Below are positions 1-64,000 of a DNA stretch of 64,000 bases, one piece after another. A model generated the notes under the pieces. The model saw only the letters and a program-made list of their open reading frames with translations. It ran no database searches and was not told the origin of the DNA. The position numbers and the translations under genes are program-made. Source of the DNA: Geomonas ferrireducens (GTDB taxonomy: Bacteria; Desulfobacterota; Desulfuromonadia; Geobacterales; Geobacteraceae); contig NZ_SSYA01000003.1 in assembly GCF_004917065.1 (NCBI RefSeq), forward strand, positions 1 to 64,000, read 5' to 3'. The stretch's first letter is position 1. Each line of letters opens with the position of its first letter.

Positions 1-79
1 TCCCGAACACGGAAGTTAAGCCTCTCAGGGCCGATGGTACTGCACTGGTAACGGTGTGGGAGAGTAGGTCGCCGCAGGG
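1..79 (+). rRNA. 5S ribosomal RNA, 3' part
   Basis: The sequence opens inside a 5S rRNA: CCCGAACACGGAAGTTAAGCC and the closing GAGAGTAGGTCGCCGC block are canonical for bacterial 5S. The first roughly 40 bases lie outside the window. It is followed at once by a strong terminator, as expected at the end of an rrn operon. The 3' end is placed to within a few bases. Confidence 0.93.
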
Positions 80-91
80 AATTTAATAGAG

Positions 92-121
92 AAGCCCCAC
101 CGGATTACCGGTGGGGCTTTT
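92..121 (+). terminator. Rho-independent terminator of the rRNA operon
   Basis: A perfect 12-bp stem (AAGCCCCACCGG / CCGGTGGGGCTT) with an ATTA loop is followed by T residues. It lies 13 bases after the 5S end and also faces the 3' end of lon on the other strand, so it may act in both directions. Confidence 0.9.
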
Positions 122-171
122 CGCTTTTCCGCATCCTGCCAACCTGTCATGGCGCATCTCGGTACTGCTTC

Positions 172-2577
172 TTAAACCTTCGCGAAGGCCACCTTGGCGA
201 CGTCCTTATACTCTTTGGCGAAGTGAACCTCCAGCCCCTCTTTCAGGTAATCCGGTAATTCATCAAAGTCTTTTTTGTTCGCTTCGGGGAAGATCAGCAC
301 TTTCAGTCCGGCACGGCGCGCTGCGATGGTCTTTTCCTTCACTCCGCCGATAGGTAGAACCCGCCCCGTCAAAGTCAATTCTCCGGTCATCCCCAGTTTT
401 TTCCGTACCGGCTTTCCTTTTATCATCGAAATGAGCGCCGTTGCCATGGTGACACCAGCCGATGGGCCGTCTTTTGGGGTCGCGCCGGCCGGGACATGAA
501 GGTGCACGAAGTGCTTGTCGAAGTAGTCCGCCGGTGCCCCGTAAATCTTCAAATGGGCCATAACAAAAGAATAGGCAATCTCAGAGCTCTCTATCATCAC
601 GTTACCCAGTTGCCCAGTCTGTCTGAACCCCTTGCCCTTGCTTGCCATGGCGGTGGCTTCGATGGGAAGTGTAGCTCCACCCATGCTGGTCCAGGCTAAG
701 CCGGTCACCACCCCTGGTACTCCTTCGAAGATCTCCTCAGTAGTGAATACCGGCTGCCCAAGATAGTCATGCAGGTCCTTCTTTGTGACCACTATGGCTT
801 CGGTCCGTCCGGAGGCGAATTCCATTGCCGCCTTGCGCATCAGTTTCTTGATGCGGTTTTCAAGGGTCCTGACTCCGGCTTCCCTTGCCCATCCGTCGAC
901 AATAGCGGCCAGGGCATCCTTCCTGATGGTAACCTGTCCGGGTTTTAGACCGTGGTTCTTCATCGCCTTGGGTATCAGGTAGCGCCTCGCGATCTCCATT
1001 TTCTCCTCAAGGACATAGCCGGAAAGACGGATCACCTCCATCCTGTCGAGTAACGGCGCGGGAATCGTGTCCAACTGGTTAGCCGTGGCAATAAACAGGA
1101 CATTGGAAAGATCGAACGGCACGTCGAGATAATGGTCGCGGAAAGACCCGTTCTGTTCGGGGTCCAGCACCTCGAGAAGCGCCGAGGCTGGATCGCCCTG
1201 GAACGAAGCACCGATCTTGTCGATCTCGTCGAGCATGAGAACTGGGTTCGCGGTTCCCGCGCTTTTCATTGCCTGCAGGAATTTCCCAGGCATCGCCCCG
1301 ATGTAGGTTCGGCGATGCCCCTTGATCTCTGCCTCGTCCCGCATGCCGCCCAGTGAGAAACGGAAAAACGAACGGCCGAGGGCGTCCGCAATGCTCTTTC
1401 CTATCGAAGTCTTGCCGACGCCTGGGGGACCGACCAGGCAGAGGATGGATCCGGAGATATCACCCTTCATCTTGCCGACCGCGATGAACTCGGTGATGCG
1501 CTCCTTCACGTCATTCAGCCCATGATGGTCTCGATCCAGCACCTTGCGCGCCTTCTCGACGTTGTACGAGTCCTTGCTGTATTTGCCCCACGGGAGAATG
1601 GTGAGCCAGTCCAGGTAATTCCGGGTGACGTGGTACTCCGGCGAGGACGGCTCCAGCAACCTGAATTTGTCGAGCTCATCGGCGACTGCACGCTGCGCCT
1701 CGTCGTTCAGTTTCAACTCCTTCAGGCGCTGCTCGAACTTCTCGATCTCTGAGGTCTTTCCTTCTTTCTCCAGACCCAGTTCCTTTTTGATCGCCTTCAA
1801 CTGTTCCCGCAGGAAGAACTCGCGCTGCTGACGACTGATCTTCTCTTCGATCTGTTTGGTGATCTTCGTCTGCAGCCTCGAGACCTCGAGCTCCTTCTTG
1901 AGCAGGGTGAGGACCATGTCGAGCCTTTTCCGCACGTCGAAAGATTCAAGGACCTGTTGCAACTCCTGCCCGTCGGCGGAAGTGAGGCTCGCGGCGAAGT
2001 CGGCCAGCTTGCTCGGGTCCTCGAGGCTCGAGCGCCCGAGGAACATCTTGATCTCCTCGGAGTAGAGCGGGTTGATTTGGACCAGCTCTTTCAGTGCGCC
2101 CACCACCGCCATGGAATATGCCTTCAGTTCAGGGTTGCCGGAAAGCTCGGTGCCGTACTGGTAATTGACCGTGGCATAGGATGCCCCATCGCTTTGGTGC
2201 AGCTCGACGATCCTGAAGCGCTCCAGGGTGTTGAGCAAGAACTGCGCGTTGTCGTCCCCCAGGTGGATCATCTTGACGATCTTCCCTACGACCCCGACGG
2301 CATGGAGGTTGTCGGGACCGTCCGGCTTCTCCGGGTCCTTGACGAGCACGAGCCCGATCGCCTGGGCCTGGGATTCCATAGCGTGTTTGACCGCGCGTAT
2401 CTGGTTCGGATCATCGAGCGCCATGGGAATCAGCATGTTCGGAAACGCAGGGCGCGGCCGTATCGGTATGATGGGGACACCAAGCGGCAGGACCTCGGAA
2501 GCCAGAACAAGACTGCCTGGCTGCGAAGGCTTGCCGTTTATTTCAGCTTCTACAACTTCGATATCCTTTTCGCTCAT
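172..2577 (-). CDS. lon: Lon ATP-dependent protease
   Basis: An 801-residue cytosolic AAA+ serine protease that degrades misfolded and short-lived regulatory proteins. An N-terminal substrate-binding LON domain starts near residue 35. A coiled-coil segment around 230-300 (the EKISRQQREFFLREQLKAI region) follows, then the AAA+ module with Walker A GPPGVGKT and the Lon-type GHRRTYIGAMPG element. The C-terminal protease domain has the catalytic Ser706 in PKDGPSAG and Lys749 in GGVKEK. Length is normal for the family. The ATG at 2577 is preceded by CCAGGAGTC. It is probably monocistronic, with a 200-base gap to the divergent DJ-1 gene that must hold both promoters. Confidence 0.97.
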   Translation of the reverse strand: MSEKDIEVVEAEINGKPSQPGSLVLASEVLPLGVPIIPIRPRPAFPNMLIPMALDDPNQIRAVKHAMESQAQAIGLVLVKDPEKPDGPDNLHAVGVVGKIVKMIHLGDDNAQFLLNTLERFRIVELHQSDGASYATVNYQYGTELSGNPELKAYSMAVVGALKELVQINPLYSEEIKMFLGRSSLEDPSKLADFAASLTSADGQELQQVLESFDVRKRLDMVLTLLKKELEVSRLQTKITKQIEEKISRQQREFFLREQLKAIKKELGLEKEGKTSEIEKFEQRLKELKLNDEAQRAVADELDKFRLLEPSSPEYHVTRNYLDWLTILPWGKYSKDSYNVEKARKVLDRDHHGLNDVKERITEFIAVGKMKGDISGSILCLVGPPGVGKTSIGKSIADALGRSFFRFSLGGMRDEAEIKGHRRTYIGAMPGKFLQAMKSAGTANPVLMLDEIDKIGASFQGDPASALLEVLDPEQNGSFRDHYLDVPFDLSNVLFIATANQLDTIPAPLLDRMEVIRLSGYVLEEKMEIARRYLIPKAMKNHGLKPGQVTIRKDALAAIVDGWAREAGVRTLENRIKKLMRKAAMEFASGRTEAIVVTKKDLHDYLGQPVFTTEEIFEGVPGVVTGLAWTSMGGATLPIEATAMASKGKGFRQTGQLGNVMIESSEIAYSFVMAHLKIYGAPADYFDKHFVHLHVPAGATPKDGPSAGVTMATALISMIKGKPVRKKLGMTGELTLTGRVLPIGGVKEKTIAARRAGLKVLIFPEANKKDFDELPDYLKEGLEVHFAKEYKDVAKVAFAKV

Positions 2578-2777
2578 GATGAGACTCCTGGCGTGGTTTT
2601 AATAAAACGTAAGCACGGAACCCGACGGTGTCAACCTCACCGACAGCAGACGATCCATGCGAAGGCGCGAAACATCAGCCTGTAGGTTGATATATCCCGG
2701 GGATGTTGTAAGACTTAGCAGTGCTCAACCAAATCCCAACACTTTCTCGAAGGGTGCAACGCGCAAAGGAGTCAGTG

Positions 2778-3458
2778 ATGAAAATTTTGATGGTAGTGAC
2801 CTCGCATGACAAGTTAGGCGACACCGGTGAGCAGACCGGTTTCTGGCTGGAAGAGCTTGCCGCGCCCTATTACGTCTTTCACGATGCAGGGGCATCGGTG
2901 ACCATCGCCTCTCCCAGAGGAGGAATGCCCCCGGTTGATCCGAAGAGCAATCTGCCCGAAAACGAGACCGAGGCGACGATGCGCTTTAAGGATGACCAGG
3001 CGGCGCAGGATGACCTCGCTCATTCCAAAAGGCTGCGCGAGGTGTCGGTGAACGACTTCGATGCGATCTTCTATCCCGGGGGGCACGGGCCACTGTGGGA
3101 CCTGGCGCTCGATACGGATTCCATCGCACTCATCGAGGCATTTGTTCGGGCCGACAAACCGGTGGGCGCCGTTTGCCACGCCCCGGCGGTGCTGGCAGAC
3201 GTGAAGGGGACGGATGGGGATTTCCTGGTGAAGGGGAGGCATGTTACCGGCTTTACCAATGCTGAAGAAGAGGCGGTGGGGCTCACCGATGTTGTGCCGT
3301 TCCTCCTGGAGGACCGGCTTAAGCAGCGTGGTGCGACCTTCCGGAGCGGGGGAGACTGGGCTCCCCACGTTGAAGTGGACGGTAAGCTCGTGACCGGCCA
3401 GAATCCAGCGTCATCCGCACCTGCCGCCGAAGCGCTACTGAAGCTGTTGAAGCCGTAA
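2778..3458 (+). CDS. DJ-1/PfpI (type 1 glutamine amidotransferase-like) protein
   Basis: A 226-residue cytosolic protein of the DJ-1/PfpI superfamily, closest in layout to Hsp31/HchA-like class I GATase proteins. The nucleophile elbow is GAVCHAPAVL and the conserved YPGGHG loop precedes it. Known family roles include glyoxalase/deglycase and chaperone-like activity; which applies here cannot be seen. The start at 2778 is chosen because AAAGGA lies seven bases upstream; an earlier in-frame ATG at 2721 lacks a ribosome site. It is followed 48 bases later by a pirin gene on the same strand, so the two are likely one stress-response transcription unit. Confidence 0.9.
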   Translation: MKILMVVTSHDKLGDTGEQTGFWLEELAAPYYVFHDAGASVTIASPRGGMPPVDPKSNLPENETEATMRFKDDQAAQDDLAHSKRLREVSVNDFDAIFYPGGHGPLWDLALDTDSIALIEAFVRADKPVGAVCHAPAVLADVKGTDGDFLVKGRHVTGFTNAEEEAVGLTDVVPFLLEDRLKQRGATFRSGGDWAPHVEVDGKLVTGQNPASSAPAAEALLKLLKP

Positions 3459-3506
3459 CTTGTATCGGCACCCCGGAGAGCGGAGCCAATCGCGAAAGGA
3501 GCTATT

Positions 3507-4406
3507 ATGGAGACCCTGCGAAAGATACGAAAGATATGGAAGAGCGAGCCGACCATCGAGGGGGCGGGCGTGCACCTGAAGCGCGCCTTCGGGTACCACG
3601 AGGCGCCGCTTTTGGACCCGTTCCTGCTCTTCGACGACTTTCACTCCAACTACCCGGCGCATTACTTGAAGGGCTTTCCATGGCACCCGCACCGAGGCAT
3701 CGAGACGATAACCTACGTGCTCCACGGGAAAGTGGAACATGGTGACAGCATGGGAAACAAAGGGGTGATCGATTCAGGCGACCTGCAGTGGATGACTGCG
3801 GGCAGCGGCATCATCCATCAGGAAATGCCGCTAGGCGACGACGAGGGGCTCATGTGGGGCTTCCAGCTTTGGGCGAATCTCCCAGCCTCCCACAAGATGA
3901 TGGCGCCGCGCTACCGCGGCATCGTCGCATCGGAGATCCCCGAGGTCACCATGAACGGCATCAAGGTGAAGGTGATCGCCGGGACGGCGGGGGGCGTGCA
4001 GGGACCGGTACGGGACGTGGTGGTTGATCCTGAGTATTTGGACGTGACCATCCCCGAGGGGACCAGCTTCACCCACCCGATAAAGCGCGGTTACACGGCA
4101 CTTGCCTACGTTATCGACGGTGAAGGTTACTTCGATCACGAGCGCAACGCCTTCGGGCACGAGGTGGTCGGTAACAACTACTTCGACCTCGATCGCCAGT
4201 GTGAGTGCGGTCCTGAGAACCTCATCCTTTTCGAGGACGGCGACGTGGTGTCGGTCACCACACAGGGGAAACCGGTGCGCTTTCTTTTGATCTCGGGGAA
4301 ACCGATCGGGGAGCCGGTGGCGTGGTACGGCCCCATCGTCATGAATACGCAGGAAGAGTTGGAGCAGGCCTTCGAGGAGTACCGCAACGGCACCTTCGTG
4401 AAGTAG
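3507..4406 (+). CDS. Pirin family protein
   Basis: A 299-residue bicupin of the pirin family. The N-terminal cupin carries the metal-binding signature HPHRGIETITYVLHG, then the HGDSMGN and GIIHQEMP elements. The C-terminal pirin_C region contains the conserved LFEDGD/FLLISGKPIGEPVAWYGP stretch. Family members bind iron and some have quercetinase activity; the substrate here is unknown. The start at 3507 has CGAAAGGAG just upstream. It sits behind the DJ-1 gene and ends at a bidirectional terminator. Confidence 0.95.
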   Translation: METLRKIRKIWKSEPTIEGAGVHLKRAFGYHEAPLLDPFLLFDDFHSNYPAHYLKGFPWHPHRGIETITYVLHGKVEHGDSMGNKGVIDSGDLQWMTAGSGIIHQEMPLGDDEGLMWGFQLWANLPASHKMMAPRYRGIVASEIPEVTMNGIKVKVIAGTAGGVQGPVRDVVVDPEYLDVTIPEGTSFTHPIKRGYTALAYVIDGEGYFDHERNAFGHEVVGNNYFDLDRQCECGPENLILFEDGDVVSVTTQGKPVRFLLISGKPIGEPVAWYGPIVMNTQEELEQAFEEYRNGTFVK

Positions 4407-4434
4407 GCGGGGAGTTCAGGCAGCTTGAAAGAAG

Positions 4435-4462
4435 AACGGGACGCCGAGGTCGGCGTCCCGTT
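4435..4462. terminator. Bidirectional hairpin between pirin and OmpA-like genes
   Basis: A perfect 13-bp inverted repeat (AACGGGACGCCGA / TCGGCGTCCCGTT) lies between two convergent genes. There is only a short T-run on each side. Placement and symmetry suggest it ends transcription from both directions. Confidence 0.8.
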
Positions 4463-4476
4463 GCTGTTTGAAGGAG

Positions 4477-5166
4477 CTAGTTGCTGCCGCTTCCTTCCTG
4501 TGCCTTGAGCTTCTCGGTGGGAGTGAGCTCGATCTGCACGCGGCGGTTCAGGGCGCGGTTGGCCTCGGTATCGTTGGCCACGGCAGGGCGGGTGGATCCG
4601 TACCCTACGGCAGTCATCTTGGATGCGGGGACACCCTGGGAAATCAGGAAGTCCCGCACACGTCCGGCGCGCCGTTCGCTTAGCGGCTGGTTGACGGCGT
4701 CGGAGCCGGTGGAATCGGTGTGCCCCTCGATGACGATGGTGGTCTGGGAATCCTTGAGGGTGGGGGCCGCCTTGCCGAGAGCATCCTTCGCATCCTGTTT
4801 CAGGACGTCTTTGCCCACGTCGAAGAGGACTCCCGACGGAAGGGCCACATAGACCTTGTCGCCGTCACGCACCACCTCAGCCTGAGGCATGCTCTTTTTG
4901 AGCGCGGCCGCCTGCCGGTCCATGTAATTGCCTACGCCACCGCCTACGACCGCACCGGTCAACCCGCCGATGGCCGCGTTGCGTCCGCGGTGGGATTTGC
5001 CGCCGATGAGCGCGCCGGCGCCGGCGCCCAGGACCGCACCGCCCAAAGCTCCCAGACCGGTTCTCTTGTACTCGTAGCTCCCGTCAGGATTGGTGGCACA
5101 GCCGGTTACTAACAGGGCGGCTGCTGTCATTCCAACGATCATTCTCGCGATCCAACGTGCTTTCAT
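4477..5166 (-). CDS. OmpA-family outer-membrane lipoprotein with glycine-zipper domain
   Basis: A 229-residue protein. A lipoprotein signal peptide ends in LLVTGC (Cys23). A glycine-zipper segment (LGALGGAVLGAGAGALIGG, then AAIGGLTGAVVGGGVGN) covers about 38-80. The C-terminal OmpA peptidoglycan-binding domain (about 110-215) has IVIEGHTDSTGS and LSERRAGRVRDFL, with Asp and Arg in the positions that contact diaminopimelate. This is the YiaD-like architecture: it anchors the outer membrane to the wall. A GGAGATGG ribosome site precedes the ATG. Confidence 0.93.
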   Translation of the reverse strand: MKARWIARMIVGMTAAALLVTGCATNPDGSYEYKRTGLGALGGAVLGAGAGALIGGKSHRGRNAAIGGLTGAVVGGGVGNYMDRQAAALKKSMPQAEVVRDGDKVYVALPSGVLFDVGKDVLKQDAKDALGKAAPTLKDSQTTIVIEGHTDSTGSDAVNQPLSERRAGRVRDFLISQGVPASKMTAVGYGSTRPAVANDTEANRALNRRVQIELTPTEKLKAQEGSGSN

Positions 5167-5249
5167 ACTCCATCTCCTTGTTGATTAAAATATGATGGAA
5201 CCAACCAAACATAGCACTACAGTTGTCTGGAATCAATGTGCCTTTGACT

Positions 5250-6125
5250 TTACGACTTATTTTCTTTCTCGGCCTCAGTGATGAAACTGTCAATGATCTC
5301 ATAAGTTTCAACAGGTTTCTCCTCCTGAGGGTTGTGTCCGCATTCCTCGATCACCCGCAGCTTTGCCCCTGGAATGGCAGCGTGAAGGCGACTCCCCTGT
5401 GACAGTGGCACGATCTCGTCGTGCCTTCCCCAAAGAAGCAATACCGGTAGGCGCAGGTCCTGGTAACGGGAGGCGATCTCTTCCTGGTTGACCGGCACCA
5501 AGCTGCGGCAGGTCGCGACGAGGGCACGCTTGGCGGCTTTGTTGCGGTAGCAGGGGGCGTACCTGGCGATGTGTTCCCGGTCGATGAGGCTGTGGTCGTA
5601 GTAGGCCATCTTCAGCCCAACTTTCACCCAAACGTCCGGTGCATACAGGGCAATGAAGAGGGCAGCGGCGTAACGGTTTTTAAAAATGTCCGCCATAAGT
5701 GGCAGTCGCTGGAGGTACCCGGGGCCGGCCATGATGATCATGGAGGCCAAAAGATCGCGCTCATCCCGGAGCATCGCTTCTATCGCGGTCAGCAGCACCA
5801 CTGCTCCGCCCAACGAATGCCCGGCGAGGACGACCTGTGCGAACCCTTCCTTCCTGAGGAAAGCGATGAGGCGGACAGCGTGACCGCGGATGGAGTAGTC
5901 CCCTTCTTTCGGCTTCGAGGATTCTCCAGACCCGAGCAGGTCGAGAAGATGGACGCTGTAACGGCTGGCGGGGAAGAGCGAAACGAGATCACTCCATGTC
6001 TCGGATCTTGCCGCCAGGCCGTGCACCAGGACGACGTTGGTTGGCCCCGTCCCATAGGTACGGTAGGCGAGAGTCTCGGTTTCCGACAGGCGACAGAATA
6101 GAAGGGGGAGTGTGGCGATGTTCAT
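5250..6125 (-). CDS. Alpha/beta hydrolase
   Basis: A 291-residue alpha/beta-fold hydrolase. The oxyanion-hole motif is LVHGLAA, the nucleophile elbow AGHSLGG, the acid lies in GRHDEIVP and the catalytic His in ECGHNPQEEKP. All triad members are present and correctly ordered. A cap domain lies between the Ser and Asp motifs. The substrate cannot be inferred. The start at 6125 (MNIATLP) fits the family better than the upstream ATG at 6185, which adds a basic, unconserved stretch; neither has a strong ribosome site. Confidence 0.88.
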   Translation of the reverse strand: MNIATLPLLFCRLSETETLAYRTYGTGPTNVVLVHGLAARSETWSDLVSLFPASRYSVHLLDLLGSGESSKPKEGDYSIRGHAVRLIAFLRKEGFAQVVLAGHSLGGAVVLLTAIEAMLRDERDLLASMIIMAGPGYLQRLPLMADIFKNRYAAALFIALYAPDVWVKVGLKMAYYDHSLIDREHIARYAPCYRNKAAKRALVATCRSLVPVNQEEIASRYQDLRLPVLLLWGRHDEIVPLSQGSRLHAAIPGAKLRVIEECGHNPQEEKPVETYEIIDSFITEAEKENKS

Positions 6126-6594
6126 GTCGGGTAGTTTAACAGAAATACAGGCGGAACGCTGGGGTGGGAGGCGGCGAAAAGCCAAGTCTCTGTTACTCTT
6201 GTGGCTGGGCTATTAGCACTGGCACTCCGGCAACAGAAAAGGCCCGATGCATAATCATCGAGCCTTGTGTGAAAAAATAACTGGCGTCCAGTGAACCTGC
6301 TCGATCCGAGGGAGTGGTTTTGGTGCTTCCTGAAGTAACTTCTGCAGCCACCCTTGTCTGGTCTTTTTATGCCATAACGGACGAGATCTTAAAGCCTTTC
6401 GGCCTGGTCTCCTGAGCGTCAGTTACCAACCCCTGATGCCGCTTCATGCACCTGGAGTTGTTTTCGTGTCGATTTGTGAAGTTCTTTGTCTTGTTGTCCC
6501 TCCATAAGAAACATTTTACTCCTGCCACTTTGTCGGATCAACACTTTTTGTGCAGGTCTATGAGGTGCAAGGTACTGTTTTTCAGGAGGAAGAT
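6126..6594. other. Intergenic region between hydrolase and biosynthetic locus
   Basis: I find no convincing gene in these 470 bases. The only clear structure is a minus-strand terminator-like hairpin at 6237-6264. The region must contain the promoters of the two divergent flanking genes. It is AT-richer than its surroundings from about 6460. Confidence 0.6.
6237..6264 (-). terminator. Terminator-like hairpin on the minus strand
   Basis: Read on the minus strand: GGCTCGATG, loop ATTATG, CATCGGGCC, then TTTT. The stem is nine pairs with one mismatch. No minus-strand gene lies upstream of it within the next 300 bases, so it could end a short unannotated transcript or be a leader attenuator of the hydrolase gene. 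Confidence 0.45.
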
Positions 6595-8010
6595 GTGCCG
6601 TCCCGCATACTCGTCATCAGCACGAACCGTGAGCGTGCCCCGCAGCCGACGGTTCCTCTCGGCGCGGCCTGGGTGGCCGAGTCGCTGCTGCAGGCCGGCT
6701 TCCAGGTCCGCCTGCTCGACCTCTGCTTCGCCCGGGATGCGCTGCGCGCGACGCAGGACGCCATCGCCGCGTTCGCTCCCGACGGCATCGCCCTTTCCGT
6801 AAGAAATCTCGACAACTGCAACTTCCTCAACCCCAAATCCTACCTTACCGAGGTGCGGCTACTGGTGGATTTCATCAAGTCGCGCAGCGACGCCAGAATC
6901 CTCGTGGGAGGCTCCGGCGTGAGCATCATGCCGCAGCAGGTCCTCGACTTTCTCGACCTGGACCATGCCGTTGTTGGGGAGGGGGAGCATGCCGCCCCGC
7001 TTTTTTTTCGCACTGAAGGAGCCGAGCATGCCGGACGTGTGGCAGGGGTGGCCCGCCGCAGCAAAGCCGGCATGGCGGACGCGGACGGGGGGGCTGCAAG
7101 CGCCGGCCCCTTCATCACGCCGCACCTGCACCGCTGGGTGGAGACACCGCGTTACCTCGCTCTGGAGCCGGTGCTGCCCGTCCAGGGGAAGAGGGGGTGC
7201 ACCCATCGATGCCTATACTGCACCTACCGCAGCATCGAGGGGGAGTCGTGGCGGGTCAGGGAGCCGGGAGCGGTGGTCGATGAGATCCTATCGGCCATGC
7301 ATCACACCCGGGCACGCGAGTTCGAGTTCGTGGACAGCATCTTCAACGAGCCGGAGGGGTATCTGGAAACCTTGCTAGATGAGATTTTGAGGCGTGGGAT
7401 CAAGGCCCGCTTCAGCGTCTCGTCCCTTTCCCCGAAAGGGCTCACCAGGAATCAACTTGAGCTGATGGCCCGCGCGGGAGTGGCTTCCGCGGTCATCACT
7501 CCCGAGAGTGCAGCCGGCGCCACCCTGGCTGCGCTAGGCAAGGGATTCGACGAGGACGAGGTGCACCGCGCCGCGGAACTTGTTTCAAGCTCGCGCCTGC
7601 GCGCCTTGTGGTGCTTTCTTCTGGGTGGCCCCTCCGAAGATGAGATGACCCTGGGAAAGACGGTGGCCTTTCTGAACCGCTACCTGAGTGACAAAGACCA
7701 CGCCTTCCTGACCACCGGGATACGTATCTACCCGGGTACCGGTTTGCATGATGTAGCCTTGCGGGATGGGCTGGTTGCGGCAGGAGACGATCTGCTCATG
7801 CCGGCTTTCTATTTTTCGCCGCAGCTTACCCCGCAGCAGGCCCGGACGCTTTTGGACCGGGGAATAAGGGCGCCGTCGCGCTGCATCAATCTGCTTGATA
7901 CACAAGCTCCGGTAATTGGGGCTTTGCGCCGGATTGGAACTGCTGTGGGGTTGCCGACGCCGTACTGGCGCTATACCCGCTTCGCCAAGGCGATGAGCCG
8001 CAAACGCTGA
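6595..8010 (+). CDS. B12-binding-domain/radical SAM protein
   Basis: A 471-residue protein with an N-terminal cobalamin-binding-like Rossmann domain (about 5-140) and a radical SAM core carrying CX3CX2C in RGCTHRCLYC (Cys202, 206, 209) that binds [4Fe-4S] and SAM. Downstream elements (EFVDSIFNEP, VITPESAAG, FLLGGPSEDE) fit the B12-dependent radical SAM (Elp3/MiaB-like) fold. I choose the GTG start at 6595 because AGGAGGA lies just upstream; the ATG at 6550 has no ribosome site. It opens the type III polyketide synthase locus and may methylate or rearrange its product; the substrate is unknown. Confidence 0.88.
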   Translation: MPSRILVISTNRERAPQPTVPLGAAWVAESLLQAGFQVRLLDLCFARDALRATQDAIAAFAPDGIALSVRNLDNCNFLNPKSYLTEVRLLVDFIKSRSDARILVGGSGVSIMPQQVLDFLDLDHAVVGEGEHAAPLFFRTEGAEHAGRVAGVARRSKAGMADADGGAASAGPFITPHLHRWVETPRYLALEPVLPVQGKRGCTHRCLYCTYRSIEGESWRVREPGAVVDEILSAMHHTRAREFEFVDSIFNEPEGYLETLLDEILRRGIKARFSVSSLSPKGLTRNQLELMARAGVASAVITPESAAGATLAALGKGFDEDEVHRAAELVSSSRLRALWCFLLGGPSEDEMTLGKTVAFLNRYLSDKDHAFLTTGIRIYPGTGLHDVALRDGLVAAGDDLLMPAFYFSPQLTPQQARTLLDRGIRAPSRCINLLDTQAPVIGALRRIGTAVGLPTPYWRYTRFAKAMSRKR

Positions 8011-8104
8011 CAGAGGTGTAAGTCGCTCCTGCACGTTGATAATAATATGTTAGAATCGGCAAATGCTTTGTCACTCAATTCCCCTTCAGTACCAAGGAGC
8101 GACA

Positions 8105-8887
8105 GTGTCTGCTTTCATTCGAATGAGTAGCAAGCTGCTGTTGGTATTTTTGCTGCTGTTGCCTTTGTCGGTACAGGGCGCACCGGTGACGGTAAGGTTC
8201 ACCGAAGGAATGGTGCGCGGCTTTCTCGTACTAAAAGACGAAACCGGCAATCGGATCGCTTCCGGTGATTTTCTGCAGCTACCCAAGGACGGCGGGATAA
8301 AGACCCGCATCGTACTCTATTTCAAGGACGGTTCTCTCCACGACGAGACGGTGATCTTCTCGCAGCAGCGCCACTTCCTCTTGAGGAGCTACCGGCTCAT
8401 ACAGAAAGGGAAGTCTTTCGACCAGGACCTTGATGTGTCCCTGGAACGGAGCCCCGGCACCTACCGGGTGCGCGTGAAAGGAAAGGATGGCCGCGAGAAG
8501 GTCATGCAGGGGGAGCTGGAACTTCCGCCCGACGTCTACAACGGCATGGTGCCGACGGTGATGAAGAACCTCGTCAAGGGGAACAGCGAGACCATCCACA
8601 TGGTGGCCTTCACCCCGACACCGAGGGTCGTCGAGCTTGAGATGTCCCCTTCCGGCGAGAACAAGATACTGATCGGGGACGTCGAGAAGACGGCAAACCA
8701 CTACGTGCTCAAACCGAAGCTCGGACTGCTGAGGCTTCCCGCCGCCCTCCTCGGCAAGAGCCCACCGGACAACCACATCTGGACCCTCATGGACGAGGTA
8801 CCCGCCTTCGTCAAATTCGTAGGTCCTCTCGCCACGGGAGGCCCCGTCTGGCGTATCGAGCTGACGAGCCCCAGCTGGCCCAAATAG
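8105..8887 (+). CDS. Secreted protein of unknown function
   Basis: A 260-residue protein whose N-terminus is a signal peptide (basic start, then LLLVFLLLLPLSVQGAP, cleavage after about residue 26). The mature part is rich in beta-strand-like alternating sequence and has no cysteine clusters or recognisable catalytic motif. I do not recognise the family. The GTG at 8105 has AAGGAG six bases upstream and is preferred to the ATG at 8063. It lies between the radical SAM gene and the methyltransferase on the same strand, so it may act on, carry or anchor a lipid-like product in the periplasm (inference from position only). Confidence 0.75.
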   Translation: MSAFIRMSSKLLLVFLLLLPLSVQGAPVTVRFTEGMVRGFLVLKDETGNRIASGDFLQLPKDGGIKTRIVLYFKDGSLHDETVIFSQQRHFLLRSYRLIQKGKSFDQDLDVSLERSPGTYRVRVKGKDGREKVMQGELELPPDVYNGMVPTVMKNLVKGNSETIHMVAFTPTPRVVELEMSPSGENKILIGDVEKTANHYVLKPKLGLLRLPAALLGKSPPDNHIWTLMDEVPAFVKFVGPLATGGPVWRIELTSPSWPK

Positions 8888-8907
8888 AAAAGGGAAAGAA
8901 TCAGCCT

Positions 8908-9615
8908 ATGCCGTTTATCCCACGCAGGAGGACAAACCTGGAATTTCTCGATCTCCCTTCGGACGTCTGCAGTGTCGACGAACTCGAAGGGAGTCTCGCC
9001 GACATTCGCACGGTGAACCGTTATCTGGGCGACCGCTGGGCGCTTTTGAAACACCTGTCGGCTCGGGCGAAGGGGCTGGTGCGGTTCACGGTGCTTGACG
9101 TCGCCACCGGTTCCGCCGACCTTCCGGTCACTATGGTTGAGTGGGCGCGTAAAAAAGGGATCGATATCAGCGTCACTGCAGTCGACATCAACAGCCGCAC
9201 CATAGACATTGCGCGCCGGTGCACCCTGCAATACCCCGAGATCGAGCTGATGGTCGCCGATGCCCTGGAACTCCCGTTCCGGGATGGGAGCTTCGATTTC
9301 GTGCTCTGCAGCAAGACCCTGCACCACATGAAGGAGCCGGAAGGGATCGCCGCGCTGCGTGAAATCATGCGCGTGGCGCGGAGGGGATACCTCGTCATGG
9401 ACCTGCAAAGGAGCTGGGTCGCCTACCTCCTCATCTACGCGCTCACGAGAATTTTCACCAGAAACCGCATGACCCGATACGACGGCCCGCTCTCCGTGCT
9501 GAAGGCGTTCACCGTCGAGGACCTCACCCTGTGGGCGCAGCAGGCGGGTGCCCCCTCCTTCAGGATCCACCGCGAGCCGTTCTGGCTGCTCGTTCTCTCC
9601 GGGGATAAATCATGA
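8908..9615 (+). CDS. SAM-dependent methyltransferase (type III PKS-associated type)
   Basis: A 235-residue class I methyltransferase. Motif I is VLDVATGSADL (62-72), the acidic SAM-ribose contact lies in VTAVDINSRT, and the FDFVLCSKTLHHM stretch is motif IV/post-IV. The N-terminal LEFLDLP ... LADIRTVNRYLG signature is one I associate with methyltransferases beside bacterial type III polyketide synthases, and a PKS gene is indeed two genes downstream. It probably methylates the polyketide ring or carbon skeleton. It overlaps the next gene by four bases (ATGA), which indicates translational coupling. Confidence 0.88.
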   Translation: MPFIPRRRTNLEFLDLPSDVCSVDELEGSLADIRTVNRYLGDRWALLKHLSARAKGLVRFTVLDVATGSADLPVTMVEWARKKGIDISVTAVDINSRTIDIARRCTLQYPEIELMVADALELPFRDGSFDFVLCSKTLHHMKEPEGIAALREIMRVARRGYLVMDLQRSWVAYLLIYALTRIFTRNRMTRYDGPLSVLKAFTVEDLTLWAQQAGAPSFRIHREPFWLLVLSGDKS

Positions 9616-10841
9616 AGTTCTCCGTCGCCACCAATTTCGAGCCCGACCTGCTGCCCGCTCTCGAAGGATTTCCGGTCACGGAGCTCTTCGGCAAGCTTGC
9701 CAGTGACAGCATAGGCGGGGGGCGCGCCTCCTTCATGCTGGCGCCCCTCGGCAGGGACCGCTTCCGCGCCCACGTCGCAGATGCGGCGCGGAGGGGAATC
9801 GGGTTCAACTACCTGCTGAACCCCGCCTGCCTGGACAACCGCGAGTACACCCGCAAGGGGCAGCAGGACCTGGAACGGCTGCTCGAGTTTATCGAGGAGT
9901 GCGACGTCACCTCGGTAACCGTCTCGCTTCCTTTCCTGCTTCCCATCATCAAGAAGCGGCACCCACGCCTCAAGGTGCGGGTGGGCGTCTACGCGCGGGT
10001 GGATTGCGTGGCGAAGGCCAAGTTCTGGGAGGAACTGGGGGCGGACTGCATCACGCTCGAATCGATCGCGGTGAACCGGGACTTCGCCATGCTGCAGGCG
10101 ATCCGCGAGGCGGTGCGCATCGAGCTTCAGCTCATCGCCAACTCCAACTGCCTCATCTTCTGCCCCTGGTCGGGACAGCACATGGTGAACCTGTCGCACG
10201 CCTCCCAGAAGGGGCACGAAAGCCGCGGCTTCATGATCGATTACTGCGCCCTGCGCTGCTCCGCGGCAAAGCTCGCCGACCCGTCGCATTACCTGCGCTC
10301 CGAGTTTATCCGGCCCGAGGACCTCGGAGCCTACACCGGGCTTGGCTACCATTTCTTCAAGATCCTGGAGCGGGGTGCGCCGACGCAGGTGCTGGCGCGC
10401 CGGGTGAGGGCCTACGCAGAAGGACGCTTCGAAGGAAACCTGCTCGATCTGATCCAGCCATACGGTTACCGGGGGGGCGGAGGAAGCGGGGGGCTTGCCG
10501 GGCTTTTGAGGTTCGCGAGGTTCTTCCTCCGTCCGGCAACGGTGAGCCCTACCGGGCTCATGCGCCTGAAGCGTCTGGCCGAGAAGCGCGGCTTGCTGGC
10601 GGGACTGGACTGGCACCCGGTCTACATCGACAACCGGCTCCTGGACGGCTTTCTGGACGGCCTGAAGGAAATCGAATGCCGGGGCTGTGATTGCTCCCGG
10701 TGCGGCTACTGCGCCCGCTGGGCGGAGAAGGCGGTCAGAGTCGACGCGAAGTACCGCGAGGAGATGCTGCAGCTTTACCAGGCCGCTTTCCATGACATGC
10801 ATTCCGGCGCCCTCTGGGGGGTGACCGATAGGAGGGGATGA
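9612..10841 (+). CDS. U32 (UbiU/TrhP-type) iron-sulfur protein
   Basis: A 409-residue member of the U32 'peptidase' family. Known relatives UbiU/UbiV, RlhA and TrhP bind [4Fe-4S] through four cysteines and hydroxylate aromatic or tRNA/rRNA substrates without O2. Here the candidate ligands are Cys180, Cys184, Cys212 and Cys216, in the characteristic place after the TIM-barrel-like region (VGVYARVDCVAK, ADCITLESIAVN). A second cluster of five cysteines (356-367, CRGCDCSRCGYC) near the C-terminus is an unusual addition that could hold another cluster. It sits between methyltransferase and PKS with four-base overlaps on both sides. I infer an O2-independent hydroxylation of the polyketide; peptidase activity is unlikely. 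Confidence 0.85.
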   Translation: MKFSVATNFEPDLLPALEGFPVTELFGKLASDSIGGGRASFMLAPLGRDRFRAHVADAARRGIGFNYLLNPACLDNREYTRKGQQDLERLLEFIEECDVTSVTVSLPFLLPIIKKRHPRLKVRVGVYARVDCVAKAKFWEELGADCITLESIAVNRDFAMLQAIREAVRIELQLIANSNCLIFCPWSGQHMVNLSHASQKGHESRGFMIDYCALRCSAAKLADPSHYLRSEFIRPEDLGAYTGLGYHFFKILERGAPTQVLARRVRAYAEGRFEGNLLDLIQPYGYRGGGGSGGLAGLLRFARFFLRPATVSPTGLMRLKRLAEKRGLLAGLDWHPVYIDNRLLDGFLDGLKEIECRGCDCSRCGYCARWAEKAVRVDAKYREEMLQLYQAAFHDMHSGALWGVTDRRG

Positions 10842-11929
10842 TGATCGATGCACGTTTCACCAAAGGGGAGCCTGCCTCGCCCGGGGCGGTCTACGTCGCC
10901 TCAGTGGCGTCGGCCGTACCGGAGTTCAGCGCATCCCAAAGTTACGCGGCGGAACTCGTCCGGCAGCGCTTCAAGGAGAGCCTGACGCCGAGGAGCCTCG
11001 GGTTGATCCGGGCGACCTTCGAGCACCCGGCCATCGAGAAACGTCACTTTGCCGTCGACGCGCCGGCGCGCATCTTCGACGAGACCGCTGACGAACGTGT
11101 CGCCCGTTTCACAGAAGAATCGGTGGCGCTTGCGGCGCGGGTAGTGTTGTCCGCACTGGAACAAGTGGGGTTATCGCCCTTGCAGGTGAGCGGCTTGGTG
11201 CTCAACACCTGTACCGGCTACATCTGTCCCGGCATCTCCACCTACGTTGCGCAGCGTCTCGGAATGCGATCGAGCACCCGGCTTTACGACCTCGTCGGTA
11301 GCGGCTGCGGCGGCGCAATCCCGAACCTGCAGGTGGCCGAGTCGATGCTGAGAACAACCGGTGGCGTCGTGGTGAGCGTCTCGGTGGAGATCTGCAGCGC
11401 CGCCTTCCAGATGGACAACGACCTGAGCCTAATCCTCTCCAACGCGCTCTTCGGCGACGGCGCGGCGGCTGCCGTTTTGTGGCAGAAACCGGTCGGGTTC
11501 GAGTTGACGGCATCGGCAGGGCGCTACGTGCCGGAGGAGCGCGAGGCGATCCGCTTCATCCACAAGGGGGGGCAGTTGCACAACCAGTTATCGACCGACC
11601 TTCCCGGTCTGGTGGCAAGGGCCGCGGCCGAGGTGGTCGACGACCTTTTGGACTCGGCCGCGCTGGAAAAGGAAGACATCGGGGCGTGGGCGCTGCATAC
11701 CGGCGGCGAGAAGGTGATCAATGCGGTGCGGGACCAGGTGGGGATACCGGAAGAGCTCCTCTGGGCGACGCGGCGGGTCCTGTCCCAGTACGGCAACATG
11801 TCTTCGCCTACCGTCTGGTTCGTGCTCGAGGAGATGATGCAGAAGGGGATACCTGCCGGTACGTGGTGCGTCCTGCTCGCCTACGGCGCGGGGCTCTCCG
11901 CCCATGCCTATTTGCTACGCAAGACCTGA
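10838..11929 (+). CDS. Type III polyketide synthase (chalcone synthase family)
   Basis: A 363-residue thiolase-fold homodimeric synthase that condenses malonyl-CoA onto an acyl starter without an ACP. The full Cys-His-Asn triad is visible: Cys157 in VGSGCGGAIPNL, His287 in ALHTGGEKV and Asn320 in YGNMSSPT. The NTCTGYICPGIS and NALFGDGAAA motifs are diagnostic for type III PKS rather than FabH. Bacterial relatives make alkylresorcinols, alkylpyrones or phloroglucinols; the chain length and starter cannot be read from sequence. The start ATGATG overlaps the U32 stop by four bases behind GGAGGGG. It is the last gene of the plus-strand cluster. Confidence 0.92.
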   Translation: MMIDARFTKGEPASPGAVYVASVASAVPEFSASQSYAAELVRQRFKESLTPRSLGLIRATFEHPAIEKRHFAVDAPARIFDETADERVARFTEESVALAARVVLSALEQVGLSPLQVSGLVLNTCTGYICPGISTYVAQRLGMRSSTRLYDLVGSGCGGAIPNLQVAESMLRTTGGVVVSVSVEICSAAFQMDNDLSLILSNALFGDGAAAAVLWQKPVGFELTASAGRYVPEEREAIRFIHKGGQLHNQLSTDLPGLVARAAAEVVDDLLDSAALEKEDIGAWALHTGGEKVINAVRDQVGIPEELLWATRRVLSQYGNMSSPTVWFVLEEMMQKGIPAGTWCVLLAYGAGLSAHAYLLRKT

Positions 11930-11944
11930 AGGTGATTGATGCTT

Positions 11945-13357
11945 TTAAAATCTGTGGCGGGAGCGGAACTGGTCACCGGTGAAATAGCCGCGCACCAGGT
12001 CGAGGTTGTTGAGCAGCACCTTCCAGGCCCCCTTCTCGCGCTTTTTCACGAAGCGGTTCCCCACGAACATCGAGGGGCTGAAGAACGCCTTTAGGTTCTC
12101 CCAGTTCATCAGCCGGTTCAACTGGGCCGTGCTGAGTTGTCTCGTCCTCACGTTGCACATGAAGCCGGTGTACCTGCTCAATCGGTCGGAATTCGTCACG
12201 AGCCCCGCCTGCAGCAGCTCCTCCCTGATCCTGGTGCCGGGGTAGGGGGTGACGCACTGCACGTAGGGGAGGTCCACCCCCAGCCGGCGCGAGGCGCGGA
12301 ATACTTCCCTTATCTCCTCCTTTCCGTCGTCGGGATTGCCGATGATGAAGCCTCCCATCACCCCGATGCCGTGTTCGCGCAAGCGGCGCACCGCCTGCCT
12401 GGTCTGCTCCCGGATGTCACCCTTTTCAAAAAGAGCGAGGTTCTTCGGCAGCACCGACTCGATGCCGAGGAATACCATGGCGAAGTTCGCACGGGAAAGC
12501 GCCGGTATAAGCGCCGGGTCGGCCACGATGCCGGCGACGGATGCCTGGACCAGGTACTCCATCTCGTTCAGCCCCTGCTCCGCGATCGCCTCGGCGAGCC
12601 GGGTGAAACGGCGGCTGTCCAGGGTGATGTTGTCGTCGACCAAAAGCACCGTCTTCGTGCCGCGCCGCTTTAGTTCCCTCAGGTCTTCGATCACCATCTC
12701 GATCGGGCGGCATCGGAAGCTGGAGCCGTACATCCCGGTGATCGAACAGAAGGTGCAGGTCTTGGTGCAGCCGCGCGAAGTTTCCACGCAGTCGAGCCGG
12801 CGGTCGAAGTAGGTGAAGCCGTCCAGAGCGCGCACGCTGCGGTCCGGCAGCGGCAGGCACTTTAGGTCGAGCAGAGGTCCGGGAGGATTGTGGACGAAGA
12901 CACCGTGGCGCGGCCAAGATAGGCCGGGGACGTCGAAAAAGGAGCGCTGGCCGTCGAGCGCTTCCAAAAGGGCGGCAAAGGCATGTTCTCCTTCACCGCT
13001 TATCAGGAAGTCAAACGGGGCGTCGCCGGAGGCGAGTTCTTCGCGGGTGAGGGTGGCGTGGTAGCCCCCGAGTACGAGCCGTGCGCGCGGGGCGGCTGAG
13101 CGGCAGATGGCGAAGACTTTCAGGGCGCTTTCGTATTGGAAGCTCATGCTGCTGACGCCGATTACGTCGGGAGAGAACTCAGCCAGGAGCCGTCTGAGCC
13201 ACGACTCGATGTCGCGATGCACCAGGACGAGATCGACGATCTTCACCCGGTGTTCTTTGAGGTGCGCGGCGATGGAGCAGAGCCCGAGGTTGGGGACCTT
13301 GATGATGCGATGGAAATTGTTGGCGGCATCGGGCATCGCCAGGAGGAGTACGTTCAT
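11945..13357 (-). CDS. B12-binding-domain/radical SAM protein
   Basis: A 470-residue protein with an N-terminal cobalamin-binding domain (MNVLLLAMP ... GLCSIAAHLK, then LVLGGYHATL) and a radical SAM core with RGCTKTCTFC (Cys197, 201, 204). The C-terminal region has the YVQCVTPYPGT and LMNWENLKAFF elements common in B12-dependent radical SAM enzymes of lipid or natural-product pathways. The start at 13357 has AAGGGAA upstream; longer in-frame starts lack this. It ends 15 bases from the PKS stop on the opposite strand, so it is convergent with the cluster rather than in its operon, but functional linkage is plausible. Confidence 0.88.
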   Translation of the reverse strand: MNVLLLAMPDAANNFHRIIKVPNLGLCSIAAHLKEHRVKIVDLVLVHRDIESWLRRLLAEFSPDVIGVSSMSFQYESALKVFAICRSAAPRARLVLGGYHATLTREELASGDAPFDFLISGEGEHAFAALLEALDGQRSFFDVPGLSWPRHGVFVHNPPGPLLDLKCLPLPDRSVRALDGFTYFDRRLDCVETSRGCTKTCTFCSITGMYGSSFRCRPIEMVIEDLRELKRRGTKTVLLVDDNITLDSRRFTRLAEAIAEQGLNEMEYLVQASVAGIVADPALIPALSRANFAMVFLGIESVLPKNLALFEKGDIREQTRQAVRRLREHGIGVMGGFIIGNPDDGKEEIREVFRASRRLGVDLPYVQCVTPYPGTRIREELLQAGLVTNSDRLSRYTGFMCNVRTRQLSTAQLNRLMNWENLKAFFSPSMFVGNRFVKKREKGAWKVLLNNLDLVRGYFTGDQFRSRHRF

Positions 13358-13521
13358 GATTTCCCTTGTGACTGTGGCAGGTTCGATTGAGCCCTTAGCA
13401 TTATAGTGGCTGGGACCGCTTGCGCAAACGGAACGGCCGCTGGCAAGGGAGAGGATTGAAGATAAAATATTCGTCATTAAACCCGGTGCTGCGGTAGAAG
13501 CCGCCGCGGCTGGAGGTGCCC

Positions 13522-13671
13522 ATGGACGAACAGGAAAAAAAAGAGGAAGCACCGGTGGTGGTGATTGTAGAGCGGCGCAGGCAAAGGGAGACGGAGTTGA
13601 GCCCGGCTGAGGTCATGAAGATATTGAGAAAGAGGGCGGCCCGGGCGCGGAAGAACCCGACTCGGGAGTAA
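13522..13671 (+). CDS. Small basic protein, 49 residues
   Basis: A short gene with GGAGG five bases before the ATG. The product begins acidic (MDEQEKKEEAP), then a hydrophobic VVVIV strand, then a strongly basic helix-like tail (VERRRQRE ... KILRKRAARARKN). It is followed by a good terminator at 13701-13745, which supports its being a real transcription unit. Nucleic-acid binding is possible from charge alone; I do not recognise a family. Confidence 0.55.
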   Translation: MDEQEKKEEAPVVVIVERRRQRETELSPAEVMKILRKRAARARKNPTRE

Positions 13672-13700
13672 GAGGGGTTGACATTACCGGCAAGGCGAAG

Positions 13701-13745
13701 GCCTCCGTCTCAGTAACCACAGTGTTAACTGGTCCGGAGGCTTTT
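13701..13745 (+). terminator. Rho-independent terminator
   Basis: GCCTCCG pairs with CGGAGGC around a long internal hairpin (CAGTAAC/GTTAACTG), followed by TTTTT. It ends the small upstream gene and separates it from ppk1. Confidence 0.8.
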
Positions 13746-13832
13746 TCATGTGCTTACATGCTCAGAAGCAGTTGCAATGTGAGATAATAATGCAAGAATA
13801 TTCCATCCCTACAACCTCTGGAGACCAAGGTC

Positions 13833-16433
13833 ATGGAGACCAAGACTGTAGTACCCTTAAATATTGAGCAGGAAGAGAACATCTTGCAGCTGGCGAATGA
13901 GCTGCTGATCCTTCCTGATACTGCAGCAGATCCATTGCTGTCCCCCAAAGTCCCCCCTGTTGACGCAGACAATCCTTTTGCCATCCCCGCCTCCGTCCGA
14001 AACGAGGCGACCACTCCCGGCACCAGGCCCGAGGCGATCGCCGTCCTGGCGCAAGCAAGTGTCGACCGTAAGGGGGGGGAGCAGGGGCGGCCGCAAGCCA
14101 AAGCGAAGGCGGCTAAAGGAGCGAAGGGGGCAAAGACGGCCAAGAGCTCCAAAGCCGCGAAGGATGCGAAGACGGGCAAAGATGAGAAGGCTGCGAAAGG
14201 GGCGAAAGCTAAGGGGGCGAAGCCGGTAAAGGCGGCCGCCGGGGCAAAGCCCGCCAAGACTGTTAAGGCGAAGGTGACGAAGGCAAAACCGAAGGGGGGA
14301 CCTAAGCCGAAACAGCCGGTAACGGAAGAATCGCCCTTCGACCTGAGCGAGAGCCGCTGGTACCTGAACCGGGAGCTGACCTGGCTCGAATTCAACCGGC
14401 GCGTGCTGCACGAGGCAATGGACGAGCGGACGCCGCTTCTGGAGCGGCTGAAATTTATCGCCATCGTCAGTTCCAACCTCGACGAATTCACCATGAAGAG
14501 GATCGGCGGCTTAAAGCAGCAGATCGGGGCCGGGCTGCACGAGCTGACCCTGGACGGCCGCTCGCCGCGCCAGCAGGTGCTTGAGTGCAACGCGTCGGTG
14601 CGCGAGATCGAGACGGTCAAGCGGGAGGCGTTCCGGGGGGTGCGGGAGCTTCTGGAGGCGAAGGGGATCGTCATCGAGAGCTACGACACCCTTGCCCCGA
14701 AGGATAAGAAGCAGCTCCGCGAGCATTACTACAAGAACATCTATCCCCTCCTGACCCCGCAGTCCATCGACCCCGCTCACCCATTCCCGTTCATCTCGAA
14801 CCTTTCGCTGAACCTTCTGGTCACCCTGCGCTATCCCAAGTCGCGCGAGCATTCCCTGGCGCGGGTGAAGGTCCCGGTAGGTCTCGGCACGCCGCGCTTC
14901 ATCCGCGTCGGCAAGGGTGACCGCTTCGTCCCGCTCGAACAGGTGATGATGAACAACCTGGACATGCTTTTTCCCGGCATGCTGATCGTCTCCTGCGAAA
15001 TCTTCCGCGTCACCCGCAACGCCAACACGGAGAAGGACGAGGAAGAGGCGGACGACCTGATGTCGATGATCGAGTCGGAGTTGAAGGAGCGCAAGTTCGC
15101 CCCCATCGTGCGCCTGGAAATCGGGGCCGGCATGGAGCCGCTGCACCGCGGCCGGCTGGCGGCAGAGCTGGAACTGGACGAGGAGAACGATGTCTTCGAG
15201 GTTTCCGGCATGCTGGCCCTGCGCGACCTCTTCGAGATATCGCGGCTCGATTACCCGCGCCTGCACGACCCGCCGCATCACCCGGTCGATCACCCGGGGC
15301 TGCCGGCAGAGCGCAACATCTTCCATACCATCCGTGACCTGGGATCGCTCCTGTTGCAACATCCCTACGTTTCCTTCTCCACTTCCGTGGAACGCTTCCT
15401 GCGCGAGGCGGCCAACGATCCAAAGGTGCGCGCCATCAAGATGACCCTCTACCGCACCTCGATCCAGGGGCGCATCATCGACGCGCTGGTTCAGGCCGCG
15501 CAAAACGGCAAGCAGGTGGCGGTGGTGGTGGAGCTGAAGGCGCGCTTCGACGAGGCGACGAACATCCACCTCGCCGAGGTGATGGAGGAGGCGGGGATAC
15601 ACGTCACCTACGGCGTGGTGGGGCTGAAGACCCATTGCAAGGTGATCCTTGTGGTGCGCCAGGACTACGCAGGGCTCAAGCGCTACGTGCACATCGGCAC
15701 CGGCAACTACCACACGGAGACCGCACGGATCTACAGCGACATCGGGCTCATCACCTGCGACGAGGTGATCGCGCAGGACGTCACCGAGCTCTTCAACTAT
15801 CTGACCACCGGGTTCACCGCAAAAAGGAACTACCAGGCGGTCATGCCTGCGCCGAAGCTCCTTAAAAAGGCGCTCCTTTCGCGCATCGAGCGGGAGGTCG
15901 AGCTGCACCGGCAAAGCGGTGGCGGGTGGATCCAGTTCAAGATGAACGCTCTGGAGGACGGCGAGATCGTGAAGGCGCTGTACCAGGCCTCCATGGCTGG
16001 GGTGAAGGTCGATCTCTACGTACGGGATACCTGCCGGTTGCGTCCCGGCGTCCCGGGCCTTTCGGACCACATCCGGGTGGTCAGCATCGTCGGGCGCTTT
16101 CTGGAGCATGCACGGGTCTACTACTTCAGAAACGGCGGTGCCGGGGAATATTTCATCTCGTCAGCCGACGCCATGAAGCGGAACCTGGAGGCGCGGGTGG
16201 AGGTGCTTTGCCCGGTGACCGCGCCGGAATTGACCGCGGAGTTGCGCGCCATCTTCGACTGCTACGACGCGGACCGCCGTTCGGCGTGGGACATGCGGCC
16301 GGACGGAAGCTACATCCAGCGTCAGCCTGTCGAAGGGGAGAGCGGTGAGGGGACGCACCAGATGCTGATTGCGCAGGCTCAGAAGCGGTTGAAGGATGCG
16401 CTTAAACAGAAGAAAAAGCCGGTGCAGAAATAG
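13833..16433 (+). CDS. ppk1: Polyphosphate kinase 1 with long Lys/Ala-rich N-terminal extension
   Basis: An 866-residue enzyme that reversibly polymerises the gamma-phosphate of ATP into polyphosphate. The PPK core begins near residue 176 (RYLNRELTWLEFNRR-type N domain, here WYLNRELTWLEF) and contains the phospho-histidine segment GLKTHCKV and the second conserved-His segment HIGTGNYHTETAR, so it should be active. Typical PPK1 is about 690-720 residues. The extra ~165 N-terminal residues include a low-complexity Lys/Ala/Gly stretch at about 88-160 (repeated AKGAK, KAAK). The basic tail could bind polyphosphate or DNA, or be a lysine-polyphosphorylation target (inference). The ATG is preceded by CTGGAG. 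Confidence 0.95.
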   Translation: METKTVVPLNIEQEENILQLANELLILPDTAADPLLSPKVPPVDADNPFAIPASVRNEATTPGTRPEAIAVLAQASVDRKGGEQGRPQAKAKAAKGAKGAKTAKSSKAAKDAKTGKDEKAAKGAKAKGAKPVKAAAGAKPAKTVKAKVTKAKPKGGPKPKQPVTEESPFDLSESRWYLNRELTWLEFNRRVLHEAMDERTPLLERLKFIAIVSSNLDEFTMKRIGGLKQQIGAGLHELTLDGRSPRQQVLECNASVREIETVKREAFRGVRELLEAKGIVIESYDTLAPKDKKQLREHYYKNIYPLLTPQSIDPAHPFPFISNLSLNLLVTLRYPKSREHSLARVKVPVGLGTPRFIRVGKGDRFVPLEQVMMNNLDMLFPGMLIVSCEIFRVTRNANTEKDEEEADDLMSMIESELKERKFAPIVRLEIGAGMEPLHRGRLAAELELDEENDVFEVSGMLALRDLFEISRLDYPRLHDPPHHPVDHPGLPAERNIFHTIRDLGSLLLQHPYVSFSTSVERFLREAANDPKVRAIKMTLYRTSIQGRIIDALVQAAQNGKQVAVVVELKARFDEATNIHLAEVMEEAGIHVTYGVVGLKTHCKVILVVRQDYAGLKRYVHIGTGNYHTETARIYSDIGLITCDEVIAQDVTELFNYLTTGFTAKRNYQAVMPAPKLLKKALLSRIEREVELHRQSGGGWIQFKMNALEDGEIVKALYQASMAGVKVDLYVRDTCRLRPGVPGLSDHIRVVSIVGRFLEHARVYYFRNGGAGEYFISSADAMKRNLEARVEVLCPVTAPELTAELRAIFDCYDADRRSAWDMRPDGSYIQRQPVEGESGEGTHQMLIAQAQKRLKDALKQKKKPVQK

Positions 16434-16545
16434 CGACTCACTTTATTCGGCGTGAGATGACATGCGACGGGAAAAGCGGTAGCATATGCGATGTGCCAAC
16501 GCCGATGTTGGCCCCCAAACCGAGAGACAACCCCAGGGGGAACTG

Positions 16546-16821
16546 ATGGAACCGAAAAAAGATTGTATCTGCGCCGGAGATCACGAACACCACATCTGCT
16601 TTCTGCACAGCAAGGGACTGGTCAAAGAGGTCGAGCAACTGACCGACAATCCGACGGTGACTTGCTCCATATGTCTTGTGAACGCAAATTCACCCGATAA
16701 CGTCTGCTCGCCCACCACGCTCGGCGGCGGGTTCAAATACTCAGATATGAAGGGAAGCAAGAAGGTCATCTGCGAGAGTGTGACGGAAGCGATCCCGGAG
16801 AAGGAGAAAAAGGAGAAGTAG
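16546..16821 (+). CDS. Small Cys/His-rich protein of unknown function
   Basis: A 91-residue protein. The N-terminal part has CICAGDHEHHIC and the middle TCSIC followed by VCSP, giving a cluster of cysteines and histidines suited to metal binding. The C-terminus is a charged Lys/Glu tail. No signal peptide is evident. AGGGGG lies five bases before the ATG at 16546, which is why the upstream ATG at 16486 is not used. It follows ppk1 on the same strand after 112 bases. No family recognised. Confidence 0.7.
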   Translation: MEPKKDCICAGDHEHHICFLHSKGLVKEVEQLTDNPTVTCSICLVNANSPDNVCSPTTLGGGFKYSDMKGSKKVICESVTEAIPEKEKKEK

Positions 16822-16825
16822 GTTC

Positions 16826-16912
16826 CCTCCCCTGGAGGGGGAGGGCTAGGGAGGGGGAACGCCGACAACGAATTCCCCCCCCCAGCCTCCCCCCTCCGGG
16901 GGGAGGAGCTTT
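16826..16912. repeat. G/C-homopolymer interspersed repeat (long imperfect inverted repeat)
   Basis: CCCTCCCC-TGGAGGGGGAGGG followed by GCTAGGGAGGGGGAA, a short spacer, then the near-complement TTCCCCCCCCCAGCCTCCC and a second CTCCGGGGGGAG hairpin. A related element occurs at 20750-20773, so this looks like a dispersed family copy that can fold into a long hairpin in either strand. Confidence 0.7.
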
Positions 16913-16930
16913 AGTGGACCAGGAAAACAA

Positions 16931-16964
16931 AAGGCGGCCCCGGTGATGATACCGGGGCCGCCTT
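16931..16964. terminator. Bidirectional terminator between the Cys-rich gene and hcp
   Basis: A perfect 14-bp stem (AAGGCGGCCCCGGT / ACCGGGGCCGCCTT) with a six-base loop is flanked by A residues on the left and T residues on the right. It lies 24 bases past the hcp stop on the minus strand. Confidence 0.9.
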
Positions 16965-16988
16965 TTTGTCATGCTGCAGTTTTGTTGA

Positions 16989-18623
16989 TTAGCCGAGGAT
17001 CTGCTTCAGGTCGCCTTCGGCGGTGCCGATCGGGCCGATGTTGAAGTTCTCGACCAGGAAGTTCAGCACGTTCGGGGTGATGAAGGCCGGCAGGCTCGGT
17101 CCCAGCTTGATGTTCTTCACGCCAAGGTGGAGCAGGGTGAGGAGGATGGCCACCGCCTTCTGCTCGTACCAGGAGAGGATGAAGGAGAGCGGGAGGTCGT
17201 TGACGCCGCAGTTGAAGGCGCCTGCCAGTGCCACGGCGATCTGGATCGCGGAGTAGGCGTCGTTGCACTGCCCGATGTCCAGAAGGCGCGGGATGCCGCC
17301 GATGTCGCCGAAGTCGAGCTTGTTGAAGCGGTACTTGCCGCAGGCCAGGGTCAGGATGACGCAGTCGGCCGGGACGTTCTCAGCGAACTCGGTGTAGTAG
17401 TTACGGCCGGTCTTGGCACCGTCGCAGCCGCCGATCAGGAAGAAGTGACGGATCTGCCCGCCTTTCACTGCGTCGATGACTTTGTCGGCGACGCCGAGCA
17501 CCGCGTTGTGCCCGAAGCCGGTGAGGATCTCCTTGCCCGGTTTCTCTTCGAAGCCCGGGAGTGAAAGAGCTTTCTCGATGACCGGGGAGAAGTCCCAGCC
17601 GTTGATGTTCTTGACGTCCGGCCACTGGACGAGGCCCCAGGTGAAGAGGCGGTCTTTGTAGCTCTCGGCCGGGCGCTGGATGCAGTTGGTGTTGAAGATG
17701 ATGGCGCCGGGGAAGTCGACGAATTCTTTAGCCTGGTCCTGCCATGCACCGCCGAAGTTGCCGGCCAGGTGGGCGTACTTCTTGAGGCCCGGGTAGCCGT
17801 GGGCCGGGAGCATCTCGCCGTGGGTGTAGATGTTGATCCCTTTCCCTTCGGTCTGCTTGAGGAGTTCCTCGAGCATGCGCAGGTCGTGGCCGGAAACGAG
17901 GATCGCCTTGCCAGCCTTGGTGCCGAGCTGTACCGGGGTCGGTACCGGATGACCGAAGCTGTCGGTGTTGGCCTTGTCGAGGAGTTCCATGGTGACCAGG
18001 TTGATGCGGCCGCACTCCATGGCGAGGCCGACGAAGTCCATCAGGCCGAGTTTCGTGTCGAGGGTGGCGGCGAATGCCTTGTGGGTGAAGGCGTAGATCT
18101 CGTCATTCTCAAGACCTATCACCAGGGCGTGGTGGGCGTAGGCTGCGTAGCCTTTCATGCCGTAGGTCAGGATTTCCTGAACCGATTTCACGTCCGCATC
18201 GATGTTGTCGCTCTTGACGCCGTGTTTCGCGCCGAGCTCGACGAGTTCAGCGGTGGTGCCGGCGTGGAAAGCCTTTGCGGCTTCGGGAACGGTGCCGGTG
18301 TAGGCGCCGCCGTTGGCCTTCTCATAGAGGGCCTGGGCCTGGTTACGGTAGGACGCGGCGTCGCGGACCAGTTTGGCGATCTCGTCGGCGTCGAAGTCGA
18401 CGTTGGTTACCGTGGTGAAGAGGCCGTCGATCATGAAGCGGTCGATGGCTGCGTCCTTGGCGCCTTTCTCACGAGCGAGGTTGGCCCAGAAGGCGATACC
18501 TTTCATCGAGTAGACCAGGAGGTCCTGCAGCGCGGCGACATCCGGTTTCTTACCGCAGACACCTACTTTGGAGCAACCGCCATTGGCAGCTTGTTCACAC
18601 TGATAGCAAAACATGTTTTCCAT
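16989..18623 (-). CDS. hcp: Hybrid cluster protein (hydroxylamine reductase)
   Basis: A 544-residue Hcp/prismane protein with an N-terminal FCYQCEQ ... CSKVGVCGK cysteine motif that binds [4Fe-4S], and the C-terminal ligands of the hybrid 4Fe-2O-2S cluster (VSGHD, FNTNCIQRP, GGCDGAKTGRNYYTE, LACGKYRFN, IGQCNDAYSA). It reduces hydroxylamine and NO and protects anaerobes from nitrosative stress. AAAGGAGG precedes the ATG at 18623 (MENMFCYQC). A second in-frame ATG at 18692, with its own TAGGAGAG, would add 23 residues (MKAFLKNLFG...), so two isoforms are possible. An FNR-like palindrome lies about 120-190 bases upstream. Confidence 0.94.
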   Translation of the reverse strand: MENMFCYQCEQAANGGCSKVGVCGKKPDVAALQDLLVYSMKGIAFWANLAREKGAKDAAIDRFMIDGLFTTVTNVDFDADEIAKLVRDAASYRNQAQALYEKANGGAYTGTVPEAAKAFHAGTTAELVELGAKHGVKSDNIDADVKSVQEILTYGMKGYAAYAHHALVIGLENDEIYAFTHKAFAATLDTKLGLMDFVGLAMECGRINLVTMELLDKANTDSFGHPVPTPVQLGTKAGKAILVSGHDLRMLEELLKQTEGKGINIYTHGEMLPAHGYPGLKKYAHLAGNFGGAWQDQAKEFVDFPGAIIFNTNCIQRPAESYKDRLFTWGLVQWPDVKNINGWDFSPVIEKALSLPGFEEKPGKEILTGFGHNAVLGVADKVIDAVKGGQIRHFFLIGGCDGAKTGRNYYTEFAENVPADCVILTLACGKYRFNKLDFGDIGGIPRLLDIGQCNDAYSAIQIAVALAGAFNCGVNDLPLSFILSWYEQKAVAILLTLLHLGVKNIKLGPSLPAFITPNVLNFLVENFNIGPIGTAEGDLKQILG

Positions 18624-18811
18624 TACTTCCTCCTTTGCGTTGTTTTTGGTTGAGGTTTCAATACCGAACAGGTTTTTCAAAAAGGCTTTCATCGTCTCTC
18701 CTAATGGTGATCTTTTGATGCTGATCTTTTGAGGCGGTCGCTACGGCTGCTTTCGGCACCTTTGCCCCGCTCTCGATGATGCGACTTTAACCACTATCGC
18801 GGGGGGCGACC

Positions 18812-18825
18812 TTGACCTAAGTCAT
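18812..18825 (-). promoter_or_regulatory. FNR/CRP-family palindromic site upstream of hcp
   Basis: TTGACCTAAGTCAT is a 14-bp palindrome of the form TTGAC-N4-GTCAt with one mismatch, the geometry of FNR/DNR-type sites. hcp genes are known targets of FNR-like nitrosative-stress regulators (HcpR, DNR, NNR), which supports the call. Which regulator binds cannot be told. Confidence 0.5.
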
Positions 18826-18840
18826 AAAAACGCGATTCTG

Positions 18841-19070
18841 GTTATTGGGATCTTTTTTGTCTTGTGGGGGGCGCTTGGTGGACTTGGTGGATCAGGTTGA
18901 CCGGGTGGACTGCAGCTAAGGGGCGGTGACACACTGGATGGGTTGGCGGTTTGCTGGGCTGACTGGGCTGGCTGGGTTGGGCTGGGTTGGGCTGGCCGGT
19001 GGGGTCGGTGGGGTCGGGAAGCCGAGGCTGGGAAAGCTGGGGGGGCGAGTGGTGCGGGGGGGCGGCAGCG
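18841..19070. repeat. G-rich intergenic tract with GGGTT/GGGCT tandem repeats
   Basis: About 230 bases upstream of hcp with strong G bias on the plus strand. At 18974-18991 four G-triplets separated by two-base loops (GGGTTGGGCTGGGTTGGG) form a canonical G-quadruplex pattern, continued by GTGGGGTCGGTGGGGTCGGG. An open plus-strand frame through this tract is compositional and I see no gene in it. Confidence 0.65.
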
Positions 19071-19343
19071 TCAGTTGACGACGCTGCCGATCATGGCGCG
19101 ATAGATGTCGGGACGCAGTACCAGTTGCAAACTGGCGGAAGTGGCGGCTCCAAAGCCAATCGCTTGCTCGCCTCCTATGGAGCTGTTCAGATGATAGATC
19201 GGGCGCAAGTTAAAACCCAGCCGTACCAGATCGGCTTCGAAAACGGGGCCGTGCTTCACTGCCAGCTCGGAAAGACTGTCCCAGGTCGCCCACATGTCCA
19301 CGGGGATCGCTATTCCTTCTGCTACGCGTATAAGTTCCTGCAT
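19071..19343 (-). CDS. Hypothetical protein, 90 residues
   Basis: A short cytosolic protein without signal peptide or cysteines, beginning MQELIRVAEGIAIPVDMW. A GAGGAG site six to seven bases before the ATG supports translation. Its sequence is not low-complexity. I recognise no family. It lies downstream of the MFS transporter on the same strand (60-base gap) and may be cotranscribed with it. Confidence 0.65.
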   Translation of the reverse strand: MQELIRVAEGIAIPVDMWATWDSLSELAVKHGPVFEADLVRLGFNLRPIYHLNSSIGGEQAIGFGAATSASLQLVLRPDIYRAMIGSVVN

Positions 19344-19403
19344 GGCTCGCTCCTCGGTCCTTTTGATGAGACCTATCGGCAGGCCGGTCCGGAACTTGAG
19401 CGG

Positions 19404-20636
19404 TCAGCTGCGCAGGGCGTCCAGGCTTGCGACGGCGTTGCGGGCTGGGCAGTCGGCTGCGGCACAACTGGTGAGTAACTTCAAAAGGGCAAGCGCCAGC
19501 AACAAAAGGCCGAGGATGAGCAGCACCACGCCTCCCCAGCCGTGGGATACCCAGAAAACTCCGCCGACGGTGCCGGAGACGCTTGAACCCAGATAGTAGA
19601 AGAAGAGGTAGAGGGAAGCGGCTTGGGCTCGGGCTGTCTTGGCGCGGCTCCCGACCCAGCTGGAGGCGATGGTGTGGGCGCCGAAAAAGCCGCAGGTGAA
19701 GATGGCGATGCCGGTGACGATGCTGCCTACGTCGCGGCTCGTGGTGACGGCGGCCCCGAAAACCATGGTGCCGATGGTGAGAAAGAGCATCCTCCCGCGA
19801 CCGAAACGCTCGACCTGTCCGCCGATCATCGAGGAGCTGAAGGAACCGAGCATGTAGACCAGGAAGATTAGGGAAACCAGCCAGGCGGAAAGGTGATAGG
19901 GCGCGCCGAGAAGCCGGAAGGTGATGTAGTTGTAAAGGGTTACGAAGCTCCCCATGATCAGGAAGGAGATGCCGTACAGGCAGAGCAGTCCCGGGTCCTT
20001 CAACTGGCGCAGCAGCGAGCTGAACAGGTAGCGCACCGCGAACGGGCGTTTCTTCAGGTTCTCTGATGGGGGAAGGGTCTTGGCGAAGTAAAGGCTCAAG
20101 GCGAGGCAGACCACGCCGATCACCTCGAGGGCCGCCCTCCAACTGGTCTGTTCGGACATCACGGCGGTGAAAATCCTGCCGGTCATGCCGCCGATGGCGT
20201 TGCCGCTTATGTACAGGCCGATTGCCGAGGTGAGCGAGCCGGGGGCGATCTCTTCACTCAGGTAGGCCATCGCCACCGCCGGAAGCCCGGCAAGGGCGAT
20301 CCCCTGCAGGAACCTGACGACGACCAGTTGTTCGAGGTTCCCCGTCTGGGAGGTGATCAGCGCGAGTATCGAGGTCGTAACGAGCGAGGCGACCATGACG
20401 GCCTTGCGTCCCAGCGTCTCGGAGATGGTCCCGGCAAAGAGCATGGAGACGGCGAGGGCGCAGGTTGTCACCGAGAGGGGAAGGCTCGCAAAGGCGGCAC
20501 TTACCCCGAATTCACGGGTGAAGACCGGCAACAGCGGCTGCACGTCGTAAAGGGTTATGAAGGTTACGAAGCCGGCGCAGAAAAACGCCCAGTTGATCTG
20601 CCGGTATCTCTTGGTGCCGCTCGTTATCGATCCCAT
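19404..20636 (-). CDS. MFS transporter (YnfM/AraJ-like)
   Basis: A 410-residue inner-membrane protein with about 12 hydrophobic segments. The conserved MFS loop between TM2 and TM3 is visible as GTISETLGRKAVM (14-residue RxxGRR-like motif), with a central hydrophilic loop around 190-205 (LPPSENLKKRPF). The YDVQPLLPVF N-terminus matches the YnfM-like drug/metabolite exporter group. It is divergent from a LysR regulator, the same pairing as E. coli ynfM/ynfL, so induction by that regulator is likely. The substrate is unknown. Confidence 0.9.
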   Translation of the reverse strand: MGSITSGTKRYRQINWAFFCAGFVTFITLYDVQPLLPVFTREFGVSAAFASLPLSVTTCALAVSMLFAGTISETLGRKAVMVASLVTTSILALITSQTGNLEQLVVVRFLQGIALAGLPAVAMAYLSEEIAPGSLTSAIGLYISGNAIGGMTGRIFTAVMSEQTSWRAALEVIGVVCLALSLYFAKTLPPSENLKKRPFAVRYLFSSLLRQLKDPGLLCLYGISFLIMGSFVTLYNYITFRLLGAPYHLSAWLVSLIFLVYMLGSFSSSMIGGQVERFGRGRMLFLTIGTMVFGAAVTTSRDVGSIVTGIAIFTCGFFGAHTIASSWVGSRAKTARAQAASLYLFFYYLGSSVSGTVGGVFWVSHGWGGVVLLILGLLLLALALLKLLTSCAAADCPARNAVASLDALRS

Positions 20637-20808
20637 CGCTCTCTCCCCGCTTACTGCCTGTGACGGAGTCCACTATAGCGCTTGCCATACCATAAGCAAA
20701 ATATATAATATTTATAACATTAATAACGATCCGATATGGTTGCGGCACCCTCCCCCCTCCAGGGGGAGGAGGTTTCCGGGGAAGGCTTTTTTATCGCGGG
20801 GAGAAAAC
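20637..20808. promoter_or_regulatory. Divergent promoter region of MFS and LysR genes
   Basis: The segment 20685-20735 is strikingly AT-rich (ATAAGCAAAATATATAATA, then TTTATAACATTAATAACG) compared with its surroundings and contains several T-N11-A style dyads, as expected for LysR operators overlapping two divergent promoters. A G/C repeat copy at 20750-20773 follows. Confidence 0.5.
20750..20773. repeat. Second copy of the C/G-homopolymer hairpin repeat
   Basis: CCTCCCCCCTCCAGGGGGAGGAGG forms a hairpin and closely resembles the right half of the element at 16826-16912. It lies in the leader of the LysR gene. Confidence 0.6.
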
Positions 20809-21720
20809 ATGGAGATACGGCAGCTCAAATATTTCCTGGAGGTGGCGCGGCTCAAGAACTTCACCAAGGCGGCGGAGTCGCTGCGTATCGCGCAGCCCGC
20901 GATCAGCGTGGCGGTGAAGAAGCTCGAGGAGGAGCTCGACTTGGTGCTTTTCAACCGGCAGGACAAGCGGGTGTCCCTCACCGCGGAAGGGGAGATCTTC
21001 CTGCCGCACGCCCGGCGCATCCTCGACGACCTGCACGGGGCGGAGCTGGAGATGGCCGAGCTGAAGGGGTTAAGCCGCGGAGAGGTGAGGATCGGGATCA
21101 CGCCGATGATCAGCGCCTACTTCTTCCCGGACATAATAAGGGACTTCAAGAGGGCCTACCCGCAGTTGAGCATCTCCGTGCTCGGCGAGGGGGCGGGGCG
21201 GATCCAGAAGATGATCGGCCAGGGGGAACTCGACATGGGAGTGGTGGCGGGAGGGGGGAGCGCCGCTTTTCCCGACGCCCTCGAGGTGCGCCGCTTCCTG
21301 CGCGAGGAGATCGTCGTCTGCGTGCCACTTGACCATCCCTTCGCCGGGCGCTCTTCGGTTACGCTCGCCGAGTTCATCCGGGAGCCGCTGGTCTTCTACA
21401 AGGAGGGGTACTACATCCGGGAGTTCTTTCTGGAGGCGATCAAGGAGAGCGGCAGTACGCCGGACATCGTCTTCGAGACGAACCTCTTTTCGCTGGTGAA
21501 ATCGCTGGTTAGAAACGGGACCGGGATCTCCATCTTCCTCAAGATGGTCGTGGCGGGAGACGAGGACCTGGCCGCGGTCCCCTTCGATCCCCCTCTCTCC
21601 CTCGACCTCCTCATCGCCTGGAAGAAGGACACCTACCTCTCCCTTGCCAACCGGGCTTTCGTCGATTTTCTCCTGAAGCACGCACCGTGGGAACGCTCGG
21701 GGAGCTCGCCTCGGGGCTAG
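20809..21720 (+). CDS. LysR-family transcriptional regulator
   Basis: A 303-residue regulator. The N-terminal winged helix-turn-helix (residues 1-60: MEIRQLKYFLEVARL, AAESLRIAQPAISVAVKKLEEEL) is textbook LysR. The C-terminal effector-binding domain (about 90-295) has the periplasmic-binding-protein fold. GGGGAGA precedes the ATG at 20809. It is divergent from the MFS gene it probably controls, and its stop codon overlaps the stop of the convergent cheB-like gene by four bases (CTAG). Confidence 0.93.
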   Translation: MEIRQLKYFLEVARLKNFTKAAESLRIAQPAISVAVKKLEEELDLVLFNRQDKRVSLTAEGEIFLPHARRILDDLHGAELEMAELKGLSRGEVRIGITPMISAYFFPDIIRDFKRAYPQLSISVLGEGAGRIQKMIGQGELDMGVVAGGGSAAFPDALEVRRFLREEIVVCVPLDHPFAGRSSVTLAEFIREPLVFYKEGYYIREFFLEAIKESGSTPDIVFETNLFSLVKSLVRNGTGISIFLKMVVAGDEDLAAVPFDPPLSLDLLIAWKKDTYLSLANRAFVDFLLKHAPWERSGSSPRG

Positions 21721-22280
21721 GCGAGGAGTTCGATCAGCTTTGCCGCGATCTTCTTCGGGGGGAGCACGTAGTCGACCGCCCCGGTGAGCGCCGCGGCCTT
21801 CGGCATGCCGTAGATGGTCGAGGAATGCTGGTCCTGCGCGATGGTGACTCCGCCGATATCATGGATGTGTTTGATCCCGTCGGCGCCGTCGCGCCCCATC
21901 CCGGTCAGCACGATGCCGACCAGTTTTCCCTTGAGCGGTCGGGAGACCGAAAGCATCGCGACGTCGGCCGCGGGCTGCACGTAGTTTACCCGTGCCCCTT
22001 CGTAAAGCACGACCCGCTGGTTCCCCTCAAGCTTCAGATGGAAGCCCCCGGGGGCCATGTAGATGTGCCTGTGCTTCAGGTACTCCCCGTCCTCGGCGAG
22101 GGTCACCGGCATGGAGGCCGCGGCGGCAAGCCCCTGCGCGATCCGGTAATCCATCTGCGGCGTAATGTGCAGCACGATGAGAAAGGCGGCGTCCAGCGGG
22201 GGGATCTCCTTGAAGAGCGCCTTCAGGGTAAGCGGCCCCCCGGTGGATACCCCTATGACGACGAGGTTCCTAGCGCTCAT
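21717..22280 (-). CDS. Stand-alone CheB-type methylesterase domain
   Basis: A 187-residue protein that is only the CheB methylesterase domain; there is no receiver. The catalytic Ser lies in VIGVSTGGP, the His in LIVLHITPQM and the Asp in LTGMGRDGADG, so the triad is complete. It removes methyl groups from chemoreceptor glutamates. Its start overlaps the preceding CheY-like gene by 11 bases, so translation of the two is coupled and the separate receiver might substitute for the missing domain. This is the last gene of the chemotaxis operon, which also has a full-length CheB. Confidence 0.9.
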   Translation of the reverse strand: MSARNLVVIGVSTGGPLTLKALFKEIPPLDAAFLIVLHITPQMDYRIAQGLAAAASMPVTLAEDGEYLKHRHIYMAPGGFHLKLEGNQRVVLYEGARVNYVQPAADVAMLSVSRPLKGKLVGIVLTGMGRDGADGIKHIHDIGGVTIAQDQHSSTIYGMPKAAALTGAVDYVLPPKKIAAKLIELLA

Positions 22281-22668
22281 GGTCGTCAACCGGCGTGTTT
22301 AAAAGCGTCAGGTAGTACTCCAGGGAATCGAGCAGCTCGTCCGGGTTGAAGGGCTTGGTCATGTAGTCCGAGACGTATTCCTGGAGCCCCTCCATCTTCG
22401 AGTCGGGCTCTCCCATGCCGGTCAGCATCACCACTATGTTCCCCTGGTAGAGGTCCCGATCCACCATCTCCCTTATGGTGTCCCAGCCATCCATCTCCGG
22501 CATCATGATGTCCATGAGGATCACCCCCCTGAACCCATCCTCCAGGCGTTGCAGGCATTCCATGCCGCTGGCGGCGCTGGTCAAATCGAGCCGTCCCGAC
22601 TCGCATATGATGTCAACCGATGCCCTTACGTACTCGTTGTCGTCTACGATCATTATCTTTTTGTTCAT
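22270..22668 (-). CDS. CheY-like single-domain response regulator
   Basis: A 132-residue receiver with acidic pocket IMIVDDN, phospho-acceptor Asp in VILMDIMMPEMDG, switch Thr in VVMLTGMG and Lys in DYMTKPFNPDEL. There is no output domain. Its start overlaps the stop of the upstream hybrid kinase by four bases (ATGA), so it is a likely phosphorylation target of that kinase or of CheA. Confidence 0.93.
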   Translation of the reverse strand: MNKKIMIVDDNEYVRASVDIICESGRLDLTSAASGMECLQRLEDGFRGVILMDIMMPEMDGWDTIREMVDRDLYQGNIVVMLTGMGEPDSKMEGLQEYVSDYMTKPFNPDELLDSLEYYLTLLNTPVDDHER

Positions 22669-25037
22669 GGCGCGGGTTCCTTCCTGTGGGGGGGGTAGCC
22701 TCTTTGTTCTCCTATGAGTCGTGCCATCTCCCTGTGGTCCAGCGGAGGGGGCTCGGCAACTGCAGGGGCCATCTGGAACAGCATCTCGGTGATCCTCGCC
22801 ATGAACTGTTCCAGGGTGAAGGGTTTCGCCAGGAAGATCGCCTGCCGGCTCTCCTGCTCTTCCTGGAGGGGCGTGCTGGTATAGCCCGAGATGTAGAGCA
22901 CCGGCAGGTCGGGGTACTGCTCCTGCAGCTTCTGGTAAAGCTCGGGACCGGTCATCTCCGGCATGATGACGTCGGTTGCCAGCAGGTCGATGTCAGAGGT
23001 AGTGCCCGCCGCAAGCTCCAGGGCGCGTGCCGGCGAGTCTGCGGCGAGGACGCGATAGCCGAAGGAGTCGAGCAGATCGGCGGTCGCCTCGCGAATCATC
23101 CGGTTGTCCACGACGAGAAGGATCACCTTCTCCGCGCTCCCCTCCTGTTGCAGTTGCGTTCTCAGCGGCGGAGTCAGGATCGGCTCCTCTACGCTTGCGC
23201 TGGCCGGGAGGTAGATCGCGAACCTCGTCCCTTCCCCGGGGGCGCTCTTCACCTCGATGCAGCCACCGTGGTGCTTGACGATGCCGTAGACGGTGGCGAG
23301 CCCGAGGCCCGTGCCGCGACCGGTTTCCTTCGTGGAGAAGAAAGGCTCGTAGACCCGCCTCAATATCTCTTCGCTCATGCCGCAGCCGTCGTCGCTGCAG
23401 GCGAGCAGGATGTAGTGCCCGGGCTTCGCGACCGGGTGCTGCCGGTGGAACTCGTCGTCGAGGATCAGGTGCCCGGTCTCGAGGCAGATGGAGCCCCTCC
23501 CTTGTATCGCGTCCTGTGCGTTCAGAATGAGGTTCAAAAGCACCTGCTCGAGTTGGCCGCGGTCCGCCTGCACCTTGGCGGCGCCGGGGGAGAGGATGAG
23601 GTCGATGACGATCTCGTCCCTTATGGTGGCGCGCATGATCTCCCTGAAGGAGGTGATCACCTCGTTCAGGTCAAGGAGCGTCATGTGCAGCGCCTGCTTG
23701 CGCCCGAAAGATAGCAGTTTCTGTGTGAGTTCGCTAGCCTTATGCGCCGCGGCGCTCATCGACTGCACCATGCGGGCCTGGGGTGATCCCTCCGGCGCCA
23801 TGCGCATCAGCATGTCGCCGTAGACGATGATCGGCGTCAGCAGGTTGTTGAAGTCGTGGGCCACGCCGGCTGCCAGCTGCCCCACCGCCTCGATCTTCTG
23901 GCTCTGGCGCAACTGCTCCTCCAGGACGTGGCGACCCTCGTCGGCCCGCACGCGGCTGATGGCGATCCCGGCGAGATGGGCCGCCGATTCCAGGAGCTGG
24001 AGATCGTCCTCGCTCGGGGGGAGCGCCTCTCTCCTGTACACGGCGATGGTGCCGAGCAGGGTGCCGTTGGCGGCGAAGACCGGGTCGGACCAGCAAGACC
24101 TGAGCCCGGCATCGCGGGCGGCGGGAAAGTCGCGCCACCACGAATGCTCTTCCAGGTCCTCGATCACCACGCGCTGCCGCAGGAAGGCGGCCGTGCCGCA
24201 GGAGCCGTTCCCCTTGAGGATCTGCAGCCCGTCCATCGCCTCGTTGAAGGCGCTGGGGAAGGAGGGGGCCGCGCCGTGGTGCAGCTTGGTCCCGGAGTTG
24301 TCGATGAGGAGGATGGAGCAGAGCGAACCGGGGATGGACTCCTCGACGAAACGAACCACCGAGGTGAGGAGTTCCTCGAGGGAGGCGTCCGAGGCGACCC
24401 GCTCCAGCGTTTTCAGACGGCTTTGCTCCCTGATCTCGGCCTGTTTTCTCTGGGTGATGTCGCGGGCGATGTTCAGGATGAGCAGGTCTCCCCGGCTCTC
24501 CATGGTCCGCGCCCGTACCTCGACCGGGATCACCCGGCCGTCCTTGGCCCGGTAGGCACTCTCGAAGGCGGCCTCGCCGCACTCGGTGATGCGGCGGATC
24601 GTCGTATCTATCTGCGCCGCGTATTCGGGGGGCTCGATCTGGTGCAGCTTAAGCCCGGCCAGTTCCTCCGGCGCGTAGCCGGTCATGCGGCTTAGTGCCT
24701 GGTTGAAGTGGATCAGACGCCCCTCTGCGTCGATCTGCACGATGCTGTCGTTGGCCGCGTCGATCTGGGCCGCCTTCAGGGCAAGCTCCGTCCGCTGTTC
24801 CTCAATGATGCGCCGGGTCTCCTCGAGGTGCTCAAGGTGGGCGAACAGGAGCCGGGCGAGCACGGCGACGCCCATGCACAAAAAGAGGACGAGTACCGAC
24901 TGCAGCTGCCAGGTCCAGTTGCCGGGGCTTCCACCGCGCAGGAGTCCGAGGGTGAAGGTGCCCAGTGCCGCACCGGTCACGACGGCGACGGTGATCCCGA
25001 TGCGGCGTTTCAGTTGATCGACGGAGAGATATCTCAT
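22665..25037 (-). CDS. Hybrid sensor histidine kinase (PAS-GAF-HisKA-HATPase-REC)
   Basis: A 790-residue membrane kinase. Two N-terminal hydrophobic segments (about 10-65) are followed by a coiled coil, a PAS domain (about 90-205), a GAF domain (about 220-370), HisKA with GVAHDFNNLLTP, a HATPase domain (N-box, CSDDGCGMS, GRGTGLGLATVYG) and a C-terminal receiver (TDVIMPEMTGP, YISGYTS, FLAKPFT). In the receiver the usual acidic pair reads LLVVDNR, so one acidic residue is missing and phosphorylation may be weakened. The start at 25037 overlaps the previous gene by four bases. Confidence 0.92.
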   Translation of the reverse strand: MRYLSVDQLKRRIGITVAVVTGAALGTFTLGLLRGGSPGNWTWQLQSVLVLFLCMGVAVLARLLFAHLEHLEETRRIIEEQRTELALKAAQIDAANDSIVQIDAEGRLIHFNQALSRMTGYAPEELAGLKLHQIEPPEYAAQIDTTIRRITECGEAAFESAYRAKDGRVIPVEVRARTMESRGDLLILNIARDITQRKQAEIREQSRLKTLERVASDASLEELLTSVVRFVEESIPGSLCSILLIDNSGTKLHHGAAPSFPSAFNEAMDGLQILKGNGSCGTAAFLRQRVVIEDLEEHSWWRDFPAARDAGLRSCWSDPVFAANGTLLGTIAVYRREALPPSEDDLQLLESAAHLAGIAISRVRADEGRHVLEEQLRQSQKIEAVGQLAAGVAHDFNNLLTPIIVYGDMLMRMAPEGSPQARMVQSMSAAAHKASELTQKLLSFGRKQALHMTLLDLNEVITSFREIMRATIRDEIVIDLILSPGAAKVQADRGQLEQVLLNLILNAQDAIQGRGSICLETGHLILDDEFHRQHPVAKPGHYILLACSDDGCGMSEEILRRVYEPFFSTKETGRGTGLGLATVYGIVKHHGGCIEVKSAPGEGTRFAIYLPASASVEEPILTPPLRTQLQQEGSAEKVILLVVDNRMIREATADLLDSFGYRVLAADSPARALELAAGTTSDIDLLATDVIMPEMTGPELYQKLQEQYPDLPVLYISGYTSTPLQEEQESRQAIFLAKPFTLEQFMARITEMLFQMAPAVAEPPPLDHREMARLIGEQRGYPPHRKEPAP

Positions 25038-26785
25038 ATGTCGTACAGCACCGGGATCGGATCGCCGGAGCTGTCCCCCTTGAGGGTGAAGAAAATGGTG
25101 GTGCCAAGGCCGGGACCGGGGCTCTCGGCCCATATCCTGCCATTGTGGTTGGTAACGATCCTCTTGCAGATGGCGAGTCCTAGCCCCTGGGTGGTGAGGT
25201 CGTGGCGCGCGCTGTCCGCCTTGTAGAATTCGTCGAAAATGAGGGAGCGCTGTTCCCGGTCGAGGCCCACGCCGTCATCCCGTACCGAGACCACGATCTC
25301 CTCCTCCGCGCCGGTGGTGGAGAGCACCACCTTGCCGTTTTGCGCCGCGTAGCGCGCCGCGTTTCCGAGCAGGTTCTTGAAGAGGAGGGTGAGCTGTTCC
25401 GCCGAGCCCAGCACCTTGAGCTCGGGGTCGATGGCGTTGCAGCAGATGACGCCGCGCTCGGCAAGGACGTCGGAGACGTCGCCGAGCGCGCTGTCCGCGG
25501 CCACGGCGAGGTTCACCGGAAGAAGCCTCGGGCGCTCCGAAGAGATGCGCACCAGATCGAACGACTTTCCCGCCAGCCCCTGGATCTGGTTCACGCACTG
25601 CTGGCAGATCTCCAGCATCCTATCCACACCCGCGTCCTCCACCTTTTTCCTTATCATCGGCAGCAGGGCAAAAAGAGGGGTGAGCGGCGTGTTCAGATCG
25701 TGGTTCAACTGGATCATGAGCGACTCCATCATGCGGGAGCGGTGCCTTTGGGCCTCCATCAGGCTGCGCTCCTTTTCGGCCGCCTTTCTCTCGGTGATGT
25801 CGAGGATCACCCCGACCAAGCCGCCGGGGGTGCCGTGCTCGTCACGGAAGGAGGCCTTGTGGAACATGACGTCGCGCAGCAAGCCGTTGGCGTAGCGCAC
25901 CTGCGACTCGTAGATCTGCGTTCCGGTCGCCTCCATGATTTCCCGATCCATGTCGTAGTAGCGCTGCGCCAGTTCTTCCGGCCAGAGCTCGAAAACGGAC
26001 TTGCCGATCAGCTCTTCGCGGGTTAGCCCGACGTAGGACTGGAAGGCCTTGTTGCACAGGGTGTAGCGCCCCAGGGCATCCTTGGAGAAGATGGGACTGG
26101 GGATGGTGTCGAGCAGGTGCTGCTGGAACAGCAACTGCGCCCTTATCTCCTTTTCCGACTGCCTCCGGTTCAGGATCAAAAGGACGGCGAAGAGCACGAA
26201 GATGGCGGCCAGGGTGCCGTTGATCGCGGTGATCTTCACGGCGATCCCGTTGTAGCGCGCGAGGTACTCGCTTTGCTTCACGCCGACGAAGAGGGCGCCG
26301 ATGACCTTGCCGCTGGGATCCCGGATCGGGTCGTAGGCGGTGAAGTAGGGGATGCCGAGGATGTCGGCGCTGCCGCGGTAGCGCATCCCCTCACGGAAGA
26401 CGGTGTCGTACGCCGGGCCCATTAGCCTCGTCCCGATGGCGCGGGTCCCGTCCGCCTTCATCACGTTGGTGGCGATCCGGGTGTCGCCCATGAAGATGGT
26501 CGCACGGCTGCCGGTGATGTGGAAGATCCGGTCCGGGATCTCGTTGCTGTCGTTCAGCACGTAGTAGTCGCCGAGGATCATCCTGCCGTCCTCGATGTGG
26601 AAAAGGTTGCCGTGGCGGCTCGTCTGCTCCCAGAAGGCCGCCATGCTGCTCTCCTGCTGCCGGGTCGCCTGGCGCACCGCCTCCTCGCGGATCTGCTCCA
26701 GCACGAGACGGTTGGCGACCATCATCACGAACGCGATGGCGACCGCCGTCATCAGAAGCAGTATGGGTACCTTTTCGGTTGCCAT
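25034..26785 (-). CDS. Sensor histidine kinase with Cache and PAS domains
   Basis: A 583-residue membrane kinase. TM1 is at about 5-27, a periplasmic single-Cache domain follows (about 30-180, with FHITGSRATIFMGDTRIATN and IPYFTAYDPI), TM2 is at about 185-205, then PAS (SPIFSKDALGRYTLCNKAF, to about 345), HisKA-like NHDLNTPLTPL and HATPase (VRDDGVGLD, TQGLGLAICKR). Such Cache domains bind small carboxylates or amino acids outside the membrane. The ATG at 26785 has only a weak ribosome site; a TTG at 26800 behind GGAG is an alternative. It overlaps the next gene by four bases. Confidence 0.9.
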   Translation of the reverse strand: MATEKVPILLLMTAVAIAFVMMVANRLVLEQIREEAVRQATRQQESSMAAFWEQTSRHGNLFHIEDGRMILGDYYVLNDSNEIPDRIFHITGSRATIFMGDTRIATNVMKADGTRAIGTRLMGPAYDTVFREGMRYRGSADILGIPYFTAYDPIRDPSGKVIGALFVGVKQSEYLARYNGIAVKITAINGTLAAIFVLFAVLLILNRRQSEKEIRAQLLFQQHLLDTIPSPIFSKDALGRYTLCNKAFQSYVGLTREELIGKSVFELWPEELAQRYYDMDREIMEATGTQIYESQVRYANGLLRDVMFHKASFRDEHGTPGGLVGVILDITERKAAEKERSLMEAQRHRSRMMESLMIQLNHDLNTPLTPLFALLPMIRKKVEDAGVDRMLEICQQCVNQIQGLAGKSFDLVRISSERPRLLPVNLAVAADSALGDVSDVLAERGVICCNAIDPELKVLGSAEQLTLLFKNLLGNAARYAAQNGKVVLSTTGAEEEIVVSVRDDGVGLDREQRSLIFDEFYKADSARHDLTTQGLGLAICKRIVTNHNGRIWAESPGPGLGTTIFFTLKGDSSGDPIPVLYDI

Positions 26786-26828
26786 CTTCAGATGCTTCAA
26801 GGTTCTTTTCTCCGGCTGCAAAAGGTGT

Positions 26829-27914
26829 TCAGACCCTGAAGCTGCGCTTGCCGTGCGAGGCGAGCCAGCCAAGGAGGCGATGCGCCATCTCGGACAAGGG
26901 GACCACCTCGTCCACGCCACCCCGGGCGATCGCCTCCCGGGGCATGCCGAAGACGACGCAGCTCTCCTCGTCCTGGGCGAAGGTCCTTGCCCCCGCCACG
27001 TGCATCTCGAGCATCCCGGCGGCGCCGTCGTCCCCCATGCCGGTCATGATGATCCCCAGACCGTTAGCGCCGGCGCAGTTGGCCGCGGAGCGGAAAAGGA
27101 CGTCCACCGAGGGGCGGTGCCGCGATACCGGGGGGCCGTCGTCCAGGGCGATGGTGTAGTTGGCGCCGCTTCTGGCGAGCATCATGTGCCGGTTGCCGGG
27201 CGCTATGTAGGCGTGCCCCGGCAGCACCCGCTCGCCGTGCTCCGCTTCCTTCACCGCCAGCGCGCAAAGGCCGTTCAACCGAGCGGCGAAGGTGCGCGTG
27301 AAGGTCTCGGGCATGTGCTGGGTGATGAGGATCCCGGGGCAGTCCGGCGGGAGCTGGGTCAGGAAGGCCTTGAGCGCCTCGGTTCCCCCGGTGGAGGAGC
27401 CGACGGCGATCACCTTCTCCGTAGTGGAGAAATGCTGACGGGCGCTCGGGAGCACCGCGTCGGCGGTCAGTTTTCGCTCCACCTGCGGCACGCTCCGTGC
27501 GGCGCCCCGGTTGCGGAAGGAGAGGTGGGCGCAGCGGATCTTCTCGGTGAGCTCGCGCGCGTACTCCATGAGGCCACTTCTGATGTCGATCTTCGGCTTG
27601 GTGACGAAATCGAAGGCGCCCAGCTCGAGCGCCCTCAGCGTCACCGTCGAACTCTTCTCGGTAAGCGAGGAGACCATCACCACCGGCATGGGGCGCAGCC
27701 GCATCAGCTTTTCCAGGAAGACGAGCCCGTCCATCTTGGGCATCTCGACGTCCAGGGTCAGCACGTCCGGGTTCAGTTCCTTTATCTTCTGCCGCGCCGC
27801 GAGCGGGTCCGGCGCCGTCCCCACCACCTTGAGGTCGGGTTCGGCGTCGATGATCTCGGTCAAAAGCGACCGGATCAGCGCGGAATCATCTACTATCATC
27901 ACCTTGATGGGCAT
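26829..27914 (-). CDS. cheB: CheB chemotaxis methylesterase/deamidase
   Basis: A 361-residue enzyme with an N-terminal receiver ([11 protein letters not shown], phospho-acceptor Asp55 in [23 protein letters not shown]) and a C-terminal methylesterase (Ser in [11 protein letters not shown], His in [11 protein letters not shown], Asp in [11 protein letters not shown]). It removes methyl groups from MCP glutamates after phosphorylation by CheA. The start overlaps cheD by 16 bases. Confidence 0.96.
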
Positions 27915-28468
27915 TGCGTTTGTTCCTGCGGGTTGCGCATCCTTTTCACGAGGGCGCGACCGGTTTTGGGGAAGAAGATCACCTTTCTGGGACAGCACTC
28001 CCCAAGGTCCGAGGCGACGATGGGGATCCCATGTTTTTTCAGGTATTCGATGGCGAAGGCCGCGTTGCTTCCGCCGATGTCGGCGCCGGTCGCCATGACG
28101 CGTCCCGCCCCGAAAAGCTTCGCCGCCAGGCGCCTGCGGTCGGCGCCCAGAAGCTCCAACTGCGCCGTGAGGCGCCGCATCGCGCAGCTGCCGTAGCGGG
28201 CGCAACTGCGCGATTGGGTGTTGCAGATGCCGGCGCAGGGGGTGGCGTCACCCCCTTTTTGCAGCTCCGGGAGCATGAAGTGGTTCATGCCGCCTACGCC
28301 GCGCTCGAGATCGTAGAGGCATACGGCCACGCAGGAGCCGAGGAGCGTGGTGATGGCGAGCTCTTCCGAGGTGGCGAAGAACTCGCCCGCCACGATTTTC
28401 ACCGCCTCGGTTGCGAACTCCTGATCGAAGTAGCGCGCCGGCTCCTGCGGTTTCCCCCTTTTCGCCAC
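27899..28468 (-). CDS. cheD: CheD chemoreceptor glutamine deamidase
   Basis: A 189-residue CheD with the catalytic Cys in [12 protein letters not shown] and His in GGMNHFMLP; a Thr/Gly-rich [12 protein letters not shown] stretch follows. It converts receptor glutamines to glutamates. A four-cysteine insertion (CAGIC ... [10 protein letters not shown]) is unusual. I choose the GTG at 28468 because GAGGAG precedes it; upstream in-frame codons run inside cheR. Confidence 0.92.
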
Positions 28469-28470
28469 CG

Positions 28471-29190
28471 TCAGCTCCTCAATGCATAGGTCGTGTTGCC
28501 GCAGATCCTGAAGAGATCCTGGGCGTGATGCAGGCTCTCCGAGTGCCCGACGAAAAGGAGCCCGTCGGGTTGCAGCACCCGGGCGATCCGCTCCAGGATC
28601 GCCTGCTGGGTGTTCCTGTCGAAGTAGATCATCACGTTGCGGCAGAAGATGAAATCGAACCTGCCGCGCATGGGCCACTCCTGGTCGAGGAGGTTCAGCC
28701 TCTTGAAGGAGACCATGCGGCGCAGCTCCTCCTTCACGCGGACGAACCCCTCGTTTTTCCCGTCGCCGCGCAGGAAGAAACGCCGGCGGTAGGCCTCGGG
28801 GACCTTTTCCATCTGGTCGACGGGGTAGATCCCCTCGCGCCCACGCCCGAGGACGTTGGTGTCGATGTCGGTGGCGAGGATGCTCGCCTGGTTCCTCTCA
28901 CCGAGTGCGTCCCGGGCGGTCATGGCGATGGAGTAGGGCTCCTCGCCGCTGGACGAGGCGCAGCTCCAGATGCTGACCGCGCGGTTCGCCGGCCGCTGCG
29001 CCAGGCGCTCAGCCAGCGTCCTGAAGTGGTGCGGCTCACGGAAGAAGGAGGTCATGTTGGTGGTGAGGGCGTTGATGAAGGCCTCCACCTCCTCGGGTTC
29101 CCCCCCTTCCACGATCGAGATGTAGTCGGAGAAGGAGGCGACACCGCGCGCCCGCAGCCGGCGCGCCAGGCGGCTGTACACCATGTCCAT
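28471..29190 (-). CDS. cheR: CheR chemotaxis methyltransferase (5' end probably further upstream)
   Basis: SAM-dependent methyltransferase that methylates MCP glutamates. The catalytic domain is clear: SIWSCASSSGEEPYSIAM (SAM motif I), ILATDIDTNVL, FDFIFCRNVMIYFD. From the first ATG (29190) the protein has 239 residues and lacks part of the N-terminal helical domain. The frame stays open upstream to 29355 and encodes a good CheR N-terminus (FTGDDFARIRAFIYRYAG), but contains no ATG, GTG or TTG there. The true start is therefore probably a rare codon near 29343-29346 (CTG or ATT) just behind AAGGA at the MCP stop. Confidence 0.88.
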   Translation of the reverse strand: MDMVYSRLARRLRARGVASFSDYISIVEGGEPEEVEAFINALTTNMTSFFREPHHFRTLAERLAQRPANRAVSIWSCASSSGEEPYSIAMTARDALGERNQASILATDIDTNVLGRGREGIYPVDQMEKVPEAYRRRFFLRGDGKNEGFVRVKEELRRMVSFKRLNLLDQEWPMRGRFDFIFCRNVMIYFDRNTQQAILERIARVLQPDGLLFVGHSESLHHAQDLFRICGNTTYALRS

Positions 29191-29339
29191 CTTCCCCGGC
29201 GCGAGGGCGATTCCCGCGTAGCGGTAGATGAAGGCCCGGATGCGCGCGAAGTCGTCCCCGGTGAATTCGAACTGCCCCTGGTGTTGCGCCGCTCCCCCCC
29301 CCGTCAGGGGCAGCGGCGCGTTACGGGGCGCCTCGGTTC

Positions 29340-31076
29340 TCAGAATTCCTTCCAGTCATCGTCCTGCTCAGCTTCCGCTGCGCGTGCGGGACGTTGTTCC
29401 AGCGCTCTTCCCCCTGCCGATGCCGCTACGGGTTTCACCTTTTTCTCCTGCACCTGGGGCTTGGCCGCCGCACGGGTGAGTTTGCGCTTCTCAGCGGGCG
29501 GCGCCGCCTGCTTCTGCGCCTGCTCGAGGGTGAAGCGGGCCACGACGGAGACGAGCTGCTGGGCCTGTTCCTCGAGAGACTCGGCCGCCGCGGCGGCCTC
29601 TTCCACGAGTGCTGCGTTTTGTTGCGTCACGTCGTCCATCTGGGTGATCGCGGTGTTCACCTGCTCGATCCCGGAGGACTGCTCGATCGAGGCGGCCGAG
29701 ATCTCGGCCATGATGTCGGTCACGCGCTTGATGCTGGTGACTATGTCTTGGGTGGTGCGCCCCGCCTCCTCGACGAGCCGGCTGCCGTCCTGTACCTTGG
29801 AGACCGAGTCCTCGATGAGCGACTTGATCTCCTTGGCCGCCGCGGCGCTTCTTTGCGCGAGGCTTCTCACCTCGGCGGCGACCACGGCGAACCCTCTTCC
29901 CTGTTCTCCGGCGCGCGCCGCCTCGACAGCGGCGTTCAGGGCCAGGATGTTGGTCTGGAAGGCGATGCCGTCGATGACGCCGATGATGTCCGAGATCTTC
30001 TTGGAGCTGTCGGTGATCGACTCCATGGTGCGCACCACGCGGTTGATCACCTCGCCACCCTTCACCGCGACGCCGGAAGCGTTGATGGCGAGCTGGTTCG
30101 CCGCCTGCGCGTTGTCGGCGTTTTGCTTCACCGTCGAGGTGAGCTCCTCCATGCTGGAGGCGGTCTCCTCGAGGGCGCTTGCCTGTTCCTCGGTGCGCTG
30201 GGAGAGGTCGGCGTTGCCCGCCGCGATCTCCTCGGTCGCCGTCGCGATCGACTCGGCGCCGTTTCTCACGTCGCCCACGATGTGGGCGAGCCCCTCGTTC
30301 ATCTCCTTCAGCGAGGCGAGGAGCTCCCCAGTCTCGTCCTTGCTGTCCACCACGATGTGGGCGGTGAGATCCCCGGAGGCGATACGCCTGGAGGCGCCGA
30401 TGGCCTGGTCGAGCGCCTCCTTGATGCGGCGTGCGACGAACCAGGCGAAGACGAAGATGAGGGCGGCAAGCCCGGCGGTGCCGCCGATGATCTTCCAGCG
30501 GATCATGTCCATCTCGGCCTTTACGTTGTCGACATAGATGCCGCTTCCCACGACCCAGCCCCATTCCTTCATCAGTTTCACGTAGGAGATCTTCGGTACC
30601 GGGACGGATGAGCCAGGTTTTGCCCACATGTAGTCGACGACACCTTCCCCCTTCTCCTTGCAGACGTTGACGAACTCGACGTAGAGCTTCTTGCCGTTGG
30701 GGTCCTTGTTGTCGTACTGGGTCTTTCCGACCATCTCCGGCTTGATCGGGTGCATGAGCACCTTGGTGTCCAGGTCGTTGACCCAGAAGTACTCACTCCC
30801 CTGGTACCTGACCTCCGAGAGCTGCGCCAGGGCGTCGGTCTGCGCCTGTTCCTGGGTCTTCTTTCCCGCCTTGTAGAGCTCGTAGTTGTGGGCGATGACG
30901 TCGTAGGCGACGTCGACCACCGCTTTGGTCGCCTGCATCTTCTCGTCCATCAGCTTGTCCTTGACGAAGGGAAGGACGTAGAGCATCACGCCGAGCACCA
31001 TCATGAGAATGGTCGCAACCGAGATGCTTAGGATCTTCGTGAGTATCTTCCAGTCTTTGAATCGCACAGTTTTCAT
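29340..31076 (-). CDS. Methyl-accepting chemotaxis protein with sCache sensor
   Basis: A 578-residue chemoreceptor. TM1 spans about 15-37. A periplasmic sCache_2 domain (about 40-185, with [15 protein letters not shown] and [11 protein letters not shown]) follows, then TM2 (about 193-213), HAMP (about 215-265) and a long cytoplasmic coiled coil with the hairpin tip [20 protein letters not shown] and [16 protein letters not shown]. The C-terminus ends DDWKEF, which fits the xWxxF pentapeptide that tethers CheR/CheB. It overlaps cheW by four bases. Confidence 0.95.
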
Positions 31077-31600
31077 TGGTTCACCACCTCGCTCTGAGAA
31101 TTGTCAGCCGCACTGTCGACGATCTGCAGCTCATCGCTGCCGATCAGCTTTTCGATGTCCACCAGGATCAGCATCTGGTCGTTCAAGGTGCCCAGCCCCG
31201 TGATGTAACGGGTGTCGAGCGACGCCCCGAGTTCCGGCGCCGGCTTGATGCTCTCCCTGGGAAGCGCCACCACGTCGGAAACGCCGTCCACCACGATACC
31301 CACCACCTTGCCAAGCACGTTGATGATGATCACTACGGTGAACTCATGGTAGGTCGCCTCACCCACGTTGAACTTGATGCGCAGGTCCACGATGGGAACG
31401 ATGACCCCGCGCAGGTTGATCACCCCCTTGATGAACGGGGGGGTGTTGGCGATCCGCGTGACGCAGTCGTACCCCCTGATCTCCTGCACCTTAAGGATGT
31501 CGATCCCGTAGCTCTCGCTTCCCAGCGTGAAGGTGAGGTACTCGGATGCCGCCTGCGCCACCCCCTGCTGTTCGGAGCTGTTTTGTGCTGTCTGTTGCAT
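31073..31600 (-). CDS. cheW: CheW chemotaxis coupling protein
   Basis: A 175-residue CheW. The SH3-like core runs from about residue 20 ([21 protein letters not shown]) through [16 protein letters not shown] to the C-terminal [12 protein letters not shown]. It links MCPs to CheA. A short Gln/Ser-rich N-terminus and acidic C-terminus flank it. A GGAGG site lies about ten bases before the ATG. Confidence 0.95.
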
Positions 31601-31621
31601 GGTCCCTTAGCCTCCTTCCCT

Positions 31622-33664
31622 TTAAAGCTGCCTGTGCATCATGAAAAGCTCCGGGAGGTCGAGGATAAGCGCAACGCGCCCGTCGCCGAGGATGGTCGCC
31701 CCGGCGCTCCCTTCGACCCGACGGTAATTGGTCTCGATGCTCTTCACCACAACCTGCTGTTCGTCCAAAAGGGCGTCCACCATGACCGCCCCGCGCTCAC
31801 CGTCCGCCTCCACCAGCACCAGGATCCCCCGGCACGGTTCGGTCACCTCGGTCTCCAGGTTGAACATGGAGTGCAGCTTCAGGATGGGGAGGTACTCCCC
31901 GCGCACTTGGACCACCTCGCGCCCGTTCACCGTCTTCAACTGCTCCGCCTTCGGCTGCAGCGATTCGATCACCACGTTGAGCGGGATGATGAACTTTTCC
32001 CCCCCTACCGCCACCGAGAGCCCGTCGAGGATGGCCAGGGTAAGCGGGAGGCTGATGGTCACCCGCACCCCTTTTCCCGCCTCGGAGGCGATCTGCACCC
32101 GGCCGCCGATCGCCTGGACGTTTTTCAGCACCACGTCCATCCCGACGCCGCGCCCGGAGAGATCTGTGACCTCGCTCGCGGTGGAGAAGCCTGGGGCGAA
32201 AATGAGCTGCCATACCTCTTCGTCGCTCATCGTCTCCGAGCATGGGATGCCGTTTTCCGCAGCCTTCGCGAGTATCCTCTCCCGGTGGAGCCCCGCTCCG
32301 TCGTCGATGACGTCGATCACGATCCGTCCCCCCACCTGGGAGGCGGAGAGCTGCAGCGTCCCGACCGGATTTTTGCCGGTCGCCGTCCGTTTCTCCGGGC
32401 TCTCCAGCCCGTGGTCGAGGGCGTTGCGCACGAGGTGGGTGAGTGGGTCGGAGATCTTCTCGATGAGGCCGCGGTCGAGTTCGGTGCTGTCGCCTGAGGT
32501 CTTAAGCTCGACCTGCTTGCCGAGCTTCGCCGCTATCTCACGCACAAGGCGCGGGAAGCGGTTGAAGACTATGCTGATCGGGACGAGCCGGATCGACATG
32601 ACGCTCGCCTGCAGGTCCCGGGTGTTTCTCTCCAACTGGGCGAGTCCGCGCTGCAGCGACTGGTGCAGGATCGGGTCGAGCCCCCCCGCGACCTGGCTAA
32701 GCATCGCCTGGGTGATGAGGAGTTCCCCCACCTGGTTCACCAACTGGTCCACCTTGGTGACATTCACCCTGAACGATGACTCCGCCTCGGTGCCGCGCCT
32801 GCCGAAGGCGCCGGGAGCCGTTTCGTTGCGGTCGTAGGCACGCCTACCCTCGACCGGGAGCGCGGGCTCGCTCGGCGAGTCCTGCGCCGGGGAGCGGCGC
32901 TCCGCGGGTTGCTCTTCGATCCGGAGCTGGTCTTCGTCCGCCACGAACATGAAGACGTCGGCGAGCTGGTCCCTGCTTGCCCGTGAGACGAGGGCAAACT
33001 CCCATCGGGTGATGCAGCACTCGGGGTCGAATCCTGCGAAGTCGGGGATTTCGGCGAGCCGCGCCTCGCAGCGGAACGTTCCCGCCTCGGCGAGTTCGGC
33101 GAGTTCGGCGATGATGCTCTCCATCCGGACCCGCCTCATGAAGATTTCGGGCTCCGGTGTGAAGGCGAGAAGGTAGCTTGTCGGGAGCTCTCCCTGGGAC
33201 GGCGCCTGTGTCCGCGTCTGGGACGCGGGGGAGGTGGGCACCTGCGCCGAGTCACCATTTATGGTCTGCTGCAGCCTGGCGCGCACCTGGTCGATCACCT
33301 CCTGCCGCACCGGTTTCCCGTCGCGGTGACCGGCTAGTTGCATGGCGATGGCGTCGCCGGCTTCCAGAAAGAGATCGATCATGCCGGGGGTGAAGGCGAT
33401 CTCGTGGTTCCTGAGCCGGTCAAGCAGCGATTCCATGACATGGGTCACCACGGTCATGTCGTCGAAGCCGAAGATGCCGGCGCCACCCTTGATGGAGTGG
33501 GCGGCACGGAAGATGGCGTTCATCTGCTCCTGGTCCGGTTCCCGGTCCCCGAGCGAGATGAGGATCTGCTCCATCTGCGCCAGGTTCTCCGCGCACTCCT
33601 CGAAGAACACCTCGTTGAAGCGTTTCAGATCAACGCCGCTTTGTTCCCCGCCTGCAGTCGTCAT
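31622..33664 (-). CDS. cheA: CheA chemotaxis histidine kinase
   Basis: A 680-residue kinase with P1 HPt (phospho-site His56 in AAHSIKGGAG), a less conserved middle region (about 125-285) that includes an HPt-linker and a possible P2, P3 dimerisation (VDQLVNQVGELLITQAML), P4 HATPase (HLVRNALDHGLES, DDGAGL, GRGVGMDVV) and C-terminal P5 CheW-like domain (QVRGEYLPILKLHSM). First large gene of the operon; it phosphorylates the CheB and CheY-type receivers encoded downstream. Confidence 0.96.
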   Translation of the reverse strand: MTTAGGEQSGVDLKRFNEVFFEECAENLAQMEQILISLGDREPDQEQMNAIFRAAHSIKGGAGIFGFDDMTVVTHVMESLLDRLRNHEIAFTPGMIDLFLEAGDAIAMQLAGHRDGKPVRQEVIDQVRARLQQTINGDSAQVPTSPASQTRTQAPSQGELPTSYLLAFTPEPEIFMRRVRMESIIAELAELAEAGTFRCEARLAEIPDFAGFDPECCITRWEFALVSRASRDQLADVFMFVADEDQLRIEEQPAERRSPAQDSPSEPALPVEGRRAYDRNETAPGAFGRRGTEAESSFRVNVTKVDQLVNQVGELLITQAMLSQVAGGLDPILHQSLQRGLAQLERNTRDLQASVMSIRLVPISIVFNRFPRLVREIAAKLGKQVELKTSGDSTELDRGLIEKISDPLTHLVRNALDHGLESPEKRTATGKNPVGTLQLSASQVGGRIVIDVIDDGAGLHRERILAKAAENGIPCSETMSDEEVWQLIFAPGFSTASEVTDLSGRGVGMDVVLKNVQAIGGRVQIASEAGKGVRVTISLPLTLAILDGLSVAVGGEKFIIPLNVVIESLQPKAEQLKTVNGREVVQVRGEYLPILKLHSMFNLETEVTEPCRGILVLVEADGERGAVMVDALLDEQQVVVKSIETNYRRVEGSAGATILGDGRVALILDLPELFMMHRQL

Positions 33665-33712
33665 GCTTGTCCCTTCGTTGCGGTCGATCGCGCCGGTTTT
33701 GGGCCGGTCTGG

Positions 33713-34039
33713 TTACGGTTGCTGGTGTTCTCCGGAAAAAAGGGTGCAGAAACCGAGGAGCTCGATCCGCTCCCGGATCTCGGCGCCGGCGCCGTCCGCG
33801 CAGGCGGCGATGCCCAGGCGTCTCAACTGCTCCAGAAAGAGCGCGAGAAGCTGGCAGCCGCAGGCGTCGATCCCGGTCACCTGTGCCAAGTCGACGCGCA
33901 CCCCCGCCGCGGAGGGGGGCGTCCCGGTCAGGGCCGCGCAGCGCTCCGCGAGGAGCGCGTGCAGGTCGGCGACCCGCTCCATGGTGCAGTCGCCGTCCAG
34001 TGTGATGTTTACGTCATTAACAAAACCTTTTTTTGGCAT
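33713..34039 (-). CDS. STAS-domain protein
   Basis: A 108-residue STAS (anti-sigma-factor antagonist-like) protein. A beta-strand/helix pattern with VRVDLAQVTGIDACGCQLLALFLEQL matches the STAS core; the usual phosphorylatable Ser position reads DACGC, so phospho-regulation is doubtful. It lies 49 bases before cheA and is likely cotranscribed. STAS proteins in chemotaxis clusters act in signalling-array regulation; the exact partner is unknown. No strong ribosome site is visible at either possible start (34039 ATG or 34099 TTG). Confidence 0.78.
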   Translation of the reverse strand: MPKKGFVNDVNITLDGDCTMERVADLHALLAERCAALTGTPPSAAGVRVDLAQVTGIDACGCQLLALFLEQLRRLGIAACADGAGAEIRERIELLGFCTLFSGEHQQP

Positions 34040-34226
34040 GATCGTCAGGCCCCATAAGGTGTTTCCCTTATTCAGTACGGGAGTTTTCGCAGCAAACAAC
34101 CAGTGTTATATGATGAGCTGCTTATCGGCAGGCATGCCCGGCACTTTAATTTATCTTTGGGGGGATAAATCCTCATTGGAGCACCTTGGGTGGTGCCTGG
34201 AGGAATGGGTTAGGCGTGTCGTGTGT

Positions 34227-34394
34227 TTAGTGTGTTTGGTGCGTGTCAGGCAGAGGAAGGCAGGGGGGGGGCCTCTTGCCGGCGCTGGGCCGGCAAGAGG
34301 GGGAGAAGAGTTACTTCCTGGAGGACTTCACGTACCCCAGTGCCAGTTGGACCGAAATGATGAGCAGGACGAACGTATTGAAATCGATCTTCAT
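34227..34394 (-). CDS. Small membrane peptide, 55 residues
   Basis: A short gene with a near-perfect ribosome site (GAAGGAGGTGA) six bases before the ATG at 34394. The product starts MKIDFNTFVLLIISVQLALG, one likely transmembrane helix. After about residue 25 the sequence reads through a GC hairpin (34270-34302) and looks less protein-like, so the 3' half is suspicious. It follows tadC on the same strand. The hydrophobic start and strong ribosome site argue for real translation. Confidence 0.5.
34270..34302. terminator. GC-rich hairpin at the 3' end of the Tad locus
   Basis: GCCTCTTGCCGGC / GCCGGCAAGAGG(G) with a short loop forms a 12-bp stem. There is no T-run, only C/G-runs beside it, so it may stabilise the mRNA end rather than act as an intrinsic terminator. 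Confidence 0.5.
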
Positions 34395-34446
34395 GCGCCT
34401 CACCTCCTTCGGGGTGGATTGGGCTCCGGTTTCGCGCACCGTGCGC

Positions 34447-35355
34447 TTACTTGAACACCTTCGCTATCTGCACCATCGCCGGCCCGAGGACGACCACCAG
34501 CAGCGCCGGGAAAATGGCGAACACGAGCGGGAAGATGAGCTTTACCGTTGTCTTCGCCGCCTCCTCCTCCGCCATCTGCCGCCGCCTGGTCCTCAGGTCG
34601 TCGGAAAAGGTGCGCAGCGCCTGGCCGAGCCCGGTGCCGAACCTCTCGGTCTGGGCGAGCATGGTGGCGAAGGACCTCAGGTCATCCACCATGGTCCGCT
34701 GCGCCATGTCCTTGAGGGCCTCCATGCGGGGTTTTCCCGCACGGGTTTCCATGTTCACCTGCCGGATCTCCGTGGTGAGCGGGTTTTTGCCGAACTGCGG
34801 GGTCTCCGAGGCCCTGAGTAGCGCCGCGTCCATGCTGAGCCCCGCTTCAACGCAGAGGGTGACCAGGTCGAGCAGGTCCGGCAGGGCGTGGAATATCGCC
34901 TCCTGGCGGCGCTTGACCCGTCGCTTCAGCCATAAGCTAGGCAGGAGGTATCCAAAAACGGCCAAGGCGGAGGTGATGAGCAGGGTGTCGACGCTGAAAT
35001 AGTCTTGGCCGGGGGCGGCGGCCAGGAGCAGGTAGGGAAGCGGCAGTAATACGGCGAGCAACAGCTTGCTCCCGATGAAGGCGTGCAGGGTGTCCCTGCG
35101 CAGACCGGCAGCAACCAGCGCCTTTCTGTAACGGGAATTCTCCTCCTTTGGGAGTTTCACCCGTTCCCCGATGCGGCTCAGTTTCCCGGCCCAAGCGCCC
35201 GATGCGGACTCCCTTGCGGTTCCCCCCTTATCCCCCGCCGGGAGAAAAGCGGAGAGACGCTGGATGACGGTGCTCCGCCTGGTGAGGAAGCCGTACAGGG
35301 CGGCGCACAGAAAAAGCGCGGTGCAGAACACGGTGAAGGAGATGAGGTAGAGCAT
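34447..35355 (-). CDS. tadC: TadC-type inner-membrane platform protein
   Basis: A 302-residue type II secretion F-domain protein. A TM segment lies at the N-terminus, a pair of TM helices near 95-140, the cytoplasmic GspF domain at about 150-275 (ALPDLLDLVTLCVEAGLSMDAAL, then QTERFGTGLGQALRTFSDDLRTRR) and a C-terminal TM. With TadB it forms the platform on which the TadA ATPase drives assembly of Flp pili. It lies ten bases after tadB. Confidence 0.92.
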   Translation of the reverse strand: MLYLISFTVFCTALFLCAALYGFLTRRSTVIQRLSAFLPAGDKGGTARESASGAWAGKLSRIGERVKLPKEENSRYRKALVAAGLRRDTLHAFIGSKLLLAVLLPLPYLLLAAAPGQDYFSVDTLLITSALAVFGYLLPSLWLKRRVKRRQEAIFHALPDLLDLVTLCVEAGLSMDAALLRASETPQFGKNPLTTEIRQVNMETRAGKPRMEALKDMAQRTMVDDLRSFATMLAQTERFGTGLGQALRTFSDDLRTRRRQMAEEEAAKTTVKLIFPLVFAIFPALLVVVLGPAMVQIAKVFK

Positions 35356-35364
35356 GGCGCACCT

Positions 35365-36324
35365 CTAGATGCGGATGTTGATGATCTTCCTGATGACGGC
35401 AAGCCCGACGAGCTGCAGCAGTGCCGCGAGGACCAGGATGATCAGACCGGTCGGCTCTTTCAAAAGCGCGGACTCGTACTCGGGACTGGCACTGTTGAAG
35501 ACCAGGAAGGCGATCAGGGGGAGGGCTCCCAGGACGTAGCCGGACATCCTCCCCTGTGCGGTGTAGACCCTTACCTGCCGCCTGATCTTCAGCCGCTCCC
35601 GTATGGTGCCGGCGAGCTTGTCCAGAAGCTCGGAGAGGTTGCCGCCGATCTCGGCGTTGATGGTCACCATGGTGGTGAAGAACCTGAGGTCGAGGCTTTC
35701 CATCCGTTCGTTCATAGCGGTGAGGGCGTCTACCATCCTAAGCCCGAACTGTTGCTGCTCGTGCGCCGTCCTAAAGAGGGGGCCTACCGGCGCGGGGACT
35801 TCCTCGGCCACGAGCTGCACCGCGACGGCGAGGGAATGCCCGGCGCGGAGAGAGCGGGCGATCATGGTGAGTGCATCGGGTAAGAGCTCGGTGAAGCGTT
35901 CGCGCCGGTGCGAGATCCTCAAGCGAAGCGCGATCTCCATGGCGCCGATGACGGCCGCTGCCGCCGCCGCTGCGCACGCCGCCTTTCCCGTCACGAGCGC
36001 CGTTGCCGCTCCCGCCACGACCACGGTCACGGCACTTGCCGCAAGTACCGAGGCGGGCGGGATTGACATCCCCGCCAGCTCAAGCCTTTTGGCTATGCTG
36101 CGTGCGAGAGACGTACGGGTCACCAGGGCGCCGGCACGGCGGGCCTGCTCGGTAAGGCGTGCCCGCAGTTCCGGAGGGAGCTCCCGGTCCGTCCCTGCCA
36201 GTTGATGCAGCCGCTTTTTCAGCTCCGCGCGCGGCGAGGCGCTTCTCTGAACCAGGTAGAGGCAGGCGGCGCCGAAGGTGAAGAGGGCGGTGAGAAAAAC
36301 GAAGGTGACGATGGGGATGAGCAT
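35365..36324 (-). CDS. tadB: TadB-type inner-membrane platform protein
   Basis: A 319-residue GspF-domain protein paired with TadC. TM segments lie at about 2-22, 90-130 and two near the C-terminus. The cytoplasmic domain reads ELLPDALTMIARSLRAGHSLAVAVQLVAEEV ... FGLRMVDALTAM, typical for TadB. It lies 16 bases after the TadA ATPase fragment in the same operon. Confidence 0.92.
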   Translation of the reverse strand: MLIPIVTFVFLTALFTFGAACLYLVQRSASPRAELKKRLHQLAGTDRELPPELRARLTEQARRAGALVTRTSLARSIAKRLELAGMSIPPASVLAASAVTVVVAGAATALVTGKAACAAAAAAAVIGAMEIALRLRISHRRERFTELLPDALTMIARSLRAGHSLAVAVQLVAEEVPAPVGPLFRTAHEQQQFGLRMVDALTAMNERMESLDLRFFTTMVTINAEIGGNLSELLDKLAGTIRERLKIRRQVRVYTAQGRMSGYVLGALPLIAFLVFNSASPEYESALLKEPTGLIILVLAALLQLVGLAVIRKIINIRI

Positions 36325-36339
36325 GACCGTCTCCTGGAG

Positions 36340-37188
36340 CTAGAACATGGCCTGGGGGAGCTCGATGCCGAAAAGCCGGAATCGTTCGGCGAAGAGGGGA
36401 CGGACGCCGGTGGTGACGAACTCCCCGACGACCCTTCCCTCCCGGTCGATCCCCTGCTGCTGGAAGACCATCACGTCGTGCATCACGATGGTGTTCCCCT
36501 CCATCCCGGTGATCTCCGAGAGCTTCACCACCTTGCGGGTGCCGTCGGAGAAGCGCACGAGCTGCAGCACGAGGTTCAGGGCCGAGGCGAGTTGCTCCTT
36601 CACCGCCCGCTCGGGAAGCTCCACGCCGGACATGAGCACCATGGTTTCCAAACGGGAGAGGGCGTCGCGGGTGGTGTTGGAGTGGACGGTGGAGAGGGAG
36701 CCGTCATGCCCCGTGTTCATCGCCTGCAAAAGGTCGAGCGCCTCGGCGCCGCGTACCTCGCCGATGATGATCCGGTCCGGCCGCATCCTGAGGGCGTTGC
36801 GCAAAAGGTCGCGCGAGGTCACCTCGCCCCGTCCCTCGAGGTTCGGCAGCCTCGTCTCCAGGCGCACCACGTGTTCCTGCTTGAGCTTCAGCTCGGCCGA
36901 GTCCTCGATGGTCACCACCCGCTCCCCTTCCGGGATGAAGGCGGAAAGGACGTTCAAAAGGGTGGTCTTCCCGGTTCCGGTGCCGCCCGAGACGAGGATG
37001 TTGAGGCGCGTTTGCACCGCTGCCTCGAGCAGTTGCGCCATGCGCTCGTCGACCGTTTCCAGTTGCACCAGGTCTTTCATGGTGAGGGGGTCGCGTCCGA
37101 AGCGGCGGATGGAGAGGACCGGTCCGTCCAAGGCAAGGGGGGGGATGATGGCGTTGACCCGGGAGCCGTCGGGAAGCCTCGCATCGAC
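36340..37188 (-). pseudogene. tadA: TadA/CpaF secretion ATPase, N-terminally truncated
   Basis: The C-terminal 280 or so residues of a TadA/CpaF ATPase (normal length about 430-480). Present are [19 protein letters not shown], Walker [11 protein letters not shown], the [10 protein letters not shown] Asp box, the His box region [14 protein letters not shown] and GSLSTVHSN. The family homology stops abruptly at VDARL (37188); beyond it the frame reads unrelated residues. The N-terminal regulatory domain is absent. An in-frame TTG at 37194 has no ribosome site. At the same point a truncated asparagine synthase begins on the other strand, so both genes were cut by one event or by a misassembly. 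Confidence 0.88.
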
Positions 37189-37189
37189 G

Positions 37190-38050
37190 TTCAAGGAGGC
37201 GAAGATCAGGCAGTGGTGGGGGCGCCTTCCCGGCTCGTCGCTGCGCCCGCGCCTTCTCGAGCGGCTCTACCCTTACGTGTTCCGCGACCCTTCCCGCGGG
37301 CGCCACTTCCTGCGGGAGTTCTTCGCCGTAGAACCTGGGCAGCTGGACGATCCCTTCTTCTCGCACGCGGTGCGCTGGGGGGGAGGGGCGAGAAACCTTC
37401 CGTTCCTGTCGAAGGGTTTACGCGAGCAGCTCGAGGGGTACGATCCGCGCGAGGAACTTGTACACCTGCTCCCGGAGGGGTTCGCCGGGCGCGACCTCTT
37501 CAGCCGCGCCCAGGTCCTGGAGATCGAGCTATTCCTCGCGGGCTTTCTTCTCTCCGCACAGGGGGACCGCGTGGCCATGGCCCATTCGGTGGAGATGCGC
37601 CACCCCTTCCTAGATTACCGGGTGATCGAGTCCGCCTTCCGGCTTCCTGCGCACTGGAAAATGCGAGGGCTCGCCGAGAAGTACTTCCTGAAAAGGGCCT
37701 GTCGCGACCTTTTGCCCGAGAGGATCCTGAAAAGGGCGAAGCAGCCTTACCGTGCGCCGGTCCGCTCCCTTTTTACCCTGGCCGCGGCGGATTACGTGGA
37801 AGAGCTCCTGAGCACGTCGAGCCTTAAGGCGAGCGGCTACTTCGATCCGGAGCGGGTGGGGCGTCTTTTCCGCAAGGTGCTTACCACCCCGGCCGGTGAA
37901 TTCGACAACATGGCCCTCATGGGGATCGTCACCACCGAAATCCTGCACCGCCAGTTCGTCGCCGCCGCCTCCTGGAAAGGGGTGCCTGTCGTGCATCCGG
38001 ACCTCGTGTGCGCCCCACTTTTGCGGAAGAAGGGGCGCCCCCGTGGGTAA
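37190..38050 (+). pseudogene. asnB: Asparagine synthase (glutamine-hydrolysing), C-terminal fragment
   Basis: About 286 residues matching the C-terminal end of an AsnB-type amidotransferase, from FKEAKIR ... [14 protein letters not shown] through the AsnB signature [25 protein letters not shown] and [16 protein letters not shown]. The N-terminal Cys glutaminase domain and the SGGLDS ATP-pyrophosphatase loop are missing. The frame to its left is open but is the antisense of the tadA fragment, so it is not part of the gene. It is followed by the ligase gene after 24 bases. AsnB homologues in surface-glycan clusters often sit with such ligases. Confidence 0.87.
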
Positions 38051-38074
38051 GGCCGAAGTTTTAAAGGAGAGATC

Positions 38075-39631
38075 ATGAACGGTTGCGTGCACCACTTCCT
38101 GGAAAACAGCGCGTCGCGCCGCCCGGACAAGGTGGCCCTCGTCCACGACGGCGAGCGGGTCACCTACCGCCGGCTCGATCGTGCCGCGTCCCGCCTGGCC
38201 GCCTTCCTGGTGGAGCGCGGCGTGCTGCCGGGAGACCGTATCGTCCTGCTTCTGGGCAACGGCGTCCAGTACGTGGCGAGCTACTACGGCATCCTGAAGG
38301 CAGGGGCGGTCGCGGTGCCGCTGAACCTTCAGACCAGGCCCGAGGCACTCGCACGTCTTTGCGAGGAACTGCAGCCTGCAGGCATCATCATGGAGCGGGA
38401 GGGCACCCTGCTGCGGACCCCGCCCCAATTTCTCCCTTCGGTCCGTTTCGTTCTCTTCGCCGACGCGGCGGCCCCTGCGGGGGAGGGGGGCGCCTGGGGG
38501 TGGGATCAGGCCCTGAAGGGGGAGGAACTCCCACCGGAAGGTAGTCCCATCGCCGATACCTCCCTCGCCAGCATCATCTACACCTCCGGCTCCACGGGGG
38601 TCCCTAAGGGGGTGATGCTTTCGCACGCGAACATCGTGAGCAACACCCGCTCCATCGTCGAATACCTGCATCTCACCGAGGACGACGTCCAGATGGTGGT
38701 GCTCCCCTTCTTCTACGTCATGGGGAAATCGCTCCTCAACACGCACGTCGCCGTGGGGGGTACGGTGGTGATCAACAACAACTTCGCCTACAGCGCCACG
38801 GTGCTGCGGCAGATGGCCGAGGAGGGGGTAACCGGCTTTTCCGGCGTCCCCTCCACCTACGCCTACCTTCTGCACCGCTCGCCGCTTGCCTCCTTCCGGG
38901 AGCGGCTCCCGGCCCTGCGCTACTGCACCCAGGCCGGAGGGCACATGGCGCGCGAGATCAAGGAGCGGCTCATGCAGGTCCTGCCGGCGCACACGAAGCT
39001 CTTCGTGATGTACGGGGCGACCGAGGCGGCGGCGCGCCTCACCTACGTCGAGCCGGAGCGGCTCGCCGAGAAGATCGGCTCCATCGGAAGAGCGATCCCC
39101 GGGGTGACGGTCCGCGTGCTCGGCCCGGCCGGCGAGGAGCTTTCCGAGGGAGAAAGCGGCGAACTGGTCGCCTCGGGCCCCAACATCATGCTGGGGTACT
39201 GGGGGGACCCGGAAGGAACGGCGCGCGTCCTCGACCGAAACGGCTACCACACCGGGGACATGGGTTACCGTGACGGCGACGGCTACCTCTACGTAACCGG
39301 CAGAAAGGACCACCTGCTCAAGGTGGGGGGGCACCGCGTCGACCCGCAGGAGATCGAGGATGTGCTCATGTCGAGCGGACTTTTGCTCGAGACGGCGGTG
39401 CTCGGTGTCGACGACGCCCTTTTGGGGACCCGGCTTGTCGCCCTTGCCGCGCCGCTTGAAGGGGCCGCGGACCACCTGGCGCTTTTAGCCCATTGCCGCG
39501 CGAAACTCCCGAGACACAAGATCCCCGCGGAGATACGGCTCGTTTCCCTGCTTCCCAAACACCCAAGCGGCAAGGTAGACCGGGCCTCCTGTCTGGTCAT
39601 CTGCGGCGCGGCTTCATCGACCACCAGCTAG
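38075..39631 (+). CDS. Class I adenylate-forming acyl/aryl-AMP ligase
   Basis: A 518-residue ANL-superfamily enzyme that activates a carboxylate as acyl-AMP and transfers it to CoA or a carrier protein. The P-loop is IIYTSGSTGVPKGV (about 167-180), followed by MYGATEAAARL (A5), YHTGDMGYRDGDGYLYVTGR (A7/A8) and the A10 Lys in HPSGKVDRAS. GGAGAG precedes the ATG. A free-standing acyl carrier protein gene lies two genes downstream, so loading that carrier is the likely role. The acyl group is unknown. Confidence 0.92.
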   Translation: MNGCVHHFLENSASRRPDKVALVHDGERVTYRRLDRAASRLAAFLVERGVLPGDRIVLLLGNGVQYVASYYGILKAGAVAVPLNLQTRPEALARLCEELQPAGIIMEREGTLLRTPPQFLPSVRFVLFADAAAPAGEGGAWGWDQALKGEELPPEGSPIADTSLASIIYTSGSTGVPKGVMLSHANIVSNTRSIVEYLHLTEDDVQMVVLPFFYVMGKSLLNTHVAVGGTVVINNNFAYSATVLRQMAEEGVTGFSGVPSTYAYLLHRSPLASFRERLPALRYCTQAGGHMAREIKERLMQVLPAHTKLFVMYGATEAAARLTYVEPERLAEKIGSIGRAIPGVTVRVLGPAGEELSEGESGELVASGPNIMLGYWGDPEGTARVLDRNGYHTGDMGYRDGDGYLYVTGRKDHLLKVGGHRVDPQEIEDVLMSSGLLLETAVLGVDDALLGTRLVALAAPLEGAADHLALLAHCRAKLPRHKIPAEIRLVSLLPKHPSGKVDRASCLVICGAASSTTS

Positions 39632-39662
39632 GTCCCCTCAGGGACCGGACAGGAAGGTGCCT

Positions 39663-40649
39663 ATGACGACAGCGACGTTTTCACCCGAGGTGCTCCGCCT
39701 CGACCCGGAACGGGAGGCGGAACGGATCTGTGCCAGGATCAGGGAACTGATGCGCAGGGAGGTCAAGCGGGGAGGGATGGTGGTGGCCCTTTCCGGCGGG
39801 ATCGACAGCAGCGTGACCGCCGCACTCGCGGTCCGGGCGCTCGGTGCAAGGCGCGTGGTGGGGCTCGAGATGCCCGAGCGCCACTCCGCCCCGGAGACCC
39901 TTGCCTTGAGCGGGAAGCTCGCTGCTACCTTCGGGATAACGACCTGCGTGGAGGACATCTCCGGGATCCTGCACGCCGTCGGCTGCTACGAGAAGTACGA
40001 CCAGGCGGTGCGCCAGGTGGTGCCGGGGTACGGACCCGGGTGGAGCTCGAAAATCGTCATCTCCGCGGTTACCGACAAGCCGCGCTTCACCACCTTCTTT
40101 CTCGTGACGCAGGACGACAAGGGGGAGCAGCGCACGGTGCGCCTCCCCCTGGAGCCCTACCTGCAGATCGTCGCCGCCACCAACTTCAAGCAGCGCGTGA
40201 GGAAGATGCTCGAGTACTACCACGCCGACCGGCTGAACTTCGCCGTCGCCGGCACGCCGAACCGGCTCGAGTACGACCAGGGTTTCTTCGTGAAGCTAGG
40301 CGACGGCGCCGCCGACCTGAAACCGATCGCGCACCTTTACAAGTCCCAGGTGTACCAAATGGCAGAGTACCTGGGCGTCCCCGAGGAGATCCGCCGCAGG
40401 GCCCCGACCACCGACACCTATTCCCTTGCCCAGGGGCAGGACGAGTTCTACTTCTCGCTCCCCTACCAACAGATGGATCTTTGCCTCTGGGGGAAAAACC
40501 ACGGTGTCCCTGCCGAAACCGTCGCACCCGTACTCGGGCTCACCCCGGACCAGGTGCGCATGGTCTACGAGGATATCGAAACCAAGAGAAGGACCACCCG
40601 TTACCTGCACCTGCCGCCGCTGTTGATGGAAGAGGTGGGGTGGCTGTGA
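39663..40649 (+). CDS. NAD synthetase-like ATP-pyrophosphatase (NadE family)
   Basis: A 328-residue NadE-type amidotransferase. The PP-loop is LSGGIDSS (43-50); VAGTPNRLEYDQGFFVKLGDGAADLKPI and HLYKSQVYQMAEYLG are NadE synthetase motifs. It lacks a glutaminase domain. Its position between an acyl-AMP ligase and an ACP suggests a specialised paralogue that amidates or ligates another carboxylate rather than the housekeeping NAD synthetase (inference). I choose the ATG at 39663 behind AGGAAGG; a GTG at 39657 is the alternative. Confidence 0.85.
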   Translation: MTTATFSPEVLRLDPEREAERICARIRELMRREVKRGGMVVALSGGIDSSVTAALAVRALGARRVVGLEMPERHSAPETLALSGKLAATFGITTCVEDISGILHAVGCYEKYDQAVRQVVPGYGPGWSSKIVISAVTDKPRFTTFFLVTQDDKGEQRTVRLPLEPYLQIVAATNFKQRVRKMLEYYHADRLNFAVAGTPNRLEYDQGFFVKLGDGAADLKPIAHLYKSQVYQMAEYLGVPEEIRRRAPTTDTYSLAQGQDEFYFSLPYQQMDLCLWGKNHGVPAETVAPVLGLTPDQVRMVYEDIETKRRTTRYLHLPPLLMEEVGWL

Positions 40650-40674
40650 CCCGAAAGGGTAAAGGAGGCGTACC

Positions 40675-40938
40675 ATGAGCGTTGCCGAAGAGATCAGGAA
40701 CTTCGTCGTGGACAACTTTTTGTTCGGGGATGAGGCGGGACTTACCGACGACAGCTCCTTCATCAGGGAAGGGATCGTCGACTCCACCGGCATCCTGCAA
40801 CTGGTCACCTACCTCCAGGAGCGTTACCAGATCGCCGTGGACGACGAGGAACTCACCCCGGAGAACCTCGACTCGGTGCGCCGGGTGGCGGCTTTCGTGG
40901 AGGTGAAACGCGGCCGTGCCGCCGTCGCAGGGGCTTAA
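40675..40938 (+). CDS. Acyl carrier protein
   Basis: An 87-residue acidic four-helix carrier protein. The phosphopantetheine attachment site is Ser37 in GIVDSTGILQLV, in place of the more usual DSL. AAAGGAGG lies five bases before the ATG. It is the presumed partner of the AMP ligase two genes upstream and of the acyltransferase downstream, whose start is 11 bases after its stop. Confidence 0.92.
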   Translation: MSVAEEIRNFVVDNFLFGDEAGLTDDSSFIREGIVDSTGILQLVTYLQERYQIAVDDEELTPENLDSVRRVAAFVEVKRGRAAVAGA

Positions 40939-40948
40939 GGGGGAGACC

Positions 40949-41437
40949 ATGGGTATGGGGATCCTGCAGAGGGTGCTGGGAAAGCTCGCGATGGTGGTCC
41001 CGGGGGGATACACGTTGCGCCCGTGGCTACAGCGTCTGCGCGGGGTGCGCATGGGGAAAAACGTCTGGCTCAGCCAACTGGTCTACCTGGACGACCAGCA
41101 CCCCGATCAGATCGTCATCGGTGACAACGTGACCATCGGCCTGCGCTGCACCGTGTTCGCCCACTTCTACCTCGGTAACCGCGCCACCGAGGAGGCGAAG
41201 GGCGGGGTGGTGATCGAGGACGGCGCCTTCATCGGACCCAACTGCACCATCCTGCATGGGGTCACCATCGGCGCGGGGGCGGTGGTCGTGGCGGGGAGCG
41301 TCGTCACGCGCAACGTCCCCGCCGGCACCCTCTACGGCCCCCCCGCCGCGCAACCACTCGCGCGCATCACCCACCCGCTGACCAACGCGGGGGAGGTCCA
41401 GTACCGCAAATTCCTCTTCGGGCTCAAAAAGCTCTAG
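40949..41437 (+). CDS. Left-handed beta-helix acyltransferase
   Basis: A 162-residue hexapeptide-repeat acyltransferase. Isoleucine-patch repeats (IVIGDNVTIGLRCTVFAH, VVIEDGAFIGPNCTILHGVTIGAGAVVVAGSVV) form the beta-helix; the catalytic His is probably in VFAHFYL. An N-terminal amphipathic stretch suggests membrane association. It may transfer the ACP-bound acyl group to a sugar or other surface molecule. AAGGGGGAG precedes the ATG at 40949. Its stop overlaps that of the convergent cytochrome gene by four bases. Confidence 0.88.
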   Translation: MGMGILQRVLGKLAMVVPGGYTLRPWLQRLRGVRMGKNVWLSQLVYLDDQHPDQIVIGDNVTIGLRCTVFAHFYLGNRATEEAKGGVVIEDGAFIGPNCTILHGVTIGAGAVVVAGSVVTRNVPAGTLYGPPAAQPLARITHPLTNAGEVQYRKFLFGLKKL

Positions 41438-42234
41438 TCGTAGGTCTTCTTCATCAGATGGAACAGGATCGCGAGCAGGAGGGCTGCGGCCACCGCGATC
41501 CCCCCCACCACGCGCCGGCGCGCATGCTCGTCATCGATCACCTTGAGCGCCGCGTCCAGCTTGTCGAGCTCCTTGTTGATCGCCGCCGACTCGTTCTTCA
41601 CCCGATTCACGTCCACGTCGTGGAACAGGGTGTGGAAGCGGTTTCTGACCGCAAAGAGCGCCTTGCCCATCTTCTCGGTATCCACCCCGCTCACCTGGAA
41701 CTGCGCGATCCTCCCCGAGATCCCGACGATGCGTGCCTCGGTCCCGCTCATGGCGTCCCGGATCGCCTTCGCCCTTTCGAAGCTGTGGCAGCGGGTGCAG
41801 CTTTTCTCGTTGATGAGGGCGAGCGACGCCTTCATCACCTGATGGTTGCTGTGACAGGTAACACAGGTCGGTCCACCCGCGCCGAGCGCGCGCCCGTGGG
41901 CGCTGGCCAGGTAATCCTTGTAGACGCCGGGGTGACAGCGCCCGCAAAAGGCGGGGATGTCCTTCTCCTTGGGAGCCCCCAAAAAGCCGCGCTGCGGGCT
42001 CATGGCGTTCGCCGCGTCCTTCGGGTCGCCGCCGTGACAGCCGTTGCAGGAGATGCCGTTTTCCGCGTGGATGCTGCCGCGCCAGAGGTTCACCGGCGCA
42101 CCGAGCCGGTCCGGCATGGAGCCGTGACACTGTATGCAGACGGTCTCCGGCTGTTCCGCGGCGACAGCTGCGGCCGGTTTCAGGAAGAGAAGCGGTGCTA
42201 GGAGCAGGATGGCCAGGATGTTTTTCCGAATCAT
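41434..42234 (-). CDS. Five-heme c-type cytochrome of a bc complex
   Basis: A 266-residue protein with a signal peptide, five CXXCH sites (CIQCH, CNGCH, CGRCH, CVTCH, CTRCH) within the first 120 residues, then a long helical/coiled-coil region and a C-terminal transmembrane anchor (VVGGIAVAAALLLAILFHL). It is thus an anchored periplasmic multiheme subunit. The ATG overlaps the cytochrome b stop by four bases (ATGA), so it is the third gene of a Rieske-cyt b-cyt c operon and takes the place of cytochrome c1/f. Confidence 0.93.
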   Translation of the reverse strand: MIRKNILAILLLAPLLFLKPAAAVAAEQPETVCIQCHGSMPDRLGAPVNLWRGSIHAENGISCNGCHGGDPKDAANAMSPQRGFLGAPKEKDIPAFCGRCHPGVYKDYLASAHGRALGAGGPTCVTCHSNHQVMKASLALINEKSCTRCHSFERAKAIRDAMSGTEARIVGISGRIAQFQVSGVDTEKMGKALFAVRNRFHTLFHDVDVNRVKNESAAINKELDKLDAALKVIDDEHARRRVVGGIAVAAALLLAILFHLMKKTYD

Positions 42235-43328
42235 GACAGGTGCCCCCATACGCTCAGTGCGATCCAGAGCAGGATGCCGGCGATCGCCAGGGTGAGAAAG
42301 AGCGGGCGCTTCAAGGGGTGGCGCTCAGGAGAGCGGTCGATGAAAGGGAGCAGCGCCAGGAAGGTCATCGCCGCCGCCTGCACCGAGAGCCCTAGCAACT
42401 CGCTCGGGAAGATCTTCAGGGTCTGGTAGTTGGCCAGGAAGTACCACTCCGGCTTTATGTGCGCCGGTGTCTTGAAGGGGTCGGCCGGGACGAAGGCGTC
42501 CGGCGTGAACGGCATGTTGGGCCAGAAGAAGACCACCGCGAGGAACACCGCGAAGTAGATCGAGATCGAGCTGAGATCCTGCAGCGCGTAGTTCGGGAAG
42601 AAGGGGATACCCCCCGGGTGCCCCTGGTAGTGGTATTCGCGTGCCTCGAACGGGTTCGCCGTCTCGTCCCTGCCGAAGGGGGGAGCCGAGATGCCGGTCC
42701 GTTTCAGGAAGAAGAGGTGGGCCCCGATGAAGGCCGCAATCACCACGGGGAGGACCGCCGCGTGCAGTGCGAAGAAGCGCCCGAGCGTTGCCGGCCCCAC
42801 GAGCTTTCCGCCGCGCAGGAACTCGACCAGGGTGGGGCCTAAGACCGGGATGGCGCTGACGCTGTTGGTGGCGACCGTCGTGGCCCAGAAGGAGAGCTGG
42901 CTCCAAGGCGCGAGGTAGCCGGTGAGCGAGATCCCCTGCACCAGGGCGAAAAGCGTGAAGCCGGTGACCCAGTTCAACTCGCGCGGCGCCTTGTAGCTCC
43001 CCATCATGAGGGTGGAGAGCATGTGCATGAGGAGCACCGCCACCATCATGTTCGACCCCACCGCGTGACACAGGCGGATGAACCAGCCGAAGGGGACCTC
43101 GTTCATGATGAAGGAGACGCTCTTGAACGCCTTGTCCGCGTCCGGCACGTAGTAGATCATGAGGAGCATGCCGGTGACGACCTGTATGGCGAAGATCACC
43201 AAAAGGACGCTCCCCAGGGAATACCATTCGTTGATGTTGCGCGGCAGAAGGTAGCCGGTGAGCTCCTTTTCCGCGATCTCGCCGATCCCGTAGCGCAGAT
43301 CGAGCCAGCGGTACAGCCGGTTTAACAT
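42231..43328 (-). CDS. Cytochrome b (b6/subunit IV-type) of a quinol oxidising bc complex
   Basis: A 365-residue polytopic membrane protein. The heme-ligand pairs are in CHAVGSNMMVAVLLMH (HX13H) and LHAAVLPVVIAAFIGAH (HX14H, the b6-type spacing). The quinol-site PEWY motif appears in IKPEWYFLANYQ. Subunit IV sequence is fused at the C-terminus. It oxidises (mena)quinol in the inner membrane and passes electrons to the Rieske protein and the multiheme cytochrome encoded beside it. Confidence 0.95.
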   Translation of the reverse strand: MLNRLYRWLDLRYGIGEIAEKELTGYLLPRNINEWYSLGSVLLVIFAIQVVTGMLLMIYYVPDADKAFKSVSFIMNEVPFGWFIRLCHAVGSNMMVAVLLMHMLSTLMMGSYKAPRELNWVTGFTLFALVQGISLTGYLAPWSQLSFWATTVATNSVSAIPVLGPTLVEFLRGGKLVGPATLGRFFALHAAVLPVVIAAFIGAHLFFLKRTGISAPPFGRDETANPFEAREYHYQGHPGGIPFFPNYALQDLSSISIYFAVFLAVVFFWPNMPFTPDAFVPADPFKTPAHIKPEWYFLANYQTLKIFPSELLGLSVQAAAMTFLALLPFIDRSPERHPLKRPLFLTLAIAGILLWIALSVWGHLS

Positions 43329-43352
43329 GGATGCCTCCGTAAGCGGAAAGGG

Positions 43353-43772
43353 TTAACCGATGGTGATGTTACCTTCGGTGACGGTGAACGGGATCTTAGC
43401 GAGCGGGCGCGGGGGAGGGCCCCCCAGCACGGTTCCGTCGGTGGAGAACTGGCCGCCGTGGCAGGGACAGAGAAACTGCTGCTTCTCCTTCACCCACTGC
43501 ACGATGCAGCCAAGATGGGTGCAGACTGCGGAGAGCGCGACCAGTTGGCCGCTGCTCGTCTTGATGAGGACGGCGGAGGACCCGGCGAACTCGAAGAACT
43601 TGGCGTCCCCCTCCTTCAGCTCCCCGGCCGGTATCACCAGTTTGGCAGCCCCTCCCTGTCCGGATCTGGGTGCCAGGTAGCGCAGCACCGGGTACCCGGC
43701 GGCAGCCGCGGCCGCGACCGTGCAGCCGGCCACGCAGACCCCGAGAAACTTCCTTCTCCCTTCGTTCTCCAT
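43353..43772 (-). CDS. Rieske iron-sulfur protein of the bc complex
   Basis: A 139-residue protein with a twin-arginine-like N-terminus (EGRRKFLGVCVAG) and a single TM anchor, then the Rieske fold with ligands CTHLGC and CPCHGGQF, including the disulfide cysteines, and the PPRPL loop. First gene of the bc operon. The ATG at 43772 has GGGGAAGG upstream. A 19-base inverted repeat 41-59 bases upstream may be its operator. Confidence 0.95.
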   Translation of the reverse strand: MENEGRRKFLGVCVAGCTVAAAAAAGYPVLRYLAPRSGQGGAAKLVIPAGELKEGDAKFFEFAGSSAVLIKTSSGQLVALSAVCTHLGCIVQWVKEKQQFLCPCHGGQFSTDGTVLGGPPPRPLAKIPFTVTEGNITIG

Positions 43773-43812
43773 GCCTTCCCCCCGCAAGTGTCGGTTGATT
43801 CGGCACAAGTAT

Positions 43813-43831
43813 AATGACCACTTGGGTCATT
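43813..43831. promoter_or_regulatory. Perfect inverted repeat, probable operator
   Basis: AATGACC-ACTTG-GGTCATT is a perfect 7-bp dyad with a five-base spacer, placed just upstream of the Rieske gene on the minus strand and about 180 bases before the CMD/arsS pair on the plus strand. It overlaps a TATAAT-like sequence (43810-43815, TATAAT). The binding regulator is unknown. Confidence 0.55.
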
Positions 43832-44010
43832 TCAAGCGACTTTCTTCATGAATATCAGGTGTCCCCGCCGTTCATCCCCCCGCGTGGGCGGAACTTCAAG
43901 GCTTTAACAGAGGCGTCCGCTCATGAGGGAGCACCCTCTTTCCCTTTACCCGCAGCGCCGTTTCCGATATGCTTCCCCGGCTGTACCCGCAACAACGAAA
44001 AGGAGGACGC

Positions 44011-44343
44011 ATGGAAACCTACTACGACCCGAAGGACCTCGGGAGCTTCGCCGAGATCGGCAAGGACGCGCCGGAACTGGCCGGGAAGTTTTTCGACTAC
44101 TACAACGAGGTCTTCGCCGAAGGGGAGCTCACCGAAAGGGAAAAGGCCTTGATCGCCCTCGCCGTCGCCCACACCGTGCAGTGCCCCTACTGCATCGACG
44201 CCTACACGAGGGCCTGCCTCGAGAAGGGATCGCACCTGGGAGAGATGACCGAGGCCCTGCACGTGGTGACCGCGATCCGCGGCGGCGCCTCGTTGGTACA
44301 CGGGGTGCAGATGCGCAAGATCGCGGAAAAACTTTCGCTCTAG
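44011..44343 (+). CDS. Carboxymuconolactone decarboxylase-family protein (arsenosugar-associated peroxidase-like)
   Basis: A 110-residue AhpD/CMD-fold protein with the redox motif QCPYCIDAY (CX2C) followed by helices typical of the family. The small CMD protein immediately before a selenoprotein-type radical SAM gene is the known pairing described for arsenosugar biosynthesis loci. AAAGGAGG precedes the ATG at 44011. It probably handles a thiol, selenol or peroxide redox step; the exact reaction is not established. Confidence 0.88.
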   Translation: METYYDPKDLGSFAEIGKDAPELAGKFFDYYNEVFAEGELTEREKALIALAVAHTVQCPYCIDAYTRACLEKGSHLGEMTEALHVVTAIRGGASLVHGVQMRKIAEKLSL

Positions 44344-44351
44344 GAGACGGG

Positions 44352-45332
44352 ATGCCCGGAACAACGCAAAACAACGCGACGGAGAGCTTCCGGCAACGGC
44401 TCGCGCGCCACGAGCTCCGCCTCGAGCGGGACGAGACCCACGCGCTGCAGGTGAATGTAGGCCTTGTCTGCAACTTGGCCTGCGGGCACTGCCACCTGGA
44501 GGCGGGTCCCGCCCGGAGCGAGATTATGGAGCGCCCGGTGATGGACGAGGTGATCGCCGCCGCCGCGCGCCTTCCCTTTGCCGTCATCGACGTGACCGGC
44601 GGCGCCCCGGAACTGGTGCCGGAGCTCCCCTACCTTTTACGCGGCCTGGCACCTCACGCCGTGAGGCTCATCGTGCGCACGAACCTGGTCGTCCTGGAGG
44701 GGGAGCGGGGCGAGCCCCTCATGGAACTCTACCGCGACCTAGGCGTCACGCTTGTCGCCTCGCTTCCCGCCGCCAACCAGGCGCAAACCGACGCACAGCG
44801 CGGTGCCGGGGTCTGGGAGCGAAGCATGGCGGCACTTGCGCGTCTGAACGCGCTCGGCTACGGCATGCCGGGAAGCCCGCTCGAGCTCGACCTCGTCAGC
44901 AACCCTTCGGGCGCCTTCCTCCCGGCGCCGCAGCTCCAGGCCCAGGAGAAGTTCCGGCGCGATCTCGCACGCAGGCACGGCGTCAGCTTCCACAACCTCT
45001 ACACCTTCGCCAACGCGCCGCTCGGCCGCTTCCGCCTCTTCCTTGAGCGCTCGGGGAACCTGGACGCCTACCTCGACAAGCTTGCCTCCGGCTTCAACCC
45101 CTGCGCCGTCTCCGGCGTAATGTGCCGCAGCCAGCTCTCCGTCGACTGGACGGGACGCCTCTACGACTGCGATTTTCACCTCTCCCGCGGCATCAACATG
45201 GGGGGGGAGGAGCGCTTCCTGCGGGAGCTCACCGAGCTTCCCGCGCCGGGCACATCCATCCCCGCCGCCGACCACTGCTACGCCTGCACCGTGGGCGCCG
45301 GCTTCACCTGAGGGGGGAGCATCGTGGCCTAG
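44352..45332 (+). CDS. arsS: Radical SAM protein ArsS, probable selenoprotein (UGA at codon 320 read as Sec)
   Basis: A radical SAM enzyme with CNLACGHC (Cys40, 44, 47) and the DUF3641-type C-terminal region (NPCAVSGVMCRSQLSVDW, LYDCDF, HCYACTVGAG). The plain reading stops at 45311 after GAGFT. In this family the conserved C-terminal ending is GAG-x-x-(Cys or Sec)-GG, and here the UGA is followed in frame by GGSIVA and a TAG at 45330. The UGA thus sits exactly at the Cys/Sec position. A hairpin 12 bases after the UGA could be the SECIS element. The role is in arsenosugar precursor formation (5'-deoxyadenosyl transfer to arsenic species). GGAGA precedes the ATG. Confidence 0.85.
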
Positions 45333-45341
45333 TTAGGCCGC
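45324..45341 (+). promoter_or_regulatory. Putative bacterial SECIS hairpin
   Basis: GUGGCC-UAGUUA-GGCCGC forms a six-pair stem (one G-U) with a six-base loop. The loop begins 18 bases after the UGA, inside the distance seen for bacterial SECIS elements. The loop sequence does not match the E. coli type closely. Confidence 0.45.
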
Positions 45342-45443
45342 CGGTCCGCAAATTTTTCATTGGGAAGTCGTCTCTTCTGCGCTATAGTGGCCCCTGGCCC
45401 CGAGTGCTCAGCGCCCGCGGCGACGCCGGGAAAGGAGGAACAT

Positions 45444-45638
45444 GTGGCGAGAAAACCGCTGGTAAAAAAGGACGAATGCATCAGTTGCGGCATCTGCATC
45501 GGGAACCTTCCCGCCGTGTTCCGCTTTGACGACCACGGCAAGTCCGAGTGTTACGACCCGGAAGGGGCCGACGAGGCGGAGATCCAGGCCCGCGCCATCG
45601 ACCTCTGCCCGGTCTCCTGCATCATCTGGGAGGAGTAG
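45444..45638 (+). CDS. Small [4Fe-4S] ferredoxin
   Basis: A 64-residue ferredoxin. Ligands are in CISCGIC and the later CPVSC, which gives one [4Fe-4S] cluster with an extra cysteine. The GTG start at 45444 follows AAAGGAGG by five bases; an ATG two bases upstream is out of frame. It could supply electrons to nearby radical SAM or redox enzymes. The following kinase gene starts nine bases after its stop. Confidence 0.9.
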   Translation: MARKPLVKKDECISCGICIGNLPAVFRFDDHGKSECYDPEGADEAEIQARAIDLCPVSCIIWEE

Positions 45639-45647
45639 GCACTCCCC

Positions 45648-46739
45648 ATGAGACGAACCGACCTCTTCAGGGGCGCCACCCTTTTCGCCTGCGTCGTCGC
45701 CATAAGCCTTCTGCATTACCTCACACCGCTCAGGCTCGCGGTGTTGCACGACATCTTCCAGCGCCTGTACTACATCCCCATCATCCTATCCGCCTTCTGG
45801 TTCGGTTTTCGCGGCGGCATCGGCTGCGCCATCCTTGTCACCATCGCCTACGCCCCCCACATCCTCTTCCAGTGGGGCGGCCACATCGCCATGGAGATGG
45901 AGAAATACCTCGAGGTCATCCTCTACAACGTGGTAGGGGGGATCACCGGCTTCCTGTCGCAGCAGGACCGTTTCCGCCGCGAGGAGCTGGAGCGTAGCGC
46001 CAAGGGGCTCGAGGACTCCTACCGGCAGTTGAAAGAGCAGTCCGAGCTCATCATCAGGATCGAGGAGCAGTTGCGGCGCGCCGAGCGCCTCTCCGCCCTG
46101 GGCGAGCTCTCCGCCATCCTGGCCCACGAGATCCGCAACCCCTTAGCCTCGATCCGCGGCACCGCCGAAATCCTCATGGAGGACGGCAGCACGGCCAACC
46201 GCCACGAATTTCTGGAGATCCTCGTCAAGGAGTCCGACCGCCTGAACCGCGTCGTCGAGGACTTCCTGCGCATGGCGCGCCCGGAGCCGGCCGACAAGAG
46301 GGAATGCGACTTGAACGAAGAACTTGCCAACATCGTGACCCTCCTCTCCGCCCAGGCCCTCACCGGCGGCGTCACTCTTGAGCTCGAACGCAGTGCGCTC
46401 CCGCAGGTGGTCGCCGATCCCGGGAAGCTGCACCAGGCCTTCATGAACATCCTGCTGAACGCGATCCAGGCCTCGTCGCATGGGGGGAAGGTGCGCGTCG
46501 CCACCAACTTGGGGCGCGATGGACGCATCGAGATCCGCTTCACCGACGAGGGGAGCGGCATCTCCGCCGAGGCGCTCGCCAAGATCTTCGAACCCTTCTT
46601 CACCACCAAGGGAAGCGGCACCGGCTTAGGGCTCTCCATCACCAAGAAGATCATCGAAGGGCATGGCGGCACCCTGGAGGTGCAGAGCGAGCCGGGGCGC
46701 GGGACCACCTTCCTGGTAGCTCTCCCGCTCTCCGCGTAG
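45648..46739 (+). CDS. Sensor histidine kinase
   Basis: A 363-residue kinase with three to four N-terminal TM helices (about 8-105), a coiled coil, HisKA with LAHEIRNPLASIR and a HATPase domain (NILLNAIQAS, TDEGSGIS, GSGTGLGLSITKKII). There is no extracytoplasmic sensor domain, so the TM bundle itself or the linker is the likely sensor. No response regulator lies next to it. Its last gene neighbour upstream is the ferredoxin, with the ribosome site inside that gene's end. Confidence 0.93.
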   Translation: MRRTDLFRGATLFACVVAISLLHYLTPLRLAVLHDIFQRLYYIPIILSAFWFGFRGGIGCAILVTIAYAPHILFQWGGHIAMEMEKYLEVILYNVVGGITGFLSQQDRFRREELERSAKGLEDSYRQLKEQSELIIRIEEQLRRAERLSALGELSAILAHEIRNPLASIRGTAEILMEDGSTANRHEFLEILVKESDRLNRVVEDFLRMARPEPADKRECDLNEELANIVTLLSAQALTGGVTLELERSALPQVVADPGKLHQAFMNILLNAIQASSHGGKVRVATNLGRDGRIEIRFTDEGSGISAEALAKIFEPFFTTKGSGTGLGLSITKKIIEGHGGTLEVQSEPGRGTTFLVALPLSA

Positions 46740-46851
46740 TGTGGAAAATCCTACGCCGGCTGCCGGATATTCCACAGAAGGCGGGCGCATGTGCCCCAGG
46801 CGGTCTTCCCGGCAGCAAGTGATCCCGGTGAGTTACCCCTTTCCCGCGGCG

Positions 46852-46867
46852 TGGCACGTTCCTTGAA
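46852..46867 (+). promoter_or_regulatory. Sigma-54-like promoter element
   Basis: TGGCAC-GTTCC-TTGAA has a perfect -24 box and correct spacing, but the -12 box reads TTGAA instead of TTGCA. It lies 66 bases before the HMA-domain gene. The -12 mismatch makes activity uncertain. Confidence 0.4.
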
Positions 46868-46932
46868 AAATGGTTCCCCGACCGAGCCCGCAGGACGCAT
46901 CCCGCGTCAGCCACGCCGGTCCGGGAGAGCTT

Positions 46933-47340
46933 ATGAAAAACAGGATATGGAACAGCGTCCTCTTGCTCGTCGTGGTCACGGTGCTTGGCGTCTTCGCCTT
47001 TTACGTTAGGGTGGGGGCTACCGCCGACCAGGTCGTCGTGCTGCGCACCTCCGGGATGACCTGCGGCGCCTGCGTCAAGAAGATCAACGAGGCTCTGCAG
47101 ACGCAGAAGGGGGTGGCGGCCACCGAGGTGGACCTTGAAAGCGGGCTCGTCATAGCCGGTTACGACTCGAAGCAGGTGGCCCCGGAACGGCTGGCCGCCG
47201 CGGTAGAGAAGTGCGGCTTCGCCTCCAAGGTTGCCGGCGTGCTCACCCCAGAGCAGTTCCGCACCATGGCCGGGCGCGACCTGGGTGGCAAGGCCGCCGT
47301 CGGTGGCTGCTGCGGCAAAGTGGGCTGCGGCGGGAAGTAA
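46933..47340 (+). CDS. Membrane-anchored heavy-metal-associated (HMA) domain protein
   Basis: A 135-residue protein with an N-terminal TM/signal segment (WNSVLLLVVVTVLGVFAFYV), a ferredoxin-like HMA domain with GMTCGACVKKI as the metal-binding loop (about 35-105), and a Cys-rich tail (GGCCGKVGCGGK). It probably binds Cu(I), Hg(II) or a similar soft metal outside the membrane. It is not attached to a P-type ATPase. GGGAGAGC precedes the ATG at 46933. Confidence 0.88.
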   Translation: MKNRIWNSVLLLVVVTVLGVFAFYVRVGATADQVVVLRTSGMTCGACVKKINEALQTQKGVAATEVDLESGLVIAGYDSKQVAPERLAAAVEKCGFASKVAGVLTPEQFRTMAGRDLGGKAAVGGCCGKVGCGGK

Positions 47341-47343
47341 AAC

Positions 47344-47370
47344 ACGTTCTACGTTCTACGTTCTACGTTG
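47344..47370 (+). repeat. Short tandem repeat (ACGTTCT)
   Basis: Three exact copies of the seven-base unit ACGTTCT are followed by a partial ACGTTG, in the gap between the HMA and DUF2318 genes. Confidence 0.8.
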
Positions 47371-47421
47371 AAAACCTTCATATCACACGGCTTTAGCGAG
47401 CCGGATCAAAAGGAGCTTCAC

Positions 47422-47895
47422 ATGGTTCAGCAGAACAAAAAAGGATTGCAGTCCCTCATCATCGCCCTTGTCGCCGTTGCGGCCATGGCCACCGTCGCCG
47501 TCGCGTTCTCCCTCCCCGGCATGGGCAAGTACGAGAAGGTGAAGCCGGTGAACGGCGCCGTAACCATCCCGGTAGCCAAGGTGAACGACGGCAAGGCGCA
47601 CTATTACAAACTCGCCGACGGCGGCAAGGAGATCAACTTCTTCGTCGTCAAGGGAAGCGACGGCCAGCTCCACACCGCCTTCGACGCCTGCGACGTCTGC
47701 TACCGCGAGAAAAAGGGGTATGAGCAGCAGGGCGACAAGATGAACTGCAACAACTGCAACCAGAAGTTCGCCATCAACAAGATCGGTGCCGCCTCCGGTG
47801 GCGGGTGCAACCCCTCGCACCTGGCCGCCAAGGTCGATGCGAGCAACGTCACCATCTCGGTCACCGATCTGAAGTCCGGCGCGCGCTTCTTCTAG
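47422..47895 (+). CDS. DUF2318 (Fe-S-containing membrane-like) protein
   Basis: A 157-residue exported protein: an N-terminal hydrophobic segment (LIIALVAVAAMATVAVAF), then a domain with CDVCYREKKGY, MNCNNCNQKFAINKIG and GGGCNPSH, the cysteine pattern of DUF2318. Family members occur with iron or copper transport systems and bind metal or heme. AAAAGGAG precedes the ATG at 47422. Likely cotranscribed with the HMA gene 81 bases upstream. Confidence 0.88.
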   Translation: MVQQNKKGLQSLIIALVAVAAMATVAVAFSLPGMGKYEKVKPVNGAVTIPVAKVNDGKAHYYKLADGGKEINFFVVKGSDGQLHTAFDACDVCYREKKGYEQQGDKMNCNNCNQKFAINKIGAASGGGCNPSHLAAKVDASNVTISVTDLKSGARFF

Positions 47896-48150
47896 TTTGA
47901 AGTCCCCCCTTCGCCCCGTTGGGGCTACGGGGGGCAGGCTCCCCTTCGCAAAGGGGGGGACGCGAGGTCCCCTGCAGCGCTTTGTGGGACGCCTCGTTTA
48001 GGGTGACTGGCCGGAATGCAAGCAACGCCGGGGCGCGGCACGAGCGCCCCGGCGTTTTTTCGTCTATGAGAATTGAGTGCCGCTCGCCACGTAGCACTGC
48101 CCGAGCCCTGACGTTCCCCCCTTTGCGAAGGGGGGACAGGGGGGGATTTG
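47896..48150. repeat. Composite C/G-rich intergenic repeat, copy 1
   Basis: Contains CCCCCCTTCGCCCCGTTGGGGCTACGGGGGGC at the left (47903-47936, described by its ends) and CCCCCCTTTGCGAAGGGGGG followed by ACAGGGGGGGATTTG at the right (48115-48147). Both modules recur at 57370-57530, in the other order. Between them is an intrinsic terminator (48025-48060). No gene is seen. Confidence 0.7.
48025..48060 (+). terminator. Rho-independent terminator
   Basis: ACGCCGGGGCGC / GCGCCCCGGCGT, a perfect 12-bp stem with a seven-base loop, is followed by TTTTTT. It ends the HMA/DUF2318 transcription unit. Confidence 0.92.
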
Positions 48151-48278
48151 CCTCGGTCAGACGTCGGCCTTGCCCCCGCCGCCTTGAGTTTTTATGTGGG
48201 GAAGTTGGAGCCTTGGGTTGACACCCGTCTCGCCGCCGGTGTATTACAGAAAGTGCAGTTAGCATCAGGGGGTATTAC

Positions 48279-48905
48279 GTGAGCAAAGACAAAGACGAGC
48301 GCAAGAGGTCACACCTCCGGCTCGTGGTGAACAACGCGGAGATACGCAGCGCCAGACCTTCGGCACCGGAGCAGGAGTTCGTCCCGCTCGAGGAGCTGAT
48401 CGCCAACCGCGACGCGTTCCGTTCCGCCTTCTACCGCGGCATGGGGAGGCTGCAGACCAAGGGGTACCAGTCCCTGGAGCGCTTCTTGGCCGGCCGCGAG
48501 GCCCCTTACGGCATCGACCCCGTGCACGGCAAGGTGATGGTCCTCCCCGCGGGACACCTCTCCCCCGAATCGCTCGAATACGGCTCGCCGCAGGACGAGG
48601 TGCTCCTCAGCATCTCCGAAGACGCCGGCGGCACCGGCCTTTGCTTCTCCCTGGAGATGATCCTCCCGTACTTCAGCGAGGACGACCAGGTCATGGAGGA
48701 GGCGCTTCTCTTCGCCCCGGTGCTGCAGTACGGCGCCCTGTTCCTCGAGGAGAACCCCCACGACGGCATGTTGGATCTCATCTACCGGCTCGCCGTGCCG
48801 CTCTATCCCCCTCTGCTCACGGCACGGCTCGCCGAGCGGATGTTCTCCATCTTCTCCTTCGAGCTGAAGGAAACCTTCCTCACCCTCTCCGACTACCCCG
48901 AATAA
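48279..48905 (+). CDS. Hypothetical protein, 208 residues
   Basis: A cytosolic protein with a charged N-terminus (MSKDKDERKR). The GTG at 48279 follows CAGGGGG by six bases. The body is acidic and helical, with a repeated hydrophobic pattern but no cysteine cluster, signal peptide or known motif. I do not recognise the family. It stands alone between a terminator and the cytochrome operon; a hairpin at 48917-48939 follows its stop. Confidence 0.75.
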   Translation: MSKDKDERKRSHLRLVVNNAEIRSARPSAPEQEFVPLEELIANRDAFRSAFYRGMGRLQTKGYQSLERFLAGREAPYGIDPVHGKVMVLPAGHLSPESLEYGSPQDEVLLSISEDAGGTGLCFSLEMILPYFSEDDQVMEEALLFAPVLQYGALFLEENPHDGMLDLIYRLAVPLYPPLLTARLAERMFSIFSFELKETFLTLSDYPE

Positions 48906-48916
48906 AAGGCGAAAGA

Positions 48917-48939
48917 GGGGGTGTTACCGCCACACCCCC
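48917..48939 (+). terminator. Hairpin after the 208-residue gene
   Basis: GGGGGTGT / ACACCCCC with a seven-base loop; no clear T-run follows. It probably ends transcription or protects the 3' end. The remaining 218 bases to the cytochrome start show no gene; they should hold the conduit operon promoter. Confidence 0.55.
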
Positions 48940-49157
48940 GATCTATTGCTTGAAAAAAAAGTGCAAATCTGTTAGATAGACTGGGGATTTTCCCGAAGCC
49001 TGCCTGGCTTCCCTGCAGCCGCTTCCCGGGCCGCGTCCTGCCGCTTATGGGGAATACCATTGTTATGGGAGGAACCTCTGCCTCCCCTGGAATTTGCATT
49101 GATTGTGTTGGCTGGCCCCATGTCCACCATTCCAATCTTACTTGCTAGGGTGTCATC

Positions 49158-50486
49158 ATGAAGATGCTTGCCTTTGTCCCTTTCGCGCTGGCCGCGCTGC
49201 TTCTCACCTCTGCCGGCAACGCCCGTGGCGACTCCTGCGTTACCTCGGCCTGCCACGTCGAAATTGCCAAAATTGCCGTTCCGCACGCCCCCGTCAAGGA
49301 GGGTGACTGCGCGAGCTGTCACAACGCCGTCTCCAAGGAGCACCCGATCAAGGGGGGCAAGAGCTTCCAGCTTGCCGCCAAGGGTGGAGCGCTCTGCACC
49401 GGCTGCCACGACGGGCTCGCCTCCAAGAAACTGGTGCACGAGCCTGTGAAAAGCGGGGAGTGCACCGCCTGCCACAAGCCGCACGGCAGCTCCGGCCGCT
49501 TCCTGCTCGAAAAGGGGGACGACCAGAACCCGCTCTGCACCGGCTGCCACGACCAGGCCGCCTTCCAGCAGCGCTTCATGCACGGCCCCGCCGCGGTCGG
49601 CTCCTGCACCGAGTGCCACGACCCGCACCAGTCCCAGGAGAAGGCGCTTCTCAAACAGAACGTGCGCGACACCTGCCTTAGGTGCCATTCCGACTTCAAC
49701 AGCCAGCTGAAGGCCGCCGTCTTCCAGCACCCGCCGGTGAAGAAGGACCCCTGCACCACCTGCCACAATCCGCACGGCTCGGGCGTTCCCATGTTCCTCG
49801 TCAAGAAGATGCCCGACCTTTGCATCTCCTGCCACGCCTCCATCGGCAAGAAGATCGCCGAGGCGAAGGTGCTGCACAAGCCGATCAAGTCCGAGGCCGG
49901 CTGCAGTAGCTGCCACTCGAGCCACTTCTCGAAAGCAAAGGGCCTTTTGGCCTTCACCGAGATGGAGACCTGCCTCTCCTGCCACGGCACCGACAAGCCT
50001 CCCCTGAAGAACATCAAGAAGGAGATCGCCAACAAGAAGTACCTGCACGGCCCGCTCAAAAACGGCGAGTGCAAGGGGTGCCACGACCCGCACGGCTCCA
50101 ACTACTTCCGGATGCTCGGCGGCAACTATCCCGAGACCCTCTACGCCCCCTATAAGGACGGGCTGTACGACGCGTGCCTTAAGTGCCACGAGAAGAACCT
50201 GTTGCGCTTCGCCGACACCACCATCTACACGAAGTTCAGAAACGGCAACCGCAACCTGCACTACGTCCACGTGGTGAACAGCCGCAAGGGACGCACCTGC
50301 CGCGTCTGCCACGCGCCCCACGCAAGCAGCGGCGAGAAGCTCATCAACGTGGAAGGGGTGCAGTTCGGCGAGTGGAAGGTACCCATCAACTTCAAGACGA
50401 CCGCAGCCGGCGGTTCCTGCGCCCCCGGATGCCACCGCCCACTCGCCTACAACCGCGACAAGGCCGAGGATTACAGCATCAAGTAA
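49158..50486 (+). CDS. Multiheme c-type cytochrome (13 CXXCH plus two atypical sites)
   Basis: A 442-residue secreted cytochrome. After a signal peptide (cleavage near residue 24) there are 13 CXXCH motifs plus CVTSACH (CX4CH) near the N-terminus and CAPGCH (CX3CH) near the C-terminus, so up to 15 hemes. Repeats of the CXXCHxPHG/S doubled-CXXCH type (CTACHKPHGS, CTTCHNPHGS, CKGCHDPHGS) are evident. No lipobox, so it is probably periplasmic. First gene of the six-gene conduit operon. Confidence 0.94.
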   Translation: MKMLAFVPFALAALLLTSAGNARGDSCVTSACHVEIAKIAVPHAPVKEGDCASCHNAVSKEHPIKGGKSFQLAAKGGALCTGCHDGLASKKLVHEPVKSGECTACHKPHGSSGRFLLEKGDDQNPLCTGCHDQAAFQQRFMHGPAAVGSCTECHDPHQSQEKALLKQNVRDTCLRCHSDFNSQLKAAVFQHPPVKKDPCTTCHNPHGSGVPMFLVKKMPDLCISCHASIGKKIAEAKVLHKPIKSEAGCSSCHSSHFSKAKGLLAFTEMETCLSCHGTDKPPLKNIKKEIANKKYLHGPLKNGECKGCHDPHGSNYFRMLGGNYPETLYAPYKDGLYDACLKCHEKNLLRFADTTIYTKFRNGNRNLHYVHVVNSRKGRTCRVCHAPHASSGEKLINVEGVQFGEWKVPINFKTTAAGGSCAPGCHRPLAYNRDKAEDYSIK

Positions 50487-50543
50487 CGGAGAACCCGTGC
50501 CCGGCACGGCAAGCAACACCCATAGGTCAAGGAGAAAAAGGAG

Positions 50544-51716
50544 ATGTCAGCAATGCTTCGTGGTAGCAGGTCGTTTCATGCGGGGAGAGGTTTCATGGTG
50601 CTGGCGCTCGCGCTCGTCGCCTTCGGGCTCACCGGCTGCGGCGCGAGAAAGCTCGGTTCCGGTGAGCCGGTGTTCTGGCCACCCGACCCCAACCCCCCCA
50701 GGGTTCAGTTCCTGAAAGGGGTCTCCGCCTCCAAGGACGTGACGAAGGACAAGGCCAGCGTGAAACTCCTCTCCCTCTCCAACGAGGAGGAGGACACCAA
50801 TAAGGTCATCGCCAAGCCGTACGGCATCGCCTCGAACAAGGGGCGCATCTACGTCGTCGACACCATCCAGAACAACGTCGCCATCTTCGACCTGGTAAAA
50901 GAGACCTACGAGATACTCCCCGGGAGCAAGGGGCAGGGCAAGCTCAAAAAGCCGATCAACATCGCCGTCGCCTCCGACGGCAACGTCTTCGTCGCCGACA
51001 CCTTCCGCAAGGAGGTGATGATGTACGACGAAATGGGCAACTTCGTCAGGGCCTACGGCAAGGACATCCAGATGAAGCCGGTCGACGTCGCCGTCGACGA
51101 CAAGAACATCTACGCCCTGGACATCTCCAACAACGAGATCAAGATCATCGACCGCCAAAGCGGCGACTTGGCCGGCGCCATCGGCAAGGGGAGCGAGACC
51201 CAGCAGGGGCTGTCGCTTCCCACCAACCTCACCATGGACAAGGACGGCTACCTCTACGTCACCAACGCCGGCACCGGCAAAGTGGTGAAGCTCGACCGCG
51301 ACGGGCACATCGTGCACACCTTCGGCGGGCTCGGCGATTCCTTCGGCGAGTTCGGCCGTCCCCGCGGCATCTCCGTCGACGACAAGGGGCGCATCTACGT
51401 CGCCGACGCCTCGCATCAGAACGTGCAGATCTTCAACGAGACCGGGCGCATCCTGATGTTCTTCGGAGACCCGGGCTACGTCTACGAATCGCTCAACCTC
51501 CCCGCCGGGGTGATGGTGATCAGGGACAACCTCGACTACTTCCAGAAGCTTGCCGCGCCCAACTTCATCCTCGAGGAGGTCATCGTGGTGACCAACCAGT
51601 TCGGGCCCGTGAAGGTCTCCTTCTACGGCCTCGGGCAGATGAAGGACTTCAAGGGGTATGAGAGCCTCCCGAAGCCGGCGCCGAAAGGGAAGGGCGAAGC
51701 GGAAGGGAAGAAGTAA
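50544..51716 (+). CDS. NHL-repeat beta-propeller lipoprotein (first)
   Basis: A 390-residue protein with a lipoprotein signal (ALVAFGLTGCG) and a six-bladed NHL propeller: blades are marked by IYVVDTIQNNVAIFD, VFVADTFRKEVMMYD, IYALDISNNEIKIID, LYVTNAGTGKVVKLD, IYVADASHQNVQIFN. It is probably anchored in the outer membrane. Such propellers are protein-protein scaffolds; in this operon it may organise the cytochromes around the porin. AAGGAG precedes the ATG at 50544. Confidence 0.9.
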   Translation: MSAMLRGSRSFHAGRGFMVLALALVAFGLTGCGARKLGSGEPVFWPPDPNPPRVQFLKGVSASKDVTKDKASVKLLSLSNEEEDTNKVIAKPYGIASNKGRIYVVDTIQNNVAIFDLVKETYEILPGSKGQGKLKKPINIAVASDGNVFVADTFRKEVMMYDEMGNFVRAYGKDIQMKPVDVAVDDKNIYALDISNNEIKIIDRQSGDLAGAIGKGSETQQGLSLPTNLTMDKDGYLYVTNAGTGKVVKLDRDGHIVHTFGGLGDSFGEFGRPRGISVDDKGRIYVADASHQNVQIFNETGRILMFFGDPGYVYESLNLPAGVMVIRDNLDYFQKLAAPNFILEEVIVVTNQFGPVKVSFYGLGQMKDFKGYESLPKPAPKGKGEAEGKK

Positions 51717-51812
51717 CAAAGTTCACTGAAATGCCTTAGGAGACGTCGCGCCGGCCGTAAAGGCGGGCGCGACAACCCTTTCACGGGGTTCCTGCGGCGA
51801 CCCAAGGGGCAC

Positions 51813-52400
51813 ATGGCACGACTCACGCTACATATCGCGGCTTTCCTGATGGTTTTCGCCATCCTCGCCGGGTGCGATCCCATCACCAGGCACAAGGTCC
51901 TCTCCACGGTGTTCGACGGGGTGCCGACGCTCCCCCCGCCCGAGGAGATCTGTACCCAGTACGCGGATGCGAAGCTCACCGAGTACAAGGAGGAACTTGC
52001 CGGGGCCAAGAAGGCCGCCGAGGCCGGGGACGTTTCCAACGGCTCGGTGCACCAGCCCTACGACGAAAAGAAGTGCGACAACTGCCATGACAAGTCCAAG
52101 GACGACGGTCTGGTGCGCCCCGCGAAGCAGCTTTGCCTCATGTGCCACAAGGACTTCTTCAAGGACAAGGGGCACTACCAGCACGGCCCCGCCGCGGTCG
52201 GCGACTGCCTCGCCTGCCACGTACCCCACAACTCCGCCTACACCTCGCTTCTGAAGGTGGACAGAAAGAACATCTGCGATCTCTGCCACAAGGAACAGCG
52301 CGCGGCGCTTGGGCTGCACAACAAGGTCGCCGAGCGTAAGATGGTCTGCGCCGACTGCCATAACCCCCATTACGGGACCACTTCGTTTTTCTTGAAATGA
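51813..52400 (+). CDS. Five-heme cytochrome c lipoprotein
   Basis: A 195-residue protein with a lipobox (FAILAGC, Cys21) and five CXXCH sites (CDNCH, CLMCH, CLACH, CDLCH, CADCH) in the C-terminal 120 residues. Residue +2 after the lipidated Cys is Asp, which in enterobacteria retains lipoproteins in the inner membrane; whether that rule holds here is not known. It precedes the beta-barrel gene by 13 bases and is the candidate cytochrome that sits in or on the barrel. Confidence 0.93.
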   Translation: MARLTLHIAAFLMVFAILAGCDPITRHKVLSTVFDGVPTLPPPEEICTQYADAKLTEYKEELAGAKKAAEAGDVSNGSVHQPYDEKKCDNCHDKSKDDGLVRPAKQLCLMCHKDFFKDKGHYQHGPAAVGDCLACHVPHNSAYTSLLKVDRKNICDLCHKEQRAALGLHNKVAERKMVCADCHNPHYGTTSFFLK

Positions 52401-52413
52401 CCGGGATGGGATA

Positions 52414-54375
52414 ATGCGGTGCAAACTCCTTTTCATACCGCTTGGCCTTCTCCTCATACCGGAGTGGGCGGCGGCGCAGGTGACCAACATCCTTGCGCTT
52501 AGAAACCTCAGGCAGAGCGTGGAGACCACGTACCACCTGAAGGCGGCGCAGGCGGATCTCGTCTCCACGACGCAGCAGTCGCTGCAGGAGGACTATCACC
52601 TGGGGCTCGACTACGCCGTCTACCGCGCGCGTCTTCTGCACGGCGAGATCGGGCTCGATTTGCGAGCGGACCAGAACCTCTACATGGGGAACGAGCGCTC
52701 CACCAACGACACCTACGGTTTCGGCGTGCTCTACAACATAACGGGCATCTTCCTGGACCGCTTCCCTTATCCGCTTTCTTTCAGCTTCACCTCGGACATC
52801 GCGGACGTGCCGCGCGAGTTCGCCTCGAGCTATCAGCAAAAGAGCAACTCTCTTGCGCTCCACCTCCCGATCTCGTCGACGTTCGTGCCGATCACCTTCG
52901 GCTACAACAGGACCTCGAACGAGACCAGCGGCCTCGAGCTCGACAGCCGCTCCAAAAGCGACTCCTACACCTTCGGTGCGAGCCACAATTACAAGAACAG
53001 CGAGACCTACTTCACCATCGTCGGGAGCACCCTCGACCTCACCACCGACAACGACGAACCAAGCCAGCAAAGCAGCAACATCGACGCCAACCTCCGCAAC
53101 AGTCTCAACTTCTCCACGCCGTCCCTGAACAGGATCTTGAACACTCGCGCGCACGTAGTGACCCAGCGCGGCGTGAACGAATCACGCACCACCGATCTCG
53201 GCGCGTCGTTGAGCTGGGACCTCGGGCGCGCGCTCGAGACCGGCACCGACTACAGCTTCACCATGCGGGAGGAGCCTACCCAGATCCAGCGCACCCACAA
53301 CGCCCGCGCCTGGCTGCAGCACAGGCTCTTCAAAAGCCTCACCACGAGGATCGAAGCGGAAGGTAACGACCGCAGCCTCTCCGCGGGGAGCGAGCAAAGC
53401 GGCGGCGGCGGTCTCGTGCTGGACTACCACAAGCTGCTCCCCCACGACAGCAGGATGCAGCTGACCGCCGGCAGGCACTACCTGGTCACCGCCAACAAGC
53501 TCAGCGACAGCGGCATCGACGTCTTCGCCGAGACGCACGCCGTGGACCAGCTTCTCGTGATCCCTCTTAACCAGCAGAACGTGGTGGAAGGGTCGGTCAA
53601 GGTCTGGAACCAGGCGAGGACCCGCGAGTACGACCCCAACCTCGACTACGAGGTGCGTCAAAACGGTCTGACCACCGAGGTGGTCATCAGGACGGGCACC
53701 TCGCGCATCGTCGTTGGGGACCTTGTTTCCATCGACTACAAGGTGCTGGTCAACTCGAACATCACCTACTCCACCACCAACGATGCGCTGGGGGCGGACT
53801 TCACTTTCCTGGAGAACAAGTACCGCGTATTCGCCAACTGGAACCGTACCAGCCAGGACCTCATCTCCGGCAGCGCCGACCAGATCAACCTCGCCGGTTC
53901 CACCTCCTACCGCCTGGGGGGGGACACGAGGTTCGACGACGACGCCGGGACCCTCTCCGTCGAGTACACCCGGGTCGTTTCGAGCGCGGAGAAGAGCCAG
54001 ACCTACAAAGGGGCCTTCATGCGCAGCGGCTCCTGGATGCAGGGGCGCTACACCATGAACCTGACCGACCGCTACCTGATCCGCGAGAGCGACCTGGTGA
54101 GCAAGGGTAACTCGGGGGGGAACACCTCCAACGTGTTTTCCGCGAGCAGCAGCTATTCGAAGATGCTGGAGAACACCGCCCTCGTCACCGCCACCGGCAA
54201 CCTGCTCAACAACACCGGGTACATCGACAACACGAACCTCTCCCTTTCGCTCGACGTGCGCTGGAACGTGCGCAAGCTCACCTTCAACGTGAACTCCCAG
54301 GCGAACTTCCGTTACTCCGGAAGCGGATGGACCAGCGACCAAACCCTCATGCTGCGCATGGCGCGGCAATTCTGA
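52414..54375 (+). CDS. Outer-membrane beta-barrel of a porin-cytochrome conduit
   Basis: A 653-residue outer-membrane protein. A signal peptide (LLFIPLGLLLIPEWAAAQ) is followed by many alternating polar/aromatic strands (for example YRVFANWNRTSQDL, RYTMNLTDRYLI) and a C-terminal Phe (RMARQF), the BAM recognition signature. There are no cysteines in the barrel. Size and context match the porin component of porin-cytochrome or Ext-type conduits of Geobacter, which carry a multiheme cytochrome through the outer membrane. Confidence 0.9.
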   Translation: MRCKLLFIPLGLLLIPEWAAAQVTNILALRNLRQSVETTYHLKAAQADLVSTTQQSLQEDYHLGLDYAVYRARLLHGEIGLDLRADQNLYMGNERSTNDTYGFGVLYNITGIFLDRFPYPLSFSFTSDIADVPREFASSYQQKSNSLALHLPISSTFVPITFGYNRTSNETSGLELDSRSKSDSYTFGASHNYKNSETYFTIVGSTLDLTTDNDEPSQQSSNIDANLRNSLNFSTPSLNRILNTRAHVVTQRGVNESRTTDLGASLSWDLGRALETGTDYSFTMREEPTQIQRTHNARAWLQHRLFKSLTTRIEAEGNDRSLSAGSEQSGGGGLVLDYHKLLPHDSRMQLTAGRHYLVTANKLSDSGIDVFAETHAVDQLLVIPLNQQNVVEGSVKVWNQARTREYDPNLDYEVRQNGLTTEVVIRTGTSRIVVGDLVSIDYKVLVNSNITYSTTNDALGADFTFLENKYRVFANWNRTSQDLISGSADQINLAGSTSYRLGGDTRFDDDAGTLSVEYTRVVSSAEKSQTYKGAFMRSGSWMQGRYTMNLTDRYLIRESDLVSKGNSGGNTSNVFSASSSYSKMLENTALVTATGNLLNNTGYIDNTNLSLSLDVRWNVRKLTFNVNSQANFRYSGSGWTSDQTLMLRMARQF

Positions 54376-54392
54376 CGGCAAAGGATGAAAAC

Positions 54393-55466
54393 ATGAGCAT
54401 AAAGAATTCGATCATCTTTTTCCCGTTGCTCGTTTTGCTGCTTCTATCCGGCTGCGCCGGGAGCGCCCCGCAGCGCCGGGGAGGCGACTACCGCGAGCTG
54501 CAGTGGCCGGCGCTCCCCACCCCCCCGCGCATCACCTGGGTGAAGGAGATCCGCGACTTCGAGGATGCCGGGATCTCCAAAGGGGTCTGGCAGCGCTTCG
54601 TCGAACTGCTGACCGGTGAGCCGGACCAGCGCATCGGGAAGCCTTACGGGGTCTACGTCGACCAGAAGGAGAGGATCTTCATTGCCGACGTGGGGCTCGC
54701 CGTGGTCCACATCATGGACGCCGACAAGAAGAGCTACACCGTCGTCGGTGGGGGGAGCCCGGCCCTGCGCACCCCGATTGCGGTGACCGGGGACGACCAG
54801 GACAACATCTACATATCCGACGCCGGGACCGGCGTCGTCTACCGCTACGCGCTCTCCGGCGGGAAACTGCAGCGCTTCAACGTGACCGCGCTCGATCGTC
54901 CCACCGGCCTTGCCTTCAACCCCAACAACCGCTTCATCTACGTCTCCGATACCGCAAGCCACCAGATCGTGGTCTACGACCTCTCCGGCAACGAGCGCTA
55001 CAGGATCGGCGGGCGCGGCACCGGGGCGGGGCAGTTCAACTACCCCACCGACCTCTTCGTCGACGCCTCCGGGCGCCTCTACGTGACCGACGCGCTCAAC
55101 TCCCGCATCCAGATCTTCACCGCCAACGGCCACTTCCTGAAGCAGTTCGGCCGGGCCGGGGATACCTCGGGGAGCTTCGCCCGCCCGAAAGGGGTTGCGG
55201 TTGACAGCGACGGTCACATCTACGTCTGCGACGCGCTTTTCGACGCAGTGCAGATCTTCAACGACAACGGACGCGTGCTGCTCGACTTCGGCTCGCACGG
55301 GAGCAATCCCGGGCAGTTCTGGATGCCGGCAGGCATCTTCATCGGCAAGGGTGATCTCATCTATGTCGCGGATTCCTACAACAGGAGACTGCAGGTCTTC
55401 AGGTACCTGCGGGTCGACGACCCGCAGGCAGGCGCCCCGCTGCCGGCGCCGGGTGAATCCAAATGA
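54393..55466 (+). CDS. NHL-repeat beta-propeller lipoprotein (second)
   Basis: A 357-residue lipoprotein (LLLLSGCAG) with six NHL blades, e.g. IFIADVGLAVVHIMD, IYISDAGTGVVYRY, IYVSDTASHQIVVYD, LYVTDALNSRIQIF, IYVCDALFDAVQIFN, IYVADSYNRRLQVF. It resembles the first NHL protein in plan but is clearly a different sequence. AAAGGA precedes the ATG at 54393. Its stop overlaps the next cytochrome by four bases. Two propellers in one conduit operon is unusual. Confidence 0.92.
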   Translation: MSIKNSIIFFPLLVLLLLSGCAGSAPQRRGGDYRELQWPALPTPPRITWVKEIRDFEDAGISKGVWQRFVELLTGEPDQRIGKPYGVYVDQKERIFIADVGLAVVHIMDADKKSYTVVGGGSPALRTPIAVTGDDQDNIYISDAGTGVVYRYALSGGKLQRFNVTALDRPTGLAFNPNNRFIYVSDTASHQIVVYDLSGNERYRIGGRGTGAGQFNYPTDLFVDASGRLYVTDALNSRIQIFTANGHFLKQFGRAGDTSGSFARPKGVAVDSDGHIYVCDALFDAVQIFNDNGRVLLDFGSHGSNPGQFWMPAGIFIGKGDLIYVADSYNRRLQVFRYLRVDDPQAGAPLPAPGESK

Positions 55467-57226
55467 GAGGGATCACGATCAAGGTAATCCACGCGCTCTG
55501 CGCGGCCGCCCTGCTCCTGCCGGGTATCGCGACCGCCTCATCCCAGGGGGCCCGCATCGTCAACACGCCGCACAACCTCTCCGTCAGCGGAGGGGGCGGT
55601 GCGCACAACGTAAAGGCGACCGACGAGGTGCGTATCTGCGTCTTTTGTCACACGCCGCACCACGCCGTGAGCGAAGGGCCGCTTTGGAGCCGCAAGTCCA
55701 ACCTCAGCATCTACGTCCCGTACGCATCGACCACCATCAAGGCGAACCCGCAGCAGCCCAAGGGACCCTCGCGCCTTTGCCTTTCCTGCCATGACGGCGC
55801 GGTCGCCATTGGGGTGCTAAACGGCGACTTCACCGTCTCAAGCCTCGGCAAGATCCCGAGCGACACGAACCCGGCGCTCAACGCTAACCTCGGGACCGAC
55901 CTCTCCACGAGCCACCCGGTCTCCATGACCTACGGGCTCTCCGGCGAGCTGAACGACAAGGGGACGCTCGCCAACAAGGGGATCAGCCTCTCCGAGGACA
56001 CCTACGTCGAGTGCACCTCGTGCCACGACCCGCACAACAACCAGTACGGCAACTTCCTCGTGCGCGACACCTCCACCGAACACGACCTTCTCTGCCGCGA
56101 CTGCCACAACAAGACCGACTGGGCGAACGCCGACAACACGCACCGCACCGGCGGGGCGCGCTACGGCAGCTCGATATCCACCCAGGTCGGCGCCGACGGT
56201 TGCCGCAACTGCCATCGCCCCCACTCCGCCGAGCGGGGTGTACATCTTCTCAAGCAACCGGCCCCCCTTTCCGGCGAGGAGAGCAACTGCCTCGGGAGCT
56301 GCCACTCCGGGTCATCATACAACACGGTGACCGGCATCGACATCGCCACCCAGATCTCGCGCACCTACAGCCATAAGATCCAGCTCTACTCCGGTATCCA
56401 CAAGGAAGACGAGACGCTGCCGGTGTCGTCCGACAAAAAACACGTGCAGTGCGTCGACTGCCACAACCCGCACCGTTCAGGCTACCAGGGCTCCCCCCTG
56501 GGCGACCCGAACCCCGCGGTCACCCCCGCCTCCACCGCGCCGTACGTGAACGGCCCCCTGCGCGGGGTACGCGGCGTCGACGTGAACGGCAACGCGCTCG
56601 GTGGGGACGGTTCCGCCCGCTACGAGTACGAGGTCTGCTTCCGCTGCCACCTGGGCGCCTCCGCCTCCTCCTTCAAGACCGCGAGCCTGAGCCGTCCCGT
56701 GCGTGCCTTCTCCACCTACGACGAGGGTAAGCGCTTCGCCACGGGGAACCCGTCGTACCATCCGGTCGCCTACGACACGGTGGGTAGAACCGGCAGGAGC
56801 CTCCTTTCCTCCCTGCAGAACAGCCAGTTCAGGATCTACTGCTCCGACTGCCATGCCCCGCACGGGTCCGAAGAGCGTTACATCCTGCAGGCCCAGAACG
56901 TCGATACCTTCCCCTCGGCCGCGACGTCCTACCCGCTCTGCTTCAAGTGCCATGACCAGCTGTACCTGCTCGACCCGATGAACGTGCCGCACTCCAATTC
57001 CGCGACCATGCACCAGTCGCACGTGCGCGACCATAGCGCGCCCTGCTCGGCGTGTCACGACCCGCACGGCGTGCCGAGTTCGCTCTCGGCCAACACCACC
57101 AACGGAGCCCACCTCGTCAACTTCGACACGAGGTACACGGGAGACGCCCCGGTCTACAACGCCCCGGCCCGGAGCTGCACCCTGGCCGGCACCTGTCACG
57201 CAACCGGTGGCACCAGGACCTATTAG
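55463..57226 (+). CDS. Multiheme c-type cytochrome (10 CXXCH plus one CX3CH)
   Basis: A 587-residue secreted cytochrome without lipobox. Sites are CVFCH, CLSCH, CTSCH, CRDCH, CRNCH, CLGSCH (CX3CH), CVDCH, CFRCH, CSDCH, CFKCH, CSACH, and a CX5CH (CTLAGTCH) near the end that may not bind heme. The first ~220 residues (CVFCHTPHHA ... CLSCHDGA ... SHPVSMT ... CTSCHDPHN ... CRDCH) have the same order of motifs as the tetraheme proteins downstream. Probably extracellular or cell-surface partner of the conduit. Last gene of the operon, followed by a terminator. Confidence 0.93.
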   Translation: MRGITIKVIHALCAAALLLPGIATASSQGARIVNTPHNLSVSGGGGAHNVKATDEVRICVFCHTPHHAVSEGPLWSRKSNLSIYVPYASTTIKANPQQPKGPSRLCLSCHDGAVAIGVLNGDFTVSSLGKIPSDTNPALNANLGTDLSTSHPVSMTYGLSGELNDKGTLANKGISLSEDTYVECTSCHDPHNNQYGNFLVRDTSTEHDLLCRDCHNKTDWANADNTHRTGGARYGSSISTQVGADGCRNCHRPHSAERGVHLLKQPAPLSGEESNCLGSCHSGSSYNTVTGIDIATQISRTYSHKIQLYSGIHKEDETLPVSSDKKHVQCVDCHNPHRSGYQGSPLGDPNPAVTPASTAPYVNGPLRGVRGVDVNGNALGGDGSARYEYEVCFRCHLGASASSFKTASLSRPVRAFSTYDEGKRFATGNPSYHPVAYDTVGRTGRSLLSSLQNSQFRIYCSDCHAPHGSEERYILQAQNVDTFPSAATSYPLCFKCHDQLYLLDPMNVPHSNSATMHQSHVRDHSAPCSACHDPHGVPSSLSANTTNGAHLVNFDTRYTGDAPVYNAPARSCTLAGTCHATGGTRTY

Positions 57227-57255
57227 TAAATAGCGACCACGCATCGCGCACCACA

Positions 57256-57288
57256 AGCCCGCCCGGCTCCAGCCCGGCGGGCTTTTTT
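57256..57288 (+). terminator. Rho-independent terminator of the conduit operon
   Basis: AGCCCGCC ... GGCGGGCT with an inner GG/CC extension is followed by TTTTTT, 30 bases past the last cytochrome stop. Confidence 0.9.
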
Positions 57289-57293
57289 ATTTC

Positions 57294-57530
57294 GGCCTAT
57301 CGGCCTTCGGCCTTCGGCCTGCGCCAAGGCTACGGCCAAGGACTTGGGCCGACAGGCGGTCCCTTGCCCTGACGTCCCCCCCTTTGCGAAGGGGGGACAG
57401 GGGGGATTTGCTTTCGCCCCCCCGTAGTCACAGCTGCCCAAAAGGGGGGCCTGCCCCCGTAGTCACAGCTGCCCAAAAAGGGGGGCCTGCCCCCCGTAGC
57501 CCCAAAGGGGCGAAGGGGGGTCAGTGAAAG
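57294..57530. repeat. Composite C/G-rich intergenic repeat, copy 2, with a 35-base tandem duplication
   Basis: A CGGCCTT-type tandem (57301-57330), then CCCCCCCTTTGCGAAGGGGGG with ACAGGGGGGATTTGC (57376-57411), then two near-identical 35/36-base units at 57419-57453 and 57454-57489 (each starts CCCCCGTAGTCACAGCTG and ends GGGGGGCCTG), and finally a CCCCGTAGCCCC/GGGGCGAAGGGGGG hairpin. It is related to the element at 47896-48150. No gene. Confidence 0.75.
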
Positions 57531-57720
57531 GGCGGCCCCCCTTCCGTGTTATCCCGTGAAAACCCCGTCCCCCCCCCGCGACAAGGCGGCGCCTACCCCC
57601 TGGAAGTGCCTTTCCCCAATCTTTTTGCTTCACTCCCAATTAAAAAAAATCATAGCAAATCAAATCCTTGCGCCTGGGCTTTTCCCCTCAGCCCAAAAAT
57701 AATCGGTCCCGAAATCCACG

Positions 57721-57736
57721 TGGCACCGCAGTTGCA
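57721..57736 (+). promoter_or_regulatory. Sigma-54 promoter of the tetraheme/decaheme cytochrome unit
   Basis: TGGCAC-CGCAG-TTGCA matches the -24/-12 consensus (TGGCAC-N5-TTGCA) at every position. Predicted transcription start is near 57747, giving a leader of about 180 bases before the cytochrome gene at 57928. An enhancer-binding activator would be needed; none is in the window. Confidence 0.8.
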
Positions 57737-57927
57737 AAATAGGTAATCGTAGTGCTTTTCGTGGCCATTTTCGGGCAAATGACGGATGGCCCAGCCAGCC
57801 GACCAGGCCCAGACAAAGAAAACGAACATGAAAGGAGGAGGTGTCCAAGTTCAAAGTCCATTCAGTGTATCCGTGTAGCACCAAGCAGTAGATGGAATAT
57901 CATTCAATCGAAAAAAGGAGAGTACAA

Positions 57928-58686
57928 ATGAACAAGAAGATCGTATTATCTGCACTCGGCATCGTTGCTCTGTCCACGAGCATGGCATTCGGCCTCACGG
58001 CGCCCAAAGGTGGGGTTGTCGGCTCCATCCACGACATGAACATCTACACCGGCACCACCCCGGACAGCCAGGGCCGCGTATGTGCGTTCTGCCACACCCC
58101 GCACCACGCTGCAACCGAAGGCAACGACTACCTCCCGCTGTGGTCGCACACCCTGCCGAACACCTCCTACGTTCCTTACTACAGCGCAACCATCGACTCC
58201 ACCGTCGACCCCTCCACCATGATGGAAGGCCCGAGCAAGCTCTGCATGAGCTGCCACGACGGCGCTATCGCGGTTGACACCCACTACGCAACCACCGGCA
58301 CCAAGAAGCTCGACACCGACACCTTCGGCACCGCAGCTATCGCTCAGACCGCTTCGCTCTCCAACGACCACCCGATCGGGTTCGTATTCGACCAGGCTGA
58401 CGGCGGCGTTGCTAACGGCCCCGTAACCGGCAACCCGGCTGACAACACCCCGAGCGCAGTAGGCAAAGACAACTGGATCCGCCAGAAAGCTGCTACCTAC
58501 ATCGACAACACCAGCCTGAAGATCCAGGATCGTCTCTACGCCGGCAGCCAGGGCCCGATCATGACCTGCGCTACCTGCCACGACGTTCACAACAAGAAAA
58601 ACGTCGACGACCCGACCAAGACCAACTATCTGCTGCTTTCTCCGAACACCGATTCGAAACTCTGCCTGACCTGCCATATCAAGTAA
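57928..58686 (+). CDS. Tetraheme c-type cytochrome, OmcE-like (copy A)
   Basis: A 252-residue secreted protein: signal peptide to about residue 22, then four CXXCH sites at 52 (CAFCHTPHH), 106 (CMSCHDG), 214 (CATCHDVHN) and 246 (CLTCH, six residues before the stop). Extra His residues at SIHD, TPHH, DTHY and NDHPIGF can serve as distal ligands. Motif order and size resemble OmcE-type filament cytochromes (inference). AAAAGGAGAG precedes the ATG at 57928. It probably heads a unit with the decaheme gene 116 bases downstream. The closely similar copy B is at 62691-63479. Confidence 0.92.
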   Translation: MNKKIVLSALGIVALSTSMAFGLTAPKGGVVGSIHDMNIYTGTTPDSQGRVCAFCHTPHHAATEGNDYLPLWSHTLPNTSYVPYYSATIDSTVDPSTMMEGPSKLCMSCHDGAIAVDTHYATTGTKKLDTDTFGTAAIAQTASLSNDHPIGFVFDQADGGVANGPVTGNPADNTPSAVGKDNWIRQKAATYIDNTSLKIQDRLYAGSQGPIMTCATCHDVHNKKNVDDPTKTNYLLLSPNTDSKLCLTCHIK

Positions 58687-58802
58687 CTTGAAGGGTGGTC
58701 GAGGCAGACCGCAGGAAGCATTGAACCAGAAATAAGGGCCGGGCCCTGTGGCACTTCGACCCGCAGTTACTTATGAACACTAAATCGAAAAGGAGAACAT
58801 AT

Positions 58803-61712
58803 ATGTTGAGAAAAGTTGGGTTAGTCTCTACCCTCCTGCTCGCTCTCCCGGCATTCGCCCACGCGTGGACCGTTACGGCGAAAATCGGCAGCGGCCAGGG
58901 GTCCGTCACTGACGGCACCAAGGTCATCTCCCTCCCGGTAGCAGCACCGGCGACCGGTTCCATCGGGTACTACAAAGCCGAGAACGTGATCGGCAACAGC
59001 CAGACCTTCACCGTCACCCCGGCAGCCGGCTACTCCGTCTCCTCCGTGATCGTGAACGGCGCACCTGTAGCCAACAGCGGCGACGGCACCTACACCATCG
59101 GTTCCGGTTCCCCGATCGACAACAGCCAGTCCCTGGTGGTCTACTTCAAGCAGAACCTGCTTACCGTAGCCGCTTCCCAGCCGGACACCACCATGGGCCG
59201 TATCGTGCTGCAGGCATGTGACAGCACCGGTAAGACCTTCGGCACCAGGAGCATGGTCAGCATCGCCGGTCTGAAAAGCACTGGCTATGTGAAGGTCACC
59301 GCTTACCCGAACGCCAACTACAAAGTTGCAACCGTCGCTGGCGTTACTGCTGCCGGCCTTCAGGGCGAAGTCGTTTCCGTAGTGGTTCCGGCCAGCTCCA
59401 ACCCGTCGGTTACCGCTACCTTCGACCTGGCACCGGTTGTTAAAGCCGCTCTGTCCGTCAGCAAGAGCGTCGCTAACATGGGCGAGGCCGTCAAGCTGGA
59501 CGCTGGCAAGACCGCTGCCAACGTTGCCGGCGTAACCTACGCCTTCAGCGCACTTCCGGCTACCGGCGTGGTCATCACCCCCGTTGCAGGCACCGCTACC
59601 GCGTACGCCACCTTCGCAACCGCGGGTAACTACACTGTCAAGGTTGTCGCTTCCGCTCCGGGCGCTGCCAACAACGAAGCAGTTGCCGTACTTGACATTG
59701 CAGCCACCAACTCCTGCCTCACCTGCCACAACAACAGGAACGCAGACCTCGTCGCCAGGGTTCAGGGTGGCGGCCACGCTTACGCCATCGCAAGCGGCCA
59801 CGACACCAACTCCTGCCAGCGTTGCCACACCACTGAAGGTTACCAGAACTTCGCCAAGCAGAGCGGCGTTGACTTCGGCGGGTACAACCCGGTCTTCACC
59901 ACCATCACTAACGTTGATGCCGCTGGTAACAAGATCCTGACCACCGTCGGCTGCTACGCTTGCCACAACAACCACGACAGCGTACTTCAGTCCACCCCGG
60001 CTTCTTGGGATCCGAAGTACTCTGCAGGTGGCGCATCCGCTTCCAACCAGTTCAAACTCTGCACCTCTTGCCACAACGTTGTTAACGCAAGCGGCACCCC
60101 GATCGCTTCCGGTTCCACCGTTAGCGGCACCGCCACCGTGCAGAAGACCCAGCACTACAAAGACTGGTACCGTAACATCGCTTCCACCCACTACGACCTT
60201 CCGACCACCGGCGTTGGCCTGACCACCACCTACGTCGAAGGTTACAACATCCGTTGGAACAAAGAGAGCGCCTGCACCGACTGCCACGGCCACGACTTCA
60301 ACGTCGAGACTGGTGCTTCCCAGCTTGAGGCTCCGAGCATCCAGACCCAGTGGGCTAAATCCGGCCACGCTGGTAAGCTCCTCCAGCAGAAATGGGATGC
60401 CTTTGTTGCAAACAACGCTACCCTCAGCAGGACCCAGGCTACCGCTGCCGCCACCATGGCTGCCGGCGTAACCGGCACCACCGGCGCGGCTTGGGAACAC
60501 TACAACTGGGATGACTCCACCGGCACCGCTTCCGACCGCAAAGGCTGCCAGAAGTGCCATACCTCCACCGGTTCCGCTAACTACCTTGACAACCCGGTAG
60601 CTTACAACCCGGCAAACAACGACTTCAGCCACCTCGTAGGCTGGACCAGCACCAACAAGAAGTCCAACCAGAACGAACTGCTCTACTGCTGGGGCTGCCA
60701 CAAGTCCGCAGACACCGGTGAGCTCCGTAACCCGGGCGCCATCACCACCGCTGACTACAAGTTCAAAGGCGTCAACGCTTCTTACCCGGACGTCCAGGCA
60801 TCCAACGTCTGCATCACCTGCCACGGCGGCCAGGCTAGCGGCGAGACCATCACCGCTCTTACCGCAGCAGGCAACACCTTCACCAACCAGAGCTTCGTGA
60901 ACTCCCACTACATGGCTGCTGCCGGCCTCATGTACGTGAAGAACGGTTACACCAACTTCATCGATCCGGCTACCGTGATCGGCACCAGCACCTACGGTAA
61001 GAGCCTTACCTCCGATGCAGACGGCGGCGCCCTGACCTCCACCCACCGCAAACTGGGTACCGCAGCCATCATCGGCGACCACGGTATCACCGCTGAGATG
61101 GGCATCGCTGCAGGTGGTCCGTGCGCGACCTGCCACTATGCAAACGGCAACCACGAGCTTGAAATCGGCGCAGATGCCTTCACCAAAGTGTGCGTGAACT
61201 GCCACACCGCAGAGGGCACCACCACCCTTACCGCCGACAACTTCAAAACCGTGTTCGTAGAAGAGCAGTCCGTACCGTTCCAGGACGCTCTGTCCCTGGC
61301 ACTGGCTAAACTCTCCGCCAACTACGGCATCACCTACAACCAGGCTGCTTACCCCTACTTCTACGACGCACGCAACAACAACAGCGCCGTGAAGGACTGG
61401 ACCCGCGGTGGGCAGCTGACCGCAGCTCAGGCTGAGAAACTGATGGGTGCTTGCTTCAACATCAACCTGCTGAAGCGTGAGCCGGCCGCATACGTTCACG
61501 CAAGGACCTACGCACGCAGGCTGCTTTACGACACCATCGACTTCCTCGACGACACCAACATCAACATGTCGGTTGGTGCTTCCGCTGTAGCCTACGACGC
61601 AGTCAAGTACGTGAAAGACACCACTGCAGGTGGCACCACCACCGAGTCCTTCAAGTACCTCGCTGGTTACAACCGCACCTCCCTGGTCTGGAACGCTCTC
61701 GAGCGTCCGTAG
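58803..61712 (+). CDS. Large secreted decaheme c-type cytochrome with Ig-like/repeat N-terminal domains
   Basis: A 969-residue exported protein. The signal peptide ends at AFAHAW. Residues about 21-300 are heme-free: two bacterial-repeat (InlB-like) modules (FTVTPAAGYSVSSVIVNG and the parallel VKVTAYPNANYKVATVAG) and a PKD/Ig-like module (LDAGKTAANVAGVTYAFS ... AGNYTVKVVASAP). Ten CXXCH sites follow (CLTCH, CQRCH, CYACH, CTSCH, CTDCH, CQKCH, CWGCH, CITCH, CATCH, CVNCH), then a heme-free helical C-terminus. The Ig-like domains suggest a surface or matrix location. Codons are biased toward GCT/GTT/AAA more than in neighbours, as in highly expressed genes. AAAAGGAGAA precedes the ATG. Confidence 0.94.
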   Translation: MLRKVGLVSTLLLALPAFAHAWTVTAKIGSGQGSVTDGTKVISLPVAAPATGSIGYYKAENVIGNSQTFTVTPAAGYSVSSVIVNGAPVANSGDGTYTIGSGSPIDNSQSLVVYFKQNLLTVAASQPDTTMGRIVLQACDSTGKTFGTRSMVSIAGLKSTGYVKVTAYPNANYKVATVAGVTAAGLQGEVVSVVVPASSNPSVTATFDLAPVVKAALSVSKSVANMGEAVKLDAGKTAANVAGVTYAFSALPATGVVITPVAGTATAYATFATAGNYTVKVVASAPGAANNEAVAVLDIAATNSCLTCHNNRNADLVARVQGGGHAYAIASGHDTNSCQRCHTTEGYQNFAKQSGVDFGGYNPVFTTITNVDAAGNKILTTVGCYACHNNHDSVLQSTPASWDPKYSAGGASASNQFKLCTSCHNVVNASGTPIASGSTVSGTATVQKTQHYKDWYRNIASTHYDLPTTGVGLTTTYVEGYNIRWNKESACTDCHGHDFNVETGASQLEAPSIQTQWAKSGHAGKLLQQKWDAFVANNATLSRTQATAAATMAAGVTGTTGAAWEHYNWDDSTGTASDRKGCQKCHTSTGSANYLDNPVAYNPANNDFSHLVGWTSTNKKSNQNELLYCWGCHKSADTGELRNPGAITTADYKFKGVNASYPDVQASNVCITCHGGQASGETITALTAAGNTFTNQSFVNSHYMAAAGLMYVKNGYTNFIDPATVIGTSTYGKSLTSDADGGALTSTHRKLGTAAIIGDHGITAEMGIAAGGPCATCHYANGNHELEIGADAFTKVCVNCHTAEGTTTLTADNFKTVFVEEQSVPFQDALSLALAKLSANYGITYNQAAYPYFYDARNNNSAVKDWTRGGQLTAAQAEKLMGACFNINLLKREPAAYVHARTYARRLLYDTIDFLDDTNINMSVGASAVAYDAVKYVKDTTAGGTTTESFKYLAGYNRTSLVWNALERP

Positions 61713-61745
61713 TACCTCTTGAGTAAGATTTGATGAAATACCTTG

Positions 61746-61774
61746 CCCCGCCTCGAAAGAGGCGGGGTCTTTTT
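61746..61774 (+). terminator. Rho-independent terminator of the decaheme unit
   Basis: CCCCGCCTC-GAAA-GAGGCGGGG with a GAAA tetraloop, followed by TCTTTTT. Confidence 0.93.
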
Positions 61775-61861
61775 ATGGGCGAAGTGCAGGAAATCTGGCT
61801 CTTCGTGGAGAAATAGGTTAAGCTTCTTACTCGTTGTTCAGCAAAAGAGGGGGGACGTGCC

Positions 61862-62167
61862 GTGATCAAAGTCGCAACGCTTATGGCCATGCTCGGGATA
61901 GCCTTGTCGGTACAGACAGCCAAGGCCGGGGAGGCCATCATAAGGGAAACGGAAAACGGCTTTTATGTTGAAATGACCGGCGAAAAATCCCCGGAAACAG
62001 TGCAAACGACGCAAGCGACGCCACCAGCACAAACCGTTGAAGCACGGCCGGTAGAGAGCAAACCCCAGCCCCAGACGCCCGCGGAGTTTGCCAAGGCCAA
62101 GGAAGAAGCTCGTAAGGCGCGTCTTCTGTCGAGACGCCTGAGGGCCGGCTCCGACAGCGACGACTAA
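61862..62167 (+). CDS. Small secreted protein of unknown function
   Basis: A 101-residue protein with a signal peptide (MLGIALSVQTAKAGEA). The mature part is a short beta-like segment, then a Pro/Gln/Thr-rich linker and a basic helix (EFAKAKEEARKARLLSRRLR) ending in DSDD. GTG start behind GAGGGGGGA. No heme sites or known motifs. It stands alone between cytochrome units. Confidence 0.65.
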   Translation: MIKVATLMAMLGIALSVQTAKAGEAIIRETENGFYVEMTGEKSPETVQTTQATPPAQTVEARPVESKPQPQTPAEFAKAKEEARKARLLSRRLRAGSDSDD

Positions 62168-62690
62168 AAAAAAAATTCCCCGCGATTTGGCGAGGTGCGC
62201 GGCGGCAGACATCCGCTGCGCCAAGCCGTCCCCGCGAAGTCCCCTACCACCTAAAGATCATCGATCAGCTTGATGCTGTCTCCCAGACAGCCCTTCCTTC
62301 GGATGTCTTCCCTCGCACAATCTCCTGCACGCCCAAATACGTCAAAACACCAGCTCTACTTCCTAAACATCCGTTTTTGCTGAGCTTTGTACGTAAAATC
62401 CCTAAATGTTTTCCATGAACATCCGATTAAGCTTTTGTGTGTTGCGAACAACGGCAGAGGGAATTTACGTCAGCACCGCAGGTGCAGGTCACAATTTCAA
62501 CGCGCCGGAGAAAGCTCGTCTACTACCCTGCATTGCGGGGACTAAGCTAATATCGTTGAGTCACTGTCGGACGAAGGGTTGGGTGTAGATAATTAAATGA
62601 AAGGAGGGGGTAGGTCTGAACTGAAATGCAATGAAATCAGTAGCAACCGCATCATGATGTTCATCACTTCAATGAAAAAAGGAGAGAATC
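62168..62690. other. Intergenic region before tetraheme copy B
   Basis: About 520 AT-richer bases. A possible 60-codon frame at 62406 lacks a ribosome site and looks spurious. The last 95 bases form a leader that resembles the one of copy A: an ATGAAAGGAGG element at 62597-62607 and an AAAAAAGGAGAG ribosome site. No clear sigma-54 element is present, unlike upstream of copy A. Confidence 0.6.
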
Positions 62691-63479
62691 ATGAACAAGA
62701 AGATGATGTTGTCCGTACTGGGTATCGTTGCAGTTTCCGCAAGCGCTGCTTTGGGAGGTACGACCCCCGGATCCGGGGTCGTGGGTTCCATCCACGACAT
62801 GAATCAGTATACTGGTGCGACTCAGGATACCCAGGGGCGAGTCTGTGCCTTCTGTCACACGCCGCACCACGCCCTCACCGAGGGAAACGACTACCTGCCG
62901 CTCTGGTCTCACCAGCTCCCCAGTACCACCTATATTCCGTACGCATCCGCCACCATCGATGCGACCATAACGCAGGCCACCATGATGGACGGGCCGAGCA
63001 AGCTCTGCATGAGCTGCCATGATGGCGCAGTCGCTGTCGATACCCATTACGCGACCACGGCTAACAAAACGCTCACTAGCGACGCATTCGGCGCGCCGGC
63101 CGTCGGCCTGGAGGGTTCTTTGAACAACGATCACCCGATCGGCTTCGTGTTTGACCAATCCGACGGCGGTGTTGCCAACGGCCCCGTCACAGGCAATCCG
63201 CCGGTCAGCCCCTCCGATAGCACCCAGAACAACGGACCAAGTGGCGTGCACAAGGACAACTGGATACGTCAGAAAGCCGCAACCTATATCGGCAATACAA
63301 CCCTGACGATCGCGGACCGGCTCTACGCGACGAGCAACGGACCCATCATGACCTGCGCCACATGCCATGACGTCCATAACAAGAAAAACGTAGACGTAGT
63401 GAGCGCCACTTCGGTCAACTATCTACTGTTATCGCCGAACGCCGGATCGCAAATCTGCCTCACCTGCCACATCAAGTAG
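62691..63479 (+). CDS. Tetraheme c-type cytochrome, OmcE-like (copy B)
   Basis: A 262-residue paralogue of the protein at 57928-58686. Long identical stretches are shared: GRVCAFCHTPHHA, EGNDYLPLWSH, GPSKLCMSCHDGA, NDHPIGFVFDQ, DGGVANGPVTGNP, KDNWIRQKAATYI, CATCHDVHNKKNVD, CLTCHIK. Four CXXCH sites, same spacing apart from a ten-residue insert before KDNWIRQ. Codon use is closer to the genome average than in copy A, hinting at different expression. AAAAAAGGAGAG precedes the ATG. Confidence 0.92.
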   Translation: MNKKMMLSVLGIVAVSASAALGGTTPGSGVVGSIHDMNQYTGATQDTQGRVCAFCHTPHHALTEGNDYLPLWSHQLPSTTYIPYASATIDATITQATMMDGPSKLCMSCHDGAVAVDTHYATTANKTLTSDAFGAPAVGLEGSLNNDHPIGFVFDQSDGGVANGPVTGNPPVSPSDSTQNNGPSGVHKDNWIRQKAATYIGNTTLTIADRLYATSNGPIMTCATCHDVHNKKNVDVVSATSVNYLLLSPNAGSQICLTCHIK

Positions 63480-63493
63480 CCGATGCATAAAGA

Positions 63494-63521
63494 AAGGCCC
63501 CCGTCTAGCGGCGGGGGCCTT
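63494..63521. terminator. Rho-independent terminator after tetraheme copy B
   Basis: AAGGCCCCCG / CGGGGGCCTT, a perfect ten-pair stem with an eight-base loop; A/T residues flank both sides, so it may serve both strands. Confidence 0.9.
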
Positions 63522-63540
63522 TGTGCCTTACGTGAAAAGC

Positions 63541-63660
63541 CTTAAGGTTTAACCCTTCGTTTGTTGTTTTTACGTCCTTATCCCTTTAATCCCCTTCATC
63601 CCTGTTAATCGCCTCAGCTTTTGCCTTTCTTTGCGCCTTTGCGTCTTTGCGTGACAAGCT
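63541..63660. repeat. Pyrimidine-rich intergenic repeat (TTTGCG and CCCTTTAATCC motifs)
   Basis: Contains three closely spaced TTTGCG units (CTTTGCGCCTTTGCGTCTTTGCG, positions 63633-63655) and a preceding CCCTTTAATCCCCTTCATCCC tract with near-periodic CCC/TTAAT spacing. No gene. Confidence 0.55.
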
Positions 63661-63668
63661 TTGGTTGG

Positions 63669-64000
63669 TTAGTGCCGACCAAGCGCCGCCTGTGCCCCCA
63701 TGAGATCCTGCCGATACGCCGCATTCCCCGGCGCGAGACTAACGGCGCACTGATAGAAGACCGCGGCCTTCTCCATGTCCCTGTTCATAATGTGCGCCGT
63801 CCCTATTTTGTCGTAGATGTCCGCATCCGTCGGGGTAAGTTGCACCGCCTGCTGATACTGTTCCAGCGCCTGCCTGGTGAGCCCCTTCAGCCGGAAAGCG
63901 TCCCCGAGGTTCACGTGCGCGCTCGGAAGGGACTGGTCGAGCCGCAGCGCCTCGCTGAACGCCGCGATTGCCTCGTCGTACTTCCCGTGCTTTCCGAATA
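63669..64000 (-). CDS. TPR-repeat protein, C-terminal part
   Basis: The 3' end of a tetratricopeptide-repeat gene; the 5' part lies beyond the window. At least three TPR units are seen (FGKHGKYDEAIAAFSEALRLD, NLGDAFRLKGLTRQALEQYQQAVQL, YDKIGTAHIMNRDMEKAAVFYQCAVSLAP), so it is a scaffold protein of unknown partner. An internal ATG at 63914 is inside a repeat and not the real start. Confidence 0.88.
   Translation of the reverse strand, partial: FGKHGKYDEAIAAFSEALRLDQSLPSAHVNLGDAFRLKGLTRQALEQYQQAVQLTPTDADIYDKIGTAHIMNRDMEKAAVFYQCAVSLAPGNAAYRQDLMGAQAALGRH

Follow-up and report, generated by a model that had tools for sequence, protein, structure and literature searches.

We found a type III polyketide synthase (PKS) cluster in Geomonas ferrireducens in which a U32-family protein stands in place of the O2-using enzyme of phenolic-lipid clusters, which suggests a route to hydroxylated or quinone lipids without oxygen. 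The product of the cluster is probably a modified phenolic lipid that is formed without O2, with the U32 protein hydroxylating the ring in the stead of an FAD monooxygenase. At the level of sequence and predicted structure, we show the gene set with its overlaps and conservation, the fold and cysteine motifs of the U32 protein and, among the genomes searched, its mutual exclusion with the monooxygenase. Few enzymes are known for the O2-independent hydroxylation of aromatic rings, and pairs of similar clusters that differ in carrying either an FAD monooxygenase or U32 are a ready genetic system for U32 function and the oxygen source. These pairs also hint that metal-reducing bacteria may have quinone lipids still to be discovered.

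Gene content and conservation of the cluster

The window (the whole stretch of DNA analyzed, 64,000 nucleotides) carries on its forward strand a SAM-dependent methyltransferase (MT, PRK06202-like; 8908..9615), the U32-family protein with two four-cysteine motifs (9612..10841), a candidate O2-independent ring hydroxylase, and the type III PKS (10838..11929). As an earlier reading from the sequence alone had stated, these open reading frames overlap by four bases each, MT/U32 at 9612-9615 and U32/PKS at 10838-10841. The PKS starts at 10838 or 10841, with AGGAGGGG directly upstream, and is of the chalcone/stilbene-synthase type by Pfam. The full Cys157/His287/Asn320 triad noted in that reading is indeed present and is invariant in all 44 aligned PKSs. 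The best NCBIfam model of the MT is PRK06202 (139.8 bits, below the cut-off of 243); used as a query, the protein recovers homologous MTs in nine plasmid-borne PKS loci that also have FAD/NAD enzymes (72-96 bits).

These genes are flanked by two B12-binding radical SAM proteins, rSAM1 (6550..8010, forward strand; start uncertain, placed earlier at 6595) and rSAM2 (11945..13357, reverse strand, transcribed toward the operon). Both have B12-binding and radical SAM domains by Pfam and the motif CX3CX2C, located at residue 217 in rSAM1. An open reading frame absent from the earlier reading (8123..8887, forward strand) codes for a predicted exported protein with a signal-like N-terminus, judged by eye. 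It is an optional member, found in 13 of 18 loci, has no match in Pfam or NCBIfam, and gave an AlphaFold2 model (pLDDT, 45.9) too poor for use. An alpha/beta hydrolase (5250..6125, reverse strand) is a neighbor kept in the Geomonas and Citrifermentans loci that were opened, and is a candidate member of the pathway.

The gene caller misplaced genes in G+C-rich loci, and the key genes were placed by tblastn. In a search of 58 relatives, the U32 gene was present in 17 of the 19 genomes of the genus (its own included) and in one of another genus; one copy (G016) has a single in-frame stop. All 18 loci keep the MT, U32, PKS, and the radical SAM gene on the opposite strand (rSAM2). Across the phylum, type III PKSs were found in 34 of 395 genomes and strong U32 matches in 11 (ten above 400 bits and one split over two contigs, by a threshold chosen after the scores were seen). 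All 11 carry a type III PKS, in nine of them within one cluster with U32; they span six families, five of which have the U32-PKS cluster. The probability of this association by chance is 4e-13 if genomes are treated as independent, which they are not. The co-occurrence that the sequence-only reading had proposed to look for is therefore conserved, both among relatives and across families, and the conserved arrangement with its repeated co-occurrence led us to reject a chance neighborhood of U32 and PKS. Of the set of five genes put forward in that reading, the two radical SAM genes mark one subtype only, the wider core being PKS, U32, and MT; some loci that lack U32 likewise have an rSAM1 homolog next to the PKS.

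Members of the U32 subfamily were also found away from PKS genes, and outside the phylum a search of the Nitrospirae (n = 3) and Gemmatimonadetes (n = 1) genomes with this U32 clade yielded no type III PKS, the highest score being 96 bits. A search with PKS profile A5 at 1e-60 had no match in 77 genomes of one further phylum, in one of which (G447) the broader profile A3 did find a PKS that A5 had missed. Within the phylum, the protein belongs to a distinct U32 subfamily tied to the type III PKS.

Fold, cysteine motifs, and branch of the U32 protein

Assignment to U32 from the primary sequence is weak, with a match to PF01136 of 25.2 bits (cut-off, 22.4) over residues 86-175 only, and of 26.6 bits in a second search. 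An AlphaFold2 model built from 28 sequences was confident (pLDDT, 91.3; pTM, 0.90), and its best Foldseek match in the PDB was the U32 structure 5d88 (E value, 1.4e-10; TM score by target length, 0.75), followed by a second-best match at 1.2e-5. As modeled, the protein has the U32 (TIM-barrel) fold. Its eight motif cysteines, arranged as CX3C-X27-CX3C at residues 180-216 and CX4CX2CX2C at 356-367, are invariant in the 27 members of its clade, and the spacer between the two CX3C pairs is 27 residues in all but two of them (24 in L061 and L062). The motif CX6CX15CX3C, given as typical of the family in the consulted sections of PMC11574389 and PMC6747719, is absent from the window protein.

In a tree in which UbiV and some other rows form long branches, the window protein was separated from seven UbiU/UbiV/TrhP/RlhA-type rows with support of 100/99. 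Grouping with the tRNA/rRNA-modifying branch, which the first reading had named as evidence against its own proposal, is absent from this tree, and an RNA-modifying or protease role for the gene was rejected on the basis of it. The Pfam name (peptidase U32) and the two other U32 matches of the genome, both stronger, might suggest a tRNA/rRNA-modifying or protease U32 placed here by chance. Considering that the gene separates in the tree, overlaps its MT and PKS neighbors, and recurs together with a PKS in six families, this is very improbable. For scanning the collection, no usable pattern could be derived from 16 diverse aligned U32 rows; the closer alignment A1 was used instead and, hence, distant U32 members are under-sampled in that scan.

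Mutual exclusion of monooxygenase and U32

Among the 24 genomes of the class with a PKS of the type that we call C, 10 have an FAD monooxygenase (>400 bits), 10 have U32, none has both, and four have neither at the strong level. Four of the 24 belonged to our first sample, and without them the counts are 8, 8, 0, and 4 of 20. The probability of no overlap by chance is 5e-4, calculated as though the genomes were independent, although they are not. The monooxygenase belongs to PF01494 and is UbiH/UbiF-like, and the MT adjoining it in G277 passes a UbiE/MenG subfamily model. Both enzymes can occupy the same slot, YceI-PKS-FMO-MT in G277 and G550 versus YceI-PKS-U32-MT in G529 and G616 (FMO, FAD monooxygenase). 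Within one genus (g276), five genomes have YceI-PKS-FMO-MMPL-x-MT and three have YceI-PKS-MMPL-x-U32-MT, where x is an exported protein. The exported protein of type C clusters (~200-225 amino acids), for which we use the label LolA, has no Pfam match. Replacement of the oxygenase by U32, as originally proposed, gains comparative support in that similar PKS clusters have one enzyme or the other and never both, and in that plasmid operons of other bacteria combine the same MT family with an FAD enzyme. No FAD enzyme is found among the genes of the window cluster, and the genome of the window has no match at 1e-25 to profile A4, built from three cluster monooxygenases. Counting against the replacement, no FAD monooxygenase partner was found in the opened loci of the window's own PKS clade.

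The U32 protein could instead carry out another O2-independent step on the polyketide, such as dehydroxylation, decarboxylation, quinone reduction, or ring closure, the exclusion reflecting only two old cluster lineages swapped whole. The two forms in g276 carry PKSs of different lineages, so that the exchange may have involved entire clusters and not a single gene; the PKS tree requires only three changes between FMO and U32, and the cysteine spacing of the subfamily is unlike the spacing in known U32 hydroxylases. However, G277, with the monooxygenase and without U32, is sister to G318 and G357, with U32 and without the monooxygenase (support of 100/100 in one PKS tree and 97/92 in another), the two enzymes never coincide among the 24 genomes, and U32 proteins of known function are O2-independent hydroxylases in the sections consulted of PMC6747719 and PMC11574389. 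We therefore consider another step unlikely and favor ring hydroxylation. This step is dispensable in some genomes, given those with neither enzyme at the strong level (in three of the four, FAD enzymes are matched weakly, in one case by a fragment next to the PKS), the in-frame stops in 2 of the 10 monooxygenase genes, and four PKS loci near the window's type (L140, L141, L145, and L147) that have rSAM1 and no U32.

A point against the proposal is that heme-copper oxidase genes of the COX1 family were found in 30 of the 34 PKS genomes, in every strong U32 genome except G418 (10 of 11), and in all 24 type C genomes of both forms; hence, this marker does not separate the U32 form from the monooxygenase form. 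PF00115 may catch NO reductases too. On these COX1 matches, the simple account of an anaerobe having no O2 was rejected. The genome of the window itself has five of them, and the earlier wording "in this anaerobe" needs care.

Proposed pathway and comparison with known systems

From its family, the PKS would extend an acyl starter with malonyl units into an alkylresorcinol-like ring. The U32 protein would then hydroxylate this ring without O2, the step for which sister clusters have an FAD monooxygenase; if it works like UbiU/UbiV, it may draw the oxygen from an organic donor, for example prephenate, and employ [4Fe-4S] clusters. The MT would methylate the ring or a hydroxyl, and the two B12 radical SAM enzymes might introduce additional C-methyl groups or carry out a chain rearrangement. 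The end product would likely be a membrane lipid, either a methylated alkyl-hydroquinone or quinone or a phenolic lipid that has been hydroxylated. More tentatively, anaerobic and microaerobic bacteria may make polyketide (hydro)quinones without O2 through a U32 hydroxylase that holds two predicted Fe-S clusters in a single chain. This would parallel, independently, the pair UbiUV versus UbiHIF, and these lipids could be unrecognized redox carriers of Geomonas and its relatives.

It is also quite conceivable that the product is a hydroxylated, methylated phenolic lipid (or pyrone) for the membrane or envelope and not a quinone, with U32 hydroxylating the ring or the chain. The MMPL transporter and YceI-like genes of type C clusters fit an exported lipid, whereas their MT is UbiE/MenG-like, of a family that acts on quinols. 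In the consulted sections of the respective papers, the PKSs of planctomycete MT-oxidoreductase-PKS operons make alkylresorcinols, the role of the oxidoreductase being left open (PMC10896814), whereas Mycobacterium and Streptomyces have operons of three genes, for a PKS, a methyltransferase, and an oxidoreductase, that lead to polyketide quinones (PMC9927152).

Judged by titles and passages, our literature searches gave no paper tying a U32 protein to a polyketide pathway. The pkq (Mycobacterium/Streptomyces), srs, hidABC, and planctomycete operons, compared by description, share with the window a type III PKS, a SAM methyltransferase, and a ring-oxidizing enzyme, and the planctomycete ones, as far as described in those sections of PMC10896814, also share the order MT-x-PKS. 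Their oxidizing enzyme is an FAD/NAD oxidoreductase, whereas the window has U32, the candidate for this role, instead, plus two B12 radical SAM enzymes. Among 13 plasmid records with a related PKS (hand-picked from 30 listed of 35; four without annotation were read from our own ORF calls), an oxidoreductase lies beside the PKS in 12 and an MT in 10, with the MT or FAD gene on the opposite strand in two. In Paludisphaera, the genes run MT-FAD-PKS and overlap by 4 bases, which is the order of the window with FAD for U32.

The best NCBIfam model of rSAM1, matched over nearly its full length, is TIGR04072, a B12 radical SAM family of lipid biosynthesis; rSAM1 differs in scoring below the model cut-off (324 versus 360 bits) and in being linked to a type III PKS. 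UbiU/UbiV resemble the window protein in belonging to the U32 family, in serving a lipid pathway as the alternative to FAD monooxygenases of the UbiH/UbiF type, and in their potentially Fe-S-binding cysteine motifs. However, the window protein falls outside their branch and its substrate is presumably a polyketide. UbiU/UbiV are a heterodimer with one cluster each, according to the sections of PMC6747719 consulted, whereas the window U32 has both four-cysteine motifs in one chain.

Gene cluster of the window and its U32 protein

The cluster opens with a B12/radical SAM gene (rSAM1, 6550-8010, plus strand; Pfam/NCBIfam match), followed on the same strand by an exported-protein ORF without any family match (8123-8887), a methyltransferase (MT; 8908-9615, family match), a U32-family gene (9612-10841, marginal Pfam match) and a type III polyketide synthase (PKS; 10838-11929, family match). 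A second B12/radical SAM gene (rSAM2, 11945-13357) lies on the minus strand, facing the others. The sequence-only reading had described four-base overlaps among MT, U32 and PKS, the last three plus-strand genes, and a full PKS catalytic triad; the ORF coordinates bear out the former, and the latter is conserved in every one of the 44 relatives aligned. Pks11 and pks18 are the nearest solved structures to this PKS.

The U32 protein is barely recognised by Pfam; its predicted structure is confident and has the U32 structure 5d88 as best PDB match. In a tree with long branches for UbiV and some other proteins, its family splits from UbiU-, UbiV-, TrhP- and RlhA-type proteins (support 100/99), grouping neither with the tRNA/rRNA-modifying enzymes nor with UbiU/UbiV. 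The U32 proteins of PKS-bearing genomes form one group (97/89) with those from Nitrospirae, Nitrospinia and Gemmatimonadetes. Residues C73, C180, C184, C212, C216, C356, C361, C364, C367, H190 and H196 are invariant in 27/27 members of this group and C146 is conserved in 20/27, while C212 and C356 are variable in U32 proteins outside it. We read the single U32 chain as carrying two predicted Fe-S sites.

Conservation and association with the PKS

Among named organisms, Geomonas is closest to this genome. Within the genus, the U32 gene is present in 17 of 19 genomes (the one with the window included), and it also occurs in one genome of another genus. MT, U32, PKS and rSAM2 occur together in all 18 of these loci, and the gene for the exported protein, which is conserved and perhaps all-beta, in 13. 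A sample of 395 genomes of the phylum gave 41 with a match to the U32 family profile at E 1e-20 and 34 with a PKS at E 1e-30. A strong U32 group, delimited only after a score gap was seen (411 to 330 bits) and including G338, whose U32 gene is split over two contigs, comprises 11 genomes of six families; the PKS is present in 11/11 and in a single cluster in 9/11. The remaining 30 genomes with family matches include five with a PKS match (chance 0.025, with genomes treated as independent, which they are not). Co-occurrence, named as a check in the sequence-only reading, is conserved; the gene set with both radical SAM genes is one subtype of a wider PKS, U32 and MT core. In a named collection the PKS lies within the examined stretch in 16/23 loci with this U32 gene.

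Three architectures were distinguished: (a) the window type, rSAM1-(orf)-MT-U32-PKS with rSAM2, whose genes recur in changed order in related MAGs (L165-L167, L169, L177; some loci cut by contig ends); (b) U32-MT-PKS, with radical SAM genes absent (L061, L062); and (c) YceI-PKS-(MMPL, exported protein)-U32-UbiE-like MT, whose PKS, here named type C, has 28-30% identity to that of the window. A 2-oxoacid ferredoxin oxidoreductase lies near the PKS of L061, and genes resembling phenylacetate-CoA ligase and indolepyruvate ferredoxin oxidoreductase (by eye) near that of L139 (9479-16546), where neither U32 nor rSAM1 adjoins the PKS; these neighbours could possibly provide aryl starter units. A Nitrospinia MAG has YceI-U32-rSAM1 with a PKS on a separate contig. 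Three Nitrospirae MAGs (L168:9203-12919, L170, L171; Pfam check on L168 only) carry the same U32 clade in the order MT-U32-polyketide cyclase-beta-ketoacyl synthase, resembling an aromatic polyketide, type II-like set, and no type III PKS was found in these three genomes. The Gemmatimonadetes member is isolated, and a PKS search of its genome gave none.

Against a strict tie, family members also occur in unrelated clusters, and the window-clade PKS loci L140, L141, L145 and L147 keep rSAM1 and lack U32. Since a TIGR04072-like radical SAM gene (family checked in L140 alone) adjoins the PKS there without U32, it is tied to the PKS itself. U32-family genes adjoin LuxC-, LuxE- and FAD-enzyme-like genes in L063, L064, L067 and L068 (Pfam check on L067 and L064 only), with no PKS nearby; tandem pairs occur in two (L063:2928-5326, L064:9074-11430) and homocitrate-synthase-like genes in L063, L067 and L068. 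Two copies about 10 kb apart flank apparent branched-chain amino-acid type ABC transporter genes (by eye) in L072:3674-16815, and a row of rSAM2-similar genes precedes the U32-family gene on an Omnitrophica contig (L176).

FAD monooxygenase and U32 in type C clusters

In the phylum sample, a UbiH/UbiF-like FAD monooxygenase (FMO, PF01494) adjoins the PKS in three type C clusters, and none of these three genomes has a U32-family match. Type C PKSs were found in 24/277 genomes of the class (538-638 bits), four of them already part of the phylum sample. The monooxygenase (412-751 bits; in-frame stop in two of the genes) and U32 (565-599 bits) each occur in ten of the 24, never together. The remaining four have neither; three of them show weak FAD-enzyme matches (160-169 bits), that of G573 being a fragment adjoining the PKS. 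The order is YceI-PKS-FMO-MT in G277 and G550 versus YceI-PKS-U32-MT in G529 and G616. Both forms occur in the genus g276, as YceI-PKS-FMO-MMPL-x-MT in five genomes and as YceI-PKS-MMPL-x-U32-MT in three (x stands for an exported protein); they fall on different PKS clades there, so the exchange would be of clusters. The PKS tree needs three FMO/U32 changes; for the FMO label, at least two of them cannot be avoided given the well-supported branches. G277 (FMO) is sister to G318/G357 (U32, on a different contig) with support of 100/100 and 97/92.

COX1-family genes are present in 30/34 PKS genomes of the phylum sample, including 10/11 strong U32 genomes (all but G418), and in 24/24 type C genomes of the class. 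Since both forms have them, U32 is not simply a marker of oxidase-free organisms. The proposal that U32 would stand in the oxygenase's place has strong comparative support, the mutual exclusion in the 24 type C genomes included.

Relationship to known systems

The comparison was extended outside the phylum to 13 of the 35 plasmid records that carry a related PKS; their hosts are mostly aerobes. An oxidoreductase lies at the PKS in 12 and an MT in 10; three oxidoreductases were identified by eye from our own ORF calls, that of Microvirga is short and annotated as NAD-binding only, and Pfam confirmed a FAD enzyme in 6/7 tested. The window MT matches nine plasmid-locus MTs at 72-96 bits (76-103 in reverse), whereas type C clusters, whose MTs are UbiE-like, give only 28-33 bits.

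In the accessible literature, subscription journals and preprints lying outside its scope, we found, among the papers listed, no report of a U32 protein tied to a polyketide pathway and no description of this subfamily; in the accessible text of PMC7820076, "peptidase U32" and "polyketide" both occur without connection. Papers that mention U32 along with type III polyketide synthases likewise proved to be on other subjects. As excerpted, the sources describe UbiU and UbiV as O2-independent hydroxylases with one [4Fe-4S] cluster each (PMC6747719), CX6CX15CX3C as the usual motif of U32 oxidases and prephenate as the donor of oxygen when ubiquinone is made anaerobically (PMC11574389). They also place 58/96 planctomycete PKS genes in MT-oxidoreductase-PKS operons, the assayed PKSs making alkylresorcinols and the oxidoreductase role being left open (PMC10896814), and assign polyketide quinones, with a low-oxygen link, to PKS-MT-oxidoreductase operons of Mycobacterium and Streptomyces (PMC9927152). 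The locus of Paludisphaera, MT-FAD-PKS with four-base overlaps, has the plan of the window with FAD for U32. We read the window cluster as a polyketide-quinone-type operon in which a member of this U32 subfamily, as a putative O2-independent enzyme, would replace the oxygenase.
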